From: Candidatus Roseilinea mizusawaensis | Lineage (GTDB): Bacteria > Chloroflexota > Anaerolineae > J036 > Brachytrichaceae | Direction: 5' to 3' | Assembly (NCBI GenBank): GCA_016841965.1 | Contig: JAEANN010000024.1 | Span: 1-64,000, forward strand | Length of the DNA: 64,000 nucleotides | Shown: positions 1 to 64,000 of the stretch, piece after piece | Numbering within the stretch: position 1 is the first letter of the stretch | How the letters are laid out: each line of letters opens with the position of its first letter | The notes under the pieces: generated by a model | What the model was told of the DNA's origin: nothing | Database searches by the model: none | Seen by the model: only the letters and a program-made list of their open reading frames with translations | Translations under genes and position numbers: made by a program

Positions 1-142
1 TGAGTCAACAGTGGAGGCTTTACTCCGAAATAGTCCACCTGAGTCCGAGTACGGACGGCGGATTCGGCAGGGATTGAAAGCGTGGCCGGGCAACTGGCAG
101 GATGTGCGGATTGACATAGGCCCGGCATTGCGTTGAAAACAC

Positions 143-746
143 GTGAGGGCTGTAAACCGACTTGCTGTGAGTGAAGCCAAAGAAGCCGGCGTGACGCACC
201 TGAACGCGGTCAACGACCGCAGCGATCGACGGGCGTGGTATGACGCCAACGGGAACATGACGCAGCGGGTGGAGGTTAGCGGGAGCCAGCGCATCACGTA
301 CACGCAGGAGTGGGACGTGGAGAACAAGCTGGTGGCGATCACGAGCACGCTGGGGCAGGTGACGCGCTTCTACCGCGATGCCGACGGCAACCTGGTGAAG
401 AAGAGCGACGGGGCCGGCACGGTGATGATCGTCGGGACGCATTTCGAGCACATCACGGCGACGAACCAGAGCACGAGCTACTACGCGTTCGGCAGCCAAC
501 GTGTCGCTATGCGCACCAGTGGCGCGGTGTACTGGCTGCACGGCGATCATCTGGGCAGAGCGTCGCTCACCACGGATGTGAGTGGGCAGAAGGTGGCGCA
601 GTTGCGCTATCTGCCGTTTGGCGAGACGCGCTGGGTGTGGGGCGTGACGCCGACGGACCGGCGCTACACGGGGCAGCGCGAACTGCCGGCGATCGGGCTG
701 TACGACTACGCGGTCTGCGACCGCCGGTCTGCGACCGCACGCGCGC
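143..746 (+). pseudogene. RHS repeat protein, core fragment, frameshifted and lacking its 5' part
   Basis: The translated stretch carries RHS/YD-repeat hallmarks: YDANGNMTQR, FYRDADGNLVKK, then the core motif LHGDHLGRASLTTD followed by RYLPFGETRW and RRYTGQRELPAIGLYDY. RHS proteins are large secreted shells that enclose a variable C-terminal domain. Here only the last part of the shell is present. Recognisable RHS sequence begins abruptly near position 200, and positions 1-142 show no RHS pattern. After GLYDY (ending at 709) the frame is lost at a perfect 14-bp tandem duplication (711-738). The normal continuation MYWPAAGRF resumes in another frame at 747. The GTG at 143 has no clear ribosome-binding site, so this is probably a fragment rather than an expressed gene. 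Sequencing or assembly error at the duplication is the main alternative. Confidence 0.8.
711..738 (+). repeat. perfect 14-bp tandem duplication that breaks the RHS frame
   Basis: CGGTCTGCGACCGC occurs twice head to tail (711-724 and 725-738). Removing both copies (28 bp) joins GLYDY to D-A-R-MYWPAAGRF, which restores the usual RHS core end (YDYxARMYWPxxGRF). Removing a single copy does not restore the frame. This suggests an insertion followed by a duplication. Confidence 0.85.
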
Positions 747-1856
747 ATGTACTGGCCGGCGGCGGGAAGGTTTGTCAGCGCGGATACGGTGGTGCCGGGG
801 CCGGGGAATCCCCAGCAGTTCAATCGTTACGCCTATGTGGTCAACAATCCGTTGCGCCATACCGACCCCACCGGCCATTGTCTGGATGACTATTGCGGCA
901 TGCCCGGTGGGCCAGGCAGCCCTGCCAGAGCCACGGGCAACCGCAACGCTCAATACGCCTGTGTGCGCGGTTTTGGCTGCTTCGACACCAAACATTTGCG
1001 CAACTTCCCCAACCCCGGCGGACAACAGGGCTTGTGGGATCGATTCCAACGCGAGGCGGGTATGAGCAGACAATTCGCCCTGCCAATCGAATCATCGTTA
1101 GGCGGTGGCAGCGCGCTCAAGATCACCTATCGTGTTGCAGGCGGTTTGCCGCAGGGACAGTGGGCTGCTGTGGCGATGGGTATCTTCCTGGACTATGCCC
1201 GCGAGTATGAATCCGCGCAGTTCATCCGCTCAGGATTCGCCAACCAGGACATGCCCTCCAACTACGTCGGCATGCTGGCGGCGATAAACGGCATCAGCCC
1301 CGATGCCATTCTGATGACGCTGGCCGGCGCTGCCGGCCTGAATGCGTATATCCCGTTGCTGATCGTAGCCGTTCTGGCCCACGCGCAGGTTATCCACTTG
1401 CATCCGCCGTTTGATATGCTGTCCGAATGGTGGGTGATCGGTGTTTTGGTCGTTTTGCTGGCGATCGAGGTCGTGGTGGACAAAGTGCCCGGTGCTGATC
1501 ATGTGAATGATGTGATACAGACAATCGTTCGCCCGGCGGCCGGCGCGGTTCTCTTCGCTGCCAACAGCGGCATTGTCACCGACATCAGCCCTGTGCTGGC
1601 GATCATCGTTGGCTTGCTCACGGCCGGGGTTGTGCACGGCGGCAAGGTGGTAGCGAGGCCGGCCATCAATGTGTCAACCGCAGGCATTGGCGCGCCGGTC
1701 GTCAGTTTTGTGGAGGATGTTGTTTCAGTGGTAGGGTCGGTTTTGGCGGTGCTGGCGCCGGCGCTTTTCGTCCTGTTCGTTGCCGCGATTGGTTATTTGG
1801 TGTATCGGGCAGTCCGTCGCTTGAAACGCGCGCAGCGTCGAAATCAACCGGTATGA
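747..1856 (+). CDS. RHS core end and tail domain fused to a DUF4126 membrane protein
   Basis: The 369-residue reading frame starts with the RHS core end (MYWPAAGRFVSADTV, then NRYAYVVNNPLRHTDPTGH). It continues with a tail domain seen in RHS proteins of this phylum (GCFDTKHLRNF, GIFLDYAREYE, MPSNYVGMLAAINGIS). From about residue 180 it is a DUF4126 protein: AGLNAYIPLLIVAVLA, the acidic DKVPGADHVNDVIQ segment, RPAAGAVLFAA, several hydrophobic segments and a basic end. An internal ATG at 1273 would give a 194-residue product, a normal length for a free-standing DUF4126 protein. The native gene may therefore start there, with RHS sequence recombined in front of it. The stop codon overlaps the holB start (ATGA, 1853-1856), so translation is probably coupled. 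The function of DUF4126 is unknown. Confidence 0.75.
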   Translation: MYWPAAGRFVSADTVVPGPGNPQQFNRYAYVVNNPLRHTDPTGHCLDDYCGMPGGPGSPARATGNRNAQYACVRGFGCFDTKHLRNFPNPGGQQGLWDRFQREAGMSRQFALPIESSLGGGSALKITYRVAGGLPQGQWAAVAMGIFLDYAREYESAQFIRSGFANQDMPSNYVGMLAAINGISPDAILMTLAGAAGLNAYIPLLIVAVLAHAQVIHLHPPFDMLSEWWVIGVLVVLLAIEVVVDKVPGADHVNDVIQTIVRPAAGAVLFAANSGIVTDISPVLAIIVGLLTAGVVHGGKVVARPAINVSTAGIGAPVVSFVEDVVSVVGSVLAVLAPALFVLFVAAIGYLVYRAVRRLKRAQRRNQPV

Positions 1857-2839
1857 GCGCATGGAACCTGATCGGTCATGCCTGGGCGGTGCGCCGGTTG
1901 CAGCAATCCATCGAGACGAGCCAGGTAGCGCAGTCGCACCTGTTTGTCGGCCCCGAATGTGTGGGCAAAGCGACCCTGGCGCTGGCGTTCGCGCGCGCGC
2001 TCTTATCACGCGATGCGGGCGATCCGGCCCGCGCCGCCAGGTTGGTGGACCGGCTCAAACATCCTGATCTCTCCTGGGTTGAGCCGGAAGCCGGCGAATT
2101 CTCTATCAAGGTTGAGCAGGTACGTGCGCTGTTGCATAGTTTGACGCTGTCGCCGGTCGAAGCTCGTTTTCGTGTTGCCGTGATCAATGACGCCCACCTC
2201 GTCACCGATGGCGGCCAGAATGCGATCCTGAAAACGCTCGAAGAGCCGAACCCGACGGCCGTGATTGTGTTGGTGGCCCCACAACCGGGAGCGCTGTTGC
2301 CCACCATCGTGTCGCGCTGCCAGATGCTTAATCTGCGTCCTGTTCCGGCTGCCGAGATCGAGCAGGCGCTTGCGACGCGTGGCGCTGAAACTGGCAAAGC
2401 TCGCCTGTTGGCGCGTCTTGCACGTGGCCGGCCTGGATGGGCGCTGCGCGCGCTGGCCGATGACGATGTGCTTGCCGTGCGCGAACAACGACTGGCCGAT
2501 TTGCGCGCGCTGCTGACAGCGAACCGGACGAGTCGCTTTGCTTATGCCGAGACAATGAGCAAAGCCGGCCTGCAAGCGGCGCGCAATTTGCTTGATGAAT
2601 GGCTATGGTACTGGCGCGATGTCGCGCGCGCGGCCGGCGATCCTGCCGGTAACCTGCCGGCCGGCGCATTGCTGAATGTCGATTGCGCCGAGTCCATCAT
2701 CGAACTGGCGCAGCGCGTGTCGCTGGCCGGCGCGCAGCGTGCAACGCGGGCTATTGTGCGCGCCATCGCCGCGCTTGAACAGAATGCCAACCCGCGCCTC
2801 ACCTTTGACGTGTTGCTGCTTCAACTCCCTTTTGTGTGA
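1853..2839 (+). CDS. holB: DNA polymerase III delta' subunit
   Basis: This 328-residue protein matches the delta' subunit of the replicative clamp loader, an AAA+ protein that helps load the sliding clamp. Visible features are a P-loop-like GPECVGKATLALAFARALL near residues 32-50, the LKTLEEPNPTAVIVLVA segment typical of the DnaX/HolB family, and the arginine-finger-like SRCQ motif after TIV. The polar residues of the P loop (GKA rather than GKT/S) fit delta', which usually does not hydrolyse ATP. The start overlaps the stop of the upstream DUF4126 frame by 4 nt. A methyltransferase gene follows after 65 bp. Confidence 0.9.
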   Translation: MSAWNLIGHAWAVRRLQQSIETSQVAQSHLFVGPECVGKATLALAFARALLSRDAGDPARAARLVDRLKHPDLSWVEPEAGEFSIKVEQVRALLHSLTLSPVEARFRVAVINDAHLVTDGGQNAILKTLEEPNPTAVIVLVAPQPGALLPTIVSRCQMLNLRPVPAAEIEQALATRGAETGKARLLARLARGRPGWALRALADDDVLAVREQRLADLRALLTANRTSRFAYAETMSKAGLQAARNLLDEWLWYWRDVARAAGDPAGNLPAGALLNVDCAESIIELAQRVSLAGAQRATRAIVRAIAALEQNANPRLTFDVLLLQLPFV

Positions 2840-2904
2840 GCATCGGGACGCGATCCTGGGTGACTTTTTGAGACCTGCGCCAGGCGATCTACCGCGAGCC
2901 ATAC

Positions 2905-3663
2905 ATGACCCACCCGAACAACGCTGACCTCGAACTGGCCGCTTTGCGCGGCAATCCTTCTTTTGTGTGGCGCGCCGGCCAGGAGCGCCGGCTGGCGCTG
3001 TTGAATCGTGTCGCACCGCTGGCCGGCAAGCGTGTTTTAGTTGACGGCTGCGGCATCGGCATGTATGTGCGCGCCATTGCGCGCTACACCCCGCATGTGT
3101 GCGGTCTTGACATCGAATTTGATCGTGTGCGCGAAGGGCGCGCCGGTGGCCTGGATGGATTGCTGAACGCCGTGTGCGAGCGGCTGCCTTTTGCAGATGA
3201 ATCATTTGACGTGGTGTTCAGCCACGAGGTGCTCGAACACGTCAGCGACGATCGCGCCGCTTGTCATGAGATGGCCCGCGTGTTGCGGGCCGGCGGGCGG
3301 GCTGTGGTGTTTGTTCCCAACCGGCTGTATCCCTTTGAGACGCACGGCATCTATTGGCGGGGTCGCTATCACTTTGGCAATAAGCTGTTTGTCAATTGGT
3401 TACCCGATGTGGCGCGCAACAAATTGGCGCCGCATGCGCGCGCTTATACAGCGCATGGTTTGCTCGATCTGTTTGCCGGGGCCGGCTTGCGGTCTGTGTT
3501 GTTGACTCAGGTCTATCCGGGCTTTGACAATATCGTGGCGCGCTATGGCGCTGCTGGCCGCTTGTTGCGCCGGGTGATGCAGGCGTTGGAGGGGTCGCCC
3601 TTGCGAGTGTTTGGGTTGTCGCATCTGTTGGTGATGGAAAAGCCCCCTGCCGACAACAGGTGA
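2905..3663 (+). CDS. class I SAM-dependent methyltransferase
   Basis: A 252-residue methyltransferase of the Methyltransf_11 type. Motif I is VLVDGCGIGMYVRAIA (about residues 45-60). The acidic end of strand 2 is VCGLDIEFDRV, and the post-motif region is LPFADESFDVVFSHEVLEHV, followed by EMARVLRAGGRAVVFVPNR. The C-terminal half (PHARAYTAHGLLDLFAGAGL) resembles enzymes that methylate sugars or lipids, but the substrate cannot be read from the sequence. It follows holB on the same strand and faces a lipoprotein gene tail to tail with a 25-bp gap. Confidence 0.85.
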   Translation: MTHPNNADLELAALRGNPSFVWRAGQERRLALLNRVAPLAGKRVLVDGCGIGMYVRAIARYTPHVCGLDIEFDRVREGRAGGLDGLLNAVCERLPFADESFDVVFSHEVLEHVSDDRAACHEMARVLRAGGRAVVFVPNRLYPFETHGIYWRGRYHFGNKLFVNWLPDVARNKLAPHARAYTAHGLLDLFAGAGLRSVLLTQVYPGFDNIVARYGAAGRLLRRVMQALEGSPLRVFGLSHLLVMEKPPADNR

Positions 3664-3688
3664 AGGGGTTGCGGACACACCCTCCCGG

Positions 3689-5497
3689 CTATGGGGCCGG
3701 CGCGGGGGGCGGCGTAGGCGTGTCGATCTGCACGATCACGGGGGTGGGCGAGGGCAAAGGAGTGGGCGACGGAGCAATCAGTGCTGTGTCGCGCGTCGCT
3801 TCACCCGGCCACTGCTCCACGGTGGGCGGCGCGTCGTCGAACCAGCGGCGATAGATGGCGGCGAGCGTCCCATCGCTTGCCATTTCCTGCAATGTGAGGT
3901 TCACCAGGTCGCGCAGGGCAGAATCTTGTTCGGGCATTGCGATCGCGATGGGGGTTGCATTTAATCGGTCGACGAGCACAAGAATATCGCCCGACACGCG
4001 CGCCAGCGCCAGCAACGTGACGCGCTCGGCGGCCACGCCCTGAATCTGCCCCTCGCGCAGCGCGCCCAGGGCGGTCAGCAGATCAGGAAACGGCACGTCG
4101 AGAAAGTTCACCCCACGCGTTTGCTTGGCCGCCTCAAGCGCAGCCGCATCTGTCGTCTCTTGCACGAACCCGACGCGCGCCCCGTTTAACGATGTTAAAT
4201 CGGCGATGCCGGATGTGTTGATCACAGCCACGCTAAGCCCGCTGACATAGACAGGGATGCTGTGATCCATTGAGCGCTCAGCGGCTTGTGTTTGCGCAAC
4301 GTCGCCGATGGCAAGGTCTATGGTGTCGTTGTCAAAGGCGGTGGCAATCTGGCCGGCCGGCAGCGCGATGAACTGGGCAGCTTGCGCATTCTGGAACCAG
4401 CGCCGGCTCAACTCGCGGCTGAGATCCACCATGTAGCCGATGGGCTGGCCGTTGGCGTCGAGAGTGGCCAGCGGGTCAGACTGTGCGTTGAAGCCGATGC
4501 GTACGCTGTTGGCGGCGCGCACACGCTCGTACACGGCGCGCGGCGTGATGGTGTCGGGTAGTGCAGCCAGTTGCAAGTCGATCTGGCCGGGCAGCCCGGC
4601 TGCGGGTGGGGCCGGCTGGCCAAACCAGCGCTGATAGGCTTCGGCATAAAAGCCATCGTTGATCATCGCGCTTAAAGTGATGTTCACCAGATCGGCCCAA
4701 TCGGAATCGTTCTGAGGCAACATGATGGCGACAGGTTGTTGTTCCAGCACGGTCAACACGGCCAGTGCGCCATTCTGGGCGGCTGCTGTGCGCAGGCGTC
4801 GCCAGCGTCCAACTATGGCGTCTGTTTCGCCGTCGAGCAGCCCCTGAATGGCGCTGGCATAGGAGGGAGCAGATTGTAACGTGACGGTCATGTTGTTGGC
4901 GATCTGCATTCGACCGATCGCGGGAAGAGAGCTTGTGTCGATGTAGGTGAGCGTGCGCTGAGCCAGGCTTCGCACATCGGCGAATGCGCCTGAGCGGATC
5001 AGAACAGCCTCGCCATCTTGCAGGTAGCTCAGGCTGAAATCGGCGTATGTTTCCGCCGGCCGCGAATGCACCAAGCCGCCCAGGGCCAAATCGACTTCGC
5101 GGTTCTGGATGCGGCGCAGGGCTGAGTTAGAGGTGACCTGCACGAACTCCACGTTGCGCGGGCTGCCCAGCCAGCGGCGGGCCAGTTCACGGGCAATGTC
5201 CACATCCAGCCCGATCAGGTTGCCATCATCATCAACGCTGGCAAGCGGTGGCGCGTCGAAGCGAATGCCAACTCTCAGGGCGCTGCGCATCTTGACCAGC
5301 GCGGCGGTCGACAGGGTCGGGGGCGGTGGGGTTGGTGTGGGGCCATCGTCGACCGGAATGGGTGTGGCGGCAATGCGGGCAATTGTGTCGCCTAGGTTGA
5401 TCGACGGCAGCATCGAACAGCCTGAAGCCATCATCAGCAACAGCGCGCCTAGCAGGCAGGCGGCGCGCCGGCCATAGGAAAAGTTGAGGTGACCCAT
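3689..5497 (-). CDS. two-domain extracellular solute-binding lipoprotein (family 3)
   Basis: A 602-residue exported lipoprotein. The signal peptide ends in the lipobox MASGC, followed by a Thr-Pro linker (TPTPPPPT). Two family-3 solute-binding domains follow in tandem. Domain 1 contains LRVGIRFDAPPLASVDDDG and GLDVDIARELARRWLG. Domain 2 contains VRIGFNAQSDPLATLDANG and GYMVDLSRELSRRWF. Each ends with a similar YQRWF/YRRWF helix. Such proteins bind amino acids or other small polar solutes. No ABC permease or ATPase is adjacent, so it may be an orphan binding protein or sensor. The C-terminus is Pro/Thr-rich (TPTPPPAPAP). A TATACT hexamer lies 14 nt upstream of the ATG. Confidence 0.88.
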   Translation of the reverse strand: MGHLNFSYGRRAACLLGALLLMMASGCSMLPSINLGDTIARIAATPIPVDDGPTPTPPPPTLSTAALVKMRSALRVGIRFDAPPLASVDDDGNLIGLDVDIARELARRWLGSPRNVEFVQVTSNSALRRIQNREVDLALGGLVHSRPAETYADFSLSYLQDGEAVLIRSGAFADVRSLAQRTLTYIDTSSLPAIGRMQIANNMTVTLQSAPSYASAIQGLLDGETDAIVGRWRRLRTAAAQNGALAVLTVLEQQPVAIMLPQNDSDWADLVNITLSAMINDGFYAEAYQRWFGQPAPPAAGLPGQIDLQLAALPDTITPRAVYERVRAANSVRIGFNAQSDPLATLDANGQPIGYMVDLSRELSRRWFQNAQAAQFIALPAGQIATAFDNDTIDLAIGDVAQTQAAERSMDHSIPVYVSGLSVAVINTSGIADLTSLNGARVGFVQETTDAAALEAAKQTRGVNFLDVPFPDLLTALGALREGQIQGVAAERVTLLALARVSGDILVLVDRLNATPIAIAMPEQDSALRDLVNLTLQEMASDGTLAAIYRRWFDDAPPTVEQWPGEATRDTALIAPSPTPLPSPTPVIVQIDTPTPPPAPAP

Positions 5498-5511
5498 GCT
5501 ATCGACAGCCC

Positions 5512-5517
5512 AGTATA
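5512..5517 (-). promoter_or_regulatory. -10 element for the solute-binding lipoprotein gene
   Basis: Read on the minus strand this is TATACT, 14 nt before the ATG at 5497, which implies a leader of only about 7 nt. No good -35 hexamer is visible. It lies between two divergent starts. Confidence 0.5.
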
Positions 5518-5528
5518 CCGGCGCAGGC

Positions 5529-5534
5529 TAGAAT
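5529..5534 (+). promoter_or_regulatory. -10 element for the GNAT gene (leaderless type)
   Basis: TAGAAT ends 8 nt before the ATG at 5543, so a transcript starting at the usual distance would begin almost on the start codon. There is no ribosome-binding site in the gap. Confidence 0.45.
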
Positions 5535-5542
5535 CAGGCGCT

Positions 5543-6067
5543 ATGCGCCATACACCTGTAGATGTGCAGATTCAAAAAGCGGCAGCCGGCGACGCACAGG
5601 TGCTGGCCGGCCTTGTTTGCGCGTTGGCCGATTACGAGCAATTGCCTCGCCCCGAGCCGGCTGCGCTGGAGCGGCTGGCGCACGACGCTTTTGGGCCGGC
5701 GCCGCGTTTCGATGCGTGGCTGGCGCGCGCAGATGGGCGCGCGGCCGGCTATGCCATCAGTTTCTTCACCTATTCCACTTTTCTGGCTATGCCCACGCTG
5801 TATCTGGAGGATTTGTTCGTGTTGCCCGAATACCGCTCGCTGGGCATTGGCCGGCGATTGTTTCTCGCCTGTGCCCAGTACGGCTATCAACAAGGCTGTG
5901 GCCGGATGGAATGGCAGGTGTTGAACTGGAACACCCCCGCTATCGCCTTTTATCAGCGCATGGGCGCGCGCTCTATGCAGGAGTGGTTGCCCTTTCGCAT
6001 GACACGCGATCAGATAGGCGTGCTGATCGGCGATCTGCCTGATGAGGAGACGCTTATTCGCCGGTGA
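5543..6067 (+). CDS. GNAT N-acetyltransferase, diamine acetyltransferase-like
   Basis: A 174-residue GNAT-fold acetyltransferase. The segment TLYLEDLFVLPEYRSLGIG, with the acetyl-CoA loop (RSLGIGRRLF), and the downstream QVLNWNTPAIAFYQRMGA closely follow the spermidine/spermine (SAT1-like) branch. It therefore probably transfers acetyl from acetyl-CoA to a polyamine or a thialysine-like amine. An in-frame ATG at 5489 lies inside the divergent neighbour's start region and adds residues unrelated to the family, so 5543 is preferred. The 3' end overlaps the minus-strand VOC gene by 14 nt. Confidence 0.87.
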   Translation: MRHTPVDVQIQKAAAGDAQVLAGLVCALADYEQLPRPEPAALERLAHDAFGPAPRFDAWLARADGRAAGYAISFFTYSTFLAMPTLYLEDLFVLPEYRSLGIGRRLFLACAQYGYQQGCGRMEWQVLNWNTPAIAFYQRMGARSMQEWLPFRMTRDQIGVLIGDLPDEETLIRR

Positions 6068-6404
6068 TCTCGACAAACTGGCCGGACGTGAGTCGCAAAA
6101 TCGTCACACGCTGAGTCTGGGTAATATCTTCGCGGTCGATGTCTATAGTCAGGTGGTCGGCTTTAAGCGCCTCGGTCACCTGATCCAGGTTGTCTACGCT
6201 GATCCCGAACTGCACAGTGCCATCCAGTTCAGCATTGGCGTCGACTGCCCGCTGGAGCACGAGTTGCGCCCCTTCTGTTTGAAACACGACCACATTCTCG
6301 TCCTCGTAGGCGATTGGTATGCCCAGGATATTCGCGAATACCGATCGATTGGCCTCTAGGTCTTTTGACCAGAGGGCGACGTAACTGACCTGCGTTGTGT
6401 TCAT
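6054..6404 (-). CDS. VOC (glyoxalase/bleomycin resistance) superfamily protein
   Basis: A 116-residue single VOC domain built of two beta-alpha-beta modules: VSYVALWSKDLEANRSVFANILG at the N-terminus and VQFGISVDNLDQVTEALKA in the middle, ending in TSGQFVEITGE. The terminal glutamate of VEITGE sits where many VOC enzymes have a metal ligand. The first metal-binding His is not evident, so activity is uncertain. The start overlaps the stop of the upstream glycosyltransferase by 4 nt (ATGA), so the two are probably cotranscribed. Confidence 0.75.
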   Translation of the reverse strand: MNTTQVSYVALWSKDLEANRSVFANILGIPIAYEDENVVVFQTEGAQLVLQRAVDANAELDGTVQFGISVDNLDQVTEALKADHLTIDIDREDITQTQRVTILRLTSGQFVEITGE

Positions 6405-7684
6405 ACAAGTTCCTCATACACAGTGATGAGTTTGTCTACGATTTTGGCCCAACTGTAGTCCTCTGCCATGCAAGCGGCGCGGTGTCCCATAGTCCGCCGC
6501 TGGGCTTCATCCGATAGCAGGGTGTGCGCAGCCTTGGCCAGCGCCAGCGGATCTTTGGAGGGGACACGCAGTCCTGTGTGGTTGTGCCGCACCAGTTGAC
6601 TCAGTCCGCCGACATCTGATGCGATCACCGGCGTGCCGCAGGCCATTGCTTCCAGCGCCACCATGCCAAATGATTCGTAGTGCGACGGCATCACTAGACA
6701 GTCTGCCGCGGCGTAGTAGAACTGCAAGGTTTCCTGGTCGCGCGCCCCAAGGAATGTGATCAGCTCGTTCAGGCCGAGCGCGCTGCGCAAGGCATGCAGA
6801 CGCGCCATTTCTTCGTTGTCGCGCTGGCCCTGCTCGCTTGGATCCCCACCGATGACGATGACGCATAGGTCGTCGAAAGCAGGATCGGCTTGGGCTTTTA
6901 GCAAGGCGATGGCGCGGAAGAGTGTGTCGATACCCTTTAGCGGCTCGATCCGGCCGGCAAACAGGATAATGCGATGATGCTGCGGCACACCGATCACGGA
7001 TTTGGCGTAGGCTTTCTCGATCGGGTGAAACCGCGACAGATCGACGCCGGGTGGCACGATGCGGATGCGCGAAGGCTCGGCGCCATACAAGCGCACCAGT
7101 TGGCGCTCTTCGACGACGGTGTTGGCGGTAAGCCGGTCGGCTGCCGTGCACAGGTAGCGCTCGCCTTTTAGCCGCTCCTCGCCTTCCATTTCCTGCGGGC
7201 GTTGCGCGATCTCGTTCTTGAGTTTGGCCAGTGTGTGAAATGTCTGGACGAAGCGCGTGCCCCAACACGTGCGCAGCAAGTTGGCGACCAGCCCCGACAG
7301 CCAGTAGTGAGCATGAATGACGTCATAGCCCGATAGGGATGTGTTGACCGGGCGAGCGGAAATGAAGCCGCGCTTTTCCTCGCTGGCAAATTCGCACATC
7401 CATTCGGCGAACGCCGGCACGTATTGCGGCAAGCCCTGCTTGGGTACGGGCGCTTCGGGGCCGGCCGGCACATTGATCACCCGCGCGTTGCTTGCGATGC
7501 GCGGATCGATGCGCAGGGTATGCGCGCTCTGGCTGCGGGTGAAAATATCGACTTCGATGTTGCGGCGTGCCAATTCGCGGGCCGTCTCACGGACGAACAC
7601 GTTCATGCCGCCTGTGTCTTTTCCGCCCAGCGTGGCCAGCGGCGAGGTGTGAAAACTGATCAGAGCAATCCGGCGCAAGGGCAT
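6401..7684 (-). CDS. GT4 glycosyltransferase, MshA/sucrose-synthase-like
   Basis: A 427-residue retaining GT-B glycosyltransferase. The N-terminal ISFHTSPLATLGGKDTGGMN and VFVRETARELARRNIEVDIF match the family containing D-inositol-3-phosphate glycosyltransferase MshA and related enzymes. YDVIHAHYWLSG follows. The sugar-nucleotide site shows the E-x7-E motif in HYESFGMVALEAMACGTPVI near residues 330-350. The acceptor is unknown, because mycothiol is not expected in this group. The VOC gene follows with a 4-nt overlap. A TATACT hexamer lies 12 nt before the ATG. Confidence 0.88.
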   Translation of the reverse strand: MPLRRIALISFHTSPLATLGGKDTGGMNVFVRETARELARRNIEVDIFTRSQSAHTLRIDPRIASNARVINVPAGPEAPVPKQGLPQYVPAFAEWMCEFASEEKRGFISARPVNTSLSGYDVIHAHYWLSGLVANLLRTCWGTRFVQTFHTLAKLKNEIAQRPQEMEGEERLKGERYLCTAADRLTANTVVEERQLVRLYGAEPSRIRIVPPGVDLSRFHPIEKAYAKSVIGVPQHHRIILFAGRIEPLKGIDTLFRAIALLKAQADPAFDDLCVIVIGGDPSEQGQRDNEEMARLHALRSALGLNELITFLGARDQETLQFYYAAADCLVMPSHYESFGMVALEAMACGTPVIASDVGGLSQLVRHNHTGLRVPSKDPLALAKAAHTLLSDEAQRRTMGHRAACMAEDYSWAKIVDKLITVYEELV

Positions 7685-7696
7685 ATCGATTGAGCT

Positions 7697-7702
7697 AGTA
7701 TA
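7697..7702 (-). promoter_or_regulatory. -10 element for the GT4 gene (short leader)
   Basis: On the minus strand this reads TATACT, 12 nt before the ATG at 7684. The implied leader is about 5 nt. The -35 region is weak. Confidence 0.45.
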
Positions 7703-7736
7703 GTCCGAACTGCGCCGTTGAGAGGGGGCGACATGC

Positions 7737-9140
7737 TCAGGTGATGGGTTCGCGCCGGATGAGCGCCCGGCTGATCTGATTGTGCCGCTCGATCACGCGG
7801 GGGAGGTCGAGCGTGCTCAACTGGCCTTGTTCAATAACGATGCGCCCGTTGATCATGCTGAAATCGACGCCGCGCGGCGCGCAGAACACAACAGCCGCCA
7901 GCGGATCGTGCAGCCCGCCGGCATACTCCACCCGATTGAGGTTGATGGCGATCAAGTCTGCCGAGCACCCCACTGCGATGCAACCGATGTCATCACGGCC
8001 CAGCACCGCTGCGCCGCCGCGTGTTGCCAGCCAAACGGCCTCGTAAGCGCCCAGGGCGGGCTGGCCGACGCTGTCTGTCATCGGCAACAGGCGCGATATG
8101 AGCATGGCTTGCCGGGCTTCGGCCAGCAGGTGTCCGCCGTCGTTGCTGGCGCTGCCATCCACGCCCAGCCCGACGTTTATACCCGCGCCAAGCATCAGGC
8201 GCACCGGCGCGATGCCCGAGGCCAGCCGCATGTTGCTGGTGGGACAGTGGGCGACGCCGCATCCGTGTTGCGCCATGCGCCTGATATCGCCGGCGTTGAA
8301 ATGTACCCCGTGCGCGTACCACACGTCGTTGCCTAGCCAATCGACAGACGCCGCGTAATCCAGCGGGCGCATCCCGAACTGGCCGAGGCAGTATGCGTCC
8401 TCATCGTGGGTCTCGGCCAGGTGGGTGTGTAGCATGACGCCGTGGCTGCGGGCCAATGCGGCGCATTCCCGCATCAAGTCGGTTGTGACGGAGAAGGGCG
8501 AACAGGGAGCGAGGCCGATGCGCAGCATGGCGTGACGCCCAGGATTGTGGTAGGTCTCGATAGCGCGCAGGCTATCGCGCAGGATGTCTGGCTCGCGCTC
8601 GGTGGCTTTGTCGGGCGGCAGGCCGCCCTGCGACTCCCCCAGAGACATTGCGCCCCGTGTGGCGTGAAAGCGAATGCCGATTTCGCGCGCAGCGCGGATC
8701 TCGTCGTCGATCCGACAATCGTTGGGATAGATGTACAGGTGGTCGCTGGATGTGGTGCAGCCGCTTAGCATCAGCTCGGCCAGGCCGGTCAGGGCGCTCG
8801 TGTATATTGCTTCCGATGTCAGACCCAGCCAAATGGGGTAGAGCGTCTTGAGCCAGTCGAACAGGCCGCTGTCTTGAGCAACGACGCGCGTGAGTGTCTG
8901 GTAGAGATGGTGGTGTGTGTTGACCAGGCCGGGTAGCACGATGTGGTCGCGCAGGCTGAGGGTGATGTCGGCAGGTTTGTCGCCCAACGCTTGCCTGGCT
9001 GCGCTCGATGGGCCGATCCATTCAATCACGCCGTGGCCGGCCGCGTTGCGCCCGATCAGCACGGCGGCATCGTGCAGCATGTCTGTGGAGGGAGGCGGGG
9101 CGGGTGATAGGGCTGGGCCTGCCGGTAATGTTCCCGTCAT
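7737..9140 (-). CDS. amidohydrolase, 8-oxoguanine/hydroxyatrazine deaminase-like
   Basis: A metal-dependent amidohydrolase of the TrzN/ATZ/8-oxoguanine deaminase type; from the ATG at 9140 it has 467 residues. Metal-site signatures are visible: PGLVNTHHHLYQTLTR (HxH on strand 1), LHTHLAETHDED, HGVHFNAGDI and GLGVDGSASNDGG with the catalytic Asp. LFDWLKTLYPIW is typical of the 8-oxoguanine deaminase group, so a purine or triazine ring deaminase is likely. Upstream in-frame codons (9141-9182, reading SRILLTDIHTLAT) look like the normal family N-terminus but lack ATG, GTG or TTG. A CTG at 9182 has GAGGAG 8 nt before it. The true protein may therefore be 14 residues longer. Confidence 0.85.
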   Translation of the reverse strand: MTGTLPAGPALSPAPPPSTDMLHDAAVLIGRNAAGHGVIEWIGPSSAARQALGDKPADITLSLRDHIVLPGLVNTHHHLYQTLTRVVAQDSGLFDWLKTLYPIWLGLTSEAIYTSALTGLAELMLSGCTTSSDHLYIYPNDCRIDDEIRAAREIGIRFHATRGAMSLGESQGGLPPDKATEREPDILRDSLRAIETYHNPGRHAMLRIGLAPCSPFSVTTDLMRECAALARSHGVMLHTHLAETHDEDAYCLGQFGMRPLDYAASVDWLGNDVWYAHGVHFNAGDIRRMAQHGCGVAHCPTSNMRLASGIAPVRLMLGAGINVGLGVDGSASNDGGHLLAEARQAMLISRLLPMTDSVGQPALGAYEAVWLATRGGAAVLGRDDIGCIAVGCSADLIAINLNRVEYAGGLHDPLAAVVFCAPRGVDFSMINGRIVIEQGQLSTLDLPRVIERHNQISRALIRREPIT

Positions 9141-9184
9141 GGTGGCCAGCGTATGAATGTCGGTTAGCAGAATGCGTGACAGGG

Positions 9185-10003
9185 TTACAACTCCTCGCCG
9201 AAGCGCGGGCTGTAGCGGCGAAACACCAGGTAGCCCGCAACCAGGATGACAACTGAAGTCACTGCTGTCCTCAACCAGAAGTCCAAGGCAGTGATGCGCC
9301 CGTGATACATCAACTCCTGGAAAATGTTGACCATGGAGGCCATCGGATTGAGCCGCCGCACCCAGACTGCCAAGTCGACAACCTGCGCGCCGATCATGAC
9401 AGGCCGGGCCTGGCTAATGTCGTAGAAGATCGGCGTCATGAAGAACCAGGCCAGCATCACCAGGTCCAGGATGAATTGCGTGTCACGGTAGAACACATTG
9501 ACTGTGGAGAAGATGAAGGCCAGCCCGACGCTGAATGTGCCTTGAATGAGCAGGGCGATTGGGATCAGCAGCAGTGTGGCGTGCAGGGGATGACCCGACA
9601 CCAGGCACACCACGATGAACATCGGCAGGGCGAAGACGAAGTTGGTGACCGCTGAGATAACCACCGACAAAGGCAGCAGTATTCTGGGGAAGTAGACTTT
9701 TTTGACCAGGCCGCCGTTCGCAAGGATGCTGCCTGTGCCGCCCACTACCGAGCCGGAGAAGAATGTCCAGGCCAGATAGCCGGAAAGGATGTAGATGTTG
9801 TAATGGGGCTTGTCGGCAGGGCCTTTGTTGATGATGACGAAGGCGAATGTCAGCACGGCCATCATGCCCAGTGGCTGCAGGAACGACCACAGGACGCCAA
9901 ATGCGGAGTTCTTGTAGCGCGCTTTCAGGTCTCGCACGACGAGCATTCTTAGCAAGTGTCGGTAGCGCCAGATTTCGGCGAACTCAGAGGTGATCGTGCT
10001 CAT
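9185..10003 (-). CDS. ABC-2 type polysaccharide export permease (Wzm/TagG-like)
   Basis: A 272-residue membrane protein with about six hydrophobic segments. The N-terminal signature LLRMLVVRDLKARYKNSAFG and VLWSFLQPLGMM are characteristic of O-antigen/teichoic acid exporter permeases. LDLVMLAWFFMTPIFY and the RRLNPMASMVNIFQELMYHG segment support this. Such permeases need a Wzt/TagH-type ATPase, and none is encoded next to it. The start overlaps the stop of the preceding glycosyltransferase by 4 nt, consistent with export of a glycan made by the neighbours. Confidence 0.88.
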   Translation of the reverse strand: MSTITSEFAEIWRYRHLLRMLVVRDLKARYKNSAFGVLWSFLQPLGMMAVLTFAFVIINKGPADKPHYNIYILSGYLAWTFFSGSVVGGTGSILANGGLVKKVYFPRILLPLSVVISAVTNFVFALPMFIVVCLVSGHPLHATLLLIPIALLIQGTFSVGLAFIFSTVNVFYRDTQFILDLVMLAWFFMTPIFYDISQARPVMIGAQVVDLAVWVRRLNPMASMVNIFQELMYHGRITALDFWLRTAVTSVVILVAGYLVFRRYSPRFGEEL

Positions 10004-11301
10004 AAAGTTGTGTTGCGAATGGTGTCAGATTGGGACAGGGGACGGCGTGCTAGATGGTCAAGCACCTGCTGGTAGTAGCCGGCCAGCAACAGGCCGGTTC
10101 TGCGCCAACTGAAGGATTGCTCGGCGCGTTCGCGTAGCAGCCGGCCTATGATGCGCTGGCGCTCTGGCCGGTCGATCAATTCGCCGACTTTGGCCGCCAG
10201 TTGCTCCTGGTTGCCCATGTCAGCGTACAGCCCCAGGTTGCCCAGATATTGCGTCTGCCCCGGCGTGTTGTAGGCGACCGTCGGCAGGCCCATCGCCATG
10301 TAGTTTAGCACTTTGCCGCTGCCCTCGGTGACCGAGAGCTTGGGGGCGATGGCGATGTCGCCCAGCGCCAACATACGCGGCGCGTTGGCATAGGGCACGC
10401 GGCCCGTGAACACCACTTCCCGTGAGACGCCCTGTTCGGCTGCGCGTTGTCGCCAGTACTCTACGCCGGGATAGCCCATCACCAGCCAGCGTGCCTGGCG
10501 TCCTTGCGATTTGAGCCGGGCGGCTGCGTCGATGATGTGCTCGATGCCCTGATGCCGCGTCAGCAGGCCGAGGAACACGATGACGGTCTCGGATTCACCG
10601 ATGCCCCATGCCGCGCGCAAGGCGGCGCGTTCAGATGACGAGAGCGCATCCGGCCGGAAGGTGTCTGTGTTGACTGCGTCGACCAACGGGTAGATCGGCT
10701 TGCGCGGGCCTAGCTCGGCGCGCAACACCTCGGCTGCGCGCAGCGTGCTGGTGAAAATGGCGTCGGGAAGGCGATTAGCTACCCCTTCGACCCACCGCCA
10801 GAACCGCAGCGCCGCCGGATTGTTGTCGCGTATGAATCCGTGCTGGGTCATTTCATCGGTCAGGCTGCCCTGGTAGTCGAAGCAGACGGGAATGCCCCAT
10901 GGCTTGCTCAGCACGCTGCCGATCAATGCGCCCTCGTGCAGATGGGCATGAATGAGGTCGAAGCGGTTGCGCGCCAGCACGCGCAGCAGGCGAATCGACA
11001 GCAGCGCATCGAACGCATATTTGTGCCGCGACGAACCAACTTCGTAATTTGCGTGCCAGGGTGTGGGGGCAGTGCGAATGATGCGGAAGCCCGGCACGTC
11101 CTGGCCTTTGAAGTAGGTCAGGATAGTCACGTCGTGTCCGTGCGCTTTGAGCGCCCGAGCCTCCTCCAGGATGCGCACGTGACATCCGTAGTCTCCGAAG
11201 AAGGAAGTCGGGGCCAGGCTGAGGATGCGCAGGCGCTGGCCAGTTCTGGCCGGCGCCTGGGCGGGCGGGTTCGATTGTGACGTGCCGGTCGAAACGTTCA
11301 T
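10000..11301 (-). CDS. GT4 glycosyltransferase
   Basis: A 433-residue GT-B glycosyltransferase. The N-terminus has LRILSLAPTSFFGDYGCHVR and ILEEARALKAHGHDVTILTY; then come FDLIHAHLHEGALIG and a C-terminal nucleotide-sugar domain with EGSGKVLNYMAMGLPTVAYN, where the E-x7-E motif is degenerate (Glu, then Asn/Tyr). It probably assembles a cell-surface polysaccharide exported by the ABC-2 permease encoded immediately downstream (4-nt overlap). The first ~20 residues are a low-complexity extension. A later start is possible. Confidence 0.85.
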   Translation of the reverse strand: MNVSTGTSQSNPPAQAPARTGQRLRILSLAPTSFFGDYGCHVRILEEARALKAHGHDVTILTYFKGQDVPGFRIIRTAPTPWHANYEVGSSRHKYAFDALLSIRLLRVLARNRFDLIHAHLHEGALIGSVLSKPWGIPVCFDYQGSLTDEMTQHGFIRDNNPAALRFWRWVEGVANRLPDAIFTSTLRAAEVLRAELGPRKPIYPLVDAVNTDTFRPDALSSSERAALRAAWGIGESETVIVFLGLLTRHQGIEHIIDAAARLKSQGRQARWLVMGYPGVEYWRQRAAEQGVSREVVFTGRVPYANAPRMLALGDIAIAPKLSVTEGSGKVLNYMAMGLPTVAYNTPGQTQYLGNLGLYADMGNQEQLAAKVGELIDRPERQRIIGRLLRERAEQSFSWRRTGLLLAGYYQQVLDHLARRPLSQSDTIRNTTL

Positions 11302-11327
11302 GGATGCGGTTGCGCGCCGGGAGCCGG

Positions 11328-12344
11328 CTAGAGTGGCTTGTCCCTCTTAGCGTTTGTCTCTGACGCCGGGTTCTGCAGCCGGGAGGCCAGCCGCGTGCCG
11401 ATGAATGAACCGAGCAGACTGGGTTTCTCGATTGGTACTCTGGTGCCGCCATCATCGCGGCCGCGATGCCAGTCGGTCAGCCATTGCAGCCGTTGTTCGC
11501 GGGCCTGGGCGAGCATGGCTTTCACCGCGCTGGCGTCGCCATTTCGCGCAGCGTCGCGCAGCGCTACCATCTGCATGATGAGCTGGTTCAGCCAATATTC
11601 AGCCGACTCTGGCTGGGAGAGCAGGGCGTTGGTGAGTTCGATATCTTGCATCGACTCGATCTGGCTGGTCATACGCTCGAAGGCTGTGCCGGCCATCCAT
11701 TTGCGCTCGCGCCAGGCTTCGTCGCCGGTGACGGTGAGCATGAGCGCGCTGCTCAACGCAAAGGGCAATGCTTCGACTGACAGCCTCAGCCCATCATGTT
11801 CGACTGCGTCCATGAAGATGGGTGTTGCCCCGAGGGTCTGGGCCAGGCCGGCCATAGTGTCGATGTCGCGCGGCTGCGTGCCAGAGCGTGGTGTTAGCGT
11901 CCAGACTGCGCCTTTGAACACGTCGGGCGTGAGCGTTTCCAGATTGGCCAGTGCTGCGGCGCGCTCTGGGGCAAACACGATATCGCTGCTGATGTATGCA
12001 GCGTGGGCCGGCGTCGCCTGAGCGGCTTTGTCGAGGATCGGCGTTTTCAACGCACTGGTGTCGGTCACAATAGCGCCCTCGATCAGGTCGGGTGCGATTG
12101 CTTTCAGAGTTGGCTCGATAGCGTCCTGCGGGATGGCCAGAATGATCAGTTGGGCGTTCTCACAGGCCGAGGGCAGGTTCCAGTTGCTGCGGTCGATGGC
12201 TTTCAGTTTTTCAGCCCGACGCGCGGCCGATCCGTCTTTGTCGTGGCCGATGATCTCAATGTCTTTAGCCGCGTTGCGAATGGCGATGCCCAGCGCGGTG
12301 CCAATGACGCCACAGCCGATGATGGTGATGCGTGTCTTGCCCAT
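11328..12344 (-). CDS. prephenate dehydrogenase-like (TyrA family) oxidoreductase
   Basis: A 338-residue protein with an N-terminal Rossmann domain (ITIIGCGVIGTALGIAI, GxGxxG) and the helical TyrA C-terminal domain. It keeps AQLIILAIPQDAI and a family-like MDAVEHDGLRLSVEALPFAL. In TyrA the catalytic His sits in an HPM motif and a second signature reads SHLPH. Here the equivalent stretches are ISSDIVFAPE and VEALPFAL, so these histidines are missing. It is therefore either a divergent TyrA or a related dehydrogenase with another substrate. A GGAGGGAC ribosome-binding site precedes the ATG. Confidence 0.7.
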   Translation of the reverse strand: MGKTRITIIGCGVIGTALGIAIRNAAKDIEIIGHDKDGSAARRAEKLKAIDRSNWNLPSACENAQLIILAIPQDAIEPTLKAIAPDLIEGAIVTDTSALKTPILDKAAQATPAHAAYISSDIVFAPERAAALANLETLTPDVFKGAVWTLTPRSGTQPRDIDTMAGLAQTLGATPIFMDAVEHDGLRLSVEALPFALSSALMLTVTGDEAWRERKWMAGTAFERMTSQIESMQDIELTNALLSQPESAEYWLNQLIMQMVALRDAARNGDASAVKAMLAQAREQRLQWLTDWHRGRDDGGTRVPIEKPSLLGSFIGTRLASRLQNPASETNAKRDKPL

Positions 12345-12374
12345 GCAGATTGTCCCTCCGAGCGTATAGCCGGC

Positions 12375-13055
12375 CTAGTAGCCGAGCAGAAAGCCGGCGA
12401 TGATGTTGGCCGGCTGCGCGATGACGGGTCCCATCAACTGAGGCGAAAGCGCGAAGAGCGCCATCAGGATGAACACGCCATAGCGCTCCAGTTGATCGAA
12501 GATCGGCGTCGCCGAGTCCGGCAACACTGCCGCCAGAATGCGCGAGCCGTCCAGCGGCGGCACGGGGATCAGGTTGAACAATGCCAGATACAGATTCAGA
12601 ATGACTGCCAGATAGGCTGCGATGTCGATTAGACTGGCGATGTCGTAGGGCAGCCCCGGCAACAGCGTGGCGTTCAGGGCGCGGTAGATCAACCCAAATA
12701 GGGCGGCCAGCGCCAGATTAGACAACGGCCCTGCCAGGGCCACCAGGCCGTGGCTGACTTTGATGCTGCCCGTGAGCCGGTAGAGGCTGACGGGCACCGG
12801 CTTGGCCCAGCCGAATCCGAAAAGCAGAAATACGATTGAACCAATCGGGTCGAGGTGGGCAAACGGGTTCAGGGTGATGCGCCCCAGTTTCTGCGCGGTG
12901 TCGTCGCCGAGTCGGTATGCCACGACGGCGTGCGCCAGCTCGTGAATCGGAAAGCAGACAAACAACAAAATCAGCGCAACCAGGAGCGCCGCGACGAAAA
13001 CAATCGGTTCGCCGCTGGAGATGGCCTGGAGCATTTGAAGCAAGGGACCATTCAT
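12375..13055 (-). CDS. M50 family site-2-type membrane metalloprotease
   Basis: A 226-residue integral membrane zinc protease. The HExxH motif is HELAH (residues 38-42) at the end of the first long hydrophobic helix. The third zinc ligand lies in [14 protein letters not shown], the NPDG-type motif, with [12 protein letters not shown] and GWAKPVPV between them. This pattern matches the short YwhC/FtsH-independent M50 group that cleaves within membranes, whose substrates are generally unknown. A perfect TATAAT lies 11 nt upstream of the ATG and overlaps the stop codon of pepF. The gene may therefore have its own nearly leaderless promoter in addition to read-through. Confidence 0.9.
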
Positions 13056-13067
13056 GTCGCGCGCGCA

Positions 13068-14888
<1,821 letters not shown>

Positions 14889-14940
14889 GTTGTTCCTTAA
14901 CTGCAAGACTGCAAGGCGACTCACAGATGTGACACGAAAG

Positions 14941-15174
14941 TTAGTGTCGCCCGGTTGTCGTCAGATGAGCAGTTGTATCCGTCACGGACGCAGCAGCCCA
15001 GTTTAGCACTGCGGCGCCGAGGCACGCTGCTCCCAGCAACCGCGACACCAGAACGCCGGCGCGGCCTGGGCCGAGGCCATAGAACGGCAGCACCTGATCC
15101 GGCACGAACATCAACCCAATTCCGAACAGGCTGGTGAACACGGTGCTTAGCAGTAACAGATGACTCAACTTCAT
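14941..15174 (-). CDS. short membrane protein, apparently C-terminally truncated
   Basis: A 77-residue protein with two predicted membrane helices (LLLLSTVFTSLFGIGLMFVP and VSRLLGAACLGAAVLNWAA). The pattern helix, FVPDxVLPFYGL, helix with RLLGAA resembles a family of roughly 130-residue four-helix membrane proteins. Here the frame ends just after helix 2 with a polar tail (TDTTAHLTTTGRH). A GGAG lies 8 nt before the ATG, so it may be translated. No function is assigned. Truncation by a frameshift is the simplest reading. Confidence 0.5.
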   Translation of the reverse strand: MKLSHLLLLSTVFTSLFGIGLMFVPDQVLPFYGLGPGRAGVLVSRLLGAACLGAAVLNWAAASVTDTTAHLTTTGRH

Positions 15175-15301
15175 CCATGTGTCTCCACATCCCCCCGGCT
15201 CATGCGCATATATTGTGCGCTAAATCGGACGTTGACGTGGTCGGGCAAATGGCAGTTGATTGGCAGCGCGCAACGACATGGGCCGCTGCACACCGGCTGC
15301 G

Positions 15302-17437
15302 TTACGCGCGCGTCCTCTTGCGCTTGCGAGGCAACGAGGCCCGCTGCGGTAGTTGGGCCGACGCACCATCGATGGCTCGCGCAGGGCGGCCGAAGTCCAC
15401 CACCAGCGCGCTGTGAATGTACAGCGTGTCGATCGTTGCAGTCAGCAGGCCGCGCGCCCATTTCCATGTCAGCCCTTCACGATCGGGTTCGAGCGTGACC
15501 GCTGCCGGCCGCTTGTCGCACTGCACGCGCACCGTGATCGGCCCGACAGCCGGCACATCCTCTACACACGGGTTCACCGGCGACAACGGGTTGGACGAGC
15601 CGGTGTTGATCAAATGAATGAGGGTTTGCCCCGGCTTCTCGCGGACGGCCAGTTGCACCCAGTGCGGCGCGTCGATTTCGACCGGCATGGGGCCGCTGAG
15701 CGCCCGCAACACCTCGCCGGCGAATGCACGAATACGCGGGTAGCGATAGTCGGCATAGACGCTGGCCAGCGGGCCGTAGACGGCTGCGATATAGCCTTTG
15801 CCCACTTTGCGCAGGGTAGCTGCCGGGTTGCGCGTCGCGCCGCGCTTGGGTTCCTGATTCTTGAGCAGGGGGGCAAGTGATCGGGCGCCGGCCGGCTTCA
15901 CCCGCACCCACGCGCCGCCCACGTTGACTGCGCCGCCATCTGCCGGCACGAACACCACTTGGTCGCTGGGGTCGCCCTCGACATGCACGCCCAGGGTCTG
16001 GGCGCCAAAGTCGGCCACGATGTTGCTGCCGGTGAGCAGCAGCCGGCCGCCCTGTTTCACCCAGTCGATCAACTGCTGCCTGAGGTGCGCGGGCAGATTG
16101 GTCTGCTCGGCCACGACGATGACTTTGTATCCGTCGCCGGCCTGCGCGCGCGCGTCGTTCAACCTGGCTTGCAGCGTGGTCTCGTTCAACACATCGGCAT
16201 GATAGTGGTTGTCGAGCAGCAGTGCCAGCGCGCCGGTCAATGTGCGGGCGGGTTGTCCCTCGTTGTAGATCGACACGGTGCCTTCGGGGTGATTGTTGGC
16301 GTAGAAGCTGGACTGGCTGTGCAGCAGGGCGACGTGCCGGGCCGAGGTCGATCCCTGGCACACGGCCTGCCGCTCGCGCATGAAACGCGCGACTTCGGCG
16401 AACACGTCCATGTGCCAGTCTACGATGCGGCCGTTGCGCACCGGCGTATCGTAAATCTGATAGGCCCCGCCGTTGGCGGCCACCAGCGCGCCCTCGACCT
16501 TGAGGATGGCGGCCGATTTGGTGGTCCATTTGGCCTTGTGCATTGGGCCGGCGGTGGTGAAGCCCCATGCCATCAAGTCCCAGGGCAGGCCCCGGCTATC
16601 CATGAATTTGCCTTCCAGCACGGCGCTGTCGAGGCCAAAGGCCCACGTGAAGTCGCCGCTCAGATAGTCCAGCGGCGGGGTGACATCGTCGGGCATGCGT
16701 ACGGTGTAGGCCCAGTTCGAGCACACAGTGAAGGCCGGCTTGTGTGCGTGCAGCGCATTCGCATAGCGGGTCAGATAGTCTTCAAACTGCCGGCGATTGA
16801 AGGCCATGTACTCGGCCCACAGCGGGTCCTCTGGCTTGCGTGGCACATCGGCGGCGGTGTAGTCGGGCTTGTCAGACAGGCCATGCGCTTTGACATACTC
16901 GACGAACGGCTTCACCGTCCAGTCGCTCCAGTCTGGCGCGGCGGCCCAGCACTCGCCATCCACCCACACGCCGTCGATGTCATACCGGTCGATGACCTCT
17001 TTCAACTGTGGAATGAGTAATTGTTCGGCATAGGGGCTGTCGGCGGCCATGGCGTGCGGATTCCAGCCTTCGCCGCCGCACAAAGAGCCGTCGGCCTTGC
17101 GCCGCGCCCACTCTGGGTGTAGCTTCCATTGAACCTGATCCCACGTGCCGGAGTAGTGCACCACGATCGGGATGCCCATGTCGTGCGCCACCTTGCTCCA
17201 GATCTTCAGCGCGTCTTTGACGATGCCCGGCGAGGGCACGCCGACTTGCGTGGGGTAGCTGGTGTAGCCGGGATGGCCTTTGCAGTCGTACTGCACCCAA
17301 TCGGGCGAGACTTTGGAAAGCTCGGCGCGGATGTGGTTGTAAGTCGTTTCGGCGCCCAGCTCGGTGTCATGCTCGCCGGCATGTAAATCGAAGTGCAGTC
17401 CGAAGAACACGTGCTTGTGCCAGTTGGGTCGTTCCAT
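15302..17437 (-). CDS. GHL6-like glycoside hydrolase with beta-galactosidase trimerisation-type domain
   Basis: A 711-residue protein. Residues ~1-330 form a TIM-barrel domain like the hypothetical glycosyl hydrolase family GHL6 and alpha-L-fucosidase relatives: FFGLHFDLHAGEHD, SPDWVQYDCKGHPGY, VVHYSGTWD and RYDIDGVWVDGECW, where the D/E residues are candidate catalytic acids. The middle (VALLHSQSSFYANN, LLDNHYHADVLNE, LIDWVKQGGRLLLTG) is a GATase-like fold as in the beta-galactosidase trimerisation domain. No signal peptide is seen, so it probably acts inside the cell on imported oligosaccharides. Start 17437 has GGAAGGAG just upstream. It is divergent from an isomerase gene, and the two may share regulation. 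Confidence 0.75.
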   Translation of the reverse strand: MERPNWHKHVFFGLHFDLHAGEHDTELGAETTYNHIRAELSKVSPDWVQYDCKGHPGYTSYPTQVGVPSPGIVKDALKIWSKVAHDMGIPIVVHYSGTWDQVQWKLHPEWARRKADGSLCGGEGWNPHAMAADSPYAEQLLIPQLKEVIDRYDIDGVWVDGECWAAAPDWSDWTVKPFVEYVKAHGLSDKPDYTAADVPRKPEDPLWAEYMAFNRRQFEDYLTRYANALHAHKPAFTVCSNWAYTVRMPDDVTPPLDYLSGDFTWAFGLDSAVLEGKFMDSRGLPWDLMAWGFTTAGPMHKAKWTTKSAAILKVEGALVAANGGAYQIYDTPVRNGRIVDWHMDVFAEVARFMRERQAVCQGSTSARHVALLHSQSSFYANNHPEGTVSIYNEGQPARTLTGALALLLDNHYHADVLNETTLQARLNDARAQAGDGYKVIVVAEQTNLPAHLRQQLIDWVKQGGRLLLTGSNIVADFGAQTLGVHVEGDPSDQVVFVPADGGAVNVGGAWVRVKPAGARSLAPLLKNQEPKRGATRNPAATLRKVGKGYIAAVYGPLASVYADYRYPRIRAFAGEVLRALSGPMPVEIDAPHWVQLAVREKPGQTLIHLINTGSSNPLSPVNPCVEDVPAVGPITVRVQCDKRPAAVTLEPDREGLTWKWARGLLTATIDTLYIHSALVVDFGRPARAIDGASAQLPQRASLPRKRKRTRA

Positions 17438-17588
17438 TGATGCTCCTTCCTGATAGTGATTCGGGCCGATACCAGAGCGTGTATAGAATGTGTCGCGGTC
17501 AAAATGTACCATCGGAACGGCATTCGCGGAGATGTGGGCGCCGGGCTGGCAATGGAATCAATGAAATCAATCGAATAAGGAGGTCAGC

Positions 17589-18455
17589 GTGAAGGGCGTT
17601 TTGAAAATTGGTGTGGCCGGCTATCTGCCGACAGACTGGCGCAAGATCGATGGGGCGGCGACGCGGCGTGTGCGCGAGGCCGGCTTCAGCGGCGCGCACA
17701 TTTTTGTCGAGCGGCCCTTACAGGCCGAGTTGAGCGCGTTCAGGCGCGTTAAGGCGGCCTATGACGAAGCCGGCCTGGTTGTGGCGCAGGTCAACGGCTG
17801 GTATGAGTGCCTGATCAATCCTGACGAGGCGACCCGCGCCGAGGGGATCAAGGGCGTGTCTCAACTTGTCCGCATAGGCAGAGTGTTGGACGCCCACTTC
17901 ACCTATGTGCGACCGGGCAGCATCAATCCCGCCGGACACTGGTGGCCGCACCCGGAGAATCATGCCCCGCAGACGTTTGACCGGCTGGTGGACAGCCTGA
18001 AGCAGGTCTGCCGCGTGGCCGAAGCCGAGGGGATGCGGCTGGGAATCGAAGGCCATGTGGTATCAACGCTCGACACGCCACAGCGTGTGCGCGATTTGCT
18101 CGACGCGGTCGGATCCCCGGCGTTGAAGTTCAACATGGACCCGGTGAACTTTGTGGGCACCGTGCGCGATGTTCACGATACGACGCGAATCGTGAATGAG
18201 CTGTTCGATGTGCTGGGCAAAGATATGATCGCGCTGCATGCCAAAGACTGCGCCATTCAGAATGCGCATGTCGTTCATATTGTCGAGGTTGTGCCGGGCG
18301 CCGGCACGATGAACTATGACTTGCTCATGCGCCGGTGGATCGCAAGTTGCCCCGACGGGTATTTCCTGATCGAGCATTTGCCCGACGACAAAGTGTTGAT
18401 TGCCCTGGAATTCATTCGTCATAGGGCCGATGCGCTGGGTATCGCGCTTGGGTAA
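17589..18455 (+). CDS. sugar phosphate isomerase/epimerase (xylose isomerase-like TIM barrel)
   Basis: A 288-residue AP-endonuclease-2/xylose-isomerase-like TIM barrel. Conserved elements include LKIGVAGYLPTDWRK, GIEGHVVSTLDTPQRV with a metal-ligand Glu, LKFNMDPVNFVG, DMIALHAKDC and GYFLIEHLPDDK. These enzymes interconvert keto and aldo sugars or cyclitols. The GTG start at 17589 is supported by AAGGAGG 5 nt before it. A Gfo/Idh/MocA oxidoreductase gene follows on the same strand, the usual partner in inositol or modified-sugar catabolism, separated by a strong hairpin. Confidence 0.85.
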   Translation: MKGVLKIGVAGYLPTDWRKIDGAATRRVREAGFSGAHIFVERPLQAELSAFRRVKAAYDEAGLVVAQVNGWYECLINPDEATRAEGIKGVSQLVRIGRVLDAHFTYVRPGSINPAGHWWPHPENHAPQTFDRLVDSLKQVCRVAEAEGMRLGIEGHVVSTLDTPQRVRDLLDAVGSPALKFNMDPVNFVGTVRDVHDTTRIVNELFDVLGKDMIALHAKDCAIQNAHVVHIVEVVPGAGTMNYDLLMRRWIASCPDGYFLIEHLPDDKVLIALEFIRHRADALGIALG

Positions 18456-18505
18456 TGAATCGTGCCGGACTCTTTTGGCCTTGCGCGTCGCCTCAAATTG
18501 CTGAA

Positions 18506-18536
18506 TCACCAAGCCCGATTCAGCCGGGCTTGGTGA
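18506..18536 (+). terminator. 12-bp stem-loop between isomerase and oxidoreductase genes
   Basis: A perfect 12-bp inverted repeat (TCACCAAGCCCG at 18506-18517 and its complement at 18525-18536) with a 7-nt loop. No T tract follows, and the next ATG is 37 bp away. It may attenuate or stabilise the transcript rather than end it. Confidence 0.55.
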
Positions 18537-18573
18537 TAGACTGTCTGCAAACCTACAGGAGACGAATGACAAG

Positions 18574-19686
18574 ATGGCATTGAAAATCGGTGTCGTGGGC
18601 TTGCGTGGCATCGGCAATCAACATGCGGATTGCCACGCCAAAGACCCTCTCGCAAAGCTGGTCGCGGTGTGCGATGTGATCAAGGAGCGCGCCGACAAAG
18701 CAGCCGCCCGTTTCGGTGTCAAGGCCTATTACAGGTTGAAAGACATGCTGGCCAACGAGGAGCTGGATATCGTCGATGTGACCACCGGCGGCCACGAGAA
18801 CGGCAGTTGGCACTACGAGCCGGCCATGGAAGCCATGGCTGCCGGCAAGCACGTGCTGGTCGAGAAGCCTATCTCCAACGATATCGATGAAGCGCGCGAG
18901 ATGGTGCGCTTCGCCGCCGAGCAGGATGTCTACCTGGGCTGCAATCTCAACCACTACTTCACGCCTACCGCTGACAAGGCCCGCCAGTACATCGACGAGG
19001 GCAAGGTGGGCGAGCCGGTGTACGTGCTGCACAAGGTTGGCTTCAACGGCGGCGAAGAAGTCTACGCGCCGAATGTGTCCACCCGCTTCAAAGGTTTTCC
19101 CTACGCCCACCTGAAGGCCTTTCTGGCCCACCCGTTCGCAGTGATGCGCTACTTCTGTGGCGACATTACCCACATTCAGGCGTTTGTCGATCGGCCCAGC
19201 TTCCGCCGGCGCGCGGGCGACGCCATGTTGTCCATTGCCGGCATCAATGTCCGCTTTGAGAATGGCGCGGTAGGCTACCTGCTCACGCAACGTGGCGATG
19301 CCGCATTTGGTTTGGGCGGCTGGTGGAGCTTCGAGATGGCCGGCACGCGCGGCACGTTCTGCATCGAGAACTGCATCGAAAAGTTCACCTTCTGGCCGGC
19401 CCCCACGCCAGCCAACCCGGCTGCCATGGGTCAGGTCAAGCCAACGGAAGAGTACAACAGCGGCATCGCCGACTTTGGCCAGACGTTCCCACGCCGGCTG
19501 CACGCCTTCCTCGAGGACGTGACGAACGGCGTGCCGAAGGAGATGATCCGTGCGTCGGGCCGTGACGCGCTGGCGACGCTGGAGTACACCTTCGCCGTCA
19601 TCGAGTCGTATGAAAGCGGCGGCGAGATGGTGCGCCCCGCCCCGCTGCCTACGCTCAAAGGCGACCCCAAGACCGAATTGGATTGA
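18574..19686 (+). CDS. Gfo/Idh/MocA family oxidoreductase
   Basis: A 370-residue NAD(P)-dependent sugar or cyclitol dehydrogenase. The N-terminal Rossmann domain reads LKIGVVGLRGIGNQHADCHA and AVCDVIKERADKAAARFGV. The signature AAGKHVLVEKPISNDIDEAR holds the catalytic Lys. The C-terminal substrate domain includes FRRRAGDAMLSIAGINVRF. AGGAG lies 11 nt before the start. With the upstream isomerase it probably processes an oxidised or branched sugar released by the divergent glycosidase. Substrate specificity is not readable. Confidence 0.9.
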   Translation: MALKIGVVGLRGIGNQHADCHAKDPLAKLVAVCDVIKERADKAAARFGVKAYYRLKDMLANEELDIVDVTTGGHENGSWHYEPAMEAMAAGKHVLVEKPISNDIDEAREMVRFAAEQDVYLGCNLNHYFTPTADKARQYIDEGKVGEPVYVLHKVGFNGGEEVYAPNVSTRFKGFPYAHLKAFLAHPFAVMRYFCGDITHIQAFVDRPSFRRRAGDAMLSIAGINVRFENGAVGYLLTQRGDAAFGLGGWWSFEMAGTRGTFCIENCIEKFTFWPAPTPANPAAMGQVKPTEEYNSGIADFGQTFPRRLHAFLEDVTNGVPKEMIRASGRDALATLEYTFAVIESYESGGEMVRPAPLPTLKGDPKTELD

Positions 19687-19710
19687 AGCCGGCCCGATTC
19701 CCAATCTTGC

Positions 19711-19738
19711 TCACGCGCCCCGTCTTCGGGGTGCGTGA
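19711..19738 (+). terminator. bidirectional terminator hairpin between convergent genes
   Basis: A 12-bp stem with one G-T pair (19711-19722 with 19727-19738) and a TCTT loop, placed between the oxidoreductase stop (19686) and the end of the NIPSNAP gene (19781, minus). There is no clear T tract. Confidence 0.6.
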
Positions 19739-19780
19739 TGCTATGCGGTCTCCCCCGTCTCTGCGCGTGTGCGCTTCTCC

Positions 19781-20101
19781 TCATCGTATGACCGATCTGG
19801 GCGTCGCCTCGATCCGTTTGACCACGGTCTTCTCGCGGTCAAGCATCTCGCCGACCTGCGGGCTGATCTCGTTCTTCCAGGTGTCCGTTTCGTAGACGGC
19901 TTTGTAGAGTGCTTCGCGCTGCGCCTCGCTGTCAAAACGGCGCATCCATACATATAACGTATCGTCTTCCTGGCCGACGAAGCTGCCGACGACAACCATG
20001 CCCTTCGACACCTGGTAGGGGATGACCACTTCCTCCATGAAGCGCACCCACCGCTCGCGCTGGCCGGGTTTGGTGTGATATTCGCGCAGTTCAAAAAACA
20101 T
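19781..20101 (-). CDS. NIPSNAP family protein
   Basis: A 106-residue dimeric alpha-beta barrel protein of the NIPSNAP family: FELREYHTKPGQRERWVRFM at the N-terminus, GSFVGQEDDTLYVWMRRF in the middle and a final helix before IEATPRSVIR. Members are often encoded beside sugar or sialic-acid catabolic genes. Their biochemical role is undefined. It converges on the Gfo/Idh/MocA gene and is divergent from a sensor kinase gene. Confidence 0.85.
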   Translation of the reverse strand: MFFELREYHTKPGQRERWVRFMEEVVIPYQVSKGMVVVGSFVGQEDDTLYVWMRRFDSEAQREALYKAVYETDTWKNEISPQVGEMLDREKTVVKRIEATPRSVIR

Positions 20102-20182
20102 GACAGACTCCCTGATTCGTGTAGGATGATGCTGGATGATGTGGTGGCATCACGATGACGCCGACATCGCGGGCATAGTCCA

Positions 20183-20206
20183 CGCCGCCTCATTGTACAG
20201 GCGGCG
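20183..20206. other. 8-bp inverted repeat in a divergent promoter region
   Basis: CGCCGCCT (20183-20190) and AGGCGGCG (20199-20206) flank an 8-nt spacer, between the starts of the NIPSNAP gene (minus) and the sensor kinase gene (plus). It could be an operator or an mRNA hairpin. Confidence 0.35.
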
Positions 20207-20275
20207 CGATCACTTCACCTGTGTACCACACTTGGTTTGTCTCGGGTTGTGTATGGGTTCTTCGGGGATACCAGG

Positions 20276-22567
20276 ATGATGGAACAAACAGCCTTTCGCG
20301 CAGAGGCGCTGGACTTGCGGCGCGAAATTGCAAGCAGCGTCATCCCTTTGCTGATCCTGTTGGGCTGGCTGGGCACGATCCTGGCGCTGTTCGCTTCCAT
20401 GCGAACGGTTGCCTGGACACAGATCGGGCTGCCTCTGGGTGTGCTGGCGTTGGGTCTGTTGTGCTGGCTGGTGCGCGATCTGGGCGACCGGCGCTGGGTG
20501 TTGTGGCTGTGCGGGTGGGGCGGCTGGATGTTGGCGGCAGCCGGTCTGGCAACCGGCGCGACGCCTTTTGCCGTCATGTGGGCCGGCATCGCCTGCGCCC
20601 TGTTGCTGTTCGTCATCGGCGAACGCGCCGGCATCGCAGGCGCGTTGGTGATGTGCATGGTAATTGTCTGGCTGGAGCAGAGTCCATCGGGCGCCAACGG
20701 GCCTGCTGCGGTGATCCTTGAAGCGCTTGCGCCTGTCTTGACTCTGGTTGCGCTTGGCCTGATGGTGTCGCGGGTGCTCTTTCGCACGCTGGAATGGATG
20801 AGCGCCGGCTACATCACAGCCCGCCAGCAGACCGAAGAACTGCGCACGCAAAGCGCCGAACTGGCGCTGGCGTTGCGCTCGCTCGATCAAACCAGCTTTG
20901 CGCTGGCGCGCGCCAACGAGCAACTGGCGCTCATGGTGGATTATGCCGAGCGTGCGCGTCGGTCGCAGCAGGAATTTGCCGCGCACATCAGTCACGAACT
21001 GCGCGCGCCACTCAATGTCATCATCGGCTTCAGCGAAATTGTGCTGGAATCCGTTCAGGCCGGCGTGTCAACCCTCACCGAAGATTTGCGCCTCGATCTC
21101 GAAGCCATCCATCGCAACGCGCATCAGTTGCTGCGCCTCGTCAACGACATTCTGGATCTCAGTCAGTTAGACGCCAGCTACATGACGATATCTCCGGCCC
21201 CGGTGAACATTGCCGAGGTAGCGCGGGCAGCCGTTGAAACCATTCGCCCTCTGGCGCAGGCGCGTGGTCTGTGGCTGGTGGTAGATGCGCCGGCCGACCT
21301 GCCCGAAACCCAGGCCGATGCGTTGCGCATTCAGCAGGTGATCCTGAATCTGGTCAACAATGCCTTGCGCTTTACCGAGCGCGGGGGCGTTACAGTGCAG
21401 TTGCGCGCGCATATCCCCGATGTGTCTGTGCAGGGGTCTGATTCTGCTGCGGCGCCGGACGGTGCAGGAAGCCCTGCGGAGATCATCGTCAGTGTGACCG
21501 ACACCGGCATCGGCATTGCGCCCGAAGATCAGGCCCGCATCTTCGAGCCGTTCGTCCAACTGCACGACAACGCCTCTGAACGACGTGGCACCGGTCTGGG
21601 GTTGACCATCAGCAAGCGCTTTGTCGAAATGCATGGCGGGCGGATGGGGGTGCGCAGCGAGGTCGGCTCTGGCAGCACGTTCTACTTCTCACTGCCGGTT
21701 CGCCCACGCAGCCTGCGCGTGTCGGCTCTGTCCAGCACACCGCGCATCGTGCAGCGTCGTGAAGTGGGAAACCTCCTGGTTGTCGAGCCGACCCCGTTGT
21801 TGTCTCGTCTGTTGAGCCGCTATATCCAGGGCATGGCAGTTGCATCGGCCCGCACGGTGCAGGAGGCGGCGCGAGAAAATCAAGCCGGGCGTGTCGAAGC
21901 TGTAATTGTCAATGAAGCCGGCGGGGATGGTCTGAATCTGGATGCAATCGTTCCGGCCGGCCTGGAGGATGTGCCTGTGGTGCGCTGTCACCTGCCCGGC
22001 GTTTTGACAGGTCTGCCCGGTCTGGCGTCGATGCCGGTGCAGCGCCTTCTGGTCAAGCCGGTGACGCCGCAGCAACTGCTAGAAGCCCTGTCCGACATGT
22101 TAGGTGCGCCCCTTGCCGCTGGCCGGCCGCCGCGCGTGCTTGTGGTCGAGGATGATGAAGACACGTTGCGTATGATGGGCGAAGCGCTGCGCGCGGCGCG
22201 CCCGGACACCGTGGTGCAGCAGGCGCGCACGGCGCAACAAGCGATTGAATGCCTGGGACTGGCCGGAGGCGATGACAACGCCAACAGGTCGCCAGACCGG
22301 CCTTTTGACGCGATGTTCCTTGATCTGAGTCTGGGCGATACCGATGGCATGGATGTATTGCGATCGATCGAACAGAAGATGCCCGGCGGGTTGCCGGTGT
22401 GCGTGGTGACCGGCCAGGAACAGCACGCCGGCAATCTCTCTATGCCGTACCTGGCCTTTGGTCGGCGCAATGGCTTGTCGGTGCAGCAGGCAGCGCGCAC
22501 AATCGCAGCATTCCTGGACGCTGCGCTGCCCGGCGTCACGGTTTCGGCGCGCTGGCCGGCTCAATGA
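20276..22567 (+). CDS. membrane hybrid histidine kinase with two receiver-like domains
   Basis: About 763 residues. The N-terminus (about residues 20-165) is a multi-helix membrane domain. A coiled coil follows (TARQQTEELRTQSAELALAL), then HisKA with AAHISHELRAPLNVIIGFSE (phospho-acceptor His) and HATPase with N box ILNLVNNALRFTE, VTDTGIGIAPEDQARIFEPF and GTGLGLTISKRF. Two receiver domains come last. The first (LLVVEPTPLLSRLL) has lost the acidic pocket but keeps VKP. The second (VLVVEDDEDTLRMM, DAMFLDLSLGDTDG) keeps the phospho-Asp but lacks the late Lys. The start is uncertain: ATG at 20276 or 20279, or TTG at 20237. The last 32 nt overlap the convergent regulator gene. Confidence 0.87.
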   Translation: MMEQTAFRAEALDLRREIASSVIPLLILLGWLGTILALFASMRTVAWTQIGLPLGVLALGLLCWLVRDLGDRRWVLWLCGWGGWMLAAAGLATGATPFAVMWAGIACALLLFVIGERAGIAGALVMCMVIVWLEQSPSGANGPAAVILEALAPVLTLVALGLMVSRVLFRTLEWMSAGYITARQQTEELRTQSAELALALRSLDQTSFALARANEQLALMVDYAERARRSQQEFAAHISHELRAPLNVIIGFSEIVLESVQAGVSTLTEDLRLDLEAIHRNAHQLLRLVNDILDLSQLDASYMTISPAPVNIAEVARAAVETIRPLAQARGLWLVVDAPADLPETQADALRIQQVILNLVNNALRFTERGGVTVQLRAHIPDVSVQGSDSAAAPDGAGSPAEIIVSVTDTGIGIAPEDQARIFEPFVQLHDNASERRGTGLGLTISKRFVEMHGGRMGVRSEVGSGSTFYFSLPVRPRSLRVSALSSTPRIVQRREVGNLLVVEPTPLLSRLLSRYIQGMAVASARTVQEAARENQAGRVEAVIVNEAGGDGLNLDAIVPAGLEDVPVVRCHLPGVLTGLPGLASMPVQRLLVKPVTPQQLLEALSDMLGAPLAAGRPPRVLVVEDDEDTLRMMGEALRAARPDTVVQQARTAQQAIECLGLAGGDDNANRSPDRPFDAMFLDLSLGDTDGMDVLRSIEQKMPGGLPVCVVTGQEQHAGNLSMPYLAFGRRNGLSVQQAARTIAAFLDAALPGVTVSARWPAQ

Positions 22568-23861
22568 TCGCGCGCAGCATCTCATTCAGTTGCGCCGCCT
22601 TGAACGGGCGGGGCAGGATGGCGGCGGCGCCCATCGCCCGCGCCAGGTCTGGCTCGGGCAGCACCGAGCTGATGACAATCGGAATGGAGGCTGTTTCGGG
22701 ATAGGTCTTCAGCAGGCGCAAGATTTCCCAGCCATCGTGATCGGGCATCATCAGGTCAAGCAGAATGCAGGCCGGCCTCGAAGCGCGAATCTGGCTCAGC
22801 GCCTGATCCATCGTGCTGACCCCGACAAATGCCAAGTCTGACGCGCGCTGGAGTTGTCGCTGCGCCAGACGCAGCATGTCTGGGTTGTCGTCGATCATCA
22901 GGACATAGCGCGATTGCGCCGCCGGCAGGCGCACGATGAGCTTTTCGGTCTGACGCGGCGTGATTTCCACGTTCAGTCCCGCGTCGGCCGAGCGCGCAAG
23001 CTGTTTGAGTGTGCTGCCGATGGGACGCCGGCGACCGACCATTGGATGCTCCAACTCCAATGCGACAAAAGGACGCGGCGGGCCTGCCAACGCGCGGATG
23101 CGCACCAGCAGCCTTTCGTGATATGTATCATGGATGAGCCACCCTAGCGCATTGATGACCAGTTGGCGGGCCAGCATGGCATTGATCTGCGCGGCCGGCA
23201 GAGCGTCTTCCAGACTCGCCGTCACGGTCAGGTCCTGTTGGGTTAATACAGGGTCCAGGACGGTCAGGGCAGCGCGTAGAATCTCGGGCAGGTGGATCAA
23301 CTCTGGACTTGTCGAGGCCGGTTCACTGGCCGGTGGGATGGGCGAGCGGCTGCGATCGGCCGGGGTAGACTGGTCAAAGATCAGCGCGTCCAGCGCCTCG
23401 ATGGCGCGCTGTTGTTCGCGCTTGAAATGGCGCACGCCAATGCCCAGTTCAGCGGCGGCCTCTCGTTGGGTCAGGCCATCGAGGTAACGCAGCGTAAGGA
23501 GCCTGTGCAAGCGCCAGGCCGGCGCGTTGGGGGCGGTTTCCGGCGGAGGCTGCATCCGTCGGATGGCGTCCTCTAAAGCTTGTTGCAGGGTGGGCGCGTC
23601 GGTGAATCGGCCGGCCATCAGCGGTGCGCGCGCATGTTCCTGCAAATATCCCAGATCGTGAAAACGCGCCAGGGCCTGGCGCAACCAAGCACGCCGCGCC
23701 GCGACTGTACGGGCCGCACTGTTGCGGGTCAGAATCTCGCGTGGCGCAGTCTCGCGCGTCATGCCGCCCGACTTGGGATGCCTCTGTCTGTTATCGCTGC
23801 CCGGCTGGGACGCCCCTGGCGCCTGTCCCTGAGATGTCCCTCTCTGGTCACCTGATGCCAC
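22536..23861 (-). CDS. regulator with sigma-region-4-like HTH, degenerate ATPase and receiver domain
   Basis: A 441-residue protein from a GTG at 23861; an ATG at 23762 is an alternative. Residues ~110-155 carry LLTLRYLDGLTQREAAAELG and a following recognition helix (GVRHFKREQQRAIEAL), as in sigma-70 region 4. The middle (QLVINALGWLI and onward) resembles a HATPase fold without its glycine-rich boxes. The C-terminus is a receiver: YVLMIDDNPDMLRLAQ, CILLDLMMPDHDGWEIL, IPIVISS, with Arg in place of the usual Lys (LPRPF). It converges on the hybrid kinase gene with a 32-nt overlap. The two may work together in an unknown phosphorelay. The sensed signal cannot be inferred. Confidence 0.75.
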   Translation of the reverse strand: MASGDQRGTSQGQAPGASQPGSDNRQRHPKSGGMTRETAPREILTRNSAARTVAARRAWLRQALARFHDLGYLQEHARAPLMAGRFTDAPTLQQALEDAIRRMQPPPETAPNAPAWRLHRLLTLRYLDGLTQREAAAELGIGVRHFKREQQRAIEALDALIFDQSTPADRSRSPIPPASEPASTSPELIHLPEILRAALTVLDPVLTQQDLTVTASLEDALPAAQINAMLARQLVINALGWLIHDTYHERLLVRIRALAGPPRPFVALELEHPMVGRRRPIGSTLKQLARSADAGLNVEITPRQTEKLIVRLPAAQSRYVLMIDDNPDMLRLAQRQLQRASDLAFVGVSTMDQALSQIRASRPACILLDLMMPDHDGWEILRLLKTYPETASIPIVISSVLPEPDLARAMGAAAILPRPFKAAQLNEMLRAIIEPASAPKP

Positions 23862-23983
23862 TGTAGCTTGTCGCCCCTGTTCTCTACAATCATACAGTAC
23901 CTGTCAGTGGACACTCGCGTCTGGGTGCGCGTGTCGATAAGAGCGCGGCGCTCGTCTTCTGCAATCCGGATCGCTTTGCATCG

Positions 23984-24008
23984 GGCCGGTTAGCTTGTGC
24001 AACCGGCC
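23984..24008. other. 8-bp inverted repeat upstream of the sugar ABC transporter genes
   Basis: GGCCGGTT (23984-23991) and AACCGGCC (24001-24008) with a 9-nt spacer, about 60 bp before the binding-protein start. It may be an operator of a sugar-responsive repressor or a leader hairpin. Confidence 0.4.
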
Positions 24009-24066
24009 GCTGGCAGGTTTTGCATTCACCCTTTTGAAGGTACTTAAGGAAGGAGGTTGAAGAGAT

Positions 24067-25500
24067 ATGAAGCAACGAATCGGACGACGACAGTTTCTGC
24101 GTGTGACAGCCGGCGGTTCGGCTATGGCGCTGTACCTGGCGGCTTGCGCCGGCGCCCCTCAGCAGCCGGCGCAGCCAGCTCAGCCCGGAGAGCAACCCGC
24201 CGCACCAGAGAAGCCGGCAGAGAGCGCCCCGGCCCCATCGGCAGAGAAGATCACGCTGGTGCGCTACGCCTCGATGGAAAAGGACCACTTCCCCCTGTTT
24301 GAAGCTCAGCGCAACGGCTTCAACAAGCTCTACCCCAACGTGACAGTCGAAGAGGCCGGCGTGCCGTGGGGCGAGTACATCGCCAAAGTGCGTGTGTTGC
24401 TGAACAGCGGCGAAGTCCCGGATGTGTTCTGGTTCATGCGCTATGGTCAGTGGGACCCCGGCATCGAAGCGGCCACGTACCTGAAAGAGGACATCATCGC
24501 GCCGGCCAACGAAATTCTGAACATTCAGGAGACCAAGCACTTCGAGAATATCGTCGAAGCCGGCAAAGTGGATGGCAAGCTGGTCGGCATTCCGTTCGAG
24601 GTCTTCTCCAACGGTGTGAACTGGATGTACAACCTGTCCATCCTCGAGCGCACCGGCATGACGCCGCTGCCGCAGAACCCCACCTGGGACGAGTTGGATG
24701 CCTGGTATCTGGAGGCGCAAGGCAAGGTAGCTGACGACGAGTTCGCCATGGGCCCTGGCTCGTGGGAATTTTGGGGCACTTTTATGTCGGCCTCGGCTGA
24801 TCAGCCCGGCTTCTGTGGCATGGTCGATGTCGGCAACAACAAGTGCATCATCGACACGGACGCAAACGCCGCGACCCTCTCAAGACTGGCTAAGTTCTAC
24901 AAGACCCATATCCTGGCGCGCGGCGACGCGGCGCCGGGCCACCTCGACGGCATGTTGGGCGGCAAGGTGTTGGGCGCGGCCATGTCCACCTGGGCGCCCA
25001 CCCAGATGAACCAGGCACCTTTCCAGTACACAGCGCACTCTGCCCCGCGTCAGACCGGCGTCGACCCGCGCATCGATGGCTTCACCGGCATCAACTGGTG
25101 GTGCTTTGGCAAAGAAAGCAAGCACATCAAAGAGGCCGCCGACTTCTGTCTGTACTGCGGCGCGCAGGAGGGCCTGGACTTCTGGGCGGCTTCCGGTCGT
25201 TTCACGCCAACGTTCAAGTACACCGTCGATGACTACGTCAAGTTCGCCAAGGACTTGAACCAGCTTGGCAACAACGAGTCGGGCTTCCGCGCTGCCATCA
25301 CAACTAACTTTGACGTGGTGCCGCACTTGCAAGTGTGGCCTATTCCTGAGAAGGCTTACTGGGGCCAGGTGCTCACCAAGCTGAATGAAATGCTGAAGGA
25401 CGTGGTCGAGGGCACGACCGTCGAGCAGGATAAGATCAAGACATTGCTGGCGCAGGCGCAGATCGAAGTGCAGAAGGTTTTGGACGGCGAGTCGGCCTGA
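24067..25500 (+). CDS. sugar ABC transporter substrate-binding lipoprotein (family 1)
   Basis: A 477-residue extracellular solute-binding protein. The N-terminus has a twin-arginine-like start (GRRQFLRVTAGG), a hydrophobic stretch and the lipobox LAAC, followed by a Pro/Ala/Gln-rich linker. The body shows family-1 features such as FNKLYPNVTVEEAGVPWGEY, LLNSGEVPDVFWF, VDGKLVGIPFEVFSNGVNWM and NPTWDELDAW. It should bind a sugar or oligosaccharide outside the membrane and deliver it to the two permeases encoded downstream. A strong AAGGAGG site lies upstream. A hairpin follows the gene, which usually raises the level of the binding protein over the permeases. Confidence 0.92.
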   Translation: MKQRIGRRQFLRVTAGGSAMALYLAACAGAPQQPAQPAQPGEQPAAPEKPAESAPAPSAEKITLVRYASMEKDHFPLFEAQRNGFNKLYPNVTVEEAGVPWGEYIAKVRVLLNSGEVPDVFWFMRYGQWDPGIEAATYLKEDIIAPANEILNIQETKHFENIVEAGKVDGKLVGIPFEVFSNGVNWMYNLSILERTGMTPLPQNPTWDELDAWYLEAQGKVADDEFAMGPGSWEFWGTFMSASADQPGFCGMVDVGNNKCIIDTDANAATLSRLAKFYKTHILARGDAAPGHLDGMLGGKVLGAAMSTWAPTQMNQAPFQYTAHSAPRQTGVDPRIDGFTGINWWCFGKESKHIKEAADFCLYCGAQEGLDFWAASGRFTPTFKYTVDDYVKFAKDLNQLGNNESGFRAAITTNFDVVPHLQVWPIPEKAYWGQVLTKLNEMLKDVVEGTTVEQDKIKTLLAQAQIEVQKVLDGESA

Positions 25501-25544
25501 TCCATATAAATGCGCCGGCCGGCTCGATGCAAGTTGGATTGGGT

Positions 25545-25580
25545 GCGCGCTGCCACGTTATCACGTCATCGGCGGCGCGC
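25545..25580 (+). terminator. intercistronic stem-loop after the binding-protein gene
   Basis: A 10-bp stem with one G-T pair (25545-25554 with 25571-25580) encloses a smaller ACGT/ACGT pairing. It lies between the binding-protein and permease genes, where attenuating hairpins are common. Confidence 0.5.
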
Positions 25581-25651
25581 GCCTGATCGTCTGTGTCTCT
25601 CACCGGCAGCAAAGTCAGTCTGTGATAGCTTTGCGTCTTGTGTGATTGTCT

Positions 25652-26605
25652 ATGACTACTTCCCCTGTGTCCGTGCCCGCGTCTCGAAAGCACGGCGGAT
25701 GGTTTGGATGGTGGCGCTCACCCAGCCGGCGTGAGGAAGTGCTCACCGGCTGGCTGTTTGTCCTGCCGGCTGTGCTCGGCTTTGTGTTGTTCATGTATCT
25801 CAACCTGCGCGGCATCCAACTCAGCTTCACCGACTGGAGCTGGATCAGCCGCAGGCCCCCGGAGTTCGTCGGTCTGAATAACTATTCTTTGATCTTGCGC
25901 CCAGACAGCGACTTCCTGAAGGGGATGGTGCGCACGCTGATCTATGTCATGTTTGTGCCGGTCAGCATCAGTATTGCATTCAGCATCGCGCTGCTGGCCA
26001 ATCAGGCCGTGAAAGGGCAAACGTTCTTTCGCGTGGTGTGTTATTTGCCGGCCATCACTGGCGCCGGCGTGCTCGTCATCGTCTGGACGTATTTGTTCAG
26101 CGTCGACGGGCCGGTCAACTTTGTGCTGCGCGGCGTAGGCATCGACCCGCCCCGTTGGACCACGGTGACTGAATGGAAGCAGGTGGCGCTGCTTTTGCTG
26201 ATCGCGTGGGGCGCGGCGCCCGGCATGATCATCTCGCTGGCCGGCCTGCAAGCGATTCCCAAAGACTACTACGATGCGGCCAAAGTGGATGGGGCAAGCA
26301 GTTGGCGCACGCTGCTCAACATCACCATCCCGCTGATGACGCCGACGCTGTTCTTTCAATTGGTGCTGGGTGTCATCGGCGCCTGGCAGACCTTCGACAT
26401 CATCTATTTCTGGGCCACCCCCGGCACTGGCTTACAAGACGCCAATCTCTGGACAGCCTCGGTGCAAATCTACCAATACGCCTTCGCGCAGAATCGACCC
26501 GGCCTCGGCGCAGCGGCGGCCATCGTGCTGGGTCTGGTTATTCTGGTTTTCACTGTGATCAATTTCGTCGCTCAGCGGCGCTGGGTGACCTATGACATTA
26601 CCTGA
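25652..26605 (+). CDS. sugar ABC transporter permease (MalF/UgpA-like)
   Basis: A 317-residue inner-membrane permease with about six helices. The first follows a soluble N-terminus (LTGWLFVLPAVLGFVLFMYL). The cytoplasmic EAA loop, which contacts the ATPase, reads IPKDYYDAAKVDGASSWRTL and LLNITIPLMTP. The ATG at 25652 is preferred over a TTG at 25646. It pairs with the MalG-like permease gene 10 bp downstream. The block contains no ATPase gene, so a shared MsmX/UgpC-type ATPase encoded elsewhere is likely. Confidence 0.9.
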   Translation: MTTSPVSVPASRKHGGWFGWWRSPSRREEVLTGWLFVLPAVLGFVLFMYLNLRGIQLSFTDWSWISRRPPEFVGLNNYSLILRPDSDFLKGMVRTLIYVMFVPVSISIAFSIALLANQAVKGQTFFRVVCYLPAITGAGVLVIVWTYLFSVDGPVNFVLRGVGIDPPRWTTVTEWKQVALLLLIAWGAAPGMIISLAGLQAIPKDYYDAAKVDGASSWRTLLNITIPLMTPTLFFQLVLGVIGAWQTFDIIYFWATPGTGLQDANLWTASVQIYQYAFAQNRPGLGAAAAIVLGLVILVFTVINFVAQRRWVTYDIT

Positions 26606-26615
26606 GCATTAGGCT

Positions 26616-27533
26616 ATGGCTGTTACTGCTGCTACTACGAATGTGCGTCAGGTGCGCGGCCTGTCAACCAGTTCGCGCGAATGGGCGCGTCTAGCCGGCG
26701 TCTACTTCGTGATGGGATTGGTCACGATTATTCTGGCTTTTCCCTTTTACTACCTGGCCACCTCTGCGTTCAAGCCCACCGCCGAGCTATTCGAGTATCC
26801 GCCCACATTGTTTCCCCGCTCGTTCACGCTTGATCATTTCCCGCTGGCGTTCCAAGCTGCGCCTTTCCCGCGCATGTTGTTAAACACACTGGTCATTTGC
26901 TCAATCACGGTCGCCGGCGCGGCCATCTCGAACTCGCTGGCGGCTTTTGCCATTGCCCGGCTGCGTTTTCCATTCCGCACACTGATCTTCGGCTGTATGT
27001 TGATCACGCTGATGATCCCCGGCTGGATCAGTCTGGTGCCCGCCTACGTTTTCTGGCGCGATGTCGGGCGCACAACCCTGAGCCTGTTTGGGGTCAATAT
27101 TGGCGTCAATACGATCGGCCCGCTGGTCATTCCCGCCTTTCTCACCTCGGCCTATTCCACGTTTCTAATGCGCCAGTATTTCATGACGATTCCGAAGGAA
27201 CTGGAAGAGGCCGCTCGCATCGATGGGGCTACTTATTTCCGTATTTATTGGAATATTTTTCTGCCCCTGTCATTTCCGGTTCTGGCGGTCATTTGTCTGG
27301 GCGCTTTCATGGCCAGTTGGAACGACTTGCTAGGGCCGCTCATCTACCTCTCCAAGCCGGAGAATCAGACCATCACTGTTGGCCTCTCGTACCTCAATAC
27401 GCAGCATATGGGTGTGATCTATCGCGGCGCCCGTTTCGCTGCCGCGCTGATGGCGGCGATTCCGATCCTGACCCTGTATGCGTTCACCAACAAGTACCTC
27501 ATTCGAGGCATTGTGTTGGGCGGGTTGAAGTAA
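26616..27533 (+). CDS. sugar ABC transporter permease (MalG/UgpE-like)
   Basis: A 305-residue inner-membrane permease with about six helices. Family signatures are LAFPFYYLATSAFKPTAELF near the N-terminus and the EAA loop IPKELEEAARIDGATYFRIY with WNIFLPLSFPVL, then MASWNDLLGPLIYL. It is the second half of the heterodimeric channel with the preceding gene. A chaperonin-like gene begins 15 bp downstream on the same strand, so the two may be cotranscribed. Confidence 0.92.
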   Translation: MAVTAATTNVRQVRGLSTSSREWARLAGVYFVMGLVTIILAFPFYYLATSAFKPTAELFEYPPTLFPRSFTLDHFPLAFQAAPFPRMLLNTLVICSITVAGAAISNSLAAFAIARLRFPFRTLIFGCMLITLMIPGWISLVPAYVFWRDVGRTTLSLFGVNIGVNTIGPLVIPAFLTSAYSTFLMRQYFMTIPKELEEAARIDGATYFRIYWNIFLPLSFPVLAVICLGAFMASWNDLLGPLIYLSKPENQTITVGLSYLNTQHMGVIYRGARFAAALMAAIPILTLYAFTNKYLIRGIVLGGLK

Positions 27534-27548
27534 ATCGAGCACAACACC

Positions 27549-29246
27549 ATGTGGCGTAGCTCCCGGCCTCCGCATGTCCCCCGGCGTGATCTGGATGTTG
27601 CGCCAGGGGCGCGCATTGTCTTTCAGCCACAGGCAACGCAAGCTATGGTGGCCGGCGTCGATGCGCTGGTGGATGCCATCCGGCCCACGCTGGGGCCGTT
27701 GGCGCGCACGGTGCTGGTCGAGCGCGGCATGGGCCGGCATGTCGCCCCCGATGTCATGACCAGCGCTGGTCTGATCAGTCGTCGCCTGATTGCGCTCCCG
27801 GACCCCAACGCAGATGTGGGCGCGATGCTCTTACGCCATGCCCTCTGGCAGACGCAAGAGCGCGCCGGCGACGGCGTCGCCACGGCAGCCGTTCTCTTTC
27901 ACGACATCGTTCGACGCGCGCGCCGCTATATTGCAGCCGGCGGCAATGCCATGCGGATGCGCGACGGCATGTTGCGCGCCGGCGACGCGGTGTGTCAGGC
28001 GCTGGCCGGCCAGGCTGAACCGCTTGACAACGCGCCGGAGATCGTGCGGCGTTGGGTCGCCGCACACTGCGATGATGTAGCCCTGGCCGACACACTCGCG
28101 AACATTCTGGCTTCTGTCGGCGCAGATGTCTCGTTGCAGGTGGAAGAAGCGCACGGCGCGACCATTGAGCATGAGTTCATCGCCGGCGCGTTGTGGCGCA
28201 CCGGCTGGCATGGCGCACCCTTCGCCCCCGGCGAGTACGCCCAAAATCGCATGTTGCGCCTGCCCAATGCGCACGTGCTCGTCTCGGACCTTGATTTGTC
28301 CGACGCATCCTACATGGAGCCTTTGCTGATGACGTTGGCCCGCTTGAAGCCGGCGCATCTGCTGGTGATCTGCCGCGCTGTATCGCCTGCATTGCTCGCG
28401 CTGTTCACCCAGGCGCGTCAGCAGGGCATCGGCAGCGCCGTCTTCGTCAAGCCGCCGGCCGCCAGTGGGCCGGATCGCGCCGCGCTGTTGACCGACATTG
28501 CCGTCCTCACCGGCGCGCAGTTCATCCCGCATTTCGAGCCGCGCAATGGCAGCGGGCCGGCAATTGATCTGCGCGACTGGCTGCCCCATGCGCTGGGTCG
28601 GGCCGATGTGGCCTGGGCCAGCGAGCATTTCTTTGGCATCGAAGGGGGGCGCGGCGAGCCGGCGGCGCAGGTCGATCATCTGGCCAAACTCGACGCGCAA
28701 TTTGCCACCGAATCCGACCCCGCGCGCGTGCGCTTTCACCGCGAGCGCATGACAGCATTTGGCGCCGGCGTGATGCGCCTCAAGATCGGCGCGCCGACCG
28801 ACGCGGCGCGCAAACAGCGCAAGGCGCAAGCCGAACGTCTGGCGCGTCTTGTCGAGCAGGTCAATCGCTTTGGCGTTGTGCCGGGCGCCGGCAAGGCTCT
28901 TCTGCTCTGCGAAGAAGCGGCGCGCCAGGTCGCAGAAAATCAGCCTGATGATGCGCGCCACGGCGCTTTGTGCGTGGCCGAGGCGTTGGCTGCGCCCATG
29001 CGGGTGATTGCCGACAACGCCGGCCTCGATGGCGCCGCCATCGTCGCCCGCAATCGGGCCGGCGCGCCTGCTGAAGCAGTGGATGTGCGCGCCGGCCAGA
29101 TCGTCGATCTGCGCCAGGCCGGCATTCTCGATTCGGCCTTTGCCCTCGAACAGGCCACGCGCGCTGCTGTCAGCGCTGCCGCGACCTTCATCACTACCGA
29201 TGTGATCGTGCATCGCCGGCAAACCGAGACTGCGATCAAACCATGA
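27549..29246 (+). CDS. divergent GroEL/Cpn60 paralogue
   Basis: A 565-residue group I chaperonin-like protein. It has the full three-domain order: DAIRPTLGPLARTVLVERG and ERAGDGVATAAVLFHDIV in the equatorial domain, VFVKPPAASGPDRAALLTDI and AVLTGAQFI in the apical domain, and a C-terminal equatorial part with RFGVVPGAGKALL. The Asp of GDGTTTA (E. coli D87) is retained as GDGVATA. The position of D52 in TKDG appears as TSAG, and the Asp of VEDALHATR (D398) appears as Arg, so ATP hydrolysis may be lost. There is no GGM tail and no groES alongside. It sits between sugar permeases and a xylanase, which it overlaps by 4 nt, and is unlikely to be the housekeeping copy. Confidence 0.85.
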   Translation: MWRSSRPPHVPRRDLDVAPGARIVFQPQATQAMVAGVDALVDAIRPTLGPLARTVLVERGMGRHVAPDVMTSAGLISRRLIALPDPNADVGAMLLRHALWQTQERAGDGVATAAVLFHDIVRRARRYIAAGGNAMRMRDGMLRAGDAVCQALAGQAEPLDNAPEIVRRWVAAHCDDVALADTLANILASVGADVSLQVEEAHGATIEHEFIAGALWRTGWHGAPFAPGEYAQNRMLRLPNAHVLVSDLDLSDASYMEPLLMTLARLKPAHLLVICRAVSPALLALFTQARQQGIGSAVFVKPPAASGPDRAALLTDIAVLTGAQFIPHFEPRNGSGPAIDLRDWLPHALGRADVAWASEHFFGIEGGRGEPAAQVDHLAKLDAQFATESDPARVRFHRERMTAFGAGVMRLKIGAPTDAARKQRKAQAERLARLVEQVNRFGVVPGAGKALLLCEEAARQVAENQPDDARHGALCVAEALAAPMRVIADNAGLDGAAIVARNRAGAPAEAVDVRAGQIVDLRQAGILDSAFALEQATRAAVSAAATFITTDVIVHRRQTETAIKP

Positions 29247-30418
29247 GCGCCCGACGTCGATTTCTGCGTACAGCAATCGGCCTGGCGGCAGGCAGCGTTG
29301 TGGCCGGCTGCCGTGTTATGCCGCCGACGGCTACGCCGGCCTCATCCCCATCGGCCCCTGCGCAGCCCCAGCCAACGGCCATGCCCGGCGGATTGCGCGA
29401 GCCGGCCAACCGCATCGGCCTGCGCCTCGGTTCCGCCGTCCCGTGGATGTTGTTCAACGGCCCGCAGCGCCAGGCCATGCTGGATGTGTTCGCGCGTGAC
29501 TTCAATGCAGCCACCATTCACAACGGTTTCTATTGGACAGAATGGGAATCACAAGAAGGGCAGGTGAGCGCACGCGCACTCGATCAATGCCGCCGCGAGA
29601 TTGCCGCTCTGCGCGCCATCGGCATCACCGACTTGCGTGGGCATCCTTTGATCTTCCCCGGCTACGAGCCGCAATGGTTGGCAGAAGGCATGCGGGCTGG
29701 CCGGTACAAAAAAGCGCGTCTGGCCGAGATTGTGCAACAGCACATCCGACAGGTCATGGAGCTGTTCCGCGCCGACATACGCGAGTGGGTGGTTGTCAAC
29801 GAACCCTATCGCTTCTATGGCCCGACACAGGGCGATTACTTCAAGCTCATTCTCGGTGAGGAGTATGTCGATCTGGCCTTTCAGACCGCGCGCGAGGTGG
29901 ACCCGGCCGCCAAATTGCTGCTCAACGACTGGGACAATCACGGTACACGCGGTTTGAGCGGCGCCTCTGAAGGCTCCTCGGAAACGGTCGTCCGCAACAA
30001 GACCATCGTAGAGCGTCTGAAGGCAAAAGGGTTGATCGACGGCATTGGCTTGCAAGTCCATGTCAACGCCGCGCGACCACCCCACAAGCAAGACATGATC
30101 GACACCATGCGCGGCTATGGGGTGCCCGTGCATCTCACCGAGCTGGATGTAAACCTGAAAGATGTGCGCGGCGAGCCGGCCCAGCGTTTCGAGAAACAGG
30201 CCCGCGTGTACGTGGAAGTGATCGAAGCGGCCCTGGAATCTGGTGTGTGTGAGAGCATCTGCGTGTGGGAATTTGGCGACCGCTACTCGTGGCTAGAGCA
30301 GACGTGGAATCAGTACGGCTCGCCCGACGCCGACCCCACATGGCTCGATGACGACTTACAGCCCAAGCCGGCTTATGAGGCAGTGCGTCGCGCCTTGATG
30401 GCTTGGGTCGATCGTTGA
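29243..30418 (+). CDS. GH10 endo-1,4-beta-xylanase-like lipoprotein
   Basis: A 391-residue exported lipoprotein: RRRFLRTAIGLAAGSVVAGC ends in a lipobox and is followed by a Pro/Ser/Thr linker. The GH10 TIM barrel follows, with NGFYWTEWE, LRGHPLIFPGY, the acid/base Glu in WVVVNEPY (residue 187) and the nucleophile Glu in HLTELDVNL (residue 300). ESICVWEFGDRYSWL is the family C-terminal strand. It should cleave xylan or related beta-1,4-glycans at the cell surface and feed the ABC importer encoded upstream. Its ATG overlaps the chaperonin stop, so translation is coupled. Confidence 0.92.
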   Translation: MSARRRFLRTAIGLAAGSVVAGCRVMPPTATPASSPSAPAQPQPTAMPGGLREPANRIGLRLGSAVPWMLFNGPQRQAMLDVFARDFNAATIHNGFYWTEWESQEGQVSARALDQCRREIAALRAIGITDLRGHPLIFPGYEPQWLAEGMRAGRYKKARLAEIVQQHIRQVMELFRADIREWVVVNEPYRFYGPTQGDYFKLILGEEYVDLAFQTAREVDPAAKLLLNDWDNHGTRGLSGASEGSSETVVRNKTIVERLKAKGLIDGIGLQVHVNAARPPHKQDMIDTMRGYGVPVHLTELDVNLKDVRGEPAQRFEKQARVYVEVIEAALESGVCESICVWEFGDRYSWLEQTWNQYGSPDADPTWLDDDLQPKPAYEAVRRALMAWVDR

Positions 30419-30747
30419 CCCCTGCGCGCGGCATTCCCCCTGCTTTATCCCCAGCATCGCTGCGCCTGGCCGTCAACAATCCTGTCTGGGTGTAGTATTC
30501 CCCCAGGAAATTTCAATCATGCATAGACCAGCCGGCGCCGGCAGCGGATGTTGCCGCTTTGCCCTCAACCATTTGTAACGTTCAAACGAAGAGCGAGACA
30601 TTGCCTACTGGATTTCCAAATCCGAGGCAGTCATTCATGTGTTGCCTGGGCCTAAACATCTACCCGCGCGCACTGAGGGCAATAGTCGGGGCGTGATTCG
30701 GCTATCATGGCCGGCGTTGCGCCGGCGTGCGCATCGGAGAGTTGTGA
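30419..30747. other. intergenic region without a recognisable gene
   Basis: These 329 bp separate the xylanase and the M23 peptidase. There is no ORF with family features. A TATCAT hexamer (30703-30708) and GGAGAG just before the ATG at 30748 suggest a promoter and ribosome-binding site for the peptidase gene. A GCCGGCGCCGGC palindrome lies near 30533. Confidence 0.5.
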
Positions 30748-31686
30748 ATGAATCGTCGGGCTGTTTTGGTTTGCTTTGCTGTGGTTTTGCTCGTTGCTGC
30801 GTGGCCAGGGCAAGTAGGGGCGGCTGAACGTCTGCCGGCTGCAAGTCCTGTAACACGCAGCGTTGCGCCGCGCGTTGCGGTGCGGCTCAGCCCGGTCACG
30901 CCGGCGCCGGGCGATGTGATGATTACCCGCGTCACAGTGGATGCCGGCGCGACCGTCACCGGCGAGTTCGCCGGACGGGTGATCCGCTTTGCCCCCGACG
31001 AATCTGCTGAGGCCGCCACAGACACAGAGGCGAATTACATCGGCCTGCTCGGCCTCGATGCGCTATTCCCGGCCGGCGCATACACCCTCACATTGACCAC
31101 AGTCGATCAGGCCGGCAACGCGACTCAGACACTCAGGCCGGTGCGTGTGCTGGGCCGCCGGGCGTACCTGGAGAATGTGCGCCTGTCGCCGGCCTTATCG
31201 GGCACGCTCGATCCATTCGTCAATCAGGAAGAGGCGCTGGCCTTTGCGCAACTGTACGCCGGATTCAGCCCGCAAAAATGGTGGGACAGGCCAATGCAAT
31301 GGCCGGCGCGCGGCAAAGTCGTGGCCGTGTACGGGAATCGCCGCGCCTACAACGGCGTCGATCTGGGCACCTATCACAGCGGCATCGACATCTCGGCAGC
31401 AACAGGCACGCCAGTCAAAGCTGCTGCGCCGGGTCGTGTTGTGGCGGTGCGCGAATTTGCCATTCGCGGTCTGACCGTTGTGATCGATCACGGGCGCGGC
31501 GTCTTTTCGGCCTATTGCCATCTATCGCAGGCCGACGCGCTGGAAGGCCAGATGGTCAATGTCGGAGATGTGATCGGCAAAGTGGGCAGCACCGGCCGCA
31601 GCCAGGGGCCGCATGTGCACTTTGAGCTGGCTGTTGGCGGGGTCCCGGTCGAACCAGACTATTGGATGCGTGTGGCGTTGCCCTGA
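30748..31686 (+). CDS. secreted M23 family metallopeptidase
   Basis: A 312-residue exported protein with a cleavable signal peptide (VLVCFAVVLLVAAWPGQVGA). The middle is an Ig-like beta domain (TPAPGDVMITRVTVDAG). The C-terminal M23/LytM domain has all zinc-site motifs: YHSGIDIS (His210, Asp214), YCHLSQ and GPHVHFEL (His289, His291). The enzyme probably trims peptide cross-links of peptidoglycan or extracellular peptides. Many Chloroflexota have atypical envelopes, so the target is uncertain. GGAGAG precedes the ATG. Confidence 0.9.
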   Translation: MNRRAVLVCFAVVLLVAAWPGQVGAAERLPAASPVTRSVAPRVAVRLSPVTPAPGDVMITRVTVDAGATVTGEFAGRVIRFAPDESAEAATDTEANYIGLLGLDALFPAGAYTLTLTTVDQAGNATQTLRPVRVLGRRAYLENVRLSPALSGTLDPFVNQEEALAFAQLYAGFSPQKWWDRPMQWPARGKVVAVYGNRRAYNGVDLGTYHSGIDISAATGTPVKAAAPGRVVAVREFAIRGLTVVIDHGRGVFSAYCHLSQADALEGQMVNVGDVIGKVGSTGRSQGPHVHFELAVGGVPVEPDYWMRVALP

Positions 31687-31992
31687 TTTGAGGCGCGATT
31701 GCCGCCGGCCTGCTCACAATTGGCACTGGCTGCGTTGCGCTGCGCTTTCAAGAAGATCGGTGGCACGATACCCCGGCCGGCCTCGATTGTGGCTACGCAA
31801 CCACACGGCCACTGGCGTGGCCGCACCATACCGTGTATTGTGCCACCATTCGACGCTGTGGGCGCACCTCTGTGTAGGCCGGCTACGTCTGCGGGGCCGC
31901 CCGGCGAACGGTGCTATAACTTCTGGGCGTGGCTTCACCTCAGTGACCGGGTTGTTTGCCACGCATCATTTGTCGAATCAGGAGCGCTTTCG
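31687..31992. other. intergenic region upstream of the beta-mannosidase gene
   Basis: These 306 bp hold no supported gene. The beta-mannosidase frame stays open through it, but the encoded residues look nothing like a GH2 N-terminus. AGGAG at 31980-31984 is the ribosome-binding site for 31993. Confidence 0.5.
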
Positions 31993-34461
31993 ATGCAGAC
32001 GATCAAGCTTGATGGAGATTGGCGGGTTGCGCAAGTTGGCAAACGCGCAAGCATTCCTGCTGTCGTGCCGGGATGCGTTCACACCGACCTGTTGGCAGCC
32101 GGCAAAATTCCCGATCCGTTCTACCGCGACAACGAGCTGCAAGTGCAGTGGATTGGCGAGGCCGACTGGGTGTATTCGCGCCGCTTTAGTGTGCCGGCTG
32201 CGCTGTTGGCGCGCGAGCGTGTGCTGTTGCGTTGCGAGGGGCTGGATACATTTGCCACGCTCACGCTCAACGGCGCGCCGGTGGGGCGCGCCGACAACAT
32301 GTTCCGCGTGTGGGAGTTCGAGGTCAAGACGCTGTTGAAGGCCGGCCGCAACACCCTCGACGTGCGCTTTGACTCCACCATTCCCTACATCAACAAAAAG
32401 CAGGCCGAACGCCCGCTGCCCGGCTGGAACGCGCCGCACGAGATCGCCGGCCGCGCCTATGTGCGCAAGGAGCCGTGCAACTATGGCTGGGACTGGGGGC
32501 CGGTGCTCATTACCTGTGGCATCTGGCGCCCAATCTCGATCATCGCTTTTGACACTGCCCGGCTGACCGGTGCGCGCATCTTGCAGAACCACGATACCCC
32601 CGGCCAGGTCGCGCTCGACGTGATACCCGAAGTGGAACAGGTCAGCGAGGCTGCGCTATCGGCGCGGGTGACCGTGCGCTTCGACGGGCAGACAGTCGCC
32701 CAGGCCGAAGCGCAGGCCGGCCAGCCGCTCACCTTGGTCGTGCGCAATCCGCGCCTGTGGTGGCCGAACAATCTGGGCGAGCAGCCGTTGTACGATGTGG
32801 TAGTCGAATTGATGGATGGCGACCGGCGCGTGCTGGATACGCTGACCAAACGCATCGGTCTGCGCACGCTGACGCTTGACCGGCATCCAGACCAATGGGG
32901 CGAGTCCTTCCAGTTTGTCGTCAACGGCGTGCCCTTCTTCGCCACCGGGGGCAACTGGATTCCTGCCGACGCCTTTGTGACCCGCATGACCCGCGAACGC
33001 TATCGCACCCTGTTGCAGAGCGTCAAGGATGCCAACATGAACATGCTGCGTGTGTGGGGTGGGGGTATCTACGAGCACGATGATTTCTACGACTTGTGTG
33101 ACGAGATGGGCATCTGTGTGTGGCAGGATTTCATGTTTGCCTGCTCCACGTACCCGACGTTCGACGATGCGTTCATGGCGAATGTGCGCGCCGAGGCCGA
33201 GGACACCGTGCGCCGGTTGCGCCATCACCCCTCGATCGCGCTGTGGTGCGGCAACAACGAACTGGAGCAGGGGTTGGTGGGGCCGGCTTGGACGGCGCGC
33301 ACGATGAGCTGGGAAGACTATGGCAAGCTGTTCGACACCCTGCTGCCAGCGGTGACGGGCGCGCTCGACCCGCAGCGCTCCTACTGGCCGGCCAGCCCCC
33401 ATACGCCCATCGGCGACCGCGCCAACTTCAATGATCCCACCTGCGGCGACGCGCATCTGTGGGACGTTTGGCATGGGCGCAAACCCTTCGAGTGGTATCG
33501 CACCTGCGAGCACCGCTTCAACAGCGAGTTTGGCTTTCAGTCATTCCCGGAGCCGAAGACGGTGCGCGACTACACCGAACCACAAGATCGCAATGTGACA
33601 AGCTGGGTGATGGAGCATCATCAGCGCAGCGGCATCGGCAACACCGTCATCATGCAGTACATGCTCGACTGGTTCCGGCTGCCCACCGCGTTCGACATGA
33701 CCCTGTGGCTCAGCCAGATCCTGCAGGGCATGGCCATGAAGTACGCCGTCGAGCATTGGCGGCGGGCCAAGCCGCGCGGCATGGGCACGCTGTACTGGCA
33801 AATCAACGATTGCTGGCCGGTGGCAAGCTGGTCTTCGATCGACTATCACGGTCGCTGGAAGGCGCTGCACTACATGGCGCGCAAGTTCAATCAACCGCTT
33901 CTGGTCTCCGCTGTCGAGGATGCCGCGACCGGCAGGGTCGATATCCACCTGACCAACGATCTGCGCACATCCAGCGCCGGCATGATCACCTGGCAACTGA
34001 CGGACGCGCAGGGCAAGCTGCTGACGCGTGGCAGGCAGCCGGCATCCATCGCCCCGCTTGCGAGTGCGCTCGTCCACACGCTCGATCTGAGCGCGTTTGT
34101 GGCGACACACGGGCCGCGCGACCTGATGCTGTGGCTCGAATACAGGGTGAAGGGCAAGCCGGCTTCGACCAACTTTGCCACGTTTGCCCGGCCCAAGCAT
34201 CTGGAGCTGGCAGAGCCGCGGATTGCGCTCGATGTCGCGGCGATGGGCAACGATCAGTTTGCCGTGACGCTGACGGCAGACAAGCCGGCCTTGTGGGCGT
34301 GGTTGGAGCTGGCCGGGATGGATGCGACGTTCTCCGATAACTTCATCCACCTCTTCCCCGGCCGCTCACACCGCGTGATTGTCACGCCGTCGAAGCCGAT
34401 GACGCTGAAGCAGTTCACGCGCGCATTGACCGCGCGCAGCCTGGTCGATACGTACCGTTAG
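31993..34461 (+). CDS. GH2 beta-mannosidase
   Basis: An 822-residue enzyme with the architecture of GH2 beta-mannosidases. The sugar-binding domain opens with KLDGDWRVAQVGK and VPGCVHTDLLAAGKIPDPFY; IGEADWVYSRRF and KEPCNYGWDWGPVL follow. In the TIM barrel the acid/base Glu is in LWCGNNELEQG (residue 423) and the nucleophile Glu in FNSEFGFQSFPE (residue 512). It removes terminal beta-mannose from mannan-derived oligosaccharides, probably in the cytoplasm because no signal peptide is seen. The start at 31993 is chosen from AGGAG 8 nt upstream and the family N-terminus. A longer frame from 31699 is rejected. Confidence 0.93.
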   Translation: MQTIKLDGDWRVAQVGKRASIPAVVPGCVHTDLLAAGKIPDPFYRDNELQVQWIGEADWVYSRRFSVPAALLARERVLLRCEGLDTFATLTLNGAPVGRADNMFRVWEFEVKTLLKAGRNTLDVRFDSTIPYINKKQAERPLPGWNAPHEIAGRAYVRKEPCNYGWDWGPVLITCGIWRPISIIAFDTARLTGARILQNHDTPGQVALDVIPEVEQVSEAALSARVTVRFDGQTVAQAEAQAGQPLTLVVRNPRLWWPNNLGEQPLYDVVVELMDGDRRVLDTLTKRIGLRTLTLDRHPDQWGESFQFVVNGVPFFATGGNWIPADAFVTRMTRERYRTLLQSVKDANMNMLRVWGGGIYEHDDFYDLCDEMGICVWQDFMFACSTYPTFDDAFMANVRAEAEDTVRRLRHHPSIALWCGNNELEQGLVGPAWTARTMSWEDYGKLFDTLLPAVTGALDPQRSYWPASPHTPIGDRANFNDPTCGDAHLWDVWHGRKPFEWYRTCEHRFNSEFGFQSFPEPKTVRDYTEPQDRNVTSWVMEHHQRSGIGNTVIMQYMLDWFRLPTAFDMTLWLSQILQGMAMKYAVEHWRRAKPRGMGTLYWQINDCWPVASWSSIDYHGRWKALHYMARKFNQPLLVSAVEDAATGRVDIHLTNDLRTSSAGMITWQLTDAQGKLLTRGRQPASIAPLASALVHTLDLSAFVATHGPRDLMLWLEYRVKGKPASTNFATFARPKHLELAEPRIALDVAAMGNDQFAVTLTADKPALWAWLELAGMDATFSDNFIHLFPGRSHRVIVTPSKPMTLKQFTRALTARSLVDTYR

Positions 34462-34472
34462 CACAACGGTAC
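34452..34472 (+). terminator. 8-bp hairpin at the end of the beta-mannosidase gene
   Basis: GTACCGTT (34452-34459) pairs with AACGGTAC (34465-34472) across a 5-nt loop. It overlaps the stop codon and lacks a T tract. Confidence 0.45.
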
Positions 34473-34601
34473 CTGCAACATTGATCCGCGCATACACACG
34501 CGGGACGTTGCCATTGAGCTGGCCGCTGATCTTCACATGATCGAAGGGCAGCGTCTCGGTCAAAATGCCTTGCCACAACTGGGTCGCCGGCGACGCTGGG
34601 C

Positions 34602-34673
34602 CTGTATGCCATGCGCATCATCGAGGCGGCGACGAAGTCTGCGCGCACCGGCGCGAATCTCATCATGGGCTGA
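34602..34673 (+). pseudogene. remnant of a Gfo/Idh/MocA oxidoreductase C-terminus
   Basis: Translated from 34602, the sequence reads LYAMRIIEAATKSARTGANL and ends IMG-stop. This matches the last helix and end of many Gfo/Idh/MocA oxidoreductases (YGxxIIEAAxxSAxxG). No in-frame oxidoreductase sequence is recognisable upstream, so it is probably a decayed gene end. Elsewhere in 34462-34761 nothing else is supported. Confidence 0.5.
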
Positions 34674-34761
34674 CGTGAACGGCGTCGTTCAGGCCGGCGC
34701 GATGGGTAGCGCGCGCGCAGCGCAGGGCAAGCCGCCGGGCTTGCCCTGCTTTACGCCCCGC

Positions 34762-35046
34762 TTAGGGCCTGAACACCACCGGCAGGTAGGCCTGATAGGT
34801 GGCCGGCACGAAGAAGCCGCCACTCAGCGTGTAGCTGCCCCCGCTCAGGGCGCCGGCATCATGCTGGCCGATTGCGCTGTTCAGTTCGTAGCCACCGCCG
34901 GTGCTGGCGCCCAGGCCGCCCTCGGTGTTATTCCACGTCAGGTCGTACCCGCCGCCAGATTGGGCAGAGATCCCCGGCGCATGAGTCGCGCCCAGCACAG
35001 CAATCAACCCCAGCGCCACCAGCGCGCGTTGAATGACACTCATCAT
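34762..35046 (-). CDS. small secreted Gly-rich repeat protein with YLPVV-type tail
   Basis: A 94-residue exported protein. The signal peptide (RALVALGLIAVLGATHAPG) is followed by three related segments: SGGGYDLTWNN, TGGGYELNSAIGQ and SGGSYTLSGGFF. The GGYxL / IGQxDAG / GGSYTLSGGF pattern recurs in secreted proteins of Chloroflexota and Planctomycetota. The last residues AYLPVVFRP resemble the short hydrophobic 'YLPLV' end common on Chloroflexota exported proteins, perhaps an anchoring or sorting tag. GGAG precedes the ATG. It is the last gene of a three-gene secreted-protein operon, 17 bp after the protease gene. Confidence 0.7.
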   Translation of the reverse strand: MMSVIQRALVALGLIAVLGATHAPGISAQSGGGYDLTWNNTEGGLGASTGGGYELNSAIGQHDAGALSGGSYTLSGGFFVPATYQAYLPVVFRP

Positions 35047-35063
35047 CGGTTATCTCCTCTGGT

Positions 35064-36587
35064 TTAGCGAATCACCGCCGAGCCGACGGGCGCTTCGAGC
35101 GTCACCGCTTTGTTGATCGTCTGTGCGCCCTCGGTGTACGTGCCGGCCACGATGCTGACACGCCCGCCGGCCGGCACAGCCGTCACACCTTCGCCCACCG
35201 TGTCGAACGGGTTGAAGATGAGACCGGTCTCGCCGCCGGTGGGATAGGGCGCCACCGCATCCACGTAGCGCGTCGGGGAACCGGGGAAGTTCTGGATGGC
35301 CGTCTCCAGCGCGTTCACTTCGAACGAGGTGCCGTTGTTGGCCCCGCTGCCATCTCCGGCGCACCCGGCATTGGTATGAATGCCGACCGTGTAGCCATTG
35401 ACCGTCCAGATGATCGGGCTGCCCGAGTTGCCGCCGGTGGTGTCCACCTGATAGCGGTGCCAGATATCCGCGCCAGAGATGCTCTCGCCCACATAAGGCC
35501 CGGCGTCGGTCTGATTGGTGAAGTTGGCCGTGCCTGTGTCACTGCCATAGCCGGTGATGCGCATGGTGGCGTTGGCAGCCGGGTTGCCGTTGGTCATGCG
35601 AAAGAATCCGCGTCCCACATGGGCGCGCTCGCCGGTAGTTGTGTTCGGGTTGATCCGGAACACGGCCCAGTCTTTGCCTAGCCCTTGGCCCTCGCCATCG
35701 AAGCGCCACGTGACGCTGGTGAAATCGATCGGGAACTGGTCTTGTGGCGCGGCCATGTTGACATTGCCGTTGGACTGCGAAAGTGGCACGTTGAACTCGA
35801 CGACGCCGGTCAGGTCGAGCACGCCGTCTGGCAGAAGTGGGCCGGAACCGTCGGGATCAAAGTCCACGCAGTGACCAGCCGTGAGCACTGCGCCGTTCGA
35901 GACCAGCCAGGCCGTGCAACTGCTGTTGACATGGCCCCATAGCCGGCCCGTGCGCGTTTCGCTCGAAGCCACGCGATTGTCTGCGCCGCACAATGACACC
36001 GGCGCATTCGTTCCCGGCGGCGTCAGCCCGCTCGTCGCCAGCGTGGTCAGCACGGCCGGGTCGCCATACCATAGATGGTCTATTCGCACGCGGGCATCTG
36101 CGTCGCCAGGCGCGGCAAACACCTCGAACCTCACGGCATCGCCGTTGAAGAAGGCGCTGGTGTTGCTCCACAGCTCCAGCGCGCCGGCATCCAGTTGTTG
36201 CGTGCCGCCGTCCTTGAGAGACGTGATCTGGATGTAGCTGCCCGGTGCGAGCTTCGCCTCTGCGAAGTTCAAGCGCAGCCACTGCGCGCCGTCGACGCGG
36301 ATGGTCTGCGCGAAGATGCGCCCCGATGGGTCCCTGTTCTGTTCGACCTGCTGGGAGCCGGTGTCGAGCGCATAGGGCTGGCTGCGATAACCCAGCGGCT
36401 GTCCCGGCTCAACCGCCGCCTGCATTGCGCCGGCCTGTGTTGCGGCGGCCTGCGCCGACGTGTGCGCCGACGCCTGGGCGTCTGGCGGTGCGCTGCTGGT
36501 TGCGGCCAGCGATAGGCCGGCCAGGCCGGCCAGCAAGGCATGTGCCAGCGTGCGCCTGAAGCGCTGTCTAAAAGATGCGTGTTGCAT
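35064..36587 (-). CDS. secreted trypsin-like (S1) serine protease
   Basis: A 507-residue exported protease. The signal peptide lies within the first ~40 residues (LAHALLAGLAGLSLA). An N-terminal beta domain of about 190 residues precedes a chymotrypsin-fold domain with AVLTAGHCVDF (His239), GKDWAVFRI (Asp306) and TTGGNSGSPII (Ser388). The C-terminus (GGRVSIVAGTYTEGAQTINK) resembles the first coil of a right-handed beta-helix and ends soon after, so it may be a shortened adhesion module. The start at 36587 is supported by GGAGG 6 nt upstream. It lies between two genes for other exported proteins on the same strand. Confidence 0.9.
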   Translation of the reverse strand: MQHASFRQRFRRTLAHALLAGLAGLSLAATSSAPPDAQASAHTSAQAAATQAGAMQAAVEPGQPLGYRSQPYALDTGSQQVEQNRDPSGRIFAQTIRVDGAQWLRLNFAEAKLAPGSYIQITSLKDGGTQQLDAGALELWSNTSAFFNGDAVRFEVFAAPGDADARVRIDHLWYGDPAVLTTLATSGLTPPGTNAPVSLCGADNRVASSETRTGRLWGHVNSSCTAWLVSNGAVLTAGHCVDFDPDGSGPLLPDGVLDLTGVVEFNVPLSQSNGNVNMAAPQDQFPIDFTSVTWRFDGEGQGLGKDWAVFRINPNTTTGERAHVGRGFFRMTNGNPAANATMRITGYGSDTGTANFTNQTDAGPYVGESISGADIWHRYQVDTTGGNSGSPIIWTVNGYTVGIHTNAGCAGDGSGANNGTSFEVNALETAIQNFPGSPTRYVDAVAPYPTGGETGLIFNPFDTVGEGVTAVPAGGRVSIVAGTYTEGAQTINKAVTLEAPVGSAVIR

Positions 36588-36616
36588 GATCGCCTCCGTC
36601 TGAGTTACGCCGGCGC

Positions 36617-38248
36617 TCACTGCAGGTTGACCAGCACCAGCACCAGGCCGGCGCCTTCGTCCAGTGCCGTCATGGCTTTGCCGATGATCGCGCCGTGCGA
36701 GCGAGACGCATCGCTGGCCTTCATGGCATGGCCGGGCGTGTCGGAGCTGGTGAGCAGGTCGCCCGGCTTGATCGGGCCGTTGCTGGCGTCGGCTTTGACG
36801 TACACGCGGCCCACCACGGCCACTTCCACGTCGCCATCGAGCACGCCTTGCTGGTGCAGCACCATGCCGGGGTTGACGCCGCCCGCGCCGCTGACGATGC
36901 CGGCCACCTTGTGGTCGTAAGCAGTGGTGCTGACCTTCAGCTTGCCGGGGTTGTTCTCGTCGATGACCATCAACGTGCCCGGCTCGGGTGTGTCATCGGA
37001 GGTCTCGAACTTCTCGGCCAGGTCGCCGCCGCCGTAGATCTGCACGGCGCTGGTCCACACGCGCCCGTTGTTGCGCACGGCGTACACGACGTTGCCGGCC
37101 GCGTTGAGCGAGCGGTAGGCGTCGCCGGTGCCCGTGTTGCGCGCCACGATGGTGGCGTCGCCGCCGGCGTTGCGCGCGTAGATGGCGATGCCGGCCGGCT
37201 CGCTGGCCGTAGTGTTGGTGTTGTTGGCGTACACGGTCGGCGCGTTCAGCGTTGTGCCGTTGCTGGTGAAGTAGCCGGCCACGTTGTTCGTGCTGTTGCC
37301 AAACACCCCGCGCCCGTCCGTGCTGGAGCCGTACACACCGCGCCCGGATGGCGACTCGCCATACACGCCCCATCCACTGCCGTCATGCGATCCCCACACG
37401 CCGATGCCCAGGCTCCCTGTGCCGTTGTTGATGCCGCGCACGCCGGCCGAGCTGATGCCCGCTGTGGTCGGCTCAATTTGGCCTAGTACGCCAATCGCCA
37501 TGCCGCTGGTCGATGCGTTGTAGCCGGCGATCGCAGGTAATGTGCCGGTGGTGGCTTCGCGCCGCCCGATGATGCCGGTGCCGAATTCGCTGCGGCCCTC
37601 CACGCCAACGCCGCTGGTGCTGAGCGCGTAGACGCCCCAGGCCGAGTTGTTGTTGTCGGCGCGGATCGCGGCCGAGTTGCTGGCCCGATTCCAGAAGTAA
37701 GCAGATCGGCCAGAACCATGGTTCTGAGCGACGAGCAGGTTGTCGGCGGTGGTGCCGCTGATGGTTGCGCCGGGGCGCAACGTCATCGCGTAGGGCACGC
37801 CGTATAGCTGCTGGCGGGGCGCCAAAGTGACAAAAGCGCCGGAGCCGCTGGGGCAACGCACGCGGATTTCGAGCCAGCCCGCATCGCCGGTGAATGCGCC
37901 GGTTCCGAAGTCCAGCGCGGTGGTGAATAGACCGTTGTTGACGCCGAGCGTCGTGTTGATGACGCTGCCGACCTCGTTGCCGCCGGATGCGGCGTCATAC
38001 AGTCGGAATTCCATGTCGCAGTTGCCGTTCACCAGCGCGCCGCCCAACTTGAGCTGGCCCTGGTAGGCAACCGCCGAACTGGCAATCACTTCCACGGCCG
38101 CAGGCCCGACCCCTGGCCCAGCCTCCGAACCGGATGCCTGCCCCTCGACTTGCGGTTGCAGGTCACCAGATTGGGCAGTCGCGCTACCCAACAACGCCAA
38201 GCCCAACGCGCCGCCGGCCAATACAGCAACCCATCGATTCTGACTCAT
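36617..38248 (-). CDS. secreted stalk/fibre-like repeat protein
   Basis: A 543-residue exported protein. After a signal peptide (VAVLAGGALGLALLGSATAQ) comes a beta domain (AVAYQGQLKLGGALVNG to QQLYGVPYAM), then many short repeats of GV(Y/W/F)G type: GVYGESPSGRGVYGSSTDG and RGVFGNSTNNVAGYF, as in phage-fibre or collagen-like stalks. The C-terminal domain (GGGDLAEKFETSDD, YDHKVAGIVSGAGGVNPGM, GPIKPGDLLTSSDTPGHAMK, HGAIIGKAMTALDEGAGLVL) is found at the end of many surface proteins. It is probably a trimeric surface structure. The start at 38248 has GGAGG 8 nt upstream. It is the first gene of the operon with the S1 protease. Confidence 0.75.
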   Translation of the reverse strand: MSQNRWVAVLAGGALGLALLGSATAQSGDLQPQVEGQASGSEAGPGVGPAAVEVIASSAVAYQGQLKLGGALVNGNCDMEFRLYDAASGGNEVGSVINTTLGVNNGLFTTALDFGTGAFTGDAGWLEIRVRCPSGSGAFVTLAPRQQLYGVPYAMTLRPGATISGTTADNLLVAQNHGSGRSAYFWNRASNSAAIRADNNNSAWGVYALSTSGVGVEGRSEFGTGIIGRREATTGTLPAIAGYNASTSGMAIGVLGQIEPTTAGISSAGVRGINNGTGSLGIGVWGSHDGSGWGVYGESPSGRGVYGSSTDGRGVFGNSTNNVAGYFTSNGTTLNAPTVYANNTNTTASEPAGIAIYARNAGGDATIVARNTGTGDAYRSLNAAGNVVYAVRNNGRVWTSAVQIYGGGDLAEKFETSDDTPEPGTLMVIDENNPGKLKVSTTAYDHKVAGIVSGAGGVNPGMVLHQQGVLDGDVEVAVVGRVYVKADASNGPIKPGDLLTSSDTPGHAMKASDASRSHGAIIGKAMTALDEGAGLVLVLVNLQ

Positions 38249-38461
38249 TTCATTTGCCTCCAAACACGATACAACGACTCCAACGACTTATCCGAGTCGG
38301 AGGTATCTTATCTAGCCAGACTCTCCCAATCACACGCCGGCTTTTTGCCTCTGGCTTGCCTGGCGCTAAACGATACGCAGACGATGTGTCATGCTTTTTG
38401 CAGGTTCCGTAGTACCATCCGATCCCGGTTGAAATCTACACTTTATGCGGAGTAACTACTG

Positions 38462-39214
38462 ATGTCTTTCGAGCTTTTCGTTTCGCCCAAAGGCAATGAT
38501 CATTGGTCAGGTCGCAAAGCCTCGCCGAACAAAGCCGGCGACGATGGCCCCTTTGCCACGATCGAAGCCGCGCAAAAGGCCGTGCGCAAGTTGAAGCGCA
38601 AGGGCGAATTGACTGAGCCGGTGCGGGTCATCATTCGCGGCGGCGTGTATGCCTTGAAGAAACCACTGAGGTTTGGGCCAGAGGATTCCGGCTCGCCGGC
38701 GCCCACCGGCGGATGGAACATCCAGTCCGGCCCAGAGCGCAGCGTGACCTACGCGGCCTATCCCGGCGAAACGCCTGTCTTCAGCGGCGGCAAGCGCATC
38801 ACCGGCTGGAAGGCGTCGCAGCTCAACCGGCGCAACGTGATACGTAATAACATCTTTGCGTATGGCGGCGAGGCGCAGTTCTCACGTGGACGGATCGAGG
38901 CGCATAACAGCTTCTTCTTCACCAACAATATCGTGTACTTCGACACGGAGGGCGCAGTGCTGGCCGGCAACTGGAAGGAACTGAACGCGACGATTGATCG
39001 CAACCTGTACTGGAATGCGTCGGGCAAGCCGTTGAACTTTGCCGGCGCGTCGTTTGCAGACTGGCAGGCGCGCGGGGCCGATCAACACAGCCTGATTGCC
39101 GATCCCGGCTTCCGCGACCCGGCCAACGGCGACTTTACGCTGCCGCCCGATTCGCCGGCGACGCAGATCGGTTTCACGCCGTTTGATCTGTCTACTGTGG
39201 GGCCGAGACGCTGA
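38462..39214 (+). CDS. right-handed beta-helix protein with a large internal deletion
   Basis: The 250-residue frame joins two ends of a much longer family. Residues 1-~118 (FELFVSPKGNDHWSGRKASP, PVRVIIRGGVYALKKPL, VFSGGKRITGWK) are the N-terminus of parallel beta-helix glycan-active proteins. Residues ~124-250 (RNVIRNNIFAYGGEAQFSRG, IDRNLYWNASGKPLNF, HSLIADPGFRDPANGDF) are the C-terminal coils. Full-length relatives are usually 600-700 residues, so roughly 350-450 residues of helix are missing at 38811-38835, with the frame kept. No signal peptide is visible. It may be a decaying gene or a miniature version. Confidence 0.7.
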   Translation: MSFELFVSPKGNDHWSGRKASPNKAGDDGPFATIEAAQKAVRKLKRKGELTEPVRVIIRGGVYALKKPLRFGPEDSGSPAPTGGWNIQSGPERSVTYAAYPGETPVFSGGKRITGWKASQLNRRNVIRNNIFAYGGEAQFSRGRIEAHNSFFFTNNIVYFDTEGAVLAGNWKELNATIDRNLYWNASGKPLNFAGASFADWQARGADQHSLIADPGFRDPANGDFTLPPDSPATQIGFTPFDLSTVGPRR

Positions 39215-39227
39215 GTGCGCAGCCTGT

Positions 39228-39233
39228 TATCAT
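39228..39233 (+). promoter_or_regulatory. -10 element before purD (leaderless type)
   Basis: TATCAT ends 9 nt before the ATG at 39243. No ribosome-binding site is present in the gap. Confidence 0.4.
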
Positions 39234-39242
39234 GCGCGCCTG

Positions 39243-40670
39243 ATGGACATCCCTCATGCTCTGAAGCAACCTGAGCGTGTGCTAGTGATTGGTTCGGGCG
39301 GGCGCGAACATGCGCTGGCGTGGGCGCTTGCCCAATCTCCTGCTGTTCAGAGCATCGTTGTCGCGCCCGGCAACGCCGGCACCGCCGGCGAACAGGGCAA
39401 GACGATAAACGCGCCCATCTCGTCAGATGACATCCCCGCGCTGCTCCGCTTTGCGCGCGAGCAGCGCATCGATCTGACGGTAGTCGGCCCCGAAGCGCCG
39501 TTGGCCGCCGGCATCGTCGATGCTTTTCAGCAGGCCGGCCTGCGCATCTTTGGCCCCACACAAGCTGCCGCTCAACTCGAAGCTTCCAAAGCATTTGCCA
39601 AAGCTTTCATGCAACAGCAGGGCATCCCCACCGCGCGATATGCTGCTTTCACCGACTACGATGTCGCGCGTGCCCATCTTCAATCCAGAATCCAGAATCC
39701 AGAACTCGGCACTCAGCACTCACCACTCACCACTCAGCACTCAGCACTCAGCACTCAGCACTCACCACTCACCACTCAGCACTCAGCACTCAAATCCCAA
39801 ATAGTTGTCAAGGCCGATGGTCTGGCGGCCGGCAAGGGCGTGATCGTCTGCGACAGCCTAGAGCAGGCGCTGGCGGCGTTGCAGCAGATCATGCGCGACC
39901 GCGAGTTCGGCGCAGCCGGCGACACAGTCATCATCGAAGAGCGGCTGAGCGGGCCGGAGCTGTCGGTGCTGGCATTCTGTGATGGACAGACTGTGGCGCC
40001 CATGCCCCCCGCCCGCGACCACAAGCGCGTTTTCGACCGCGATCAGGGGCCAAACACCGGCGGCATGGGTGCATTCTCGCCTGTGCCGGGTCTCGACGAG
40101 AGTTTGCTGGCCGAGGTGAAACGAACAGTCTTGCAGCCGGCCCTCGACGGCATGGCGGCGCGCGGCACGCCATACGCCGGCGTGCTCTATGCCGGCCTCA
40201 TGTTGACCGACAACGGGCCGAAGGTGTTGGAGTTCAACTGTCGGTTCGGCGACCCAGAGACGCAGGTGATTTTGCCGTTGCTGGATCAGACTTCGCCCGG
40301 CGCGGCTTCGCTGGCCGAGATCATGTTGGCTTGCGCCGAAGGCCGGCTGGCCGAAGTAGCGCCGCGCATCCGTTGGCGCGCCGGCGCTTGTGCCACTGTG
40401 GTGATGGCTGCGCCGGGCTATCCCGGTCCGTACCCCAAAGGGCTGCCCATCTCCGGCCTCAGCGATGCCGCCGCGTTGGATGACGTGATGGTTTTTCATG
40501 CCGGCACGGCCCTGCGCGATGATCGCGTGGTGACAGCCGGCGGTCGTGTATTGGCGGTGAGCGGGCTTGGCCCCGACGTGCCGGCTGCGTTGGCGCGCGC
40601 CTACGCCGGCGTAGCGCGCATTCACTTCGAGGGCGCGCATTATCGCCGCGACATCGGGTCGGCAAGTTGA
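39243..40670 (+). CDS. purD: phosphoribosylamine-glycine ligase with an in-frame repeat insertion
   Basis: A 475-residue ATP-grasp enzyme that joins glycine to phosphoribosylamine in purine synthesis. Visible signatures are VLVIGSGGREHALAWAL, VVVAPGNAG-like VAPGNAGTAGEQG, GPEAPLAAGIVDAF, IVVKADGLAAGKGVIVC, MPPARDHKRVFDRDQGPNTG and LEFNCRFGDPETQVILPLL. Between VARAHL and IVVKADG, where relatives have only a few residues, about 40 extra residues of low complexity (HSPLTTQHSALSTQ type) are encoded by 7-bp tandem repeats. They lie at the edge of the ATP-grasp domain, at a loop position. The enzyme is probably still active because purM and purN follow intact. A longer frame from 39096 has no family support. 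Confidence 0.93.
   Translation: MDIPHALKQPERVLVIGSGGREHALAWALAQSPAVQSIVVAPGNAGTAGEQGKTINAPISSDDIPALLRFAREQRIDLTVVGPEAPLAAGIVDAFQQAGLRIFGPTQAAAQLEASKAFAKAFMQQQGIPTARYAAFTDYDVARAHLQSRIQNPELGTQHSPLTTQHSALSTQHSPLTTQHSALKSQIVVKADGLAAGKGVIVCDSLEQALAALQQIMRDREFGAAGDTVIIEERLSGPELSVLAFCDGQTVAPMPPARDHKRVFDRDQGPNTGGMGAFSPVPGLDESLLAEVKRTVLQPALDGMAARGTPYAGVLYAGLMLTDNGPKVLEFNCRFGDPETQVILPLLDQTSPGAASLAEIMLACAEGRLAEVAPRIRWRAGACATVVMAAPGYPGPYPKGLPISGLSDAAALDDVMVFHAGTALRDDRVVTAGGRVLAVSGLGPDVPAALARAYAGVARIHFEGAHYRRDIGSAS
39684..39794 (+). repeat. heptanucleotide tandem repeats inside purD
   Basis: Three units of TCCAGAA (39684-39704) overlap by one base with thirteen units of ACTCNNC type (39704-39794; ACTCAGC or ACTCACC, first and last units degenerate). 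Three units make 21 bp, so the frame is kept and a 7-residue peptide repeat (TQHSALS-like) results. It resembles the short heptamer repeats described from filamentous cyanobacteria. Confidence 0.92.
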
Positions 40671-40677
40671 TGAGTCA

Positions 40678-41751
40678 ATGATGATTGAGAGTGGCATGAC
40701 CGGTTCAAACACATATTCGGCAGCGGGCGTAGACATTGCCGCCGGCGCACAAGCCGTTGCGTTGATGCGCGCAGCGGTGCAATCAACCTATGGCCCGCAG
40801 GTGCTGGCCGGCATCGGGGCGTTTGGCGGGTTGTTCGACGCCTCGGCGTTGAAAGAGATGCGCGAGCCGGTGTTGGTTGCCTCGACCGATGGCGTGGGCA
40901 CCAAAACGATGGTTGCCGCGCGCATGGGGCGCTGGGACACCATCGGCCAAGACATCGTCAACCACAGCGTCAACGATATTCTGGTGCAGGGGGCGCGTCC
41001 TTTGTTCTTCATGGACTATGTAGCCTGCTCGAAGCTTGACCCCGCGCAGATTGCCACTGTGGTCGCCGGCTGCGCCGTGGCCTGCCGCGAGGCCGGCTGC
41101 GCGCTACTGGGTGGCGAGACGGCTGAGATGCCGGGCGTCTATCAACCCGGCGAGTTGGACCTGGTCGGCACAATCGTCGGCGTGGTTGAAAGATCGGCGA
41201 TCATCGATGGCCGGCGCATTCAGCCGGGTGATGTCATCCTCGGCCTGCCCGCTGTTGGACTGCACACGAATGGCTTTTCGTTGGCGCGGCGCGTGCTGGG
41301 TGAGCTGGACTGGCGCGTCCCGCTGGCGGCGTATCTGCCCCCCGGCGAGCGTGAGATGCCCGGCGCGCAGCAGTCCATCGGCGAGGCGCTGCTGGCCGTG
41401 CATCGCTCCTATCTGAAGCCGGTGCAGGCTTTGCTGGGTGTAGGGGTCGATGTGCGTGGCCTGGCCCACATTACCGGCGGCGGGTTCGTGGACAACTTGC
41501 CGCGTGTGTTGCCGGCCGGCGTTGGCGCGATGATTCGGCGCGGGACATGGCCGGCCCTGCCGGTGTTCCGCCTGATTCAGCATCTGGGCCGCATCGACGA
41601 CGGCGAGATGTTTCATGTCTTTAACATGGGCCTGGGGATGCTGGCCGTTGTGCCGCCGACCGATGTGGATCGCGCCCTGGCGACATTGCCGGGCGATGCC
41701 TATGTGGTGGGCCAGATCATCGCCGGTAGCCGTGAAGTCACGATCGAATAG
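40678..41751 (+). CDS. purM: phosphoribosylformylglycinamidine cyclo-ligase
   Basis: A 357-residue AIR synthetase, fifth step of purine synthesis. Signatures are TYSAAGVDIAAGAQAVALM, LVASTDGVGTKTMVA, GQDIVNHSVNDILVQGARPL, ALLGGETAEMPGVYQPGELD and LAHITGGGFVDNLPRVLP, ending FHVFNMGLGML. It begins 7 bp after purD. The in-frame ATG at 40696 is a second candidate start and sits closer to the conserved TYSAAGVDI. purN follows after 39 bp, so the three genes probably form one operon. Confidence 0.95.
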   Translation: MMIESGMTGSNTYSAAGVDIAAGAQAVALMRAAVQSTYGPQVLAGIGAFGGLFDASALKEMREPVLVASTDGVGTKTMVAARMGRWDTIGQDIVNHSVNDILVQGARPLFFMDYVACSKLDPAQIATVVAGCAVACREAGCALLGGETAEMPGVYQPGELDLVGTIVGVVERSAIIDGRRIQPGDVILGLPAVGLHTNGFSLARRVLGELDWRVPLAAYLPPGEREMPGAQQSIGEALLAVHRSYLKPVQALLGVGVDVRGLAHITGGGFVDNLPRVLPAGVGAMIRRGTWPALPVFRLIQHLGRIDDGEMFHVFNMGLGMLAVVPPTDVDRALATLPGDAYVVGQIIAGSREVTIE

Positions 41752-41790
41752 ACAGCCATCCGGCGCAGCCCAGATAGAGGCGATCTGCCC

Positions 41791-42408
41791 ATGACACTAT
41801 CTCCATCCCCCCGCGCATTGCCGCGCCTGGTTGTTCTGCTCTCCGGCTCCGGCAGCAATCTGCAAGCTATTCTGGATGCCTGCGCCAGCGGTGCGCTGTC
41901 GGCGCAGGTGGCGCTGGTCGTCTCGAATCGCAAGGCGGCGTATGGCCTGACGCGCGCCGCGCAGGCCGGCGTGCCCACCTTGTACTTCCCGCTCAAGCCC
42001 TACACTGACGCCGGCAAGTCTCGCGCACAATACGACGCGGACCTGGCAGCCCAACTCGCTCCCTTTCAGCCGGACCTGATCGTGTTGGCCGGCTGGATGC
42101 ATGTATTCAGCCCGGCCTTTCTATCGTGTTTTGCCGGCAAGGTCGTCAATCTGCACCCGGCGCTGCCGGGCATGTTCCCCGGCGCACACGCCATCGCGCG
42201 CGCCTATGACGCCTGGCGCAGAGGTGAGATTGCCCACAGCGGCTGCATGGTGCATTTCGCCGTTCCCGAAGTGGATGCCGGACCGGTCATTGCACAGCGT
42301 ATTGTGCCCTTCCAGCCCGGCGACACACTCGAAGCCTACGAGGCGCGTATGCACACCGCAGAGCATGAGCTGATCGTCGAAGCCATTCGGCTGGCCCTAG
42401 CGACTTGA
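41791..42408 (+). CDS. purN: phosphoribosylglycinamide formyltransferase
   Basis: A 205-residue 10-formyltetrahydrofolate-dependent GAR transformylase, third step of purine synthesis. It shows VVLLSGSGSNLQAILDAC (phosphate-binding loop), the active-site region NLHPALPGMFPGAHAIARAY with the catalytic His, and VPEVDAGPVIAQR with the catalytic Asp. GAGGCGAT lies before the ATG. The 3' end overlaps the convergent DUF2723 gene by 12 nt. Confidence 0.95.
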   Translation: MTLSPSPRALPRLVVLLSGSGSNLQAILDACASGALSAQVALVVSNRKAAYGLTRAAQAGVPTLYFPLKPYTDAGKSRAQYDADLAAQLAPFQPDLIVLAGWMHVFSPAFLSCFAGKVVNLHPALPGMFPGAHAIARAYDAWRRGEIAHSGCMVHFAVPEVDAGPVIAQRIVPFQPGDTLEAYEARMHTAEHELIVEAIRLALAT

Positions 42409-45072
42409 CGTGTCCAAATAAAACGTGACCCCCTGCGCGTATCGCTCATCGAGCGCCGGCAAAGGACGCTGGGTGAAGCCGTCGTACACCAGCACTGTGC
42501 CGGTCAGGTCGCCGGCGTAGTCGCCAATGCGCAGTGTGTGCCGGTCTGTCACCCATGATCCGCGAATCCATTTTAAGGTTGGGATTGCGCCCAACGCCGG
42601 CACACTGTCATGCGTCACGAACAGGTTGTTGCCGGCAACGCGCGTCGAGACGATGTAATCGGTTGTGATTGCTCGTCCCGATAGCCAGTGCAAATCCACT
42701 CGCGCCTGATCGCCCTCGCGCCAGGCCGAAGCGCCGGCCAGCACCATCTGATTGCCGAACGGCACATAGCGTTCGCCTTCAGTGAAATCGGGCAATATCA
42801 CATCAAGGGCAAATGTGGCGCTGGTCAGCGATAGCCGCAGGCGTTTCCACTGTGGCACATCGAAGCGCAGCGTCAGATATTCGGGCGTCGCTCTTTGTGT
42901 GGCCGGCGGAAGCCGTTGGGTTGGCGCAAGGGATTGGCCTTCTGCGGAAAGGATTGTGATTGTTGCATCGTCGGTCGATAATCGCCAATGGGTGTGCACG
43001 CGCAATTGCCCGGCGATGCCGGTGTCGTAATCGACGCCGATCATGTCTGGCGCCCGCGCAGCCGGCCTGAAGAAGGCGGGCAGTTGCGCTTGCGGATGGC
43101 GTGTTGCCGGCGCTTCCGCAGCCGGCAATACGCGGATCACGGCTTGGGCTGGATTGCGATCCCTGAGTTTCAACACAACGAATGCTGTGCCCTCATCGCT
43201 GAGCACTGGCTCGAAGCCCTGCTCGGTGGCGCGGTAGACGCCGGCATACAGAAAATACTCGCCCGGTAACAGGTCTGGTGGAATCCCCAGTGTCAGTCGC
43301 CGGTAGTGCGTGGATGTGGCCGGCGTCGTGACGTCTAGTTGAAAGTCGGCGTTGGCAGCCAGTCGTCCATCGGGCCGCAGGATGCGGAAGGTCAGCGAGG
43401 CCCCGGGCTGTGTCTCTGTGGCCTGCCAGAACACATCGATGTCGAATGTGGATCCGGCCCGCGCCGGTGTGTCGGGCGCGTGCAGCAGGCCGGCCTGGAT
43501 GCGGTTGTTGTCGAAGCTGGCGGGTGCGCCGGCCGCAATCACATCGGTGTCTGCAGGTTCGACCTGCCAGATTGGGTATCCTGCCACCGGCGCGATGCGG
43601 GGGAAGCGCGCCTCGAAGGCCGGCCCAAAGTGATTGACCACATAGGTCGGGCCGGCCTGCGCCGCTGCCGCAGTAGCTTCCGCAAATGTTTCGGCATAGG
43701 GCTGCGCGCCGCGCGGAAACACATATTTCACGTGCACATCCTGCCGCAGCCCCTCGATATCTTGCAGCGCCCACATGGGGGTGGCCTGATGCCACATGGC
43801 CAAGATTGTCGCACCGGGGGCTGCGATGTCCAGCGCGCCGGCGGCCAGGTGGCGGGTTGCGCGATCGCGCGCCAGCGCGATGTAACTGGGCAGTCGGTCG
43901 CCGGCGTCGCGCAACAATACGATCGTCAGCGCGCCGGCCAGCAAGGCGTAAGGTAGCTGCTGCACCGCGCGCCATCGGCCAGACGCGCCGGCTGCCAGAT
44001 TCCCAACGAGGCCCAGCCCGCCGCCGAGCATGACACTCAGCATGACCCATGCGGGCAAGGCATATTCCACCGTCTGGGGAGCGCGATAGGTGAGGGTGAC
44101 GAACAGATGCAACGCGCAAGCCAGCAGCAACGTCACGCCGAGCACAGCGCGTTTCCATATCAGTATGAGCAAGCCCGCCGCGCATAGCAGCAGCACCGGC
44201 GGGCTGAACTGAAATGTGAGCAGGGTGGGCAGGATCGACAGTCGGTCGCTGAGAAATTCGGGCGCGGCAAAGGCAAACATGTCGCCGGCGAATCCGCGCG
44301 CAAAGATATGATAGAGCACGCCCTCCAGCGTGTTGAGATTGCCCGGCCCAAAGCGCGCACCGGCGGCGTCTCGCAAGGGCAGATATAGCCATACCAGTTG
44401 TGTCAGCGCCAAGGCGAACGCTGCCAGCGCATAGCTCCAGCGGGGCAGCCGGCTGTGCGCGCCGGCCCACAGCGCGAACAGGCCGAGCACAGCGCCCATG
44501 AACGCCAGCGACGCATGATGCCCCACGCCCAGCCCGAGCGCGATGGCAAAGAACACCAGAGATGAAACGCGCACGCTGCCCCTCTGGCCGCCTTGTGGTT
44601 TTAGGTCGCCGAAAATGCCCGCTGTGGTGTAGACCAGCAACACAGCGAAAAACGCCGTCAGGCTACGGATGTTGGTGGTGGTCGCCTGTGCCCAGAACGT
44701 GGTGCTGGTTCCCAGCGCGCCGGCGGCCAGAACGCCGGCGAGTGTGGCCGTAAGAGAACCGGCCGGCTGTGCAATGCGTGCCACCGTGCGCGCCAGCACC
44801 ACAAGCGTGACTGCTGAGGCGATGACCGACAAAAAAGACACCCGCGCGAATGCTGAACCAAACGGGATTTGTGCGAATAGCCAGCCCAGCATTGTGAAGA
44901 GCGGATAGCCGGGTGGATGCGGAATGCCGAGGGTGATGGCCGCGATTTGAAACTCGCCGCTGTCGGCCGGCTGCACATCCGGGTTGAGCGTGGCAGCGTA
45001 TAAAGCCACCGCGCCGGCAAATAGGCCGATGTACAGAGTGAAGCGCGCTGCGCGAGAGGCAAAGGGGGTCAC
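42397..45072 (-). CDS. DUF2723 family membrane protein (GT-C-like)
   Basis: An 891-residue membrane protein. The N-terminal half has roughly ten helices and the DUF2723 hallmark LNPDVQPADSGEFQIAAITL followed by GIPHPPGYPLF, the loop that carries the acidic residue in GT-C glycosyltransferases. The second half is a large beta-rich extracytoplasmic domain. Related bacterial proteins transfer mannose or other sugars from lipid carriers to proteins. The GTG start overlaps the stop of the upstream GT4 gene (GTGA), so both are probably expressed together for surface glycosylation. Confidence 0.82.
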   Translation of the reverse strand: MTPFASRAARFTLYIGLFAGAVALYAATLNPDVQPADSGEFQIAAITLGIPHPPGYPLFTMLGWLFAQIPFGSAFARVSFLSVIASAVTLVVLARTVARIAQPAGSLTATLAGVLAAGALGTSTTFWAQATTTNIRSLTAFFAVLLVYTTAGIFGDLKPQGGQRGSVRVSSLVFFAIALGLGVGHHASLAFMGAVLGLFALWAGAHSRLPRWSYALAAFALALTQLVWLYLPLRDAAGARFGPGNLNTLEGVLYHIFARGFAGDMFAFAAPEFLSDRLSILPTLLTFQFSPPVLLLCAAGLLILIWKRAVLGVTLLLACALHLFVTLTYRAPQTVEYALPAWVMLSVMLGGGLGLVGNLAAGASGRWRAVQQLPYALLAGALTIVLLRDAGDRLPSYIALARDRATRHLAAGALDIAAPGATILAMWHQATPMWALQDIEGLRQDVHVKYVFPRGAQPYAETFAEATAAAAQAGPTYVVNHFGPAFEARFPRIAPVAGYPIWQVEPADTDVIAAGAPASFDNNRIQAGLLHAPDTPARAGSTFDIDVFWQATETQPGASLTFRILRPDGRLAANADFQLDVTTPATSTHYRRLTLGIPPDLLPGEYFLYAGVYRATEQGFEPVLSDEGTAFVVLKLRDRNPAQAVIRVLPAAEAPATRHPQAQLPAFFRPAARAPDMIGVDYDTGIAGQLRVHTHWRLSTDDATITILSAEGQSLAPTQRLPPATQRATPEYLTLRFDVPQWKRLRLSLTSATFALDVILPDFTEGERYVPFGNQMVLAGASAWREGDQARVDLHWLSGRAITTDYIVSTRVAGNNLFVTHDSVPALGAIPTLKWIRGSWVTDRHTLRIGDYAGDLTGTVLVYDGFTQRPLPALDERYAQGVTFYLDTSSR

Positions 45073-46157
45073 TTTCGCGCGACTGATTTCAGCGTCGCCA
45101 GCGTCTCGAACGCGGTGCGCTGCCAGGAGAACTTGGATGCCTGCAACACTGCGCGTTGACTGAGCTGCTGATGCAGATCATCTTCGGTGCAAATTGCGAT
45201 CAGCGCGCCGGCCATGCGTCGCGCGTCAAGCGGCTCGACCAACATGCCGGCATTGCCCACCACTTCGGGAATGCTGGCAGCATTGCTGCCGACCACCGGC
45301 ACGCCGCAGGCCAGAGCTTCCAGGGCCGGCAGTCCGAATCCTTCGTACAGCGAGGTGAACAGAAAACAGCGTGCGCCGGCATACAAAGCCGGCTTATCCG
45401 CTTCGGCGACGCGGCCAATCAAGCGCACCACATCGTCTACTTCTAGCCCCTGCGCCATTTGCGCCAATGTCATCGCACGCCCGTGGGCGTCGTACACCAC
45501 CGTGTCTGGCTCACCGGCGATGACCAGGGGGAAGTCGTGGCCAATCGGTTCGCCGCACCACACATACACCTGCAACAAGGTCTCGATGTTCTTGCGTCGG
45601 TCAAAATTGCTCAAGTACAGCACATAGGACGACGGCAGATCATAGCGTTCACGCACAGCCTCGATCTGTTCGGCCGGCACCGTTGGCGTGAATCGGGCAT
45701 CGGCTGCCAGCGGGATGATGCTGACCGATTCTGCGCTGACCGGAAGGTGTTTCAGAATATCGTTCCGGCTGAACTCTGAGTCGGTGATGATATGCGCGGC
45801 ATTGGCCGCGGCTGCTCGCGCCAGACTGGTGTAGGCGCGTTGCAGTGGGCCGCCCCGGTATTCGGGCAGCGCGAGAGGAATAACATCGTGAATGGTCACG
45901 ACGACAGGCACATCGCTGCGCAACGGGGGCGCCCAGTACGGTGCAAGCGCAATATCAGCATTCAGACGCGCAGCGTTGCGTGGAAATTCGACCTGCTCGA
46001 ACCACAGCTTGGCTATATTTCCGCGCGGCCCGGGTCTTACCAGCGCAATGTCGAGATCGGGTGCAATCTCGCGCAAAGCTGACTCGAGCTGGCGCGTGTA
46101 TTGCCCGCTGCCGGTAGTGGGCATGTCATGGAACCAGGCGTTCAGTGCGATTCTCAT
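45069..46157 (-). CDS. GT4 glycosyltransferase
   Basis: A 362-residue GT-B glycosyltransferase of the mannosyl/rhamnosyltransferase type. It starts MRIALNAWFHDMPTTGSGQY and contains VVTIHDVIPLALPEYRGG, SFVLYLSNFDRRKN-like SSYVLYLSNFDRRKNIETLL, LFTSLYEGFGLPALEALACG with the E-x7-E motif, and SNAASIPEVVGNAG. The start at 46157 is preferred because the earlier frame (to 46247) encodes unrelated residues. No strong ribosome-binding site is present. The DUF2723 gene follows with a 4-nt overlap. Confidence 0.88.
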   Translation of the reverse strand: MRIALNAWFHDMPTTGSGQYTRQLESALREIAPDLDIALVRPGPRGNIAKLWFEQVEFPRNAARLNADIALAPYWAPPLRSDVPVVVTIHDVIPLALPEYRGGPLQRAYTSLARAAAANAAHIITDSEFSRNDILKHLPVSAESVSIIPLAADARFTPTVPAEQIEAVRERYDLPSSYVLYLSNFDRRKNIETLLQVYVWCGEPIGHDFPLVIAGEPDTVVYDAHGRAMTLAQMAQGLEVDDVVRLIGRVAEADKPALYAGARCFLFTSLYEGFGLPALEALACGVPVVGSNAASIPEVVGNAGMLVEPLDARRMAGALIAICTEDDLHQQLSQRAVLQASKFSWQRTAFETLATLKSVARK

Positions 46158-46210
46158 GGGGAGATGGCTTGGGTACTGGAGCAAGAGCCGGCCTTGGCAA
46201 GCTGGGTCGA

Positions 46211-46238
46211 TTGGCCGGCGTCCTTCATGCGCTAGAAT
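46211..46238 (+). promoter_or_regulatory. sigma-70-like promoter for the double-HTH regulator
   Basis: TTGGCC (46211-46216), a 16-nt spacer and TAGAAT (46233-46238), about 60 bp before the ATG at 46298. Confidence 0.4.
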
Positions 46239-46297
46239 AACGCACACAGACTTGTGATGGTCTGTGATGTTTATCCTGAATCACCACACACCCGATT

Positions 46298-46984
46298 ATG
46301 CCTGATCAGAATGACTCCAGTGCACGCCGGCGCACGATTGGATTGTTGATTCGCCGCGCGCGCGAGGTGGCCGGCAAGACGCGCAAGGAACTGGCTGCCT
46401 ACGCCGGCGTATCGCAGGCCGCTATCGCCAGCATCGAGGAGGGGAAACGTGAACCCTCGCTGCCGCAGATAGAAGCCTTTGCATATTATTTGCGCATGCC
46501 CGTGATTGCGCTGCTGGATGAATCCGCATCAGCGGTTCAGAACACCTGGCGAGCCACCCTCGACGTCGATGAAATCCAGACTCTGCGCAACCACATCATC
46601 GGTGTGCGGCTGAAGCAGGCGCGCCAGCAGAAGAGTGAAACTGTCAAACAGGTCGCGCAAGCGGCCGGCTTGCCGCCGGCGCGCTTGAGCGCGTATGAGT
46701 TGGGCGAGCGCCCCATACCGATCACCGAGCTTGAATTGCTGATGGGGTGCTTAGGGTTGACGTGGTCGGACTTGCTCGATATAGGGATTGGCCCGTTGGG
46801 CGAGGCGCAGTTGTACCACCAGCAACACGCGCAGTTTGATGCTTTGCCCTCTGATGTGCGAGCGTTCGTGGCCGATCCGCAGTCGCTGCCCTACTTGCGC
46901 GTTGCGATGCGCCTGCGCGATTTGCCGGCCGAGCAGGCGCGCGCCGCCGGCCAGGCGTTGATCGATCTCAGCAATCAGCTTTAG
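46298..46984 (+). CDS. XRE family regulator with two HTH domains
   Basis: A 228-residue DNA-binding protein. HTH 1 spans about residues 14-70: LLIRRAREVAGKTRKELAAY, AGVSQAAIASIEEGKREPSL. HTH 2 spans about residues 100-155: GVRLKQARQQKSETVKQVAQ, AAGLPPARLSAYELGERPIP. The C-terminal ~70 residues are helical, with LPSDVRAFVADPQSLPYLRV. Duplicated Cro/C1-type domains in one chain could let a monomer bind a two-half-site operator. It is divergent from the glycosyltransferase operon, which it may control. The target is unknown. Confidence 0.85.
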   Translation: MPDQNDSSARRRTIGLLIRRAREVAGKTRKELAAYAGVSQAAIASIEEGKREPSLPQIEAFAYYLRMPVIALLDESASAVQNTWRATLDVDEIQTLRNHIIGVRLKQARQQKSETVKQVAQAAGLPPARLSAYELGERPIPITELELLMGCLGLTWSDLLDIGIGPLGEAQLYHQQHAQFDALPSDVRAFVADPQSLPYLRVAMRLRDLPAEQARAAGQALIDLSNQL

Positions 46985-47052
46985 GGGCAGGGGAATTGCG
47001 CACAGCATGGCCGGCGCAGGGGTAAGGCCAAGCCGGCTTGACGAGAGCCTAT

Positions 47053-47080
47053 GGCCCCTGCTTCAGGGCCCCTGCTTCAG
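47053..47080 (+). repeat. perfect 14-bp tandem duplication at the stop codon of the AlbA_2 gene
   Basis: GGCCCCTGCTTCAG occurs twice head to tail (47053-47066, 47067-47080). The minus-strand gene ends inside it: the second copy encodes LKQGP and the stop codon falls on the junction (47063-47065). Confidence 0.85.
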
Positions 47081-48448
47081 AATGTAGTACGTGCCCTTTT
47101 TCTCGCCGATGCGCATCAGCACGCCTTTTTCCACCAGATCGCTCAAATCGGTGCGCAGCGTTTCCGCGCTGACATTCGGGCAGAGAGTCTGGTAATCGCG
47201 ATTGGTGATCCGGCCATGTTCGCGCACGTATTGCAGCGCGCGGGCTTGACGCTCGGTCACAGCGACGTTGGGGGGGGCATGCGGTGACGCGCTCAGGGGC
47301 AGATTAGCGCGGCGCTCGCGGTGGTTCGACAGCACTACGGTGAAGCTGTGGGGCGTGGCATTGAAGCGCGGCATGGGATGGCCAGCGGCTGTCATCTCCT
47401 CGATCATACGGTCGATGCCCAGCCCCAGTTCCTCGATGTATCCCCACTGGAACAAGCCTTGCACAATGCGGGGGTTGCGCGAGAAGTGCTCTTCAACGAT
47501 GTTGTCGAGCGTGATGTAGCCGGCCAGTCCGCCGGGCGAGATGATTTCAAGCCGGTCGGCAAATTTACGAATCTCGATGCGCCGGCCGCGCAGACGATAG
47601 TCGCGGTGGCATACGGCGTTCACCAGCGCTTCGCGCACGGCGAATTCGGGGTACTCGAGCACCTCTTCGCGTTCCAGCCCTTTTACGACTGCGCCGACGC
47701 GCATTTCTTCAAGTGTGACTTGCCAGGCGCGTTCGATCACGCGCGCCAGCGGGCCGTTGATCTCCTCGCGCCGGCCGTACCCAAAAGCGCCGCCCTCGCC
47801 GCGCGCTTGGACGCCGGGAAACTTCACAAACACCAAGCCGCTCTGAGGCAAGAAGGTTTGCGGCGCGCGGCTGAACAAGAGGATGCCGGCCACAGTGGGT
47901 TGGCCGCGATAGTCCAGCGCGCCGATGTCGCGCAATAGCGCGGCGCGGTCCCCCGTCTCGATGCCGCGCCGCGAGCGCAACTCGCGCTTGGACAAATACT
48001 CGTCGATCATCGCCGGATCGAGGTCGTCGCGTGTGGCGCCGGGCACCGTTTCGGCTTCAAAGTCGCCGCTCGATTTGCTGGTAGCCAGGTGGCGAATTTC
48101 ATCGCCGGCCAGGGTGCGGTTTTGGCCCGCGACGCGCACGAGCACCCGCCCGTCTTGCAAGGAGTGCATCTCTGTGGCGCGTGGCACGCGCACCACCAGC
48201 GCCGGCCCGCCGTCGTTGCCATCGGCCGGTTCCAGTGAGGCGCGCACCGCCGGCTGGCACAGTCCAACTGCTGCCCGCAGTGCACTCTCAATCTCCTCAG
48301 GCGCGATCCGTGCAGTCTGCCGGCCACGTTCGTCGAAGCCTAGCACGATCGTGCCGCCGTCGCTATTTGCAAAGGCGATCATCGTCTCGGCCAACGCCTG
48401 TGGGTCGGCTTCCGGCAACAGCGCCAGAAACTGTGACGGGGTGTTCAT
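47063..48448 (-). CDS. AlbA_2/AAA_4-type ATP-binding transcriptional regulator
   Basis: A 461-residue protein of the family formerly called AAA_4 and often annotated as RecG-like. The N-terminal AlbA_2 (Schlafen-like) domain has ETMIAFANSDGGTIVLGFDE. A HATPase_c_4-type region follows (VREALVNAVCHRDYRLRGRR, EIRKFADRLEIISPGGL, NPRIVQGLFQWGYIEELGLG). The C-terminal winged helix carries RQARALQYVREHGRITNRDY and VSAETLRTDLSDLVEKGVL. Members probably regulate transcription, sometimes in stress or defence settings, but mechanism and ligand are unproven. A TAGAAT hexamer (48468-48473) overlaps the gyrA stop, 19 nt before the ATG. Confidence 0.85.
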   Translation of the reverse strand: MNTPSQFLALLPEADPQALAETMIAFANSDGGTIVLGFDERGRQTARIAPEEIESALRAAVGLCQPAVRASLEPADGNDGGPALVVRVPRATEMHSLQDGRVLVRVAGQNRTLAGDEIRHLATSKSSGDFEAETVPGATRDDLDPAMIDEYLSKRELRSRRGIETGDRAALLRDIGALDYRGQPTVAGILLFSRAPQTFLPQSGLVFVKFPGVQARGEGGAFGYGRREEINGPLARVIERAWQVTLEEMRVGAVVKGLEREEVLEYPEFAVREALVNAVCHRDYRLRGRRIEIRKFADRLEIISPGGLAGYITLDNIVEEHFSRNPRIVQGLFQWGYIEELGLGIDRMIEEMTAAGHPMPRFNATPHSFTVVLSNHRERRANLPLSASPHAPPNVAVTERQARALQYVREHGRITNRDYQTLCPNVSAETLRTDLSDLVEKGVLMRIGEKKGTYYILKQGP

Positions 48449-48470
48449 GGGAGTTGGGTGTGATCGGATT

Positions 48471-51224
<2,754 letters not shown>

Positions 51225-51340
51225 TTCCTCTCAGTGTGAGCCGGCGCGCAGGTAAGCCGGTTCCAAGCGTTCTCTGTCGTCTGGCGCACGTTATGCGCGC
51301 GCCTGGCATCGCAGTGATGCCGCGAGGGTTCTAACTTGCC

Positions 51341-51370
51341 TATTATACGCCCGATATAATACGTCCGATA
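51341..51370 (-). promoter_or_regulatory. promoter and repeat cluster upstream of gyrA
   Basis: TATTATA (51341-51347) and TATAATA (51355-51361) form a perfect inverted repeat with a 7-nt spacer. The minus-strand TATAAT (51342-51347) can serve as the gyrA -10, giving a leader of about 110 nt. ACGCCCGATA (51347-51356) and ACGTCCGATA (51361-51370) form a direct repeat with 14-bp spacing. The remaining 51225-51444 shows no gene. Confidence 0.5.
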
Positions 51371-51444
51371 ACGTTGCCAAATCGATTGCGAAATCGCTAA
51401 ATTTGCCGGGCTTTAGCGCTTTGCAGCACGCGGATGCTGTACGA

Positions 51445-53115
51445 TCACTGCTCGCCGAGCGCATTTTTGGCCTTTAGGGGTGGAGCGCTCACGTCGGGTA
51501 GGTAAACCCGATAGGCCAGGCGAACCTGGTACAGACCGACCGTGACGCCCCGGAAATCGCGCCGGCTTGACAAAGCCATATGTTGTTCGAACCATATTCG
51601 CGTGAGGCCCCGTTCATCCCACAACGGCACTTCGGCCTCGATCAGCCAGACGCGCTGATTGGGCTGGATCAAGCTGCGTAACGCGGCATCGACCGACGCC
51701 AGTGTGCTGCCGTCGTTGGTGTAGGGTGCTTCGGTGACGCGTTGGCGCAGGCCGGCCAAGGTGCTCAGGCCGTCATCCGGTGCAGGGTGCGCATCGACCG
51801 GCAGGCCAGAGGCGAAATGCGGCAGGTAATACTGGAATGCGAAGCGGGTGTACGGGATTTGAAAAACGAGTTTGTCATCGGGCGCTAGGTGTGCGGCCAG
51901 ATATTGCGCGGCGCCACGCAAGTCTGGGCGGATAGGTTGGGCTGTCTGGGCCACAATGCCCCATGCACTGAACACGCCGAGCCAGATGATGGCAAGGCCG
52001 GCCACCAACATCCCGCGTTGCCAAAGCTGTGCAATGCCCAGCGCGGCCAGCACATATAGCGCCGGGGCGCACCACAGCAGATAGCGGGGCTGGAACACCG
52101 GCACGCGCAGGGAAACCAAGAACACCAGCGCGGTTGGAAGCATTAACCATGCTAGAACCCCGCTGACAGCCCATTGTCGGCGTCGATAAGCTGCCACCAT
52201 TCCCAGCCCGGCAAGTGTTGTAAAGGATAAAATCCCCAGCCAGATCGATGGGGTGCCGATGTCGAAGGGTGGCCGGCTGGACAGTCCGATCGACCAGTTG
52301 TACAGCAAACTGAGCGCCATAACATCGAGCGAATAGAACGGATGTCCGCTGTCTGCGCCGCGCAGCCACAGCGGCAGTTGCCATGCCACCAGCGGGACGT
52401 AGGGCAGCGTGCATAGTCCCAGCGCGACGGCGGCGCCCTTCCAGTGGCGCCGCGTGTGTGGCAGCCACGAGAGCGCAAAGACGCCGGCCACCGGTAGGAA
52501 CACCGCCGTGAGCAGATGTGTGTAGTAGCCCAGGCTGGTTGCCCCAATGAACACCCCCCACCAGCGCGCTGATCTGTGCGCGTCCCATGTTGCCCGGCGC
52601 AGCGCATACAACGCTGTCACGATCAGCAATGGTTGCAGGGTGTACATCTTGCCCTCTGCGCTGTACCAGATCAGCGCCGGGGCGATGGCGCTCAATCCCA
52701 TTGCGATCACGGCCACACGCCGGCCAAACAGCCGGCCCGTCAGTGCGAACAGCATGGCGACTTGGGCAACCCCGCATAGCAGCGAGAAGAAACGCACCGC
52801 AAAGTCGTTCACGCCGGCCAGCGTCAACCACCCGCGCATCAGCAGGTGATACAACGGGCCGTTGAACCCGGCGCGAGTCAGATTGCCCAGCAGTTGATCG
52901 AACGACACAAACGCAAAGCGAATGGTGTCTACTTCGTCGCGCCACAGACTTTCGCCGGTGATGTTGGCTGCGCGCAGGGCAAATGCAATCGCAAGCAGCG
53001 TGTGCGGCGCCCAGCGTCGGATGGCGTGGCCGGCCTGCATTGCCCATGGAGGGCGCGGCGTGGAGACAGCGGGCTGCAGCAGGCCGGCCGGGTGTTGTCT
53101 GGCGCTTTTGGGCAT
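51445..53115 (-). CDS. GT39/ArnT-like membrane glycosyltransferase
   Basis: A 556-residue polytopic membrane protein of the PMT_2 type. The first external loop has ITGESLWRDEVDTIRFAF with the essential acidic pair. FNGPLYHLLMRGWLTLAGVN and FAVRFFSLLCGVAQVAMLF follow, then about ten further helices and a C-terminal soluble domain. Such enzymes transfer sugars from polyprenyl-phosphate donors to lipids or proteins on the outer face of the membrane. The start at 53115 (MPKSARQH) is preferred over a longer frame that overlaps dnaB. It is divergent from dnaB with only 41 bp between the starts. Confidence 0.83.
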   Translation of the reverse strand: MPKSARQHPAGLLQPAVSTPRPPWAMQAGHAIRRWAPHTLLAIAFALRAANITGESLWRDEVDTIRFAFVSFDQLLGNLTRAGFNGPLYHLLMRGWLTLAGVNDFAVRFFSLLCGVAQVAMLFALTGRLFGRRVAVIAMGLSAIAPALIWYSAEGKMYTLQPLLIVTALYALRRATWDAHRSARWWGVFIGATSLGYYTHLLTAVFLPVAGVFALSWLPHTRRHWKGAAVALGLCTLPYVPLVAWQLPLWLRGADSGHPFYSLDVMALSLLYNWSIGLSSRPPFDIGTPSIWLGILSFTTLAGLGMVAAYRRRQWAVSGVLAWLMLPTALVFLVSLRVPVFQPRYLLWCAPALYVLAALGIAQLWQRGMLVAGLAIIWLGVFSAWGIVAQTAQPIRPDLRGAAQYLAAHLAPDDKLVFQIPYTRFAFQYYLPHFASGLPVDAHPAPDDGLSTLAGLRQRVTEAPYTNDGSTLASVDAALRSLIQPNQRVWLIEAEVPLWDERGLTRIWFEQHMALSSRRDFRGVTVGLYQVRLAYRVYLPDVSAPPLKAKNALGEQ

Positions 53116-53132
53116 AGATGATCCGATACGCG

Positions 53133-53142
53133 ATTGTATAAT
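53133..53142. promoter_or_regulatory. overlapping divergent -10 elements for dnaB and the GT39 gene
   Basis: Plus strand TATAAT (53137-53142) ends 14 nt before the dnaB ATG. Minus strand TACAAT (53133-53138) lies 17 nt before the ATG at 53115. The two promoters overlap by 2 bp, so they probably compete for RNA polymerase. Confidence 0.5.
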
Positions 53143-53156
53143 CCTGCATCGCTCCG

Positions 53157-54481
<1,325 letters not shown>

Positions 54482-54485
<4 letters not shown>

Positions 54486-55978
54486 TCGACGATCTCATTC
54501 GCAATGCCCTGGCGGAGATTGACGACCTGGCGGAACTGAAAGTCAGCCTGGTTGCGCTGCGCCTCCTAGAGCTGAAGCAATCGCCAACGGCCTCGCTGAT
54601 CCGCGATGAGCTGGCGGCCCATCCGGCGCTCAAGCACGGCCTCGGCATTGTGCCGGATGTTGCGCTGGAAGCAGCGCTACAGCGGGCAGTGGCGCGCGGC
54701 ACGCTGCTGGCGACGACGGCTATCAGCCCCGACCGCCCGCGCTACTTTGCCAACAATGCCGACAGTCGCGCCGCCGTCGAGGCGCTGGCGGCGACAATGA
54801 GCGCCGCACAAGCCGGCCAACGCCAGACACGCGACACGGCCTATCAGACGCTGGCGCAACTTGCCGCCGAGATCGAAAAGCTGGAGGGCGTTGAAGCGTA
54901 TCCGCTCGGCGATGAAGACACTGCGCTGCTGCGCGAATGGTTGACCCGGGGCTATACGCCGGATGAGTTGCTGGGCGCTGTGCGCGAGGCGCTGCGCGCG
55001 CCGCGCCCGAAGCACGCGCCGGCCCGTTCCTTGCGTGATTGCGCCGGCGTCGTGACGCAAAAGCCGCCCGCTTCTCCCAGTCTGTATTACCAGAGCGTCA
55101 TCGCGCATAGCGTTCCGCCGACCGATGAAGTGATCGCTTTTCGTGAACTTGCCGGGCGCTGGCCGGCCGGCCACGAATTTGAGATCATCCGCGCGGCAGC
55201 CGGCCTGTTTGGCAACCGCGCAACCGTGCAGGCGCTTAAGCGCATCGTCCGGCCCGACCATCCAGATGTGAGCGGACTGATCGCGCTGCTGGCCGAGGAA
55301 GAAGAGGCCCAGCTTGCCCTGCTGCGCGAACAACACGCCCCCGATCTGCTCGGCCGGCAGATCATCCAGCTTTACGAATCTGTCTTTGGCCTGCCCCCCA
55401 CTACGCACGTGGCCGGCGAAATAGCCACCCTGGCTGCGGAAATCCCCGATGTGACGATCTGGCGAGCTGCCTTCGAGTATGCGCTGAAGCAAAACAAGCG
55501 TGATTGGCGCTATGTGCGCAAGATCGTCGAGAATCCCGCTCCCGATCTGTTTATCCCGCAGCCGGCGAATGAAACGGCGCGCTATGCGTTTGCCGAATAT
55601 CGGCGCCGGGTGGGGCGGGGCGCACTAGATCCTGCGGTGGCCCGTGAGATCAACGAGATTGCCGAGCGCGTGACCGATCAAGCGCAATGGGCGCATGCCT
55701 TCGACGCAGCAGCGGCTGCCAATGCGCTAAACTGGAATTACATCAGGAAAGTGCTGACCGCCCCGCCGCAGACCAAACAGGCGGCCGGGGCAGCAAGGGC
55801 AATCCGTGGCGGAGAAAAGGAACCATCTTCCACCAGGCGCAGCGGCGGACTCATCCGGCGCGCCCAAGTCGAAGAAGCCACCGAGGAAGAGCGCGCCGCC
55901 GCTCGCGAGCGCGCTCGCCAGCGCATTGCAGAGCGCGCCCGTCGCAAAGCGCAAGCGGAGCAATCGCATGACGACTGA
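54482..55978 (+). CDS. DnaD-like primosome protein with two DnaD motifs
   Basis: A 498-residue protein starting at GTG 54482, overlapping the dnaB stop by 4 nt. Residues ~300-352 match the DnaD/DnaB_2 C-terminal domain: QLYESVFGLPPTTHVAGEIA, WRAAFEYALKQNKRDWRYVR, KIVENP. A second, weaker copy follows at about residues 405-440 (REINEIAERVTDQAQWAHAF, NALNWNYIRKVLTAP). The N-terminal ~100 residues may form a winged helix. The C-terminus is a long charged helix (EEERAAARERARQRIAERAR). In Firmicutes, DnaD recruits helicase to the origin. The gene order dnaB, this gene, dnaC-like supports the same role here. Confidence 0.8.
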
Positions 55979-56735
55979 ACCTAAACTCGGCATGTTGAGC
56001 GATCCCGATGCGTACCTGCCGCCGGCAGACGGTGGGCCAGACTGCGCCTATTGCAAGAACCGGCGCTTTGTGCTGGATGAGCAGGGTGTCCTGAAACCCT
56101 GTCCGCGTTGCGGCGTTGCACAGGCGCGCAAAGTCGAGGCGATGCGCGCCTTTTCATCCCACGCCGGCGTTGCGCTGCAACAGACCTTCTTCAACTTCAA
56201 AACTGTCTTCAACGGCCAGGAAGACGAAATCCTGCGCGACTGTCTTGAAGAAGCTGAAAGATTTGCCGATAACCCGCAAGGCCGCTGGCTGGTCATGTGG
56301 GGCACGCGAGGCAACGGCAAATCGCATTTGTGCGCGGCTGTGGCCAACCATCTGAGGAATTCGGGGACGCCGGCCTTGTTCCTCACCATGCCCGACTTGC
56401 TGGCTTCCTTGAAACACCTGATGGACTTGCAGGCGAATACCGAGCAGGAAAGCTATAGCGGCAGAATGAAAACGATCAAGACGGCCCCTGTCTTGATTCT
56501 GGACGATCTGGGAGCCGAGTCGGCCTCTAGCTGGTCGGATGCCGTGTTATATGAGATTGTTGATCATCGCTATCGCAATCGCCTGCCCACGATGATCGTC
56601 ACCAACTGTCCGCTCGATCAGTTCGACCCGCGCATCACGTCGCGTTTGCAAGATACCGATTTCGTCACTGTGGTTGAGAATCGGGCGCCGGACTATCGAA
56701 GACGCCCGCCCGAAGAGAAACACTCTGCTCGATAG
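55968..56735 (+). CDS. DnaC/DnaI-like helicase loader ATPase with zinc-ribbon
   Basis: A 255-residue AAA+ protein. The N-terminal zinc ribbon has Cys26, Cys29, Cys45 and Cys48 (CAYCKNRR and PCPRC). The ATPase core shows Walker A WGTRGNGKSHLCAAVANHLR (about residues 111-119), Walker B APVLILDDLGAESAS and MIVTNCPLDQFDPRITSRL (sensor 1 and arginine finger). This is the loader that places the DnaB helicase on DNA, not a transposon IstB, because it overlaps the DnaD-like gene (11 nt) downstream of dnaB. The start at 55968 is chosen by GCGGAG 8 nt upstream. An upstream open frame to 55806 is out-of-family. Confidence 0.9.
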   Translation: MTTEPKLGMLSDPDAYLPPADGGPDCAYCKNRRFVLDEQGVLKPCPRCGVAQARKVEAMRAFSSHAGVALQQTFFNFKTVFNGQEDEILRDCLEEAERFADNPQGRWLVMWGTRGNGKSHLCAAVANHLRNSGTPALFLTMPDLLASLKHLMDLQANTEQESYSGRMKTIKTAPVLILDDLGAESASSWSDAVLYEIVDHRYRNRLPTMIVTNCPLDQFDPRITSRLQDTDFVTVVENRAPDYRRRPPEEKHSAR

Positions 56736-56744
56736 GACAACAGC

Positions 56745-58136
56745 ATGGCAAAACTGTGGGGTGGTCGATTCAGCGCGGACACCGACGCGCTGATGAAGCA
56801 ACTGAACGATTCCATTCGTTTCGATATTCGTTTGTGGGACGCAGACATTCGCGGTAGCATTGCCTACGCCGGCGCGCTGGCCGGCGCCGGCATCATCACC
56901 CGCCGCGAGGCGGCGCAGCTCGTCAAGGGCTTGCGCGCTGTGCACGCCGAGTTTGCTGCCGGCGCGTTTGTCGTGCAGCCGGGCGATGAGGACATTCACA
57001 CTGCTGTCGAGCGCCGGCTGAAAGAGCTGATCGGCGATGTGGCCGGCAAGCTGCACACCGGCCGCAGCCGCAACGATCAGGTGGCTACCGATATGCGCCT
57101 GTTCTGTCTGCAGGCCATTGCCGATCTGCAAGCGCAGATTGCCCAACTGCAAACTGCGCTGCTGTCTCAGGCCCGCGCGCATGTGACCACCCTCATGCCA
57201 GGCTATACACATCTGCAGCGCGCGCAACCGATCACCTTTGCGCACTGGTGCCTGGCCTATTTCTGGATGCTGGCCCGCGACAGCGAGCGGTTGGCTGATT
57301 GTGCCCGGCGCGCCGGCGTGATGCCGCTGGGGTCGGGTGCGTTGGCCGGCAACCCGTTTGCCATTGACCGGCAGGCCCTGGCCGCTGCGCTAGGCTTCAA
57401 CGCTGTGTCGCAGAACAGCCTGGACGCCGTGAGCGACCGCGACTTCGTTGCCGAGCTGTTGTTCGACTGCGCGCTGCTGGGAGTGCATCTCAGCCGGCTG
57501 GCCGAGGACCTGGTGATCTATTCCAGCGCCGAGTTTGCTTTCGTCACCTTCTCCGACGCCTACTCGACCGGCTCTAGCCTGATGCCGCAGAAGAAAAATC
57601 CCGACGCGGTCGAGCTGGCCCGGGCCAAGAGCGGACGGCTGACAGGCAACCTGCTCTCGGTTTTAACCATGTTAAAAGGTTTGCCGATGACCTATGACAA
57701 AGATATGCAGGAGGACAAAGAGCCGCTGTTTGACTCGCTCGACACGCTGGCCCTGACGCTGCCGGTGGTGGCCGGCGCGCTTGATACCCTGCACATCAAC
57801 GCCGATCGGATGCGGGCTGCGCTCGATCCGGCTATGCTGGCTACTGATGTCGCCGAGTATCTGGTGCGGCGCGGTGTCCCCTTCCGCGAGGCGCATCATC
57901 TGGCCGGACGAGCTGTGGCGCTGGCTGAATCAAAAGGGCTGCGCCTGAATGAATTAAGCGAGGCAGACTGGCGCAGCGTCTCCAATCAGTTTGAGCCGGA
58001 TGTGCGCGCGGTGTTCAGTTTTGAGCAATCGGTCGCCTCGCGCGATGTGGCCGGCGGCACTTCTCTGCGCGCCATCCGCGAGCAAATTCGCCAGGCGCGC
58101 GCCTGGTTGCGTAAAGCCGGCAAACATTCGCACTGA
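56745..58136 (+). CDS. argH: argininosuccinate lyase
   Basis: A 463-residue homotetrameric lyase that splits argininosuccinate into arginine and fumarate. Visible are KLWGGRFSADTDALMKQLND at the N-terminus, GDEDIHTAVERRLKELIG, KLHTGRSRNDQVATDMRLF, PGYTHLQRAQPITFAHWCLA and the fumarase-superfamily signature GSSLMPQKKNPDAVELARAK with the catalytic Ser. AGGAC precedes the ATG. It follows the helicase-loader gene by 9 bp, so it probably shares the primosome transcript. Other arginine genes are not in the window. Confidence 0.96.
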   Translation: MAKLWGGRFSADTDALMKQLNDSIRFDIRLWDADIRGSIAYAGALAGAGIITRREAAQLVKGLRAVHAEFAAGAFVVQPGDEDIHTAVERRLKELIGDVAGKLHTGRSRNDQVATDMRLFCLQAIADLQAQIAQLQTALLSQARAHVTTLMPGYTHLQRAQPITFAHWCLAYFWMLARDSERLADCARRAGVMPLGSGALAGNPFAIDRQALAAALGFNAVSQNSLDAVSDRDFVAELLFDCALLGVHLSRLAEDLVIYSSAEFAFVTFSDAYSTGSSLMPQKKNPDAVELARAKSGRLTGNLLSVLTMLKGLPMTYDKDMQEDKEPLFDSLDTLALTLPVVAGALDTLHINADRMRAALDPAMLATDVAEYLVRRGVPFREAHHLAGRAVALAESKGLRLNELSEADWRSVSNQFEPDVRAVFSFEQSVASRDVAGGTSLRAIREQIRQARAWLRKAGKHSH

Positions 58137-58444
58137 AGCGCCAGGCCGAATGCTGGGGCTTTGGGTGCAATGACTCAAAACGCCGACGCGGCATGTGCGC
58201 CAGCGCGCGTGCCGTCTGGTCTGGTTCCTCGCAATGGTAAATGGCGCTTGAGTTTTGGTTCGGCGGCCGAGCTTTGCTCAGTACAGGGTGTAGCGCAGAT
58301 TTGTGACGGTCGCCGCCGGCGGCACTGACGGATTGCGGCGTCTAGCCGATTGCTGTTCAGTTCACACAAGGCAGCGAGCATGGCCGCAGCATGTCGCCGT
58401 TCCCAGCCGCAGAAAAAGTCGCCCACATTTCTGCGCTACACCCC
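58137..58444. other. intergenic region between convergent argH and aldolase genes
   Basis: These 308 bp have short open frames on both strands (for example 58175-58426 minus) but none with a family resemblance, and no strong terminator hairpin was found. Confidence 0.45.
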
Positions 58445-59269
58445 TCAGTACACGCTCTGTTGCACGTTGAATGCTTTGCAGATAGCGTCAATGTCTTGTG
58501 TGGACAACCCTTCTCCCAGCTCGCCGTTTACCAGGTTTAGATACTCGTATCGCGCGCCGATTTCGGCATATTCGATGCGGTCGGCGGCGCGCTTGACCGA
58601 GGCATCTGAGCGCGCCATTACGCCGTGTTTGGCCCACAGGACAACGCGATGCTGGCGCAACTTTTCGACCGTCGCGGTCATCAGCTCCGGCGAGCCGGGC
58701 AGGCGGAACGGGATATAGCCAATGCCTTCTGGCAGATTGATGATTGACTCTGGCTGCCAGCGCAGCAGGTGCTGGTTGAGGTAACGCTGGTCTTGGTAGC
58801 GTGGGATGTGACTGAGGTAGGTCAAGTGCAGCGGCTGGGCATGTATGACCGCGTGGAAGTTGGTCTTGAAGTTGATGACCTGATCGCGGTGCACGGCCAG
58901 ATGCGAGTTCAACTCGCTGGTCAGGCGGGCGAACAGCCGGCGCGGCGAGGTATATTGCCGGGCAGTCTGGCCGTCGGGGTTGATGATGATGCAGCCGAGG
59001 TTGGCGGCGGGGTCGTCCTTGATCTCGCGCAGCCGCCGGCCCGAACCGGTGACCAGAAAAGTGGCGCCGGCCATTTCGGGAATGCTGGTAGGCAGTTCAA
59101 TCGTTTCTTGGTAGGGGAACTGCCGGCGTGGGTCAACCGGCCAACCGATGTATACCGAGATGTTGCCCGCTGCGCCCTCGCTGGCTTCGATTTCAGCCAG
59201 TCGACGGCCGGCTTGGCCGATCAGATCCAACAGTTCACTCAGCTCAGGGAAAGGCGCTTCAACTGGCAT
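58445..59269 (-). CDS. rhaD: rhamnulose-1-phosphate aldolase (class II aldolase)
   Basis: A 274-residue protein, the same length as E. coli RhaD. It cleaves L-rhamnulose 1-phosphate to dihydroxyacetone phosphate and L-lactaldehyde. Matching segments are ASEGAAGNISV, FLVTGSGRRLREIKDDPAAN, the catalytic Glu in LTSELNSHLAVH, LPEGIGYIPFRLPGSPELMT and VVLWAKHGVMARSD with a zinc-ligand His. The first zinc motif reads IHAQ where E. coli has HCH, so one ligand differs from the canonical enzyme. It lies alone on the minus strand, 130 bp after an isomerase gene. Other rhamnose genes are not adjacent. Confidence 0.83.
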   Translation of the reverse strand: MPVEAPFPELSELLDLIGQAGRRLAEIEASEGAAGNISVYIGWPVDPRRQFPYQETIELPTSIPEMAGATFLVTGSGRRLREIKDDPAANLGCIIINPDGQTARQYTSPRRLFARLTSELNSHLAVHRDQVINFKTNFHAVIHAQPLHLTYLSHIPRYQDQRYLNQHLLRWQPESIINLPEGIGYIPFRLPGSPELMTATVEKLRQHRVVLWAKHGVMARSDASVKRAADRIEYAEIGARYEYLNLVNGELGEGLSTQDIDAICKAFNVQQSVY

Positions 59270-59356
59270 CAGGATATACCAGCCTCTTTAATTTGTTTCG
59301 ATTTGTTTCGACAGATTGTATCATTCACAATGCCGATGCCGGTGATTGCGTGGCGC

Positions 59357-59412
59357 GCTCAATCGTCAATCGCCGTCAATCGCTCAGTCGCCAATCGTTC
59401 ATCGCTCAATGC
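59357..59412. repeat. TCAATCG-type short repeats at the end of the isomerase gene
   Basis: Imperfect heptamer/octamer units (TCAATCG, TCAATCGCC, TCAGTCGC, CAATCG, TTCATCGC, TCAATG) run from the intergenic region into the last codons of the minus-strand isomerase gene, which ends at 59399. Confidence 0.6.
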
Positions 59413-60235
59413 TGCCTCGCGCTGTCTCGATCATCTCTGACAGCCGGCTGCCTGCGGCAAATGCGCGCGCCAGAAACTCACGCGCATCTTGCGCGGCCTC
59501 ACGGTGCATGTTTGATTCCATGCTGACGCACTTTGCGTATGACGAGCGCGCCATGATGCCGGCCAGGCGGGGCCAGTCCACCACGCCGGTGAACGGCAGA
59601 CGATGCAGATCGCTGTGGCCGTCGTTGTCGTGCAGGTGCACGGCGACCAGCCGATCCTTCATCACCTCGAGCTGGTCGAGGCCCCGGCCATGCAGGGCGC
59701 CATGCCCGCAGTCGTAGCACAAACCGAGGAAGTCCGGCGGGTAAGCGGCCAGCAACTCGGCGATGTTTTCGTAATTGCCGCCGGCGTTGCCGGTATTTTC
59801 GAGGGCGATCTGAATGCGCCGCGACTGCGCATAGGGTTCAATCGTGTCCAAAGACCGGCGCAGTTGATCCCATACCAACGGATCATTGGCCCGTTCGTTC
59901 TGATCGGGGATGTGCATGACAATGGCATCGCCGCCCAACGCGGCGGTGAAGTCGATGCGGTTTTTCACCAGCTCGACCCCGGCCAGGCGTTCGTATTCCA
60001 GGGGCGATGCCCAGCGCTTCTCGCAGCCATCGGAGGCGTGCGTGTCGAGCAGTTGCAGCCCAAACGCGCGCAGCCAGCGCCCGATCTGATCGATCTCAGC
60101 CGGCAGATACAGGAAGTCGGTGTTCCAGTGATGGCACCAGTGGATGTGCGAGAAGCCGGCTTCGGCGATTTGCCGCAGGTGCGGCTCTGGATTGCCGGTG
60201 TCGGCGGCGTAGTCGGTTGTAATGGACAGGCGCAT
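59399..60235 (-). CDS. sugar phosphate isomerase/epimerase family TIM barrel
   Basis: A 278-residue xylose-isomerase-like barrel. Metal and substrate residues are visible in SHIHWCHHWNTDFLY, LLDTHASDG, IQIALENTGNAGG, LCYDCGHGALHG, VAVHLHDNDGHSDLH and CVSMESNMHRE. The substrate is a sugar or cyclitol but cannot be defined. The gene begins 3 bp after the end of the methyltransferase/MTHFR gene on the same strand, so the pair is cotranscribed. This could be accidental, or reflect one-carbon and sugar metabolism sharing a promoter. Confidence 0.85.
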   Translation of the reverse strand: MRLSITTDYAADTGNPEPHLRQIAEAGFSHIHWCHHWNTDFLYLPAEIDQIGRWLRAFGLQLLDTHASDGCEKRWASPLEYERLAGVELVKNRIDFTAALGGDAIVMHIPDQNERANDPLVWDQLRRSLDTIEPYAQSRRIQIALENTGNAGGNYENIAELLAAYPPDFLGLCYDCGHGALHGRGLDQLEVMKDRLVAVHLHDNDGHSDLHRLPFTGVVDWPRLAGIMARSSYAKCVSMESNMHREAAQDAREFLARAFAAGSRLSEMIETARGSIER

Positions 60236-60238
60236 AGG

Positions 60239-62161
60239 CTACACGTCTCGAATATCGCGGATCAGATTGGCTATCACATCGTAGCGACCAAAGGCCGGGA
60301 TGATGTACACGCCGCTGACGATTCCCCGCAGTGCCGTCAGTGTCTCGAGTGCAATGCGCGCCCCCTCGGTGCGGGTTTTCTTGCCGACCGCCTGCAGCCG
60401 TTCCACCAGCGCGTCGGGCACGAACATGCCTGGCACTTCGTTGCGCAGAAACTCTGCGTGGCGCACACTCGCCAGCGGCAACAGGCCGGCCAGGATGGGC
60501 AGTTGCAGGGGGCCGTATTTCGCCTGATAGTGCTCGATAAACGCGCGCGCCTTGTCTGCGTCGAACACGGGCTGGCTGAGGGCGAAGTCTGCGCCGCTGT
60601 CGATCTTCTTGCGTAACAGGCCGGCTTCCTTGTCGAGATCGGCTGGGGTGAGGTTGACGGCCACGCCGACGAAGAACGCACATGGCCGGCCGATCGACGA
60701 GCCGGCGCTATCCACGCCCTGATTCAGTTTTCCTTTGATGAGCTGGGCCAGGCCGGTGGGCACAATGTCGTGGTGATCGTAGGCTTGTGGATAGTCGCCG
60801 ATGGCGGTTGGGTCACCCATCACGACAAACACATTGCGGATGTTGAGGGCATGGGCGGCCAGCAGGTCGCCCTGCACGCGCAGCAGGTTGCGGCCACGCA
60901 CGGGGAAATGCAGGACTGTCTCCACGCTGGCGCGCTCTTGCACGCGATGCGCCACGGCCAGCGCGCTCATGCGCAGGCGGGCCATTGGCAAGTCAGAAAT
61001 GTCGAGCACGGTTGCCCCGGCTTCGCGCAGCATGTGGGCGGTTTCTTCCACCTGCACGGTGTCGTTGCTTTTGGGTGGCTCGACCTCGACGGTGATGACG
61101 AACTCGCGATTGGCAAGCGCCTGAGCCAGCCGGGTGGGCTGAAAGGCTGCCGCGACAGTTGCGACAGGGGCTGCCTCTGGCTGCGGCTCTTCCACTCTGA
61201 TCGGTTGGCGTGTGCCGGCCTGAGAAGACTGCGCCAACCACGCATCAACGGCCCGACGCATGGCGCGGATGTGATCGGGGGTTGTTCCGCAGCAGCCCCC
61301 CACGAGGCGAACGCCGGCGTCGAGAAAGCGCCGTGCGTATTCGGCGAAGTACTCGGGTGTGGCAGGGTACATCACGCGCTCGCCGCGCATCTCTGGGAAG
61401 CCGGCGTTGGGCATGGCCGAGAGGAGCGGGGGGAGGGTGGGTGTTTCATCAGCCGGGCTGGGCGGGCGCGTGGTCTCTTTGTCCAGCGCGCGGCGCATGG
61501 CGCTGACGACATCGAGCATGCGGCGCGGGCCGGTGGAGCAATTGGCGCCCACCACGTCTGCGCCCAGGCTGCGCAAACGCACTGCGACATCAGCAGGGGT
61601 GCTGCCCAACAGCGTGCGATCATCGCGGTTGAAGGTCATGTGAGCAATGACCGGCACGTTGCACACCGCTTTTGCAGCGCGCAGGGCTTGCTCGATCTCG
61701 CTGAGATCGGAAAAGGTTTCGAGGATGATGAGATCGGCGCCGGCTTCGGCCAGGGCGTGAATTTGCTCGGCAAAGGCGGCATAGGCTTCTTCTGGCTTGA
61801 CGCTGCCGAGGGGTGCAAGCTGCCGGCCCAGCGGCCCGACCGACCCGGCGATCCACACATCGGGGCGAATGGCGCGCGCAGCTTCGCGCGCCAGTTGCAC
61901 ACCGCGCCGGTTGATTTCGGCAACTTGATCGCGCAGACGGTGTTCGGCCAGCTTGAAAGCGTTTGCGCCGAAGGTGTTGGTTTCGATCACGTCGGCGCCG
62001 GCGCGCGCATAGTCGCGGTGTATCTCGGCGACAACAGCCGGCCGGCTGAGGTTCAACGCGTCGAAGCACTCGTCGAAGTCAACGCCGTGCGCGTATAGGA
62101 GCGTGCCCATCGCGCCGTCGGCAAGCAATGGCGTGCGTGTCAGTCGTGCCAGGATGTCCAT
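60239..62161 (-). CDS. bifunctional homocysteine S-methyltransferase / methylenetetrahydrofolate reductase
   Basis: A 640-residue fusion. The N-terminal ~310 residues are a zinc-dependent S-methyltransferase barrel: LLADGAMGTLLYAHGVDFDE, ADVIETNTFGANAFKL, and zinc cysteines in GANCSTGP and GGCCGTTPDH. The C-terminal ~290 residues are MetF-like: FVITVEVEPPKSNDTVQVEE, VFVVMGDPTAIGDYPQAYDH, DFALSQPVFDADKARAF and PILAGLLPLASVRHAEFLRN. The product reduces methylene-THF and methylates homocysteine, joining folate and methionine metabolism. The same fusion exists in Firmicutes (YitJ type). The start at 62161 lies 1 bp after the sbcD stop and gives the family N-terminus. Confidence 0.94.
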   Translation of the reverse strand: MDILARLTRTPLLADGAMGTLLYAHGVDFDECFDALNLSRPAVVAEIHRDYARAGADVIETNTFGANAFKLAEHRLRDQVAEINRRGVQLAREAARAIRPDVWIAGSVGPLGRQLAPLGSVKPEEAYAAFAEQIHALAEAGADLIILETFSDLSEIEQALRAAKAVCNVPVIAHMTFNRDDRTLLGSTPADVAVRLRSLGADVVGANCSTGPRRMLDVVSAMRRALDKETTRPPSPADETPTLPPLLSAMPNAGFPEMRGERVMYPATPEYFAEYARRFLDAGVRLVGGCCGTTPDHIRAMRRAVDAWLAQSSQAGTRQPIRVEEPQPEAAPVATVAAAFQPTRLAQALANREFVITVEVEPPKSNDTVQVEETAHMLREAGATVLDISDLPMARLRMSALAVAHRVQERASVETVLHFPVRGRNLLRVQGDLLAAHALNIRNVFVVMGDPTAIGDYPQAYDHHDIVPTGLAQLIKGKLNQGVDSAGSSIGRPCAFFVGVAVNLTPADLDKEAGLLRKKIDSGADFALSQPVFDADKARAFIEHYQAKYGPLQLPILAGLLPLASVRHAEFLRNEVPGMFVPDALVERLQAVGKKTRTEGARIALETLTALRGIVSGVYIIPAFGRYDVIANLIRDIRDV

Positions 62162-62162
62162 C

Positions 62163-63413
62163 TCACTGCCTGCTTTTGTCGTTGCCAACGATCTGGTCGG
62201 CCAGTTCCATCAACAATTTGATGCGATCGTGAGGCGTGTTTTTGCTGATGAAGAAACGCTCCAGCAATTGCAAAGGGGTCAGGCTTTCGGGATTGCGCAC
62301 GCCGATGCGCGAGCGAATCTCGCGCTGAACTTGCTTCTGGATGCCGACGAAAAAGCGCGCGCCGCGTTCGCGGATGGCGCGCTCGACCTCCCTGGGGCGG
62401 AACGTAGCCTCCTGAGCTTGCAACAGGGTCACCCGCGCGCGCACGACGGCGTCTTGCAGGTTGTGGCGTTCGATCGCGCGCAAGACGGCTTCGGTCGGTG
62501 TGTCGCCGTCCTGAGTGGCGTCGGCGTCGATGGTGATGAAGCGACGAGCCGGCACAGGGACGAACTCCCAGGTCGTTTGGCCGCGCAGGACGTTGACCCA
62601 GCAGAAGCCTTTGGGTTCGAATTCTTCTCCGAAGTCGATGCGTTCGAGGCTGCCGGAATACACCACCGACGGGTAGTTGCCCGGATTGAGGTCTTGGTGC
62701 TTGTGGATATGCCCCAGGGCGACATAGTCCCAGGCCGGCAAATTGAGCGCGCTGAAGTGGATGACGACATCCTGCCCGATCATCACGCTGCGTTCGGAGC
62801 CGAAGCGCGCGCCGCTAACGGTGAAGTGGCCGGCCAGCACGGCCGGCAACGTAGGGTCTACCTGTTCAGCCAGATGTTGCAGTTCTTCCATGACGGTGGT
62901 TGCCAGCAGATGGTCGAGCTGTTCGGCGTTGAGCGTGCGGTTTTCATCCATCTGGAGCAACCGGGCGCGCTGCGGCCAGGGCGCTGTGCCCACCTGGATC
63001 ACGCCGCGTCGGGTCTCGATGCGATGCAGCGCTTCTTTGCGCCCGACGATGACATTCGGCACTTCAAGGGTGCGGAAGATGTCGACGCTGCTGGCGCGGT
63101 TGGCGATGATGGGCACATCGTGATTGCCGACGAGCAGGATGATGGGCACGTTTGCCCGCGCCAGGCGCATCACCTCGCGGGCCAGTTCACGCTGATAGGT
63201 TGGGTTGGGGTCGCGGGTCTTGAAGGCGTCGCCGGCGAAAATGACCAGGTCGGCTTCTCGTTCGAGCGCCGTATCCACGATCTCGCGCAGGCGCTGGATG
63301 AAGTCGAGCACGCGCTGATTGACGCCGGTTTGGGCGTCGATCTGGCCGAAGTTCTCCATGCCGATGTGCAGGTCGGCAAAGTGCAACAGCCGGATGGGTA
63401 GTGTGTCTGGCAT
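62163..63413 (-). CDS. sbcD: SbcD/Mre11-like metallophosphoesterase nuclease
   Basis: A 416-residue calcineurin-fold nuclease. The five phosphoesterase motifs are visible: LLHFADLHIGMENFG, DLVIFAGDAFKTRD, ILLVGNHDVP, VLAGHFTVSG and YVALGHIHKHQ. Mre11/SbcD works with an SbcC/Rad50 ATPase in repairing DNA ends, but no sbcC gene is adjacent here. The start at 63413 is chosen because the family begins there. A frame to 63557 would read through short repeat sequence. A TACAAT hexamer lies 12 nt before the ATG. Confidence 0.88.
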   Translation of the reverse strand: MPDTLPIRLLHFADLHIGMENFGQIDAQTGVNQRVLDFIQRLREIVDTALEREADLVIFAGDAFKTRDPNPTYQRELAREVMRLARANVPIILLVGNHDVPIIANRASSVDIFRTLEVPNVIVGRKEALHRIETRRGVIQVGTAPWPQRARLLQMDENRTLNAEQLDHLLATTVMEELQHLAEQVDPTLPAVLAGHFTVSGARFGSERSVMIGQDVVIHFSALNLPAWDYVALGHIHKHQDLNPGNYPSVVYSGSLERIDFGEEFEPKGFCWVNVLRGQTTWEFVPVPARRFITIDADATQDGDTPTEAVLRAIERHNLQDAVVRARVTLLQAQEATFRPREVERAIRERGARFFVGIQKQVQREIRSRIGVRNPESLTPLQLLERFFISKNTPHDRIKLLMELADQIVGNDKSRQ

Positions 63414-63425
63414 AGATGCGGGCCG

Positions 63426-63431
63426 ATTGTA
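63426..63431 (-). promoter_or_regulatory. -10 element for sbcD (short leader)
   Basis: On the minus strand this reads TACAAT, 12 nt before the ATG at 63413, so the leader would be about 5 nt. It would drive sbcD, the MTHFR fusion and the isomerase as one transcript. Confidence 0.45.
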
Positions 63432-63444
63432 GCGCAACCGGCCC

Positions 63445-63490
63445 CGCGGATTCTGGATTTGGGATTTTAGAGTTTGGGTTTTGTATTGTG
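63445..63490 (-). repeat. TCCAGAA/TCCCAAA-type heptamer remnant upstream of sbcD
   Basis: On the minus strand the stretch contains TCCCAAATCCAGAATCC, with the same heptamers (TCCAGAA, TCCCAAA) as the insertion in purD. It is intergenic here. Confidence 0.55.
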
Positions 63491-63638
63491 GCGCTTGTTT
63501 CGGGTTGGGTGGCGGATGAATCCGCGCGCAACGCAGAGCGAAGCCTGACCCTCTCACAGGCTCACACCCTGCGGGACGGTTTGGGCAGGAGGGTGGCCGG
63601 CGGCGTATGCGGGCGCAATTTTAAGGTTTGACGCTTGA

Positions 63639-64000
63639 CATGCGGCCACCCGGCGGACGAGCATCTCGAACACGCAGGCGCAGACGCGCTGGACGTACGA
63701 TCTGCGCGGGCGGGTGGCGCAGGAGTACATCACGATCACGGGGCGGGCGATGCCGTATGGGACGGCGTATCAGTACGACGCGGCGGACCGGCTGACGCGG
63801 CTGACGTATCCGAACGGCGAGTGGGTGACGACGACGTACGACGCCGGCGGGCAGCCGTACAGCCTGCTGGGGTGGAGCGCGTATGTGGTGAGCGCGACGT
63901 ACAACGCGCTGGGGCAGCCGGCGCGGACGCGCTTTGGGAACGGGCTGGAGGCGCGCTACACCTACTTCACGCCGCAGGAGTTGCCGTGGGCAGGGCTGGC
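63639..64000 (+). pseudogene. RHS repeat protein, internal part, running off the window
   Basis: The open frame (after a stop at 63636-63638) has no ATG, GTG or TTG near its start but reads as RHS/YD repeats: RWTYDLRGRVAQEYITITGR, YQYDAADRLTRLTYPNG, TTTYDAGGQPYSLLGW, ATYNALGQPARTRFGNGLEA. It lacks a signal peptide and N-terminal RHS domain. It is therefore either a 5'-truncated fragment or the downstream part of a frameshifted gene that continues past the window. It is on the same strand as the RHS end at 143-1856, and both are incomplete. Confidence 0.7.

Follow-up and report, generated by a model that had tools for sequence, protein, structure and literature searches.

Chaperonins are usually viewed as general-purpose, ATP-burning cages that are paired with GroES. 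Extra GroELs without a groES gene are common, with 770 of 4,861 genomes carrying them (PMC5406781), and atypical group I chaperonins have already been reviewed (PMC5904260). In the chlamydial GroEL2 and GroEL3 and in the mycobacterial, Myxococcus and cyanobacterial paralogues, an extra divergent copy without an adjacent groES exists beside a normal operon (PMC5904260, PMC5406781). The group II and III chaperonins, which include the thermosome, CCT and archaeal-like bacterial forms, are independent of GroES by definition. Client-specific cytosolic chaperones of proteins exported by the twin-arginine (Tat) pathway are represented by the Tat-specific maturation chaperones such as DmsD (PMC3316669).

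Here we describe a chaperonin gene within a 64,000-nt stretch of DNA, referred to below as the window. The gene is like the paralogues above in being an extra, divergent copy in a genome with a normal groES-groEL operon; unlike them, it belongs to a phylum-wide family with a propeller partner and sugar transporter genes. Its sequence is of group I, which sets it apart from the group II and III chaperonins. The protein resembles GroEL/Hsp60 in fold family, in being full length, in its ATP-binding residues including the equivalent of D87, and in its best PDB matches. It differs in its identity of 25–28%, the loss of both D52 and D398 and its degraded apical hydrophobic sites, and the gene has neither a GroES partner gene nor a sequence for a GGM tail. 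The likeness to the DmsD-type proteins is one of concept: they are unrelated to the window protein and their clients are cofactor-containing redox enzymes, not sugar-binding proteins, the clients in the Tat-related role that we propose here. In open-access papers we found neither the family nor its pairing with a propeller or its connection with transporters described, and this Chloroflexota Cpn60 family is apparently undescribed so far.

The window gene and its operon

The features of the locus are as follows.

20237..22567, plus strand: hybrid histidine kinase adjoining the operon, kept in the genus
22536..23861, minus strand: response regulator that forms a pair with the kinase and contains a sigma-70 region 4-like part
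24067..25500, plus strand: sugar-binding protein (SBP_bac_8/1) with the Tat lipoprotein signal GRRQFLRV...LAAC (domain search, signal inspection)
25646..26605, plus strand: MalF-type ABC permease (domain search)
26616..27533, plus strand: MalG-type ABC permease, directly 5' of the chaperonin in 6/6 members of the window clade (domain search, gene neighbourhoods)
27549..29246, plus strand: divergent group I chaperonin (Cpn60) paralogue of 565 aa, GroES-less and without a GGM tail (ORF, Pfam, NCBIfam, PDB sequence matches, alignment, tree, dN/dS)
27762..27764, plus strand: Ser72 codon, aligned to the catalytic D52 of GroEL, which is lost (MAFFT alignment)
27870..27872, plus strand: Asp108 codon, aligned to the Mg-binding D87 of GroEL, which is kept (MAFFT alignment)
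28836..28838, plus strand: Arg430 codon, aligned to the catalytic D398 of GroEL, which is lost (MAFFT alignment)
29243..29246, plus strand: ATGA in which the stop of the chaperonin gene overlaps the start of the GH10 gene, kept across the genus
29243..30418, plus strand: GH10 endo-xylanase-type lipoprotein with the Tat signal ARRRFLRT...VAGC (domain search, signal inspection)

The original prediction, made from the sequence alone, had described a full-length Cpn60-like gene between sugar permeases and a xylanase lipoprotein, and the domain searches bore this out. The ORF starts with ATG, and Pfam Cpn60_TCP1 covers residues 41–556 of its product (E 3e-28, 99 bits). NCBIfam GroEL models span the protein end to end at scores far under their cut-offs (245 bits versus 582 for TIGR02348 and 266.5 bits versus 352 for PRK12849). 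While full-length matches to the GroEL models reached as much as 266 bits, thermosome and CCT models scored 46 bits or less, mostly in the C-terminal part, and chlamydial GroEL models scored 62–89 bits against a cut-off of 600. PDB sequence matches identified group I chaperonins as the best solved relatives. GroEL/Hsp60 of group I also ranked first in a Foldseek search with an AlphaFold model, although this model, built from five input sequences, is poor, with a mean pLDDT of 64 and values below 50 for the first 92 residues. As the N-terminal equatorial part of the model is unreliable and cannot place residue 52, all residue assignments are from sequence alignment. The C-terminus reads HRRQTETAIKP (tail TTDVIVHRRQTETAIKP), where the GGM-rich tail is absent as predicted. 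Because two of the three catalytic aspartates, the groES linkage and the tail are missing and the model scores fall below the cut-offs, the protein is best classified, as judged by its sequence, as a member of the group I Cpn60/GroEL fold family and not as a GroEL equivalog.

Residues were mapped onto E. coli GroEL with MAFFT; the alignment has no gap close to the D52, D87 and D398 columns. Asp108 and Arg430 at the D87 and D398 sites agree with what had been read by eye, although the loss of D398 proved to be family-wide and not special to the window gene. An alanine had been predicted at the D52 site; the aspartate is indeed absent, but the residue there is Ser72, and Ala73, which adjoins it, is one column off. 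The window protein has Val/Ala at T89/T90 and His at S151. Orthologues of the window gene were found at 88 and 85% identity in the other genomes of the genus and at 59–61% in three genomes from another genus of the family. At the D52 site, 3/3 genomes of the genus have Ser and all three of the 59–61% orthologues have Asp. The loss of D52 in the genus is thus recent and was added to an older loss of D398.

The arrangement of the operon is conserved to different depths. The MalG-type permease gene ends 15 nt before the chaperonin start, and the genes for the binding protein and the MalF- and MalG-type permeases lie directly upstream of the chaperonin both in the genus and in the three 59–61% orthologues. 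The other two genomes of the genus share the 4-nt overlap with the GH10 gene (3/3 in total), but the GH10 gene and its overlap are confined to the genus and are missing at the three more distant orthologues. The proposed link of the chaperonin with GH10 or sugar ABC genes was therefore upheld clade-wide for the permeases, where it also recurs in the family, and restricted to the genus for the xylanase. The GH10 protein retains the catalytic Glu motifs NEP (186–188) and TELD (299–302). The hybrid histidine kinase is probably the regulator of the operon. Relatives of the kinase and the response regulator (gene clusters c4 and c13, which recur at many loci) flank several other chaperonin-linked sugar ABC operons. 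In the other two genomes of the genus (loci L039 and L040) there is an inverted repeat inside the gap between malG and the chaperonin gene, followed in L039 by a T run; it may be an attenuator in these two and is missing from the 15-nt gap of the window. There was no PADLOC match, hence no sign of a defence system. RHS/YD-repeat-like coding sequence is present at both ends of the window (747–1853 and 63714–64000).

No groES was found beside the window gene in the gene neighbourhoods, in line with the original prediction. The genome contains three Cpn60 genes: the canonical one (L078), which is part of a groES-groEL operon on another contig, the window gene, and a second divergent one (L038) that is 39% identical to the window protein, has D398 replaced by Arg and keeps D52. 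A Cpn10 search of this genome returned the gene beside the canonical groEL (G000:C24) and a second copy at C45. This second GroES-like gene (G000:C45:263738-263986; L161:5676-6002) is on a third contig in a glutaredoxin/TauE/rhodanese-type block that recurs in another genome (G012, locus L162), far from any Cpn60. It could serve as the co-chaperonin of one divergent Cpn60.

The Chloroflexota family and its ATP site

Divergent Cpn60s turned up throughout Chloroflexota in searches of 28 genomes at the level of the order, 199 at that of the class and 301 at that of the phylum. A total of 115 chaperonin loci, including canonical controls, were fetched and their genes called with a codon-usage caller; as the family was sampled by similarity, percentages given here describe the sample. 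One locus (L090) was counted as canonical after a small spurious ORF had been called between its groES and groEL, and in-frame stops in some distant canonical groEL matches were judged to come from alignments extending upstream of the start. A single search of genome contigs returned Chloroflexota relatives and one canonical actinobacterial GroEL (L006). In a tree of 120 chaperonins, obtained by a quick search and containing several long branches, one branch with a support of 96 separates 99 non-canonical Cpn60s from 21 canonical ones. On the non-canonical side, the six proteins of the window clade form a long branch (length 1.15), and the supported groups that hold the window protein, with 3, 6 and 55 members, are all non-canonical. 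On these sequence grounds the window gene is assigned to one divergent, GroES-less Cpn60 family of Chloroflexota, in which no sampled member has groES as its neighbour. The GroES-linked GroELs nearest or sister to the whole divergent family, L142 and L145 (G321 and G284), have D52, D87 and D398 intact and are without a GGM tail; they are possible intermediates.

The ATP site of the family has changed selectively. The 129 columns that are invariant in canonical GroELs are retained in the family at a median of 67%. Retention is 9% for D398, 8% for T90 and 2% for S151, and only 2/129 columns are less retained than D398. The residue at the D398 site is not Asp in 90/99 members and is Arg in 54. 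T30, G32, P33, G86, D87, G88, T91, G415 and D495 are retained in 94–100% of the family, and D52 is Asp in 77%. The tree requires at least two changes of state at D398 and a minimum of ten at D52, one of them in the window genus; losses of D52 and of the propeller gene described below showed no relation in independent pairs. D87 is Asn in five members from two lineages (L141, L146, L147, L149 and L071), in which nucleotide binding may be gone. The plain reading of the retention pattern is that nucleotide binding has been selected for in the family and hydrolysis has not. In E. coli GroEL, the D398A mutation leaves ATP binding normal and reduces the ATPase to 3%, and encapsulation still occurs (PMC3326522). 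By analogy, the members of this family may behave like that variant.

The propeller partner and the sugar transporter link

The commonest downstream neighbour in the family is a gene that the original prediction missed because it is absent from the window locus. It encodes a BNR/Asp-box beta-propeller (sortilin- and Ycf48-like), mostly of about 280–330 or 580–720 aa, and stands directly 3' of the chaperonin at 52/93 non-canonical loci as opposed to 0/20 canonical ones. The propeller is cytosolic and has no export signal. Its nearest NCBIfam model is F510_1955 'glycosylhydrolase', at a score below the cut-off. In about 30 of the 52 pairs the two genes overlap by 4 nt or are separated by less than 30 nt. 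The distances among propellers follow those among chaperonins (Mantel r 0.93, both size classes, 0/2000 permutations): the two form an old, co-inherited pair. This link speaks for a partnership and not for Tat export. In the window clade, 6/6 members are without an adjacent propeller and 6/6 have permeases, and at the window gene itself the GH10 gene occupies the position directly downstream. In the window's genome, the nearest relative of the propeller lies on a different contig (C3:40007-40828), where no chaperonin adjoins it. Standalone relatives of about 200–300 aa with no chaperonin nearby also occur elsewhere in the window's family of genomes (L154 to L159).

Sugar ABC permeases lie within 8 genes of 45/99 family chaperonins versus 2/20 canonical ones, and a MalG-type permease is directly upstream in 20/99. 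These frequencies are to be read against a background of 6–44 MalG-like genes per genome, which by arithmetic gives a chance of ~5–22% for occurrence within 9 kb and ~1% for direct adjacency. Since the tree requires at least 25 changes for the vicinity of permeases and at least 8 for direct MalG adjacency, the sugar-permease link recurs and does not go back to one inherited event. As about half of the members lack a nearby sugar permease, sugar operons cannot account for the family as a whole.

The binding proteins of the linked operons are rich in Tat signals. Such signals were found in 40/42 binding proteins of chaperonin-linked ABC operons versus 21/38 of unlinked ones, the latter being a control mainly from six genomes and drawn by similarity to one permease; these counts include a manual correction of two false control calls (L183 and L186) and a signal identified by eye that had been overlooked (L124). 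When counted by lineage, the figures were 20/22 versus 16/32 (Fisher p about 0.003), and collapsing at 35–60% identity gave 20–21 of 22–23 versus 16–17 of 31–34 (Fisher p 0.001–0.003), so that about half of the unlinked binding proteins are Tat-dependent as well by their signals. The original prediction had suggested a dedicated or non-cycling chaperone for secreted glycosidases. The first part, a dedicated and probably non- or slow-cycling chaperone, stays the best reading; its clients should be widened from glycosidases to Tat-exported lipoproteins, chiefly sugar-binding proteins, because nearly all linked binding proteins as well as the GH10 protein carry twin-arginine signals.

The strongest rival explanation takes the propeller as its starting point. 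It holds that the primary machine consists of Cpn60 and the BNR propeller, the propeller being either the obligate client of the cage or a GroES substitute that acts as adaptor or lid. The sugar link would then be secondary, and the window clade would be a derived side branch that has lost the adjacent propeller. It would account for the rank of the propeller as the commonest direct neighbour, its presence on deep family branches, its co-inheritance with the chaperonin and the pairs found without any permease nearby, and there is a eukaryotic precedent in CCT, which assists beta-propellers (PMC6599039). We nonetheless consider it somewhat unlikely, since it leaves unexplained both the excess of Tat signals and a window clade that has permeases and no propeller throughout, and since propeller relatives stand alone, away from chaperonins, even in the window's genome.

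Candidate roles of the window chaperonin

In the explanation that we favor, with a probability of roughly 0.4, the window protein serves as a dedicated, client-specific cage or holdase, locked or very slow, for the binding protein and the xylanase. In the proposed mechanism, the family chaperonins would bind nucleotide, hydrolyze it slowly or not at all and make no use of GroES, this biochemistry being read from sequence, and many of them would probably be co-expressed with the sugar ABC-uptake operons that encode them. Folding of Tat substrates precedes their export and takes place in the cytosol, where a chaperonin acts; the window chaperonin may hence hold or fold those operon proteins that need cytosolic folding before twin-arginine export. 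The sugar-binding lipoprotein would be its general client, joined in the genus by the GH10 xylanase, whose gene is translationally coupled to that of the chaperonin. For most family members, the cytosolic propeller encoded by the next gene would work with the chaperonin, either as its client or, replacing GroES, as its adaptor or lid. The window clade has lost the adjacent propeller and its genus D52 too, and the window cage would probably be locked in one nucleotide state or serve as a passive holdase. We infer the nucleotide state, ring assembly, clients, GroES independence and propeller role from sequence. Gene order in itself does not prove independence of GroES, since a Myxococcus GroEL that is encoded away from groES needs GroES (PMC5406781).

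The residues at subunit contacts bear on a different explanation, in which the paralogue enters rings with normal GroEL and tunes their ATPase or choice of clients. Chloroplast Cpn60 rings, for example, contain unequal subunits. The genome also carries a canonical groEL, the loss of catalysis with retention of binding would suit a passive subunit, and the window protein keeps some equatorial residues (R452, A108, A109, G110 and Asp at E461). Nevertheless, many contact or salt-bridge positions are altered (R13, E61, R197, E409 and R501), the protein is just 25.6% identical to GroEL from E. coli and 28.1% identical to the canonical GroEL of its own genome, and the three chaperonins per genome with their different neighbours suggest separate machines. 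Such a regulatory subunit is improbable in our estimate.

About equally improbable is a scaffold or moonlighting protein, for instance a regulatory or RNA-binding one, that has retained the Cpn60 fold and is no longer a chaperone. At eight substrate- or GroES-contact sites the share of hydrophobic residues is 1.00 in canonical GroELs, 0.79 in the family and 0.50 in the window protein; this loss of half of the apical hydrophobic sites, along with the absence of the GGM tail and of GroES, would fit a scaffold. The same reduction suits a narrow client range and the loss of GroES. A scaffold would make it hard to explain why nucleotide-binding residues are 94–100% kept in the family, and most family loci pair the chaperonin with a folding-prone propeller. 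A functionless groEL duplicate in decay, which the long branch (1.15) and the dN/dS of 0.11–0.14 within the genus, compared to 0.02–0.03 for canonical groEL and 0.01–0.04 for the neighbouring permeases, might suggest, is highly improbable given an intact, full-length frame, purifying selection across the genus that is weaker than on canonical groEL and the permeases, upstream genes shared with the 59–61% orthologues, and a conserved operon and start-stop overlap.

The preferred reading of a dedicated cage or holdase for operon proteins has escaped both results that the original prediction had named in advance as refuting: Asp is found at neither the D52 nor the D398 site, and the sugar link is not unique to this genome. 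A broader proposal, which we regard as rather doubtful, is that Chloroflexota possess an unrecognised system in which an ATP-binding, hydrolysis-impaired, GroES-free Cpn60 ring and a propeller adaptor or lid form a folding or quality-control station that gene order places at sugar ABC operons with Tat-exported binding proteins. If true, the family would offer a natural test of chaperonin function without turnover, and a test case for client-specific bacterial chaperonins and for the folding of Tat substrates before export.
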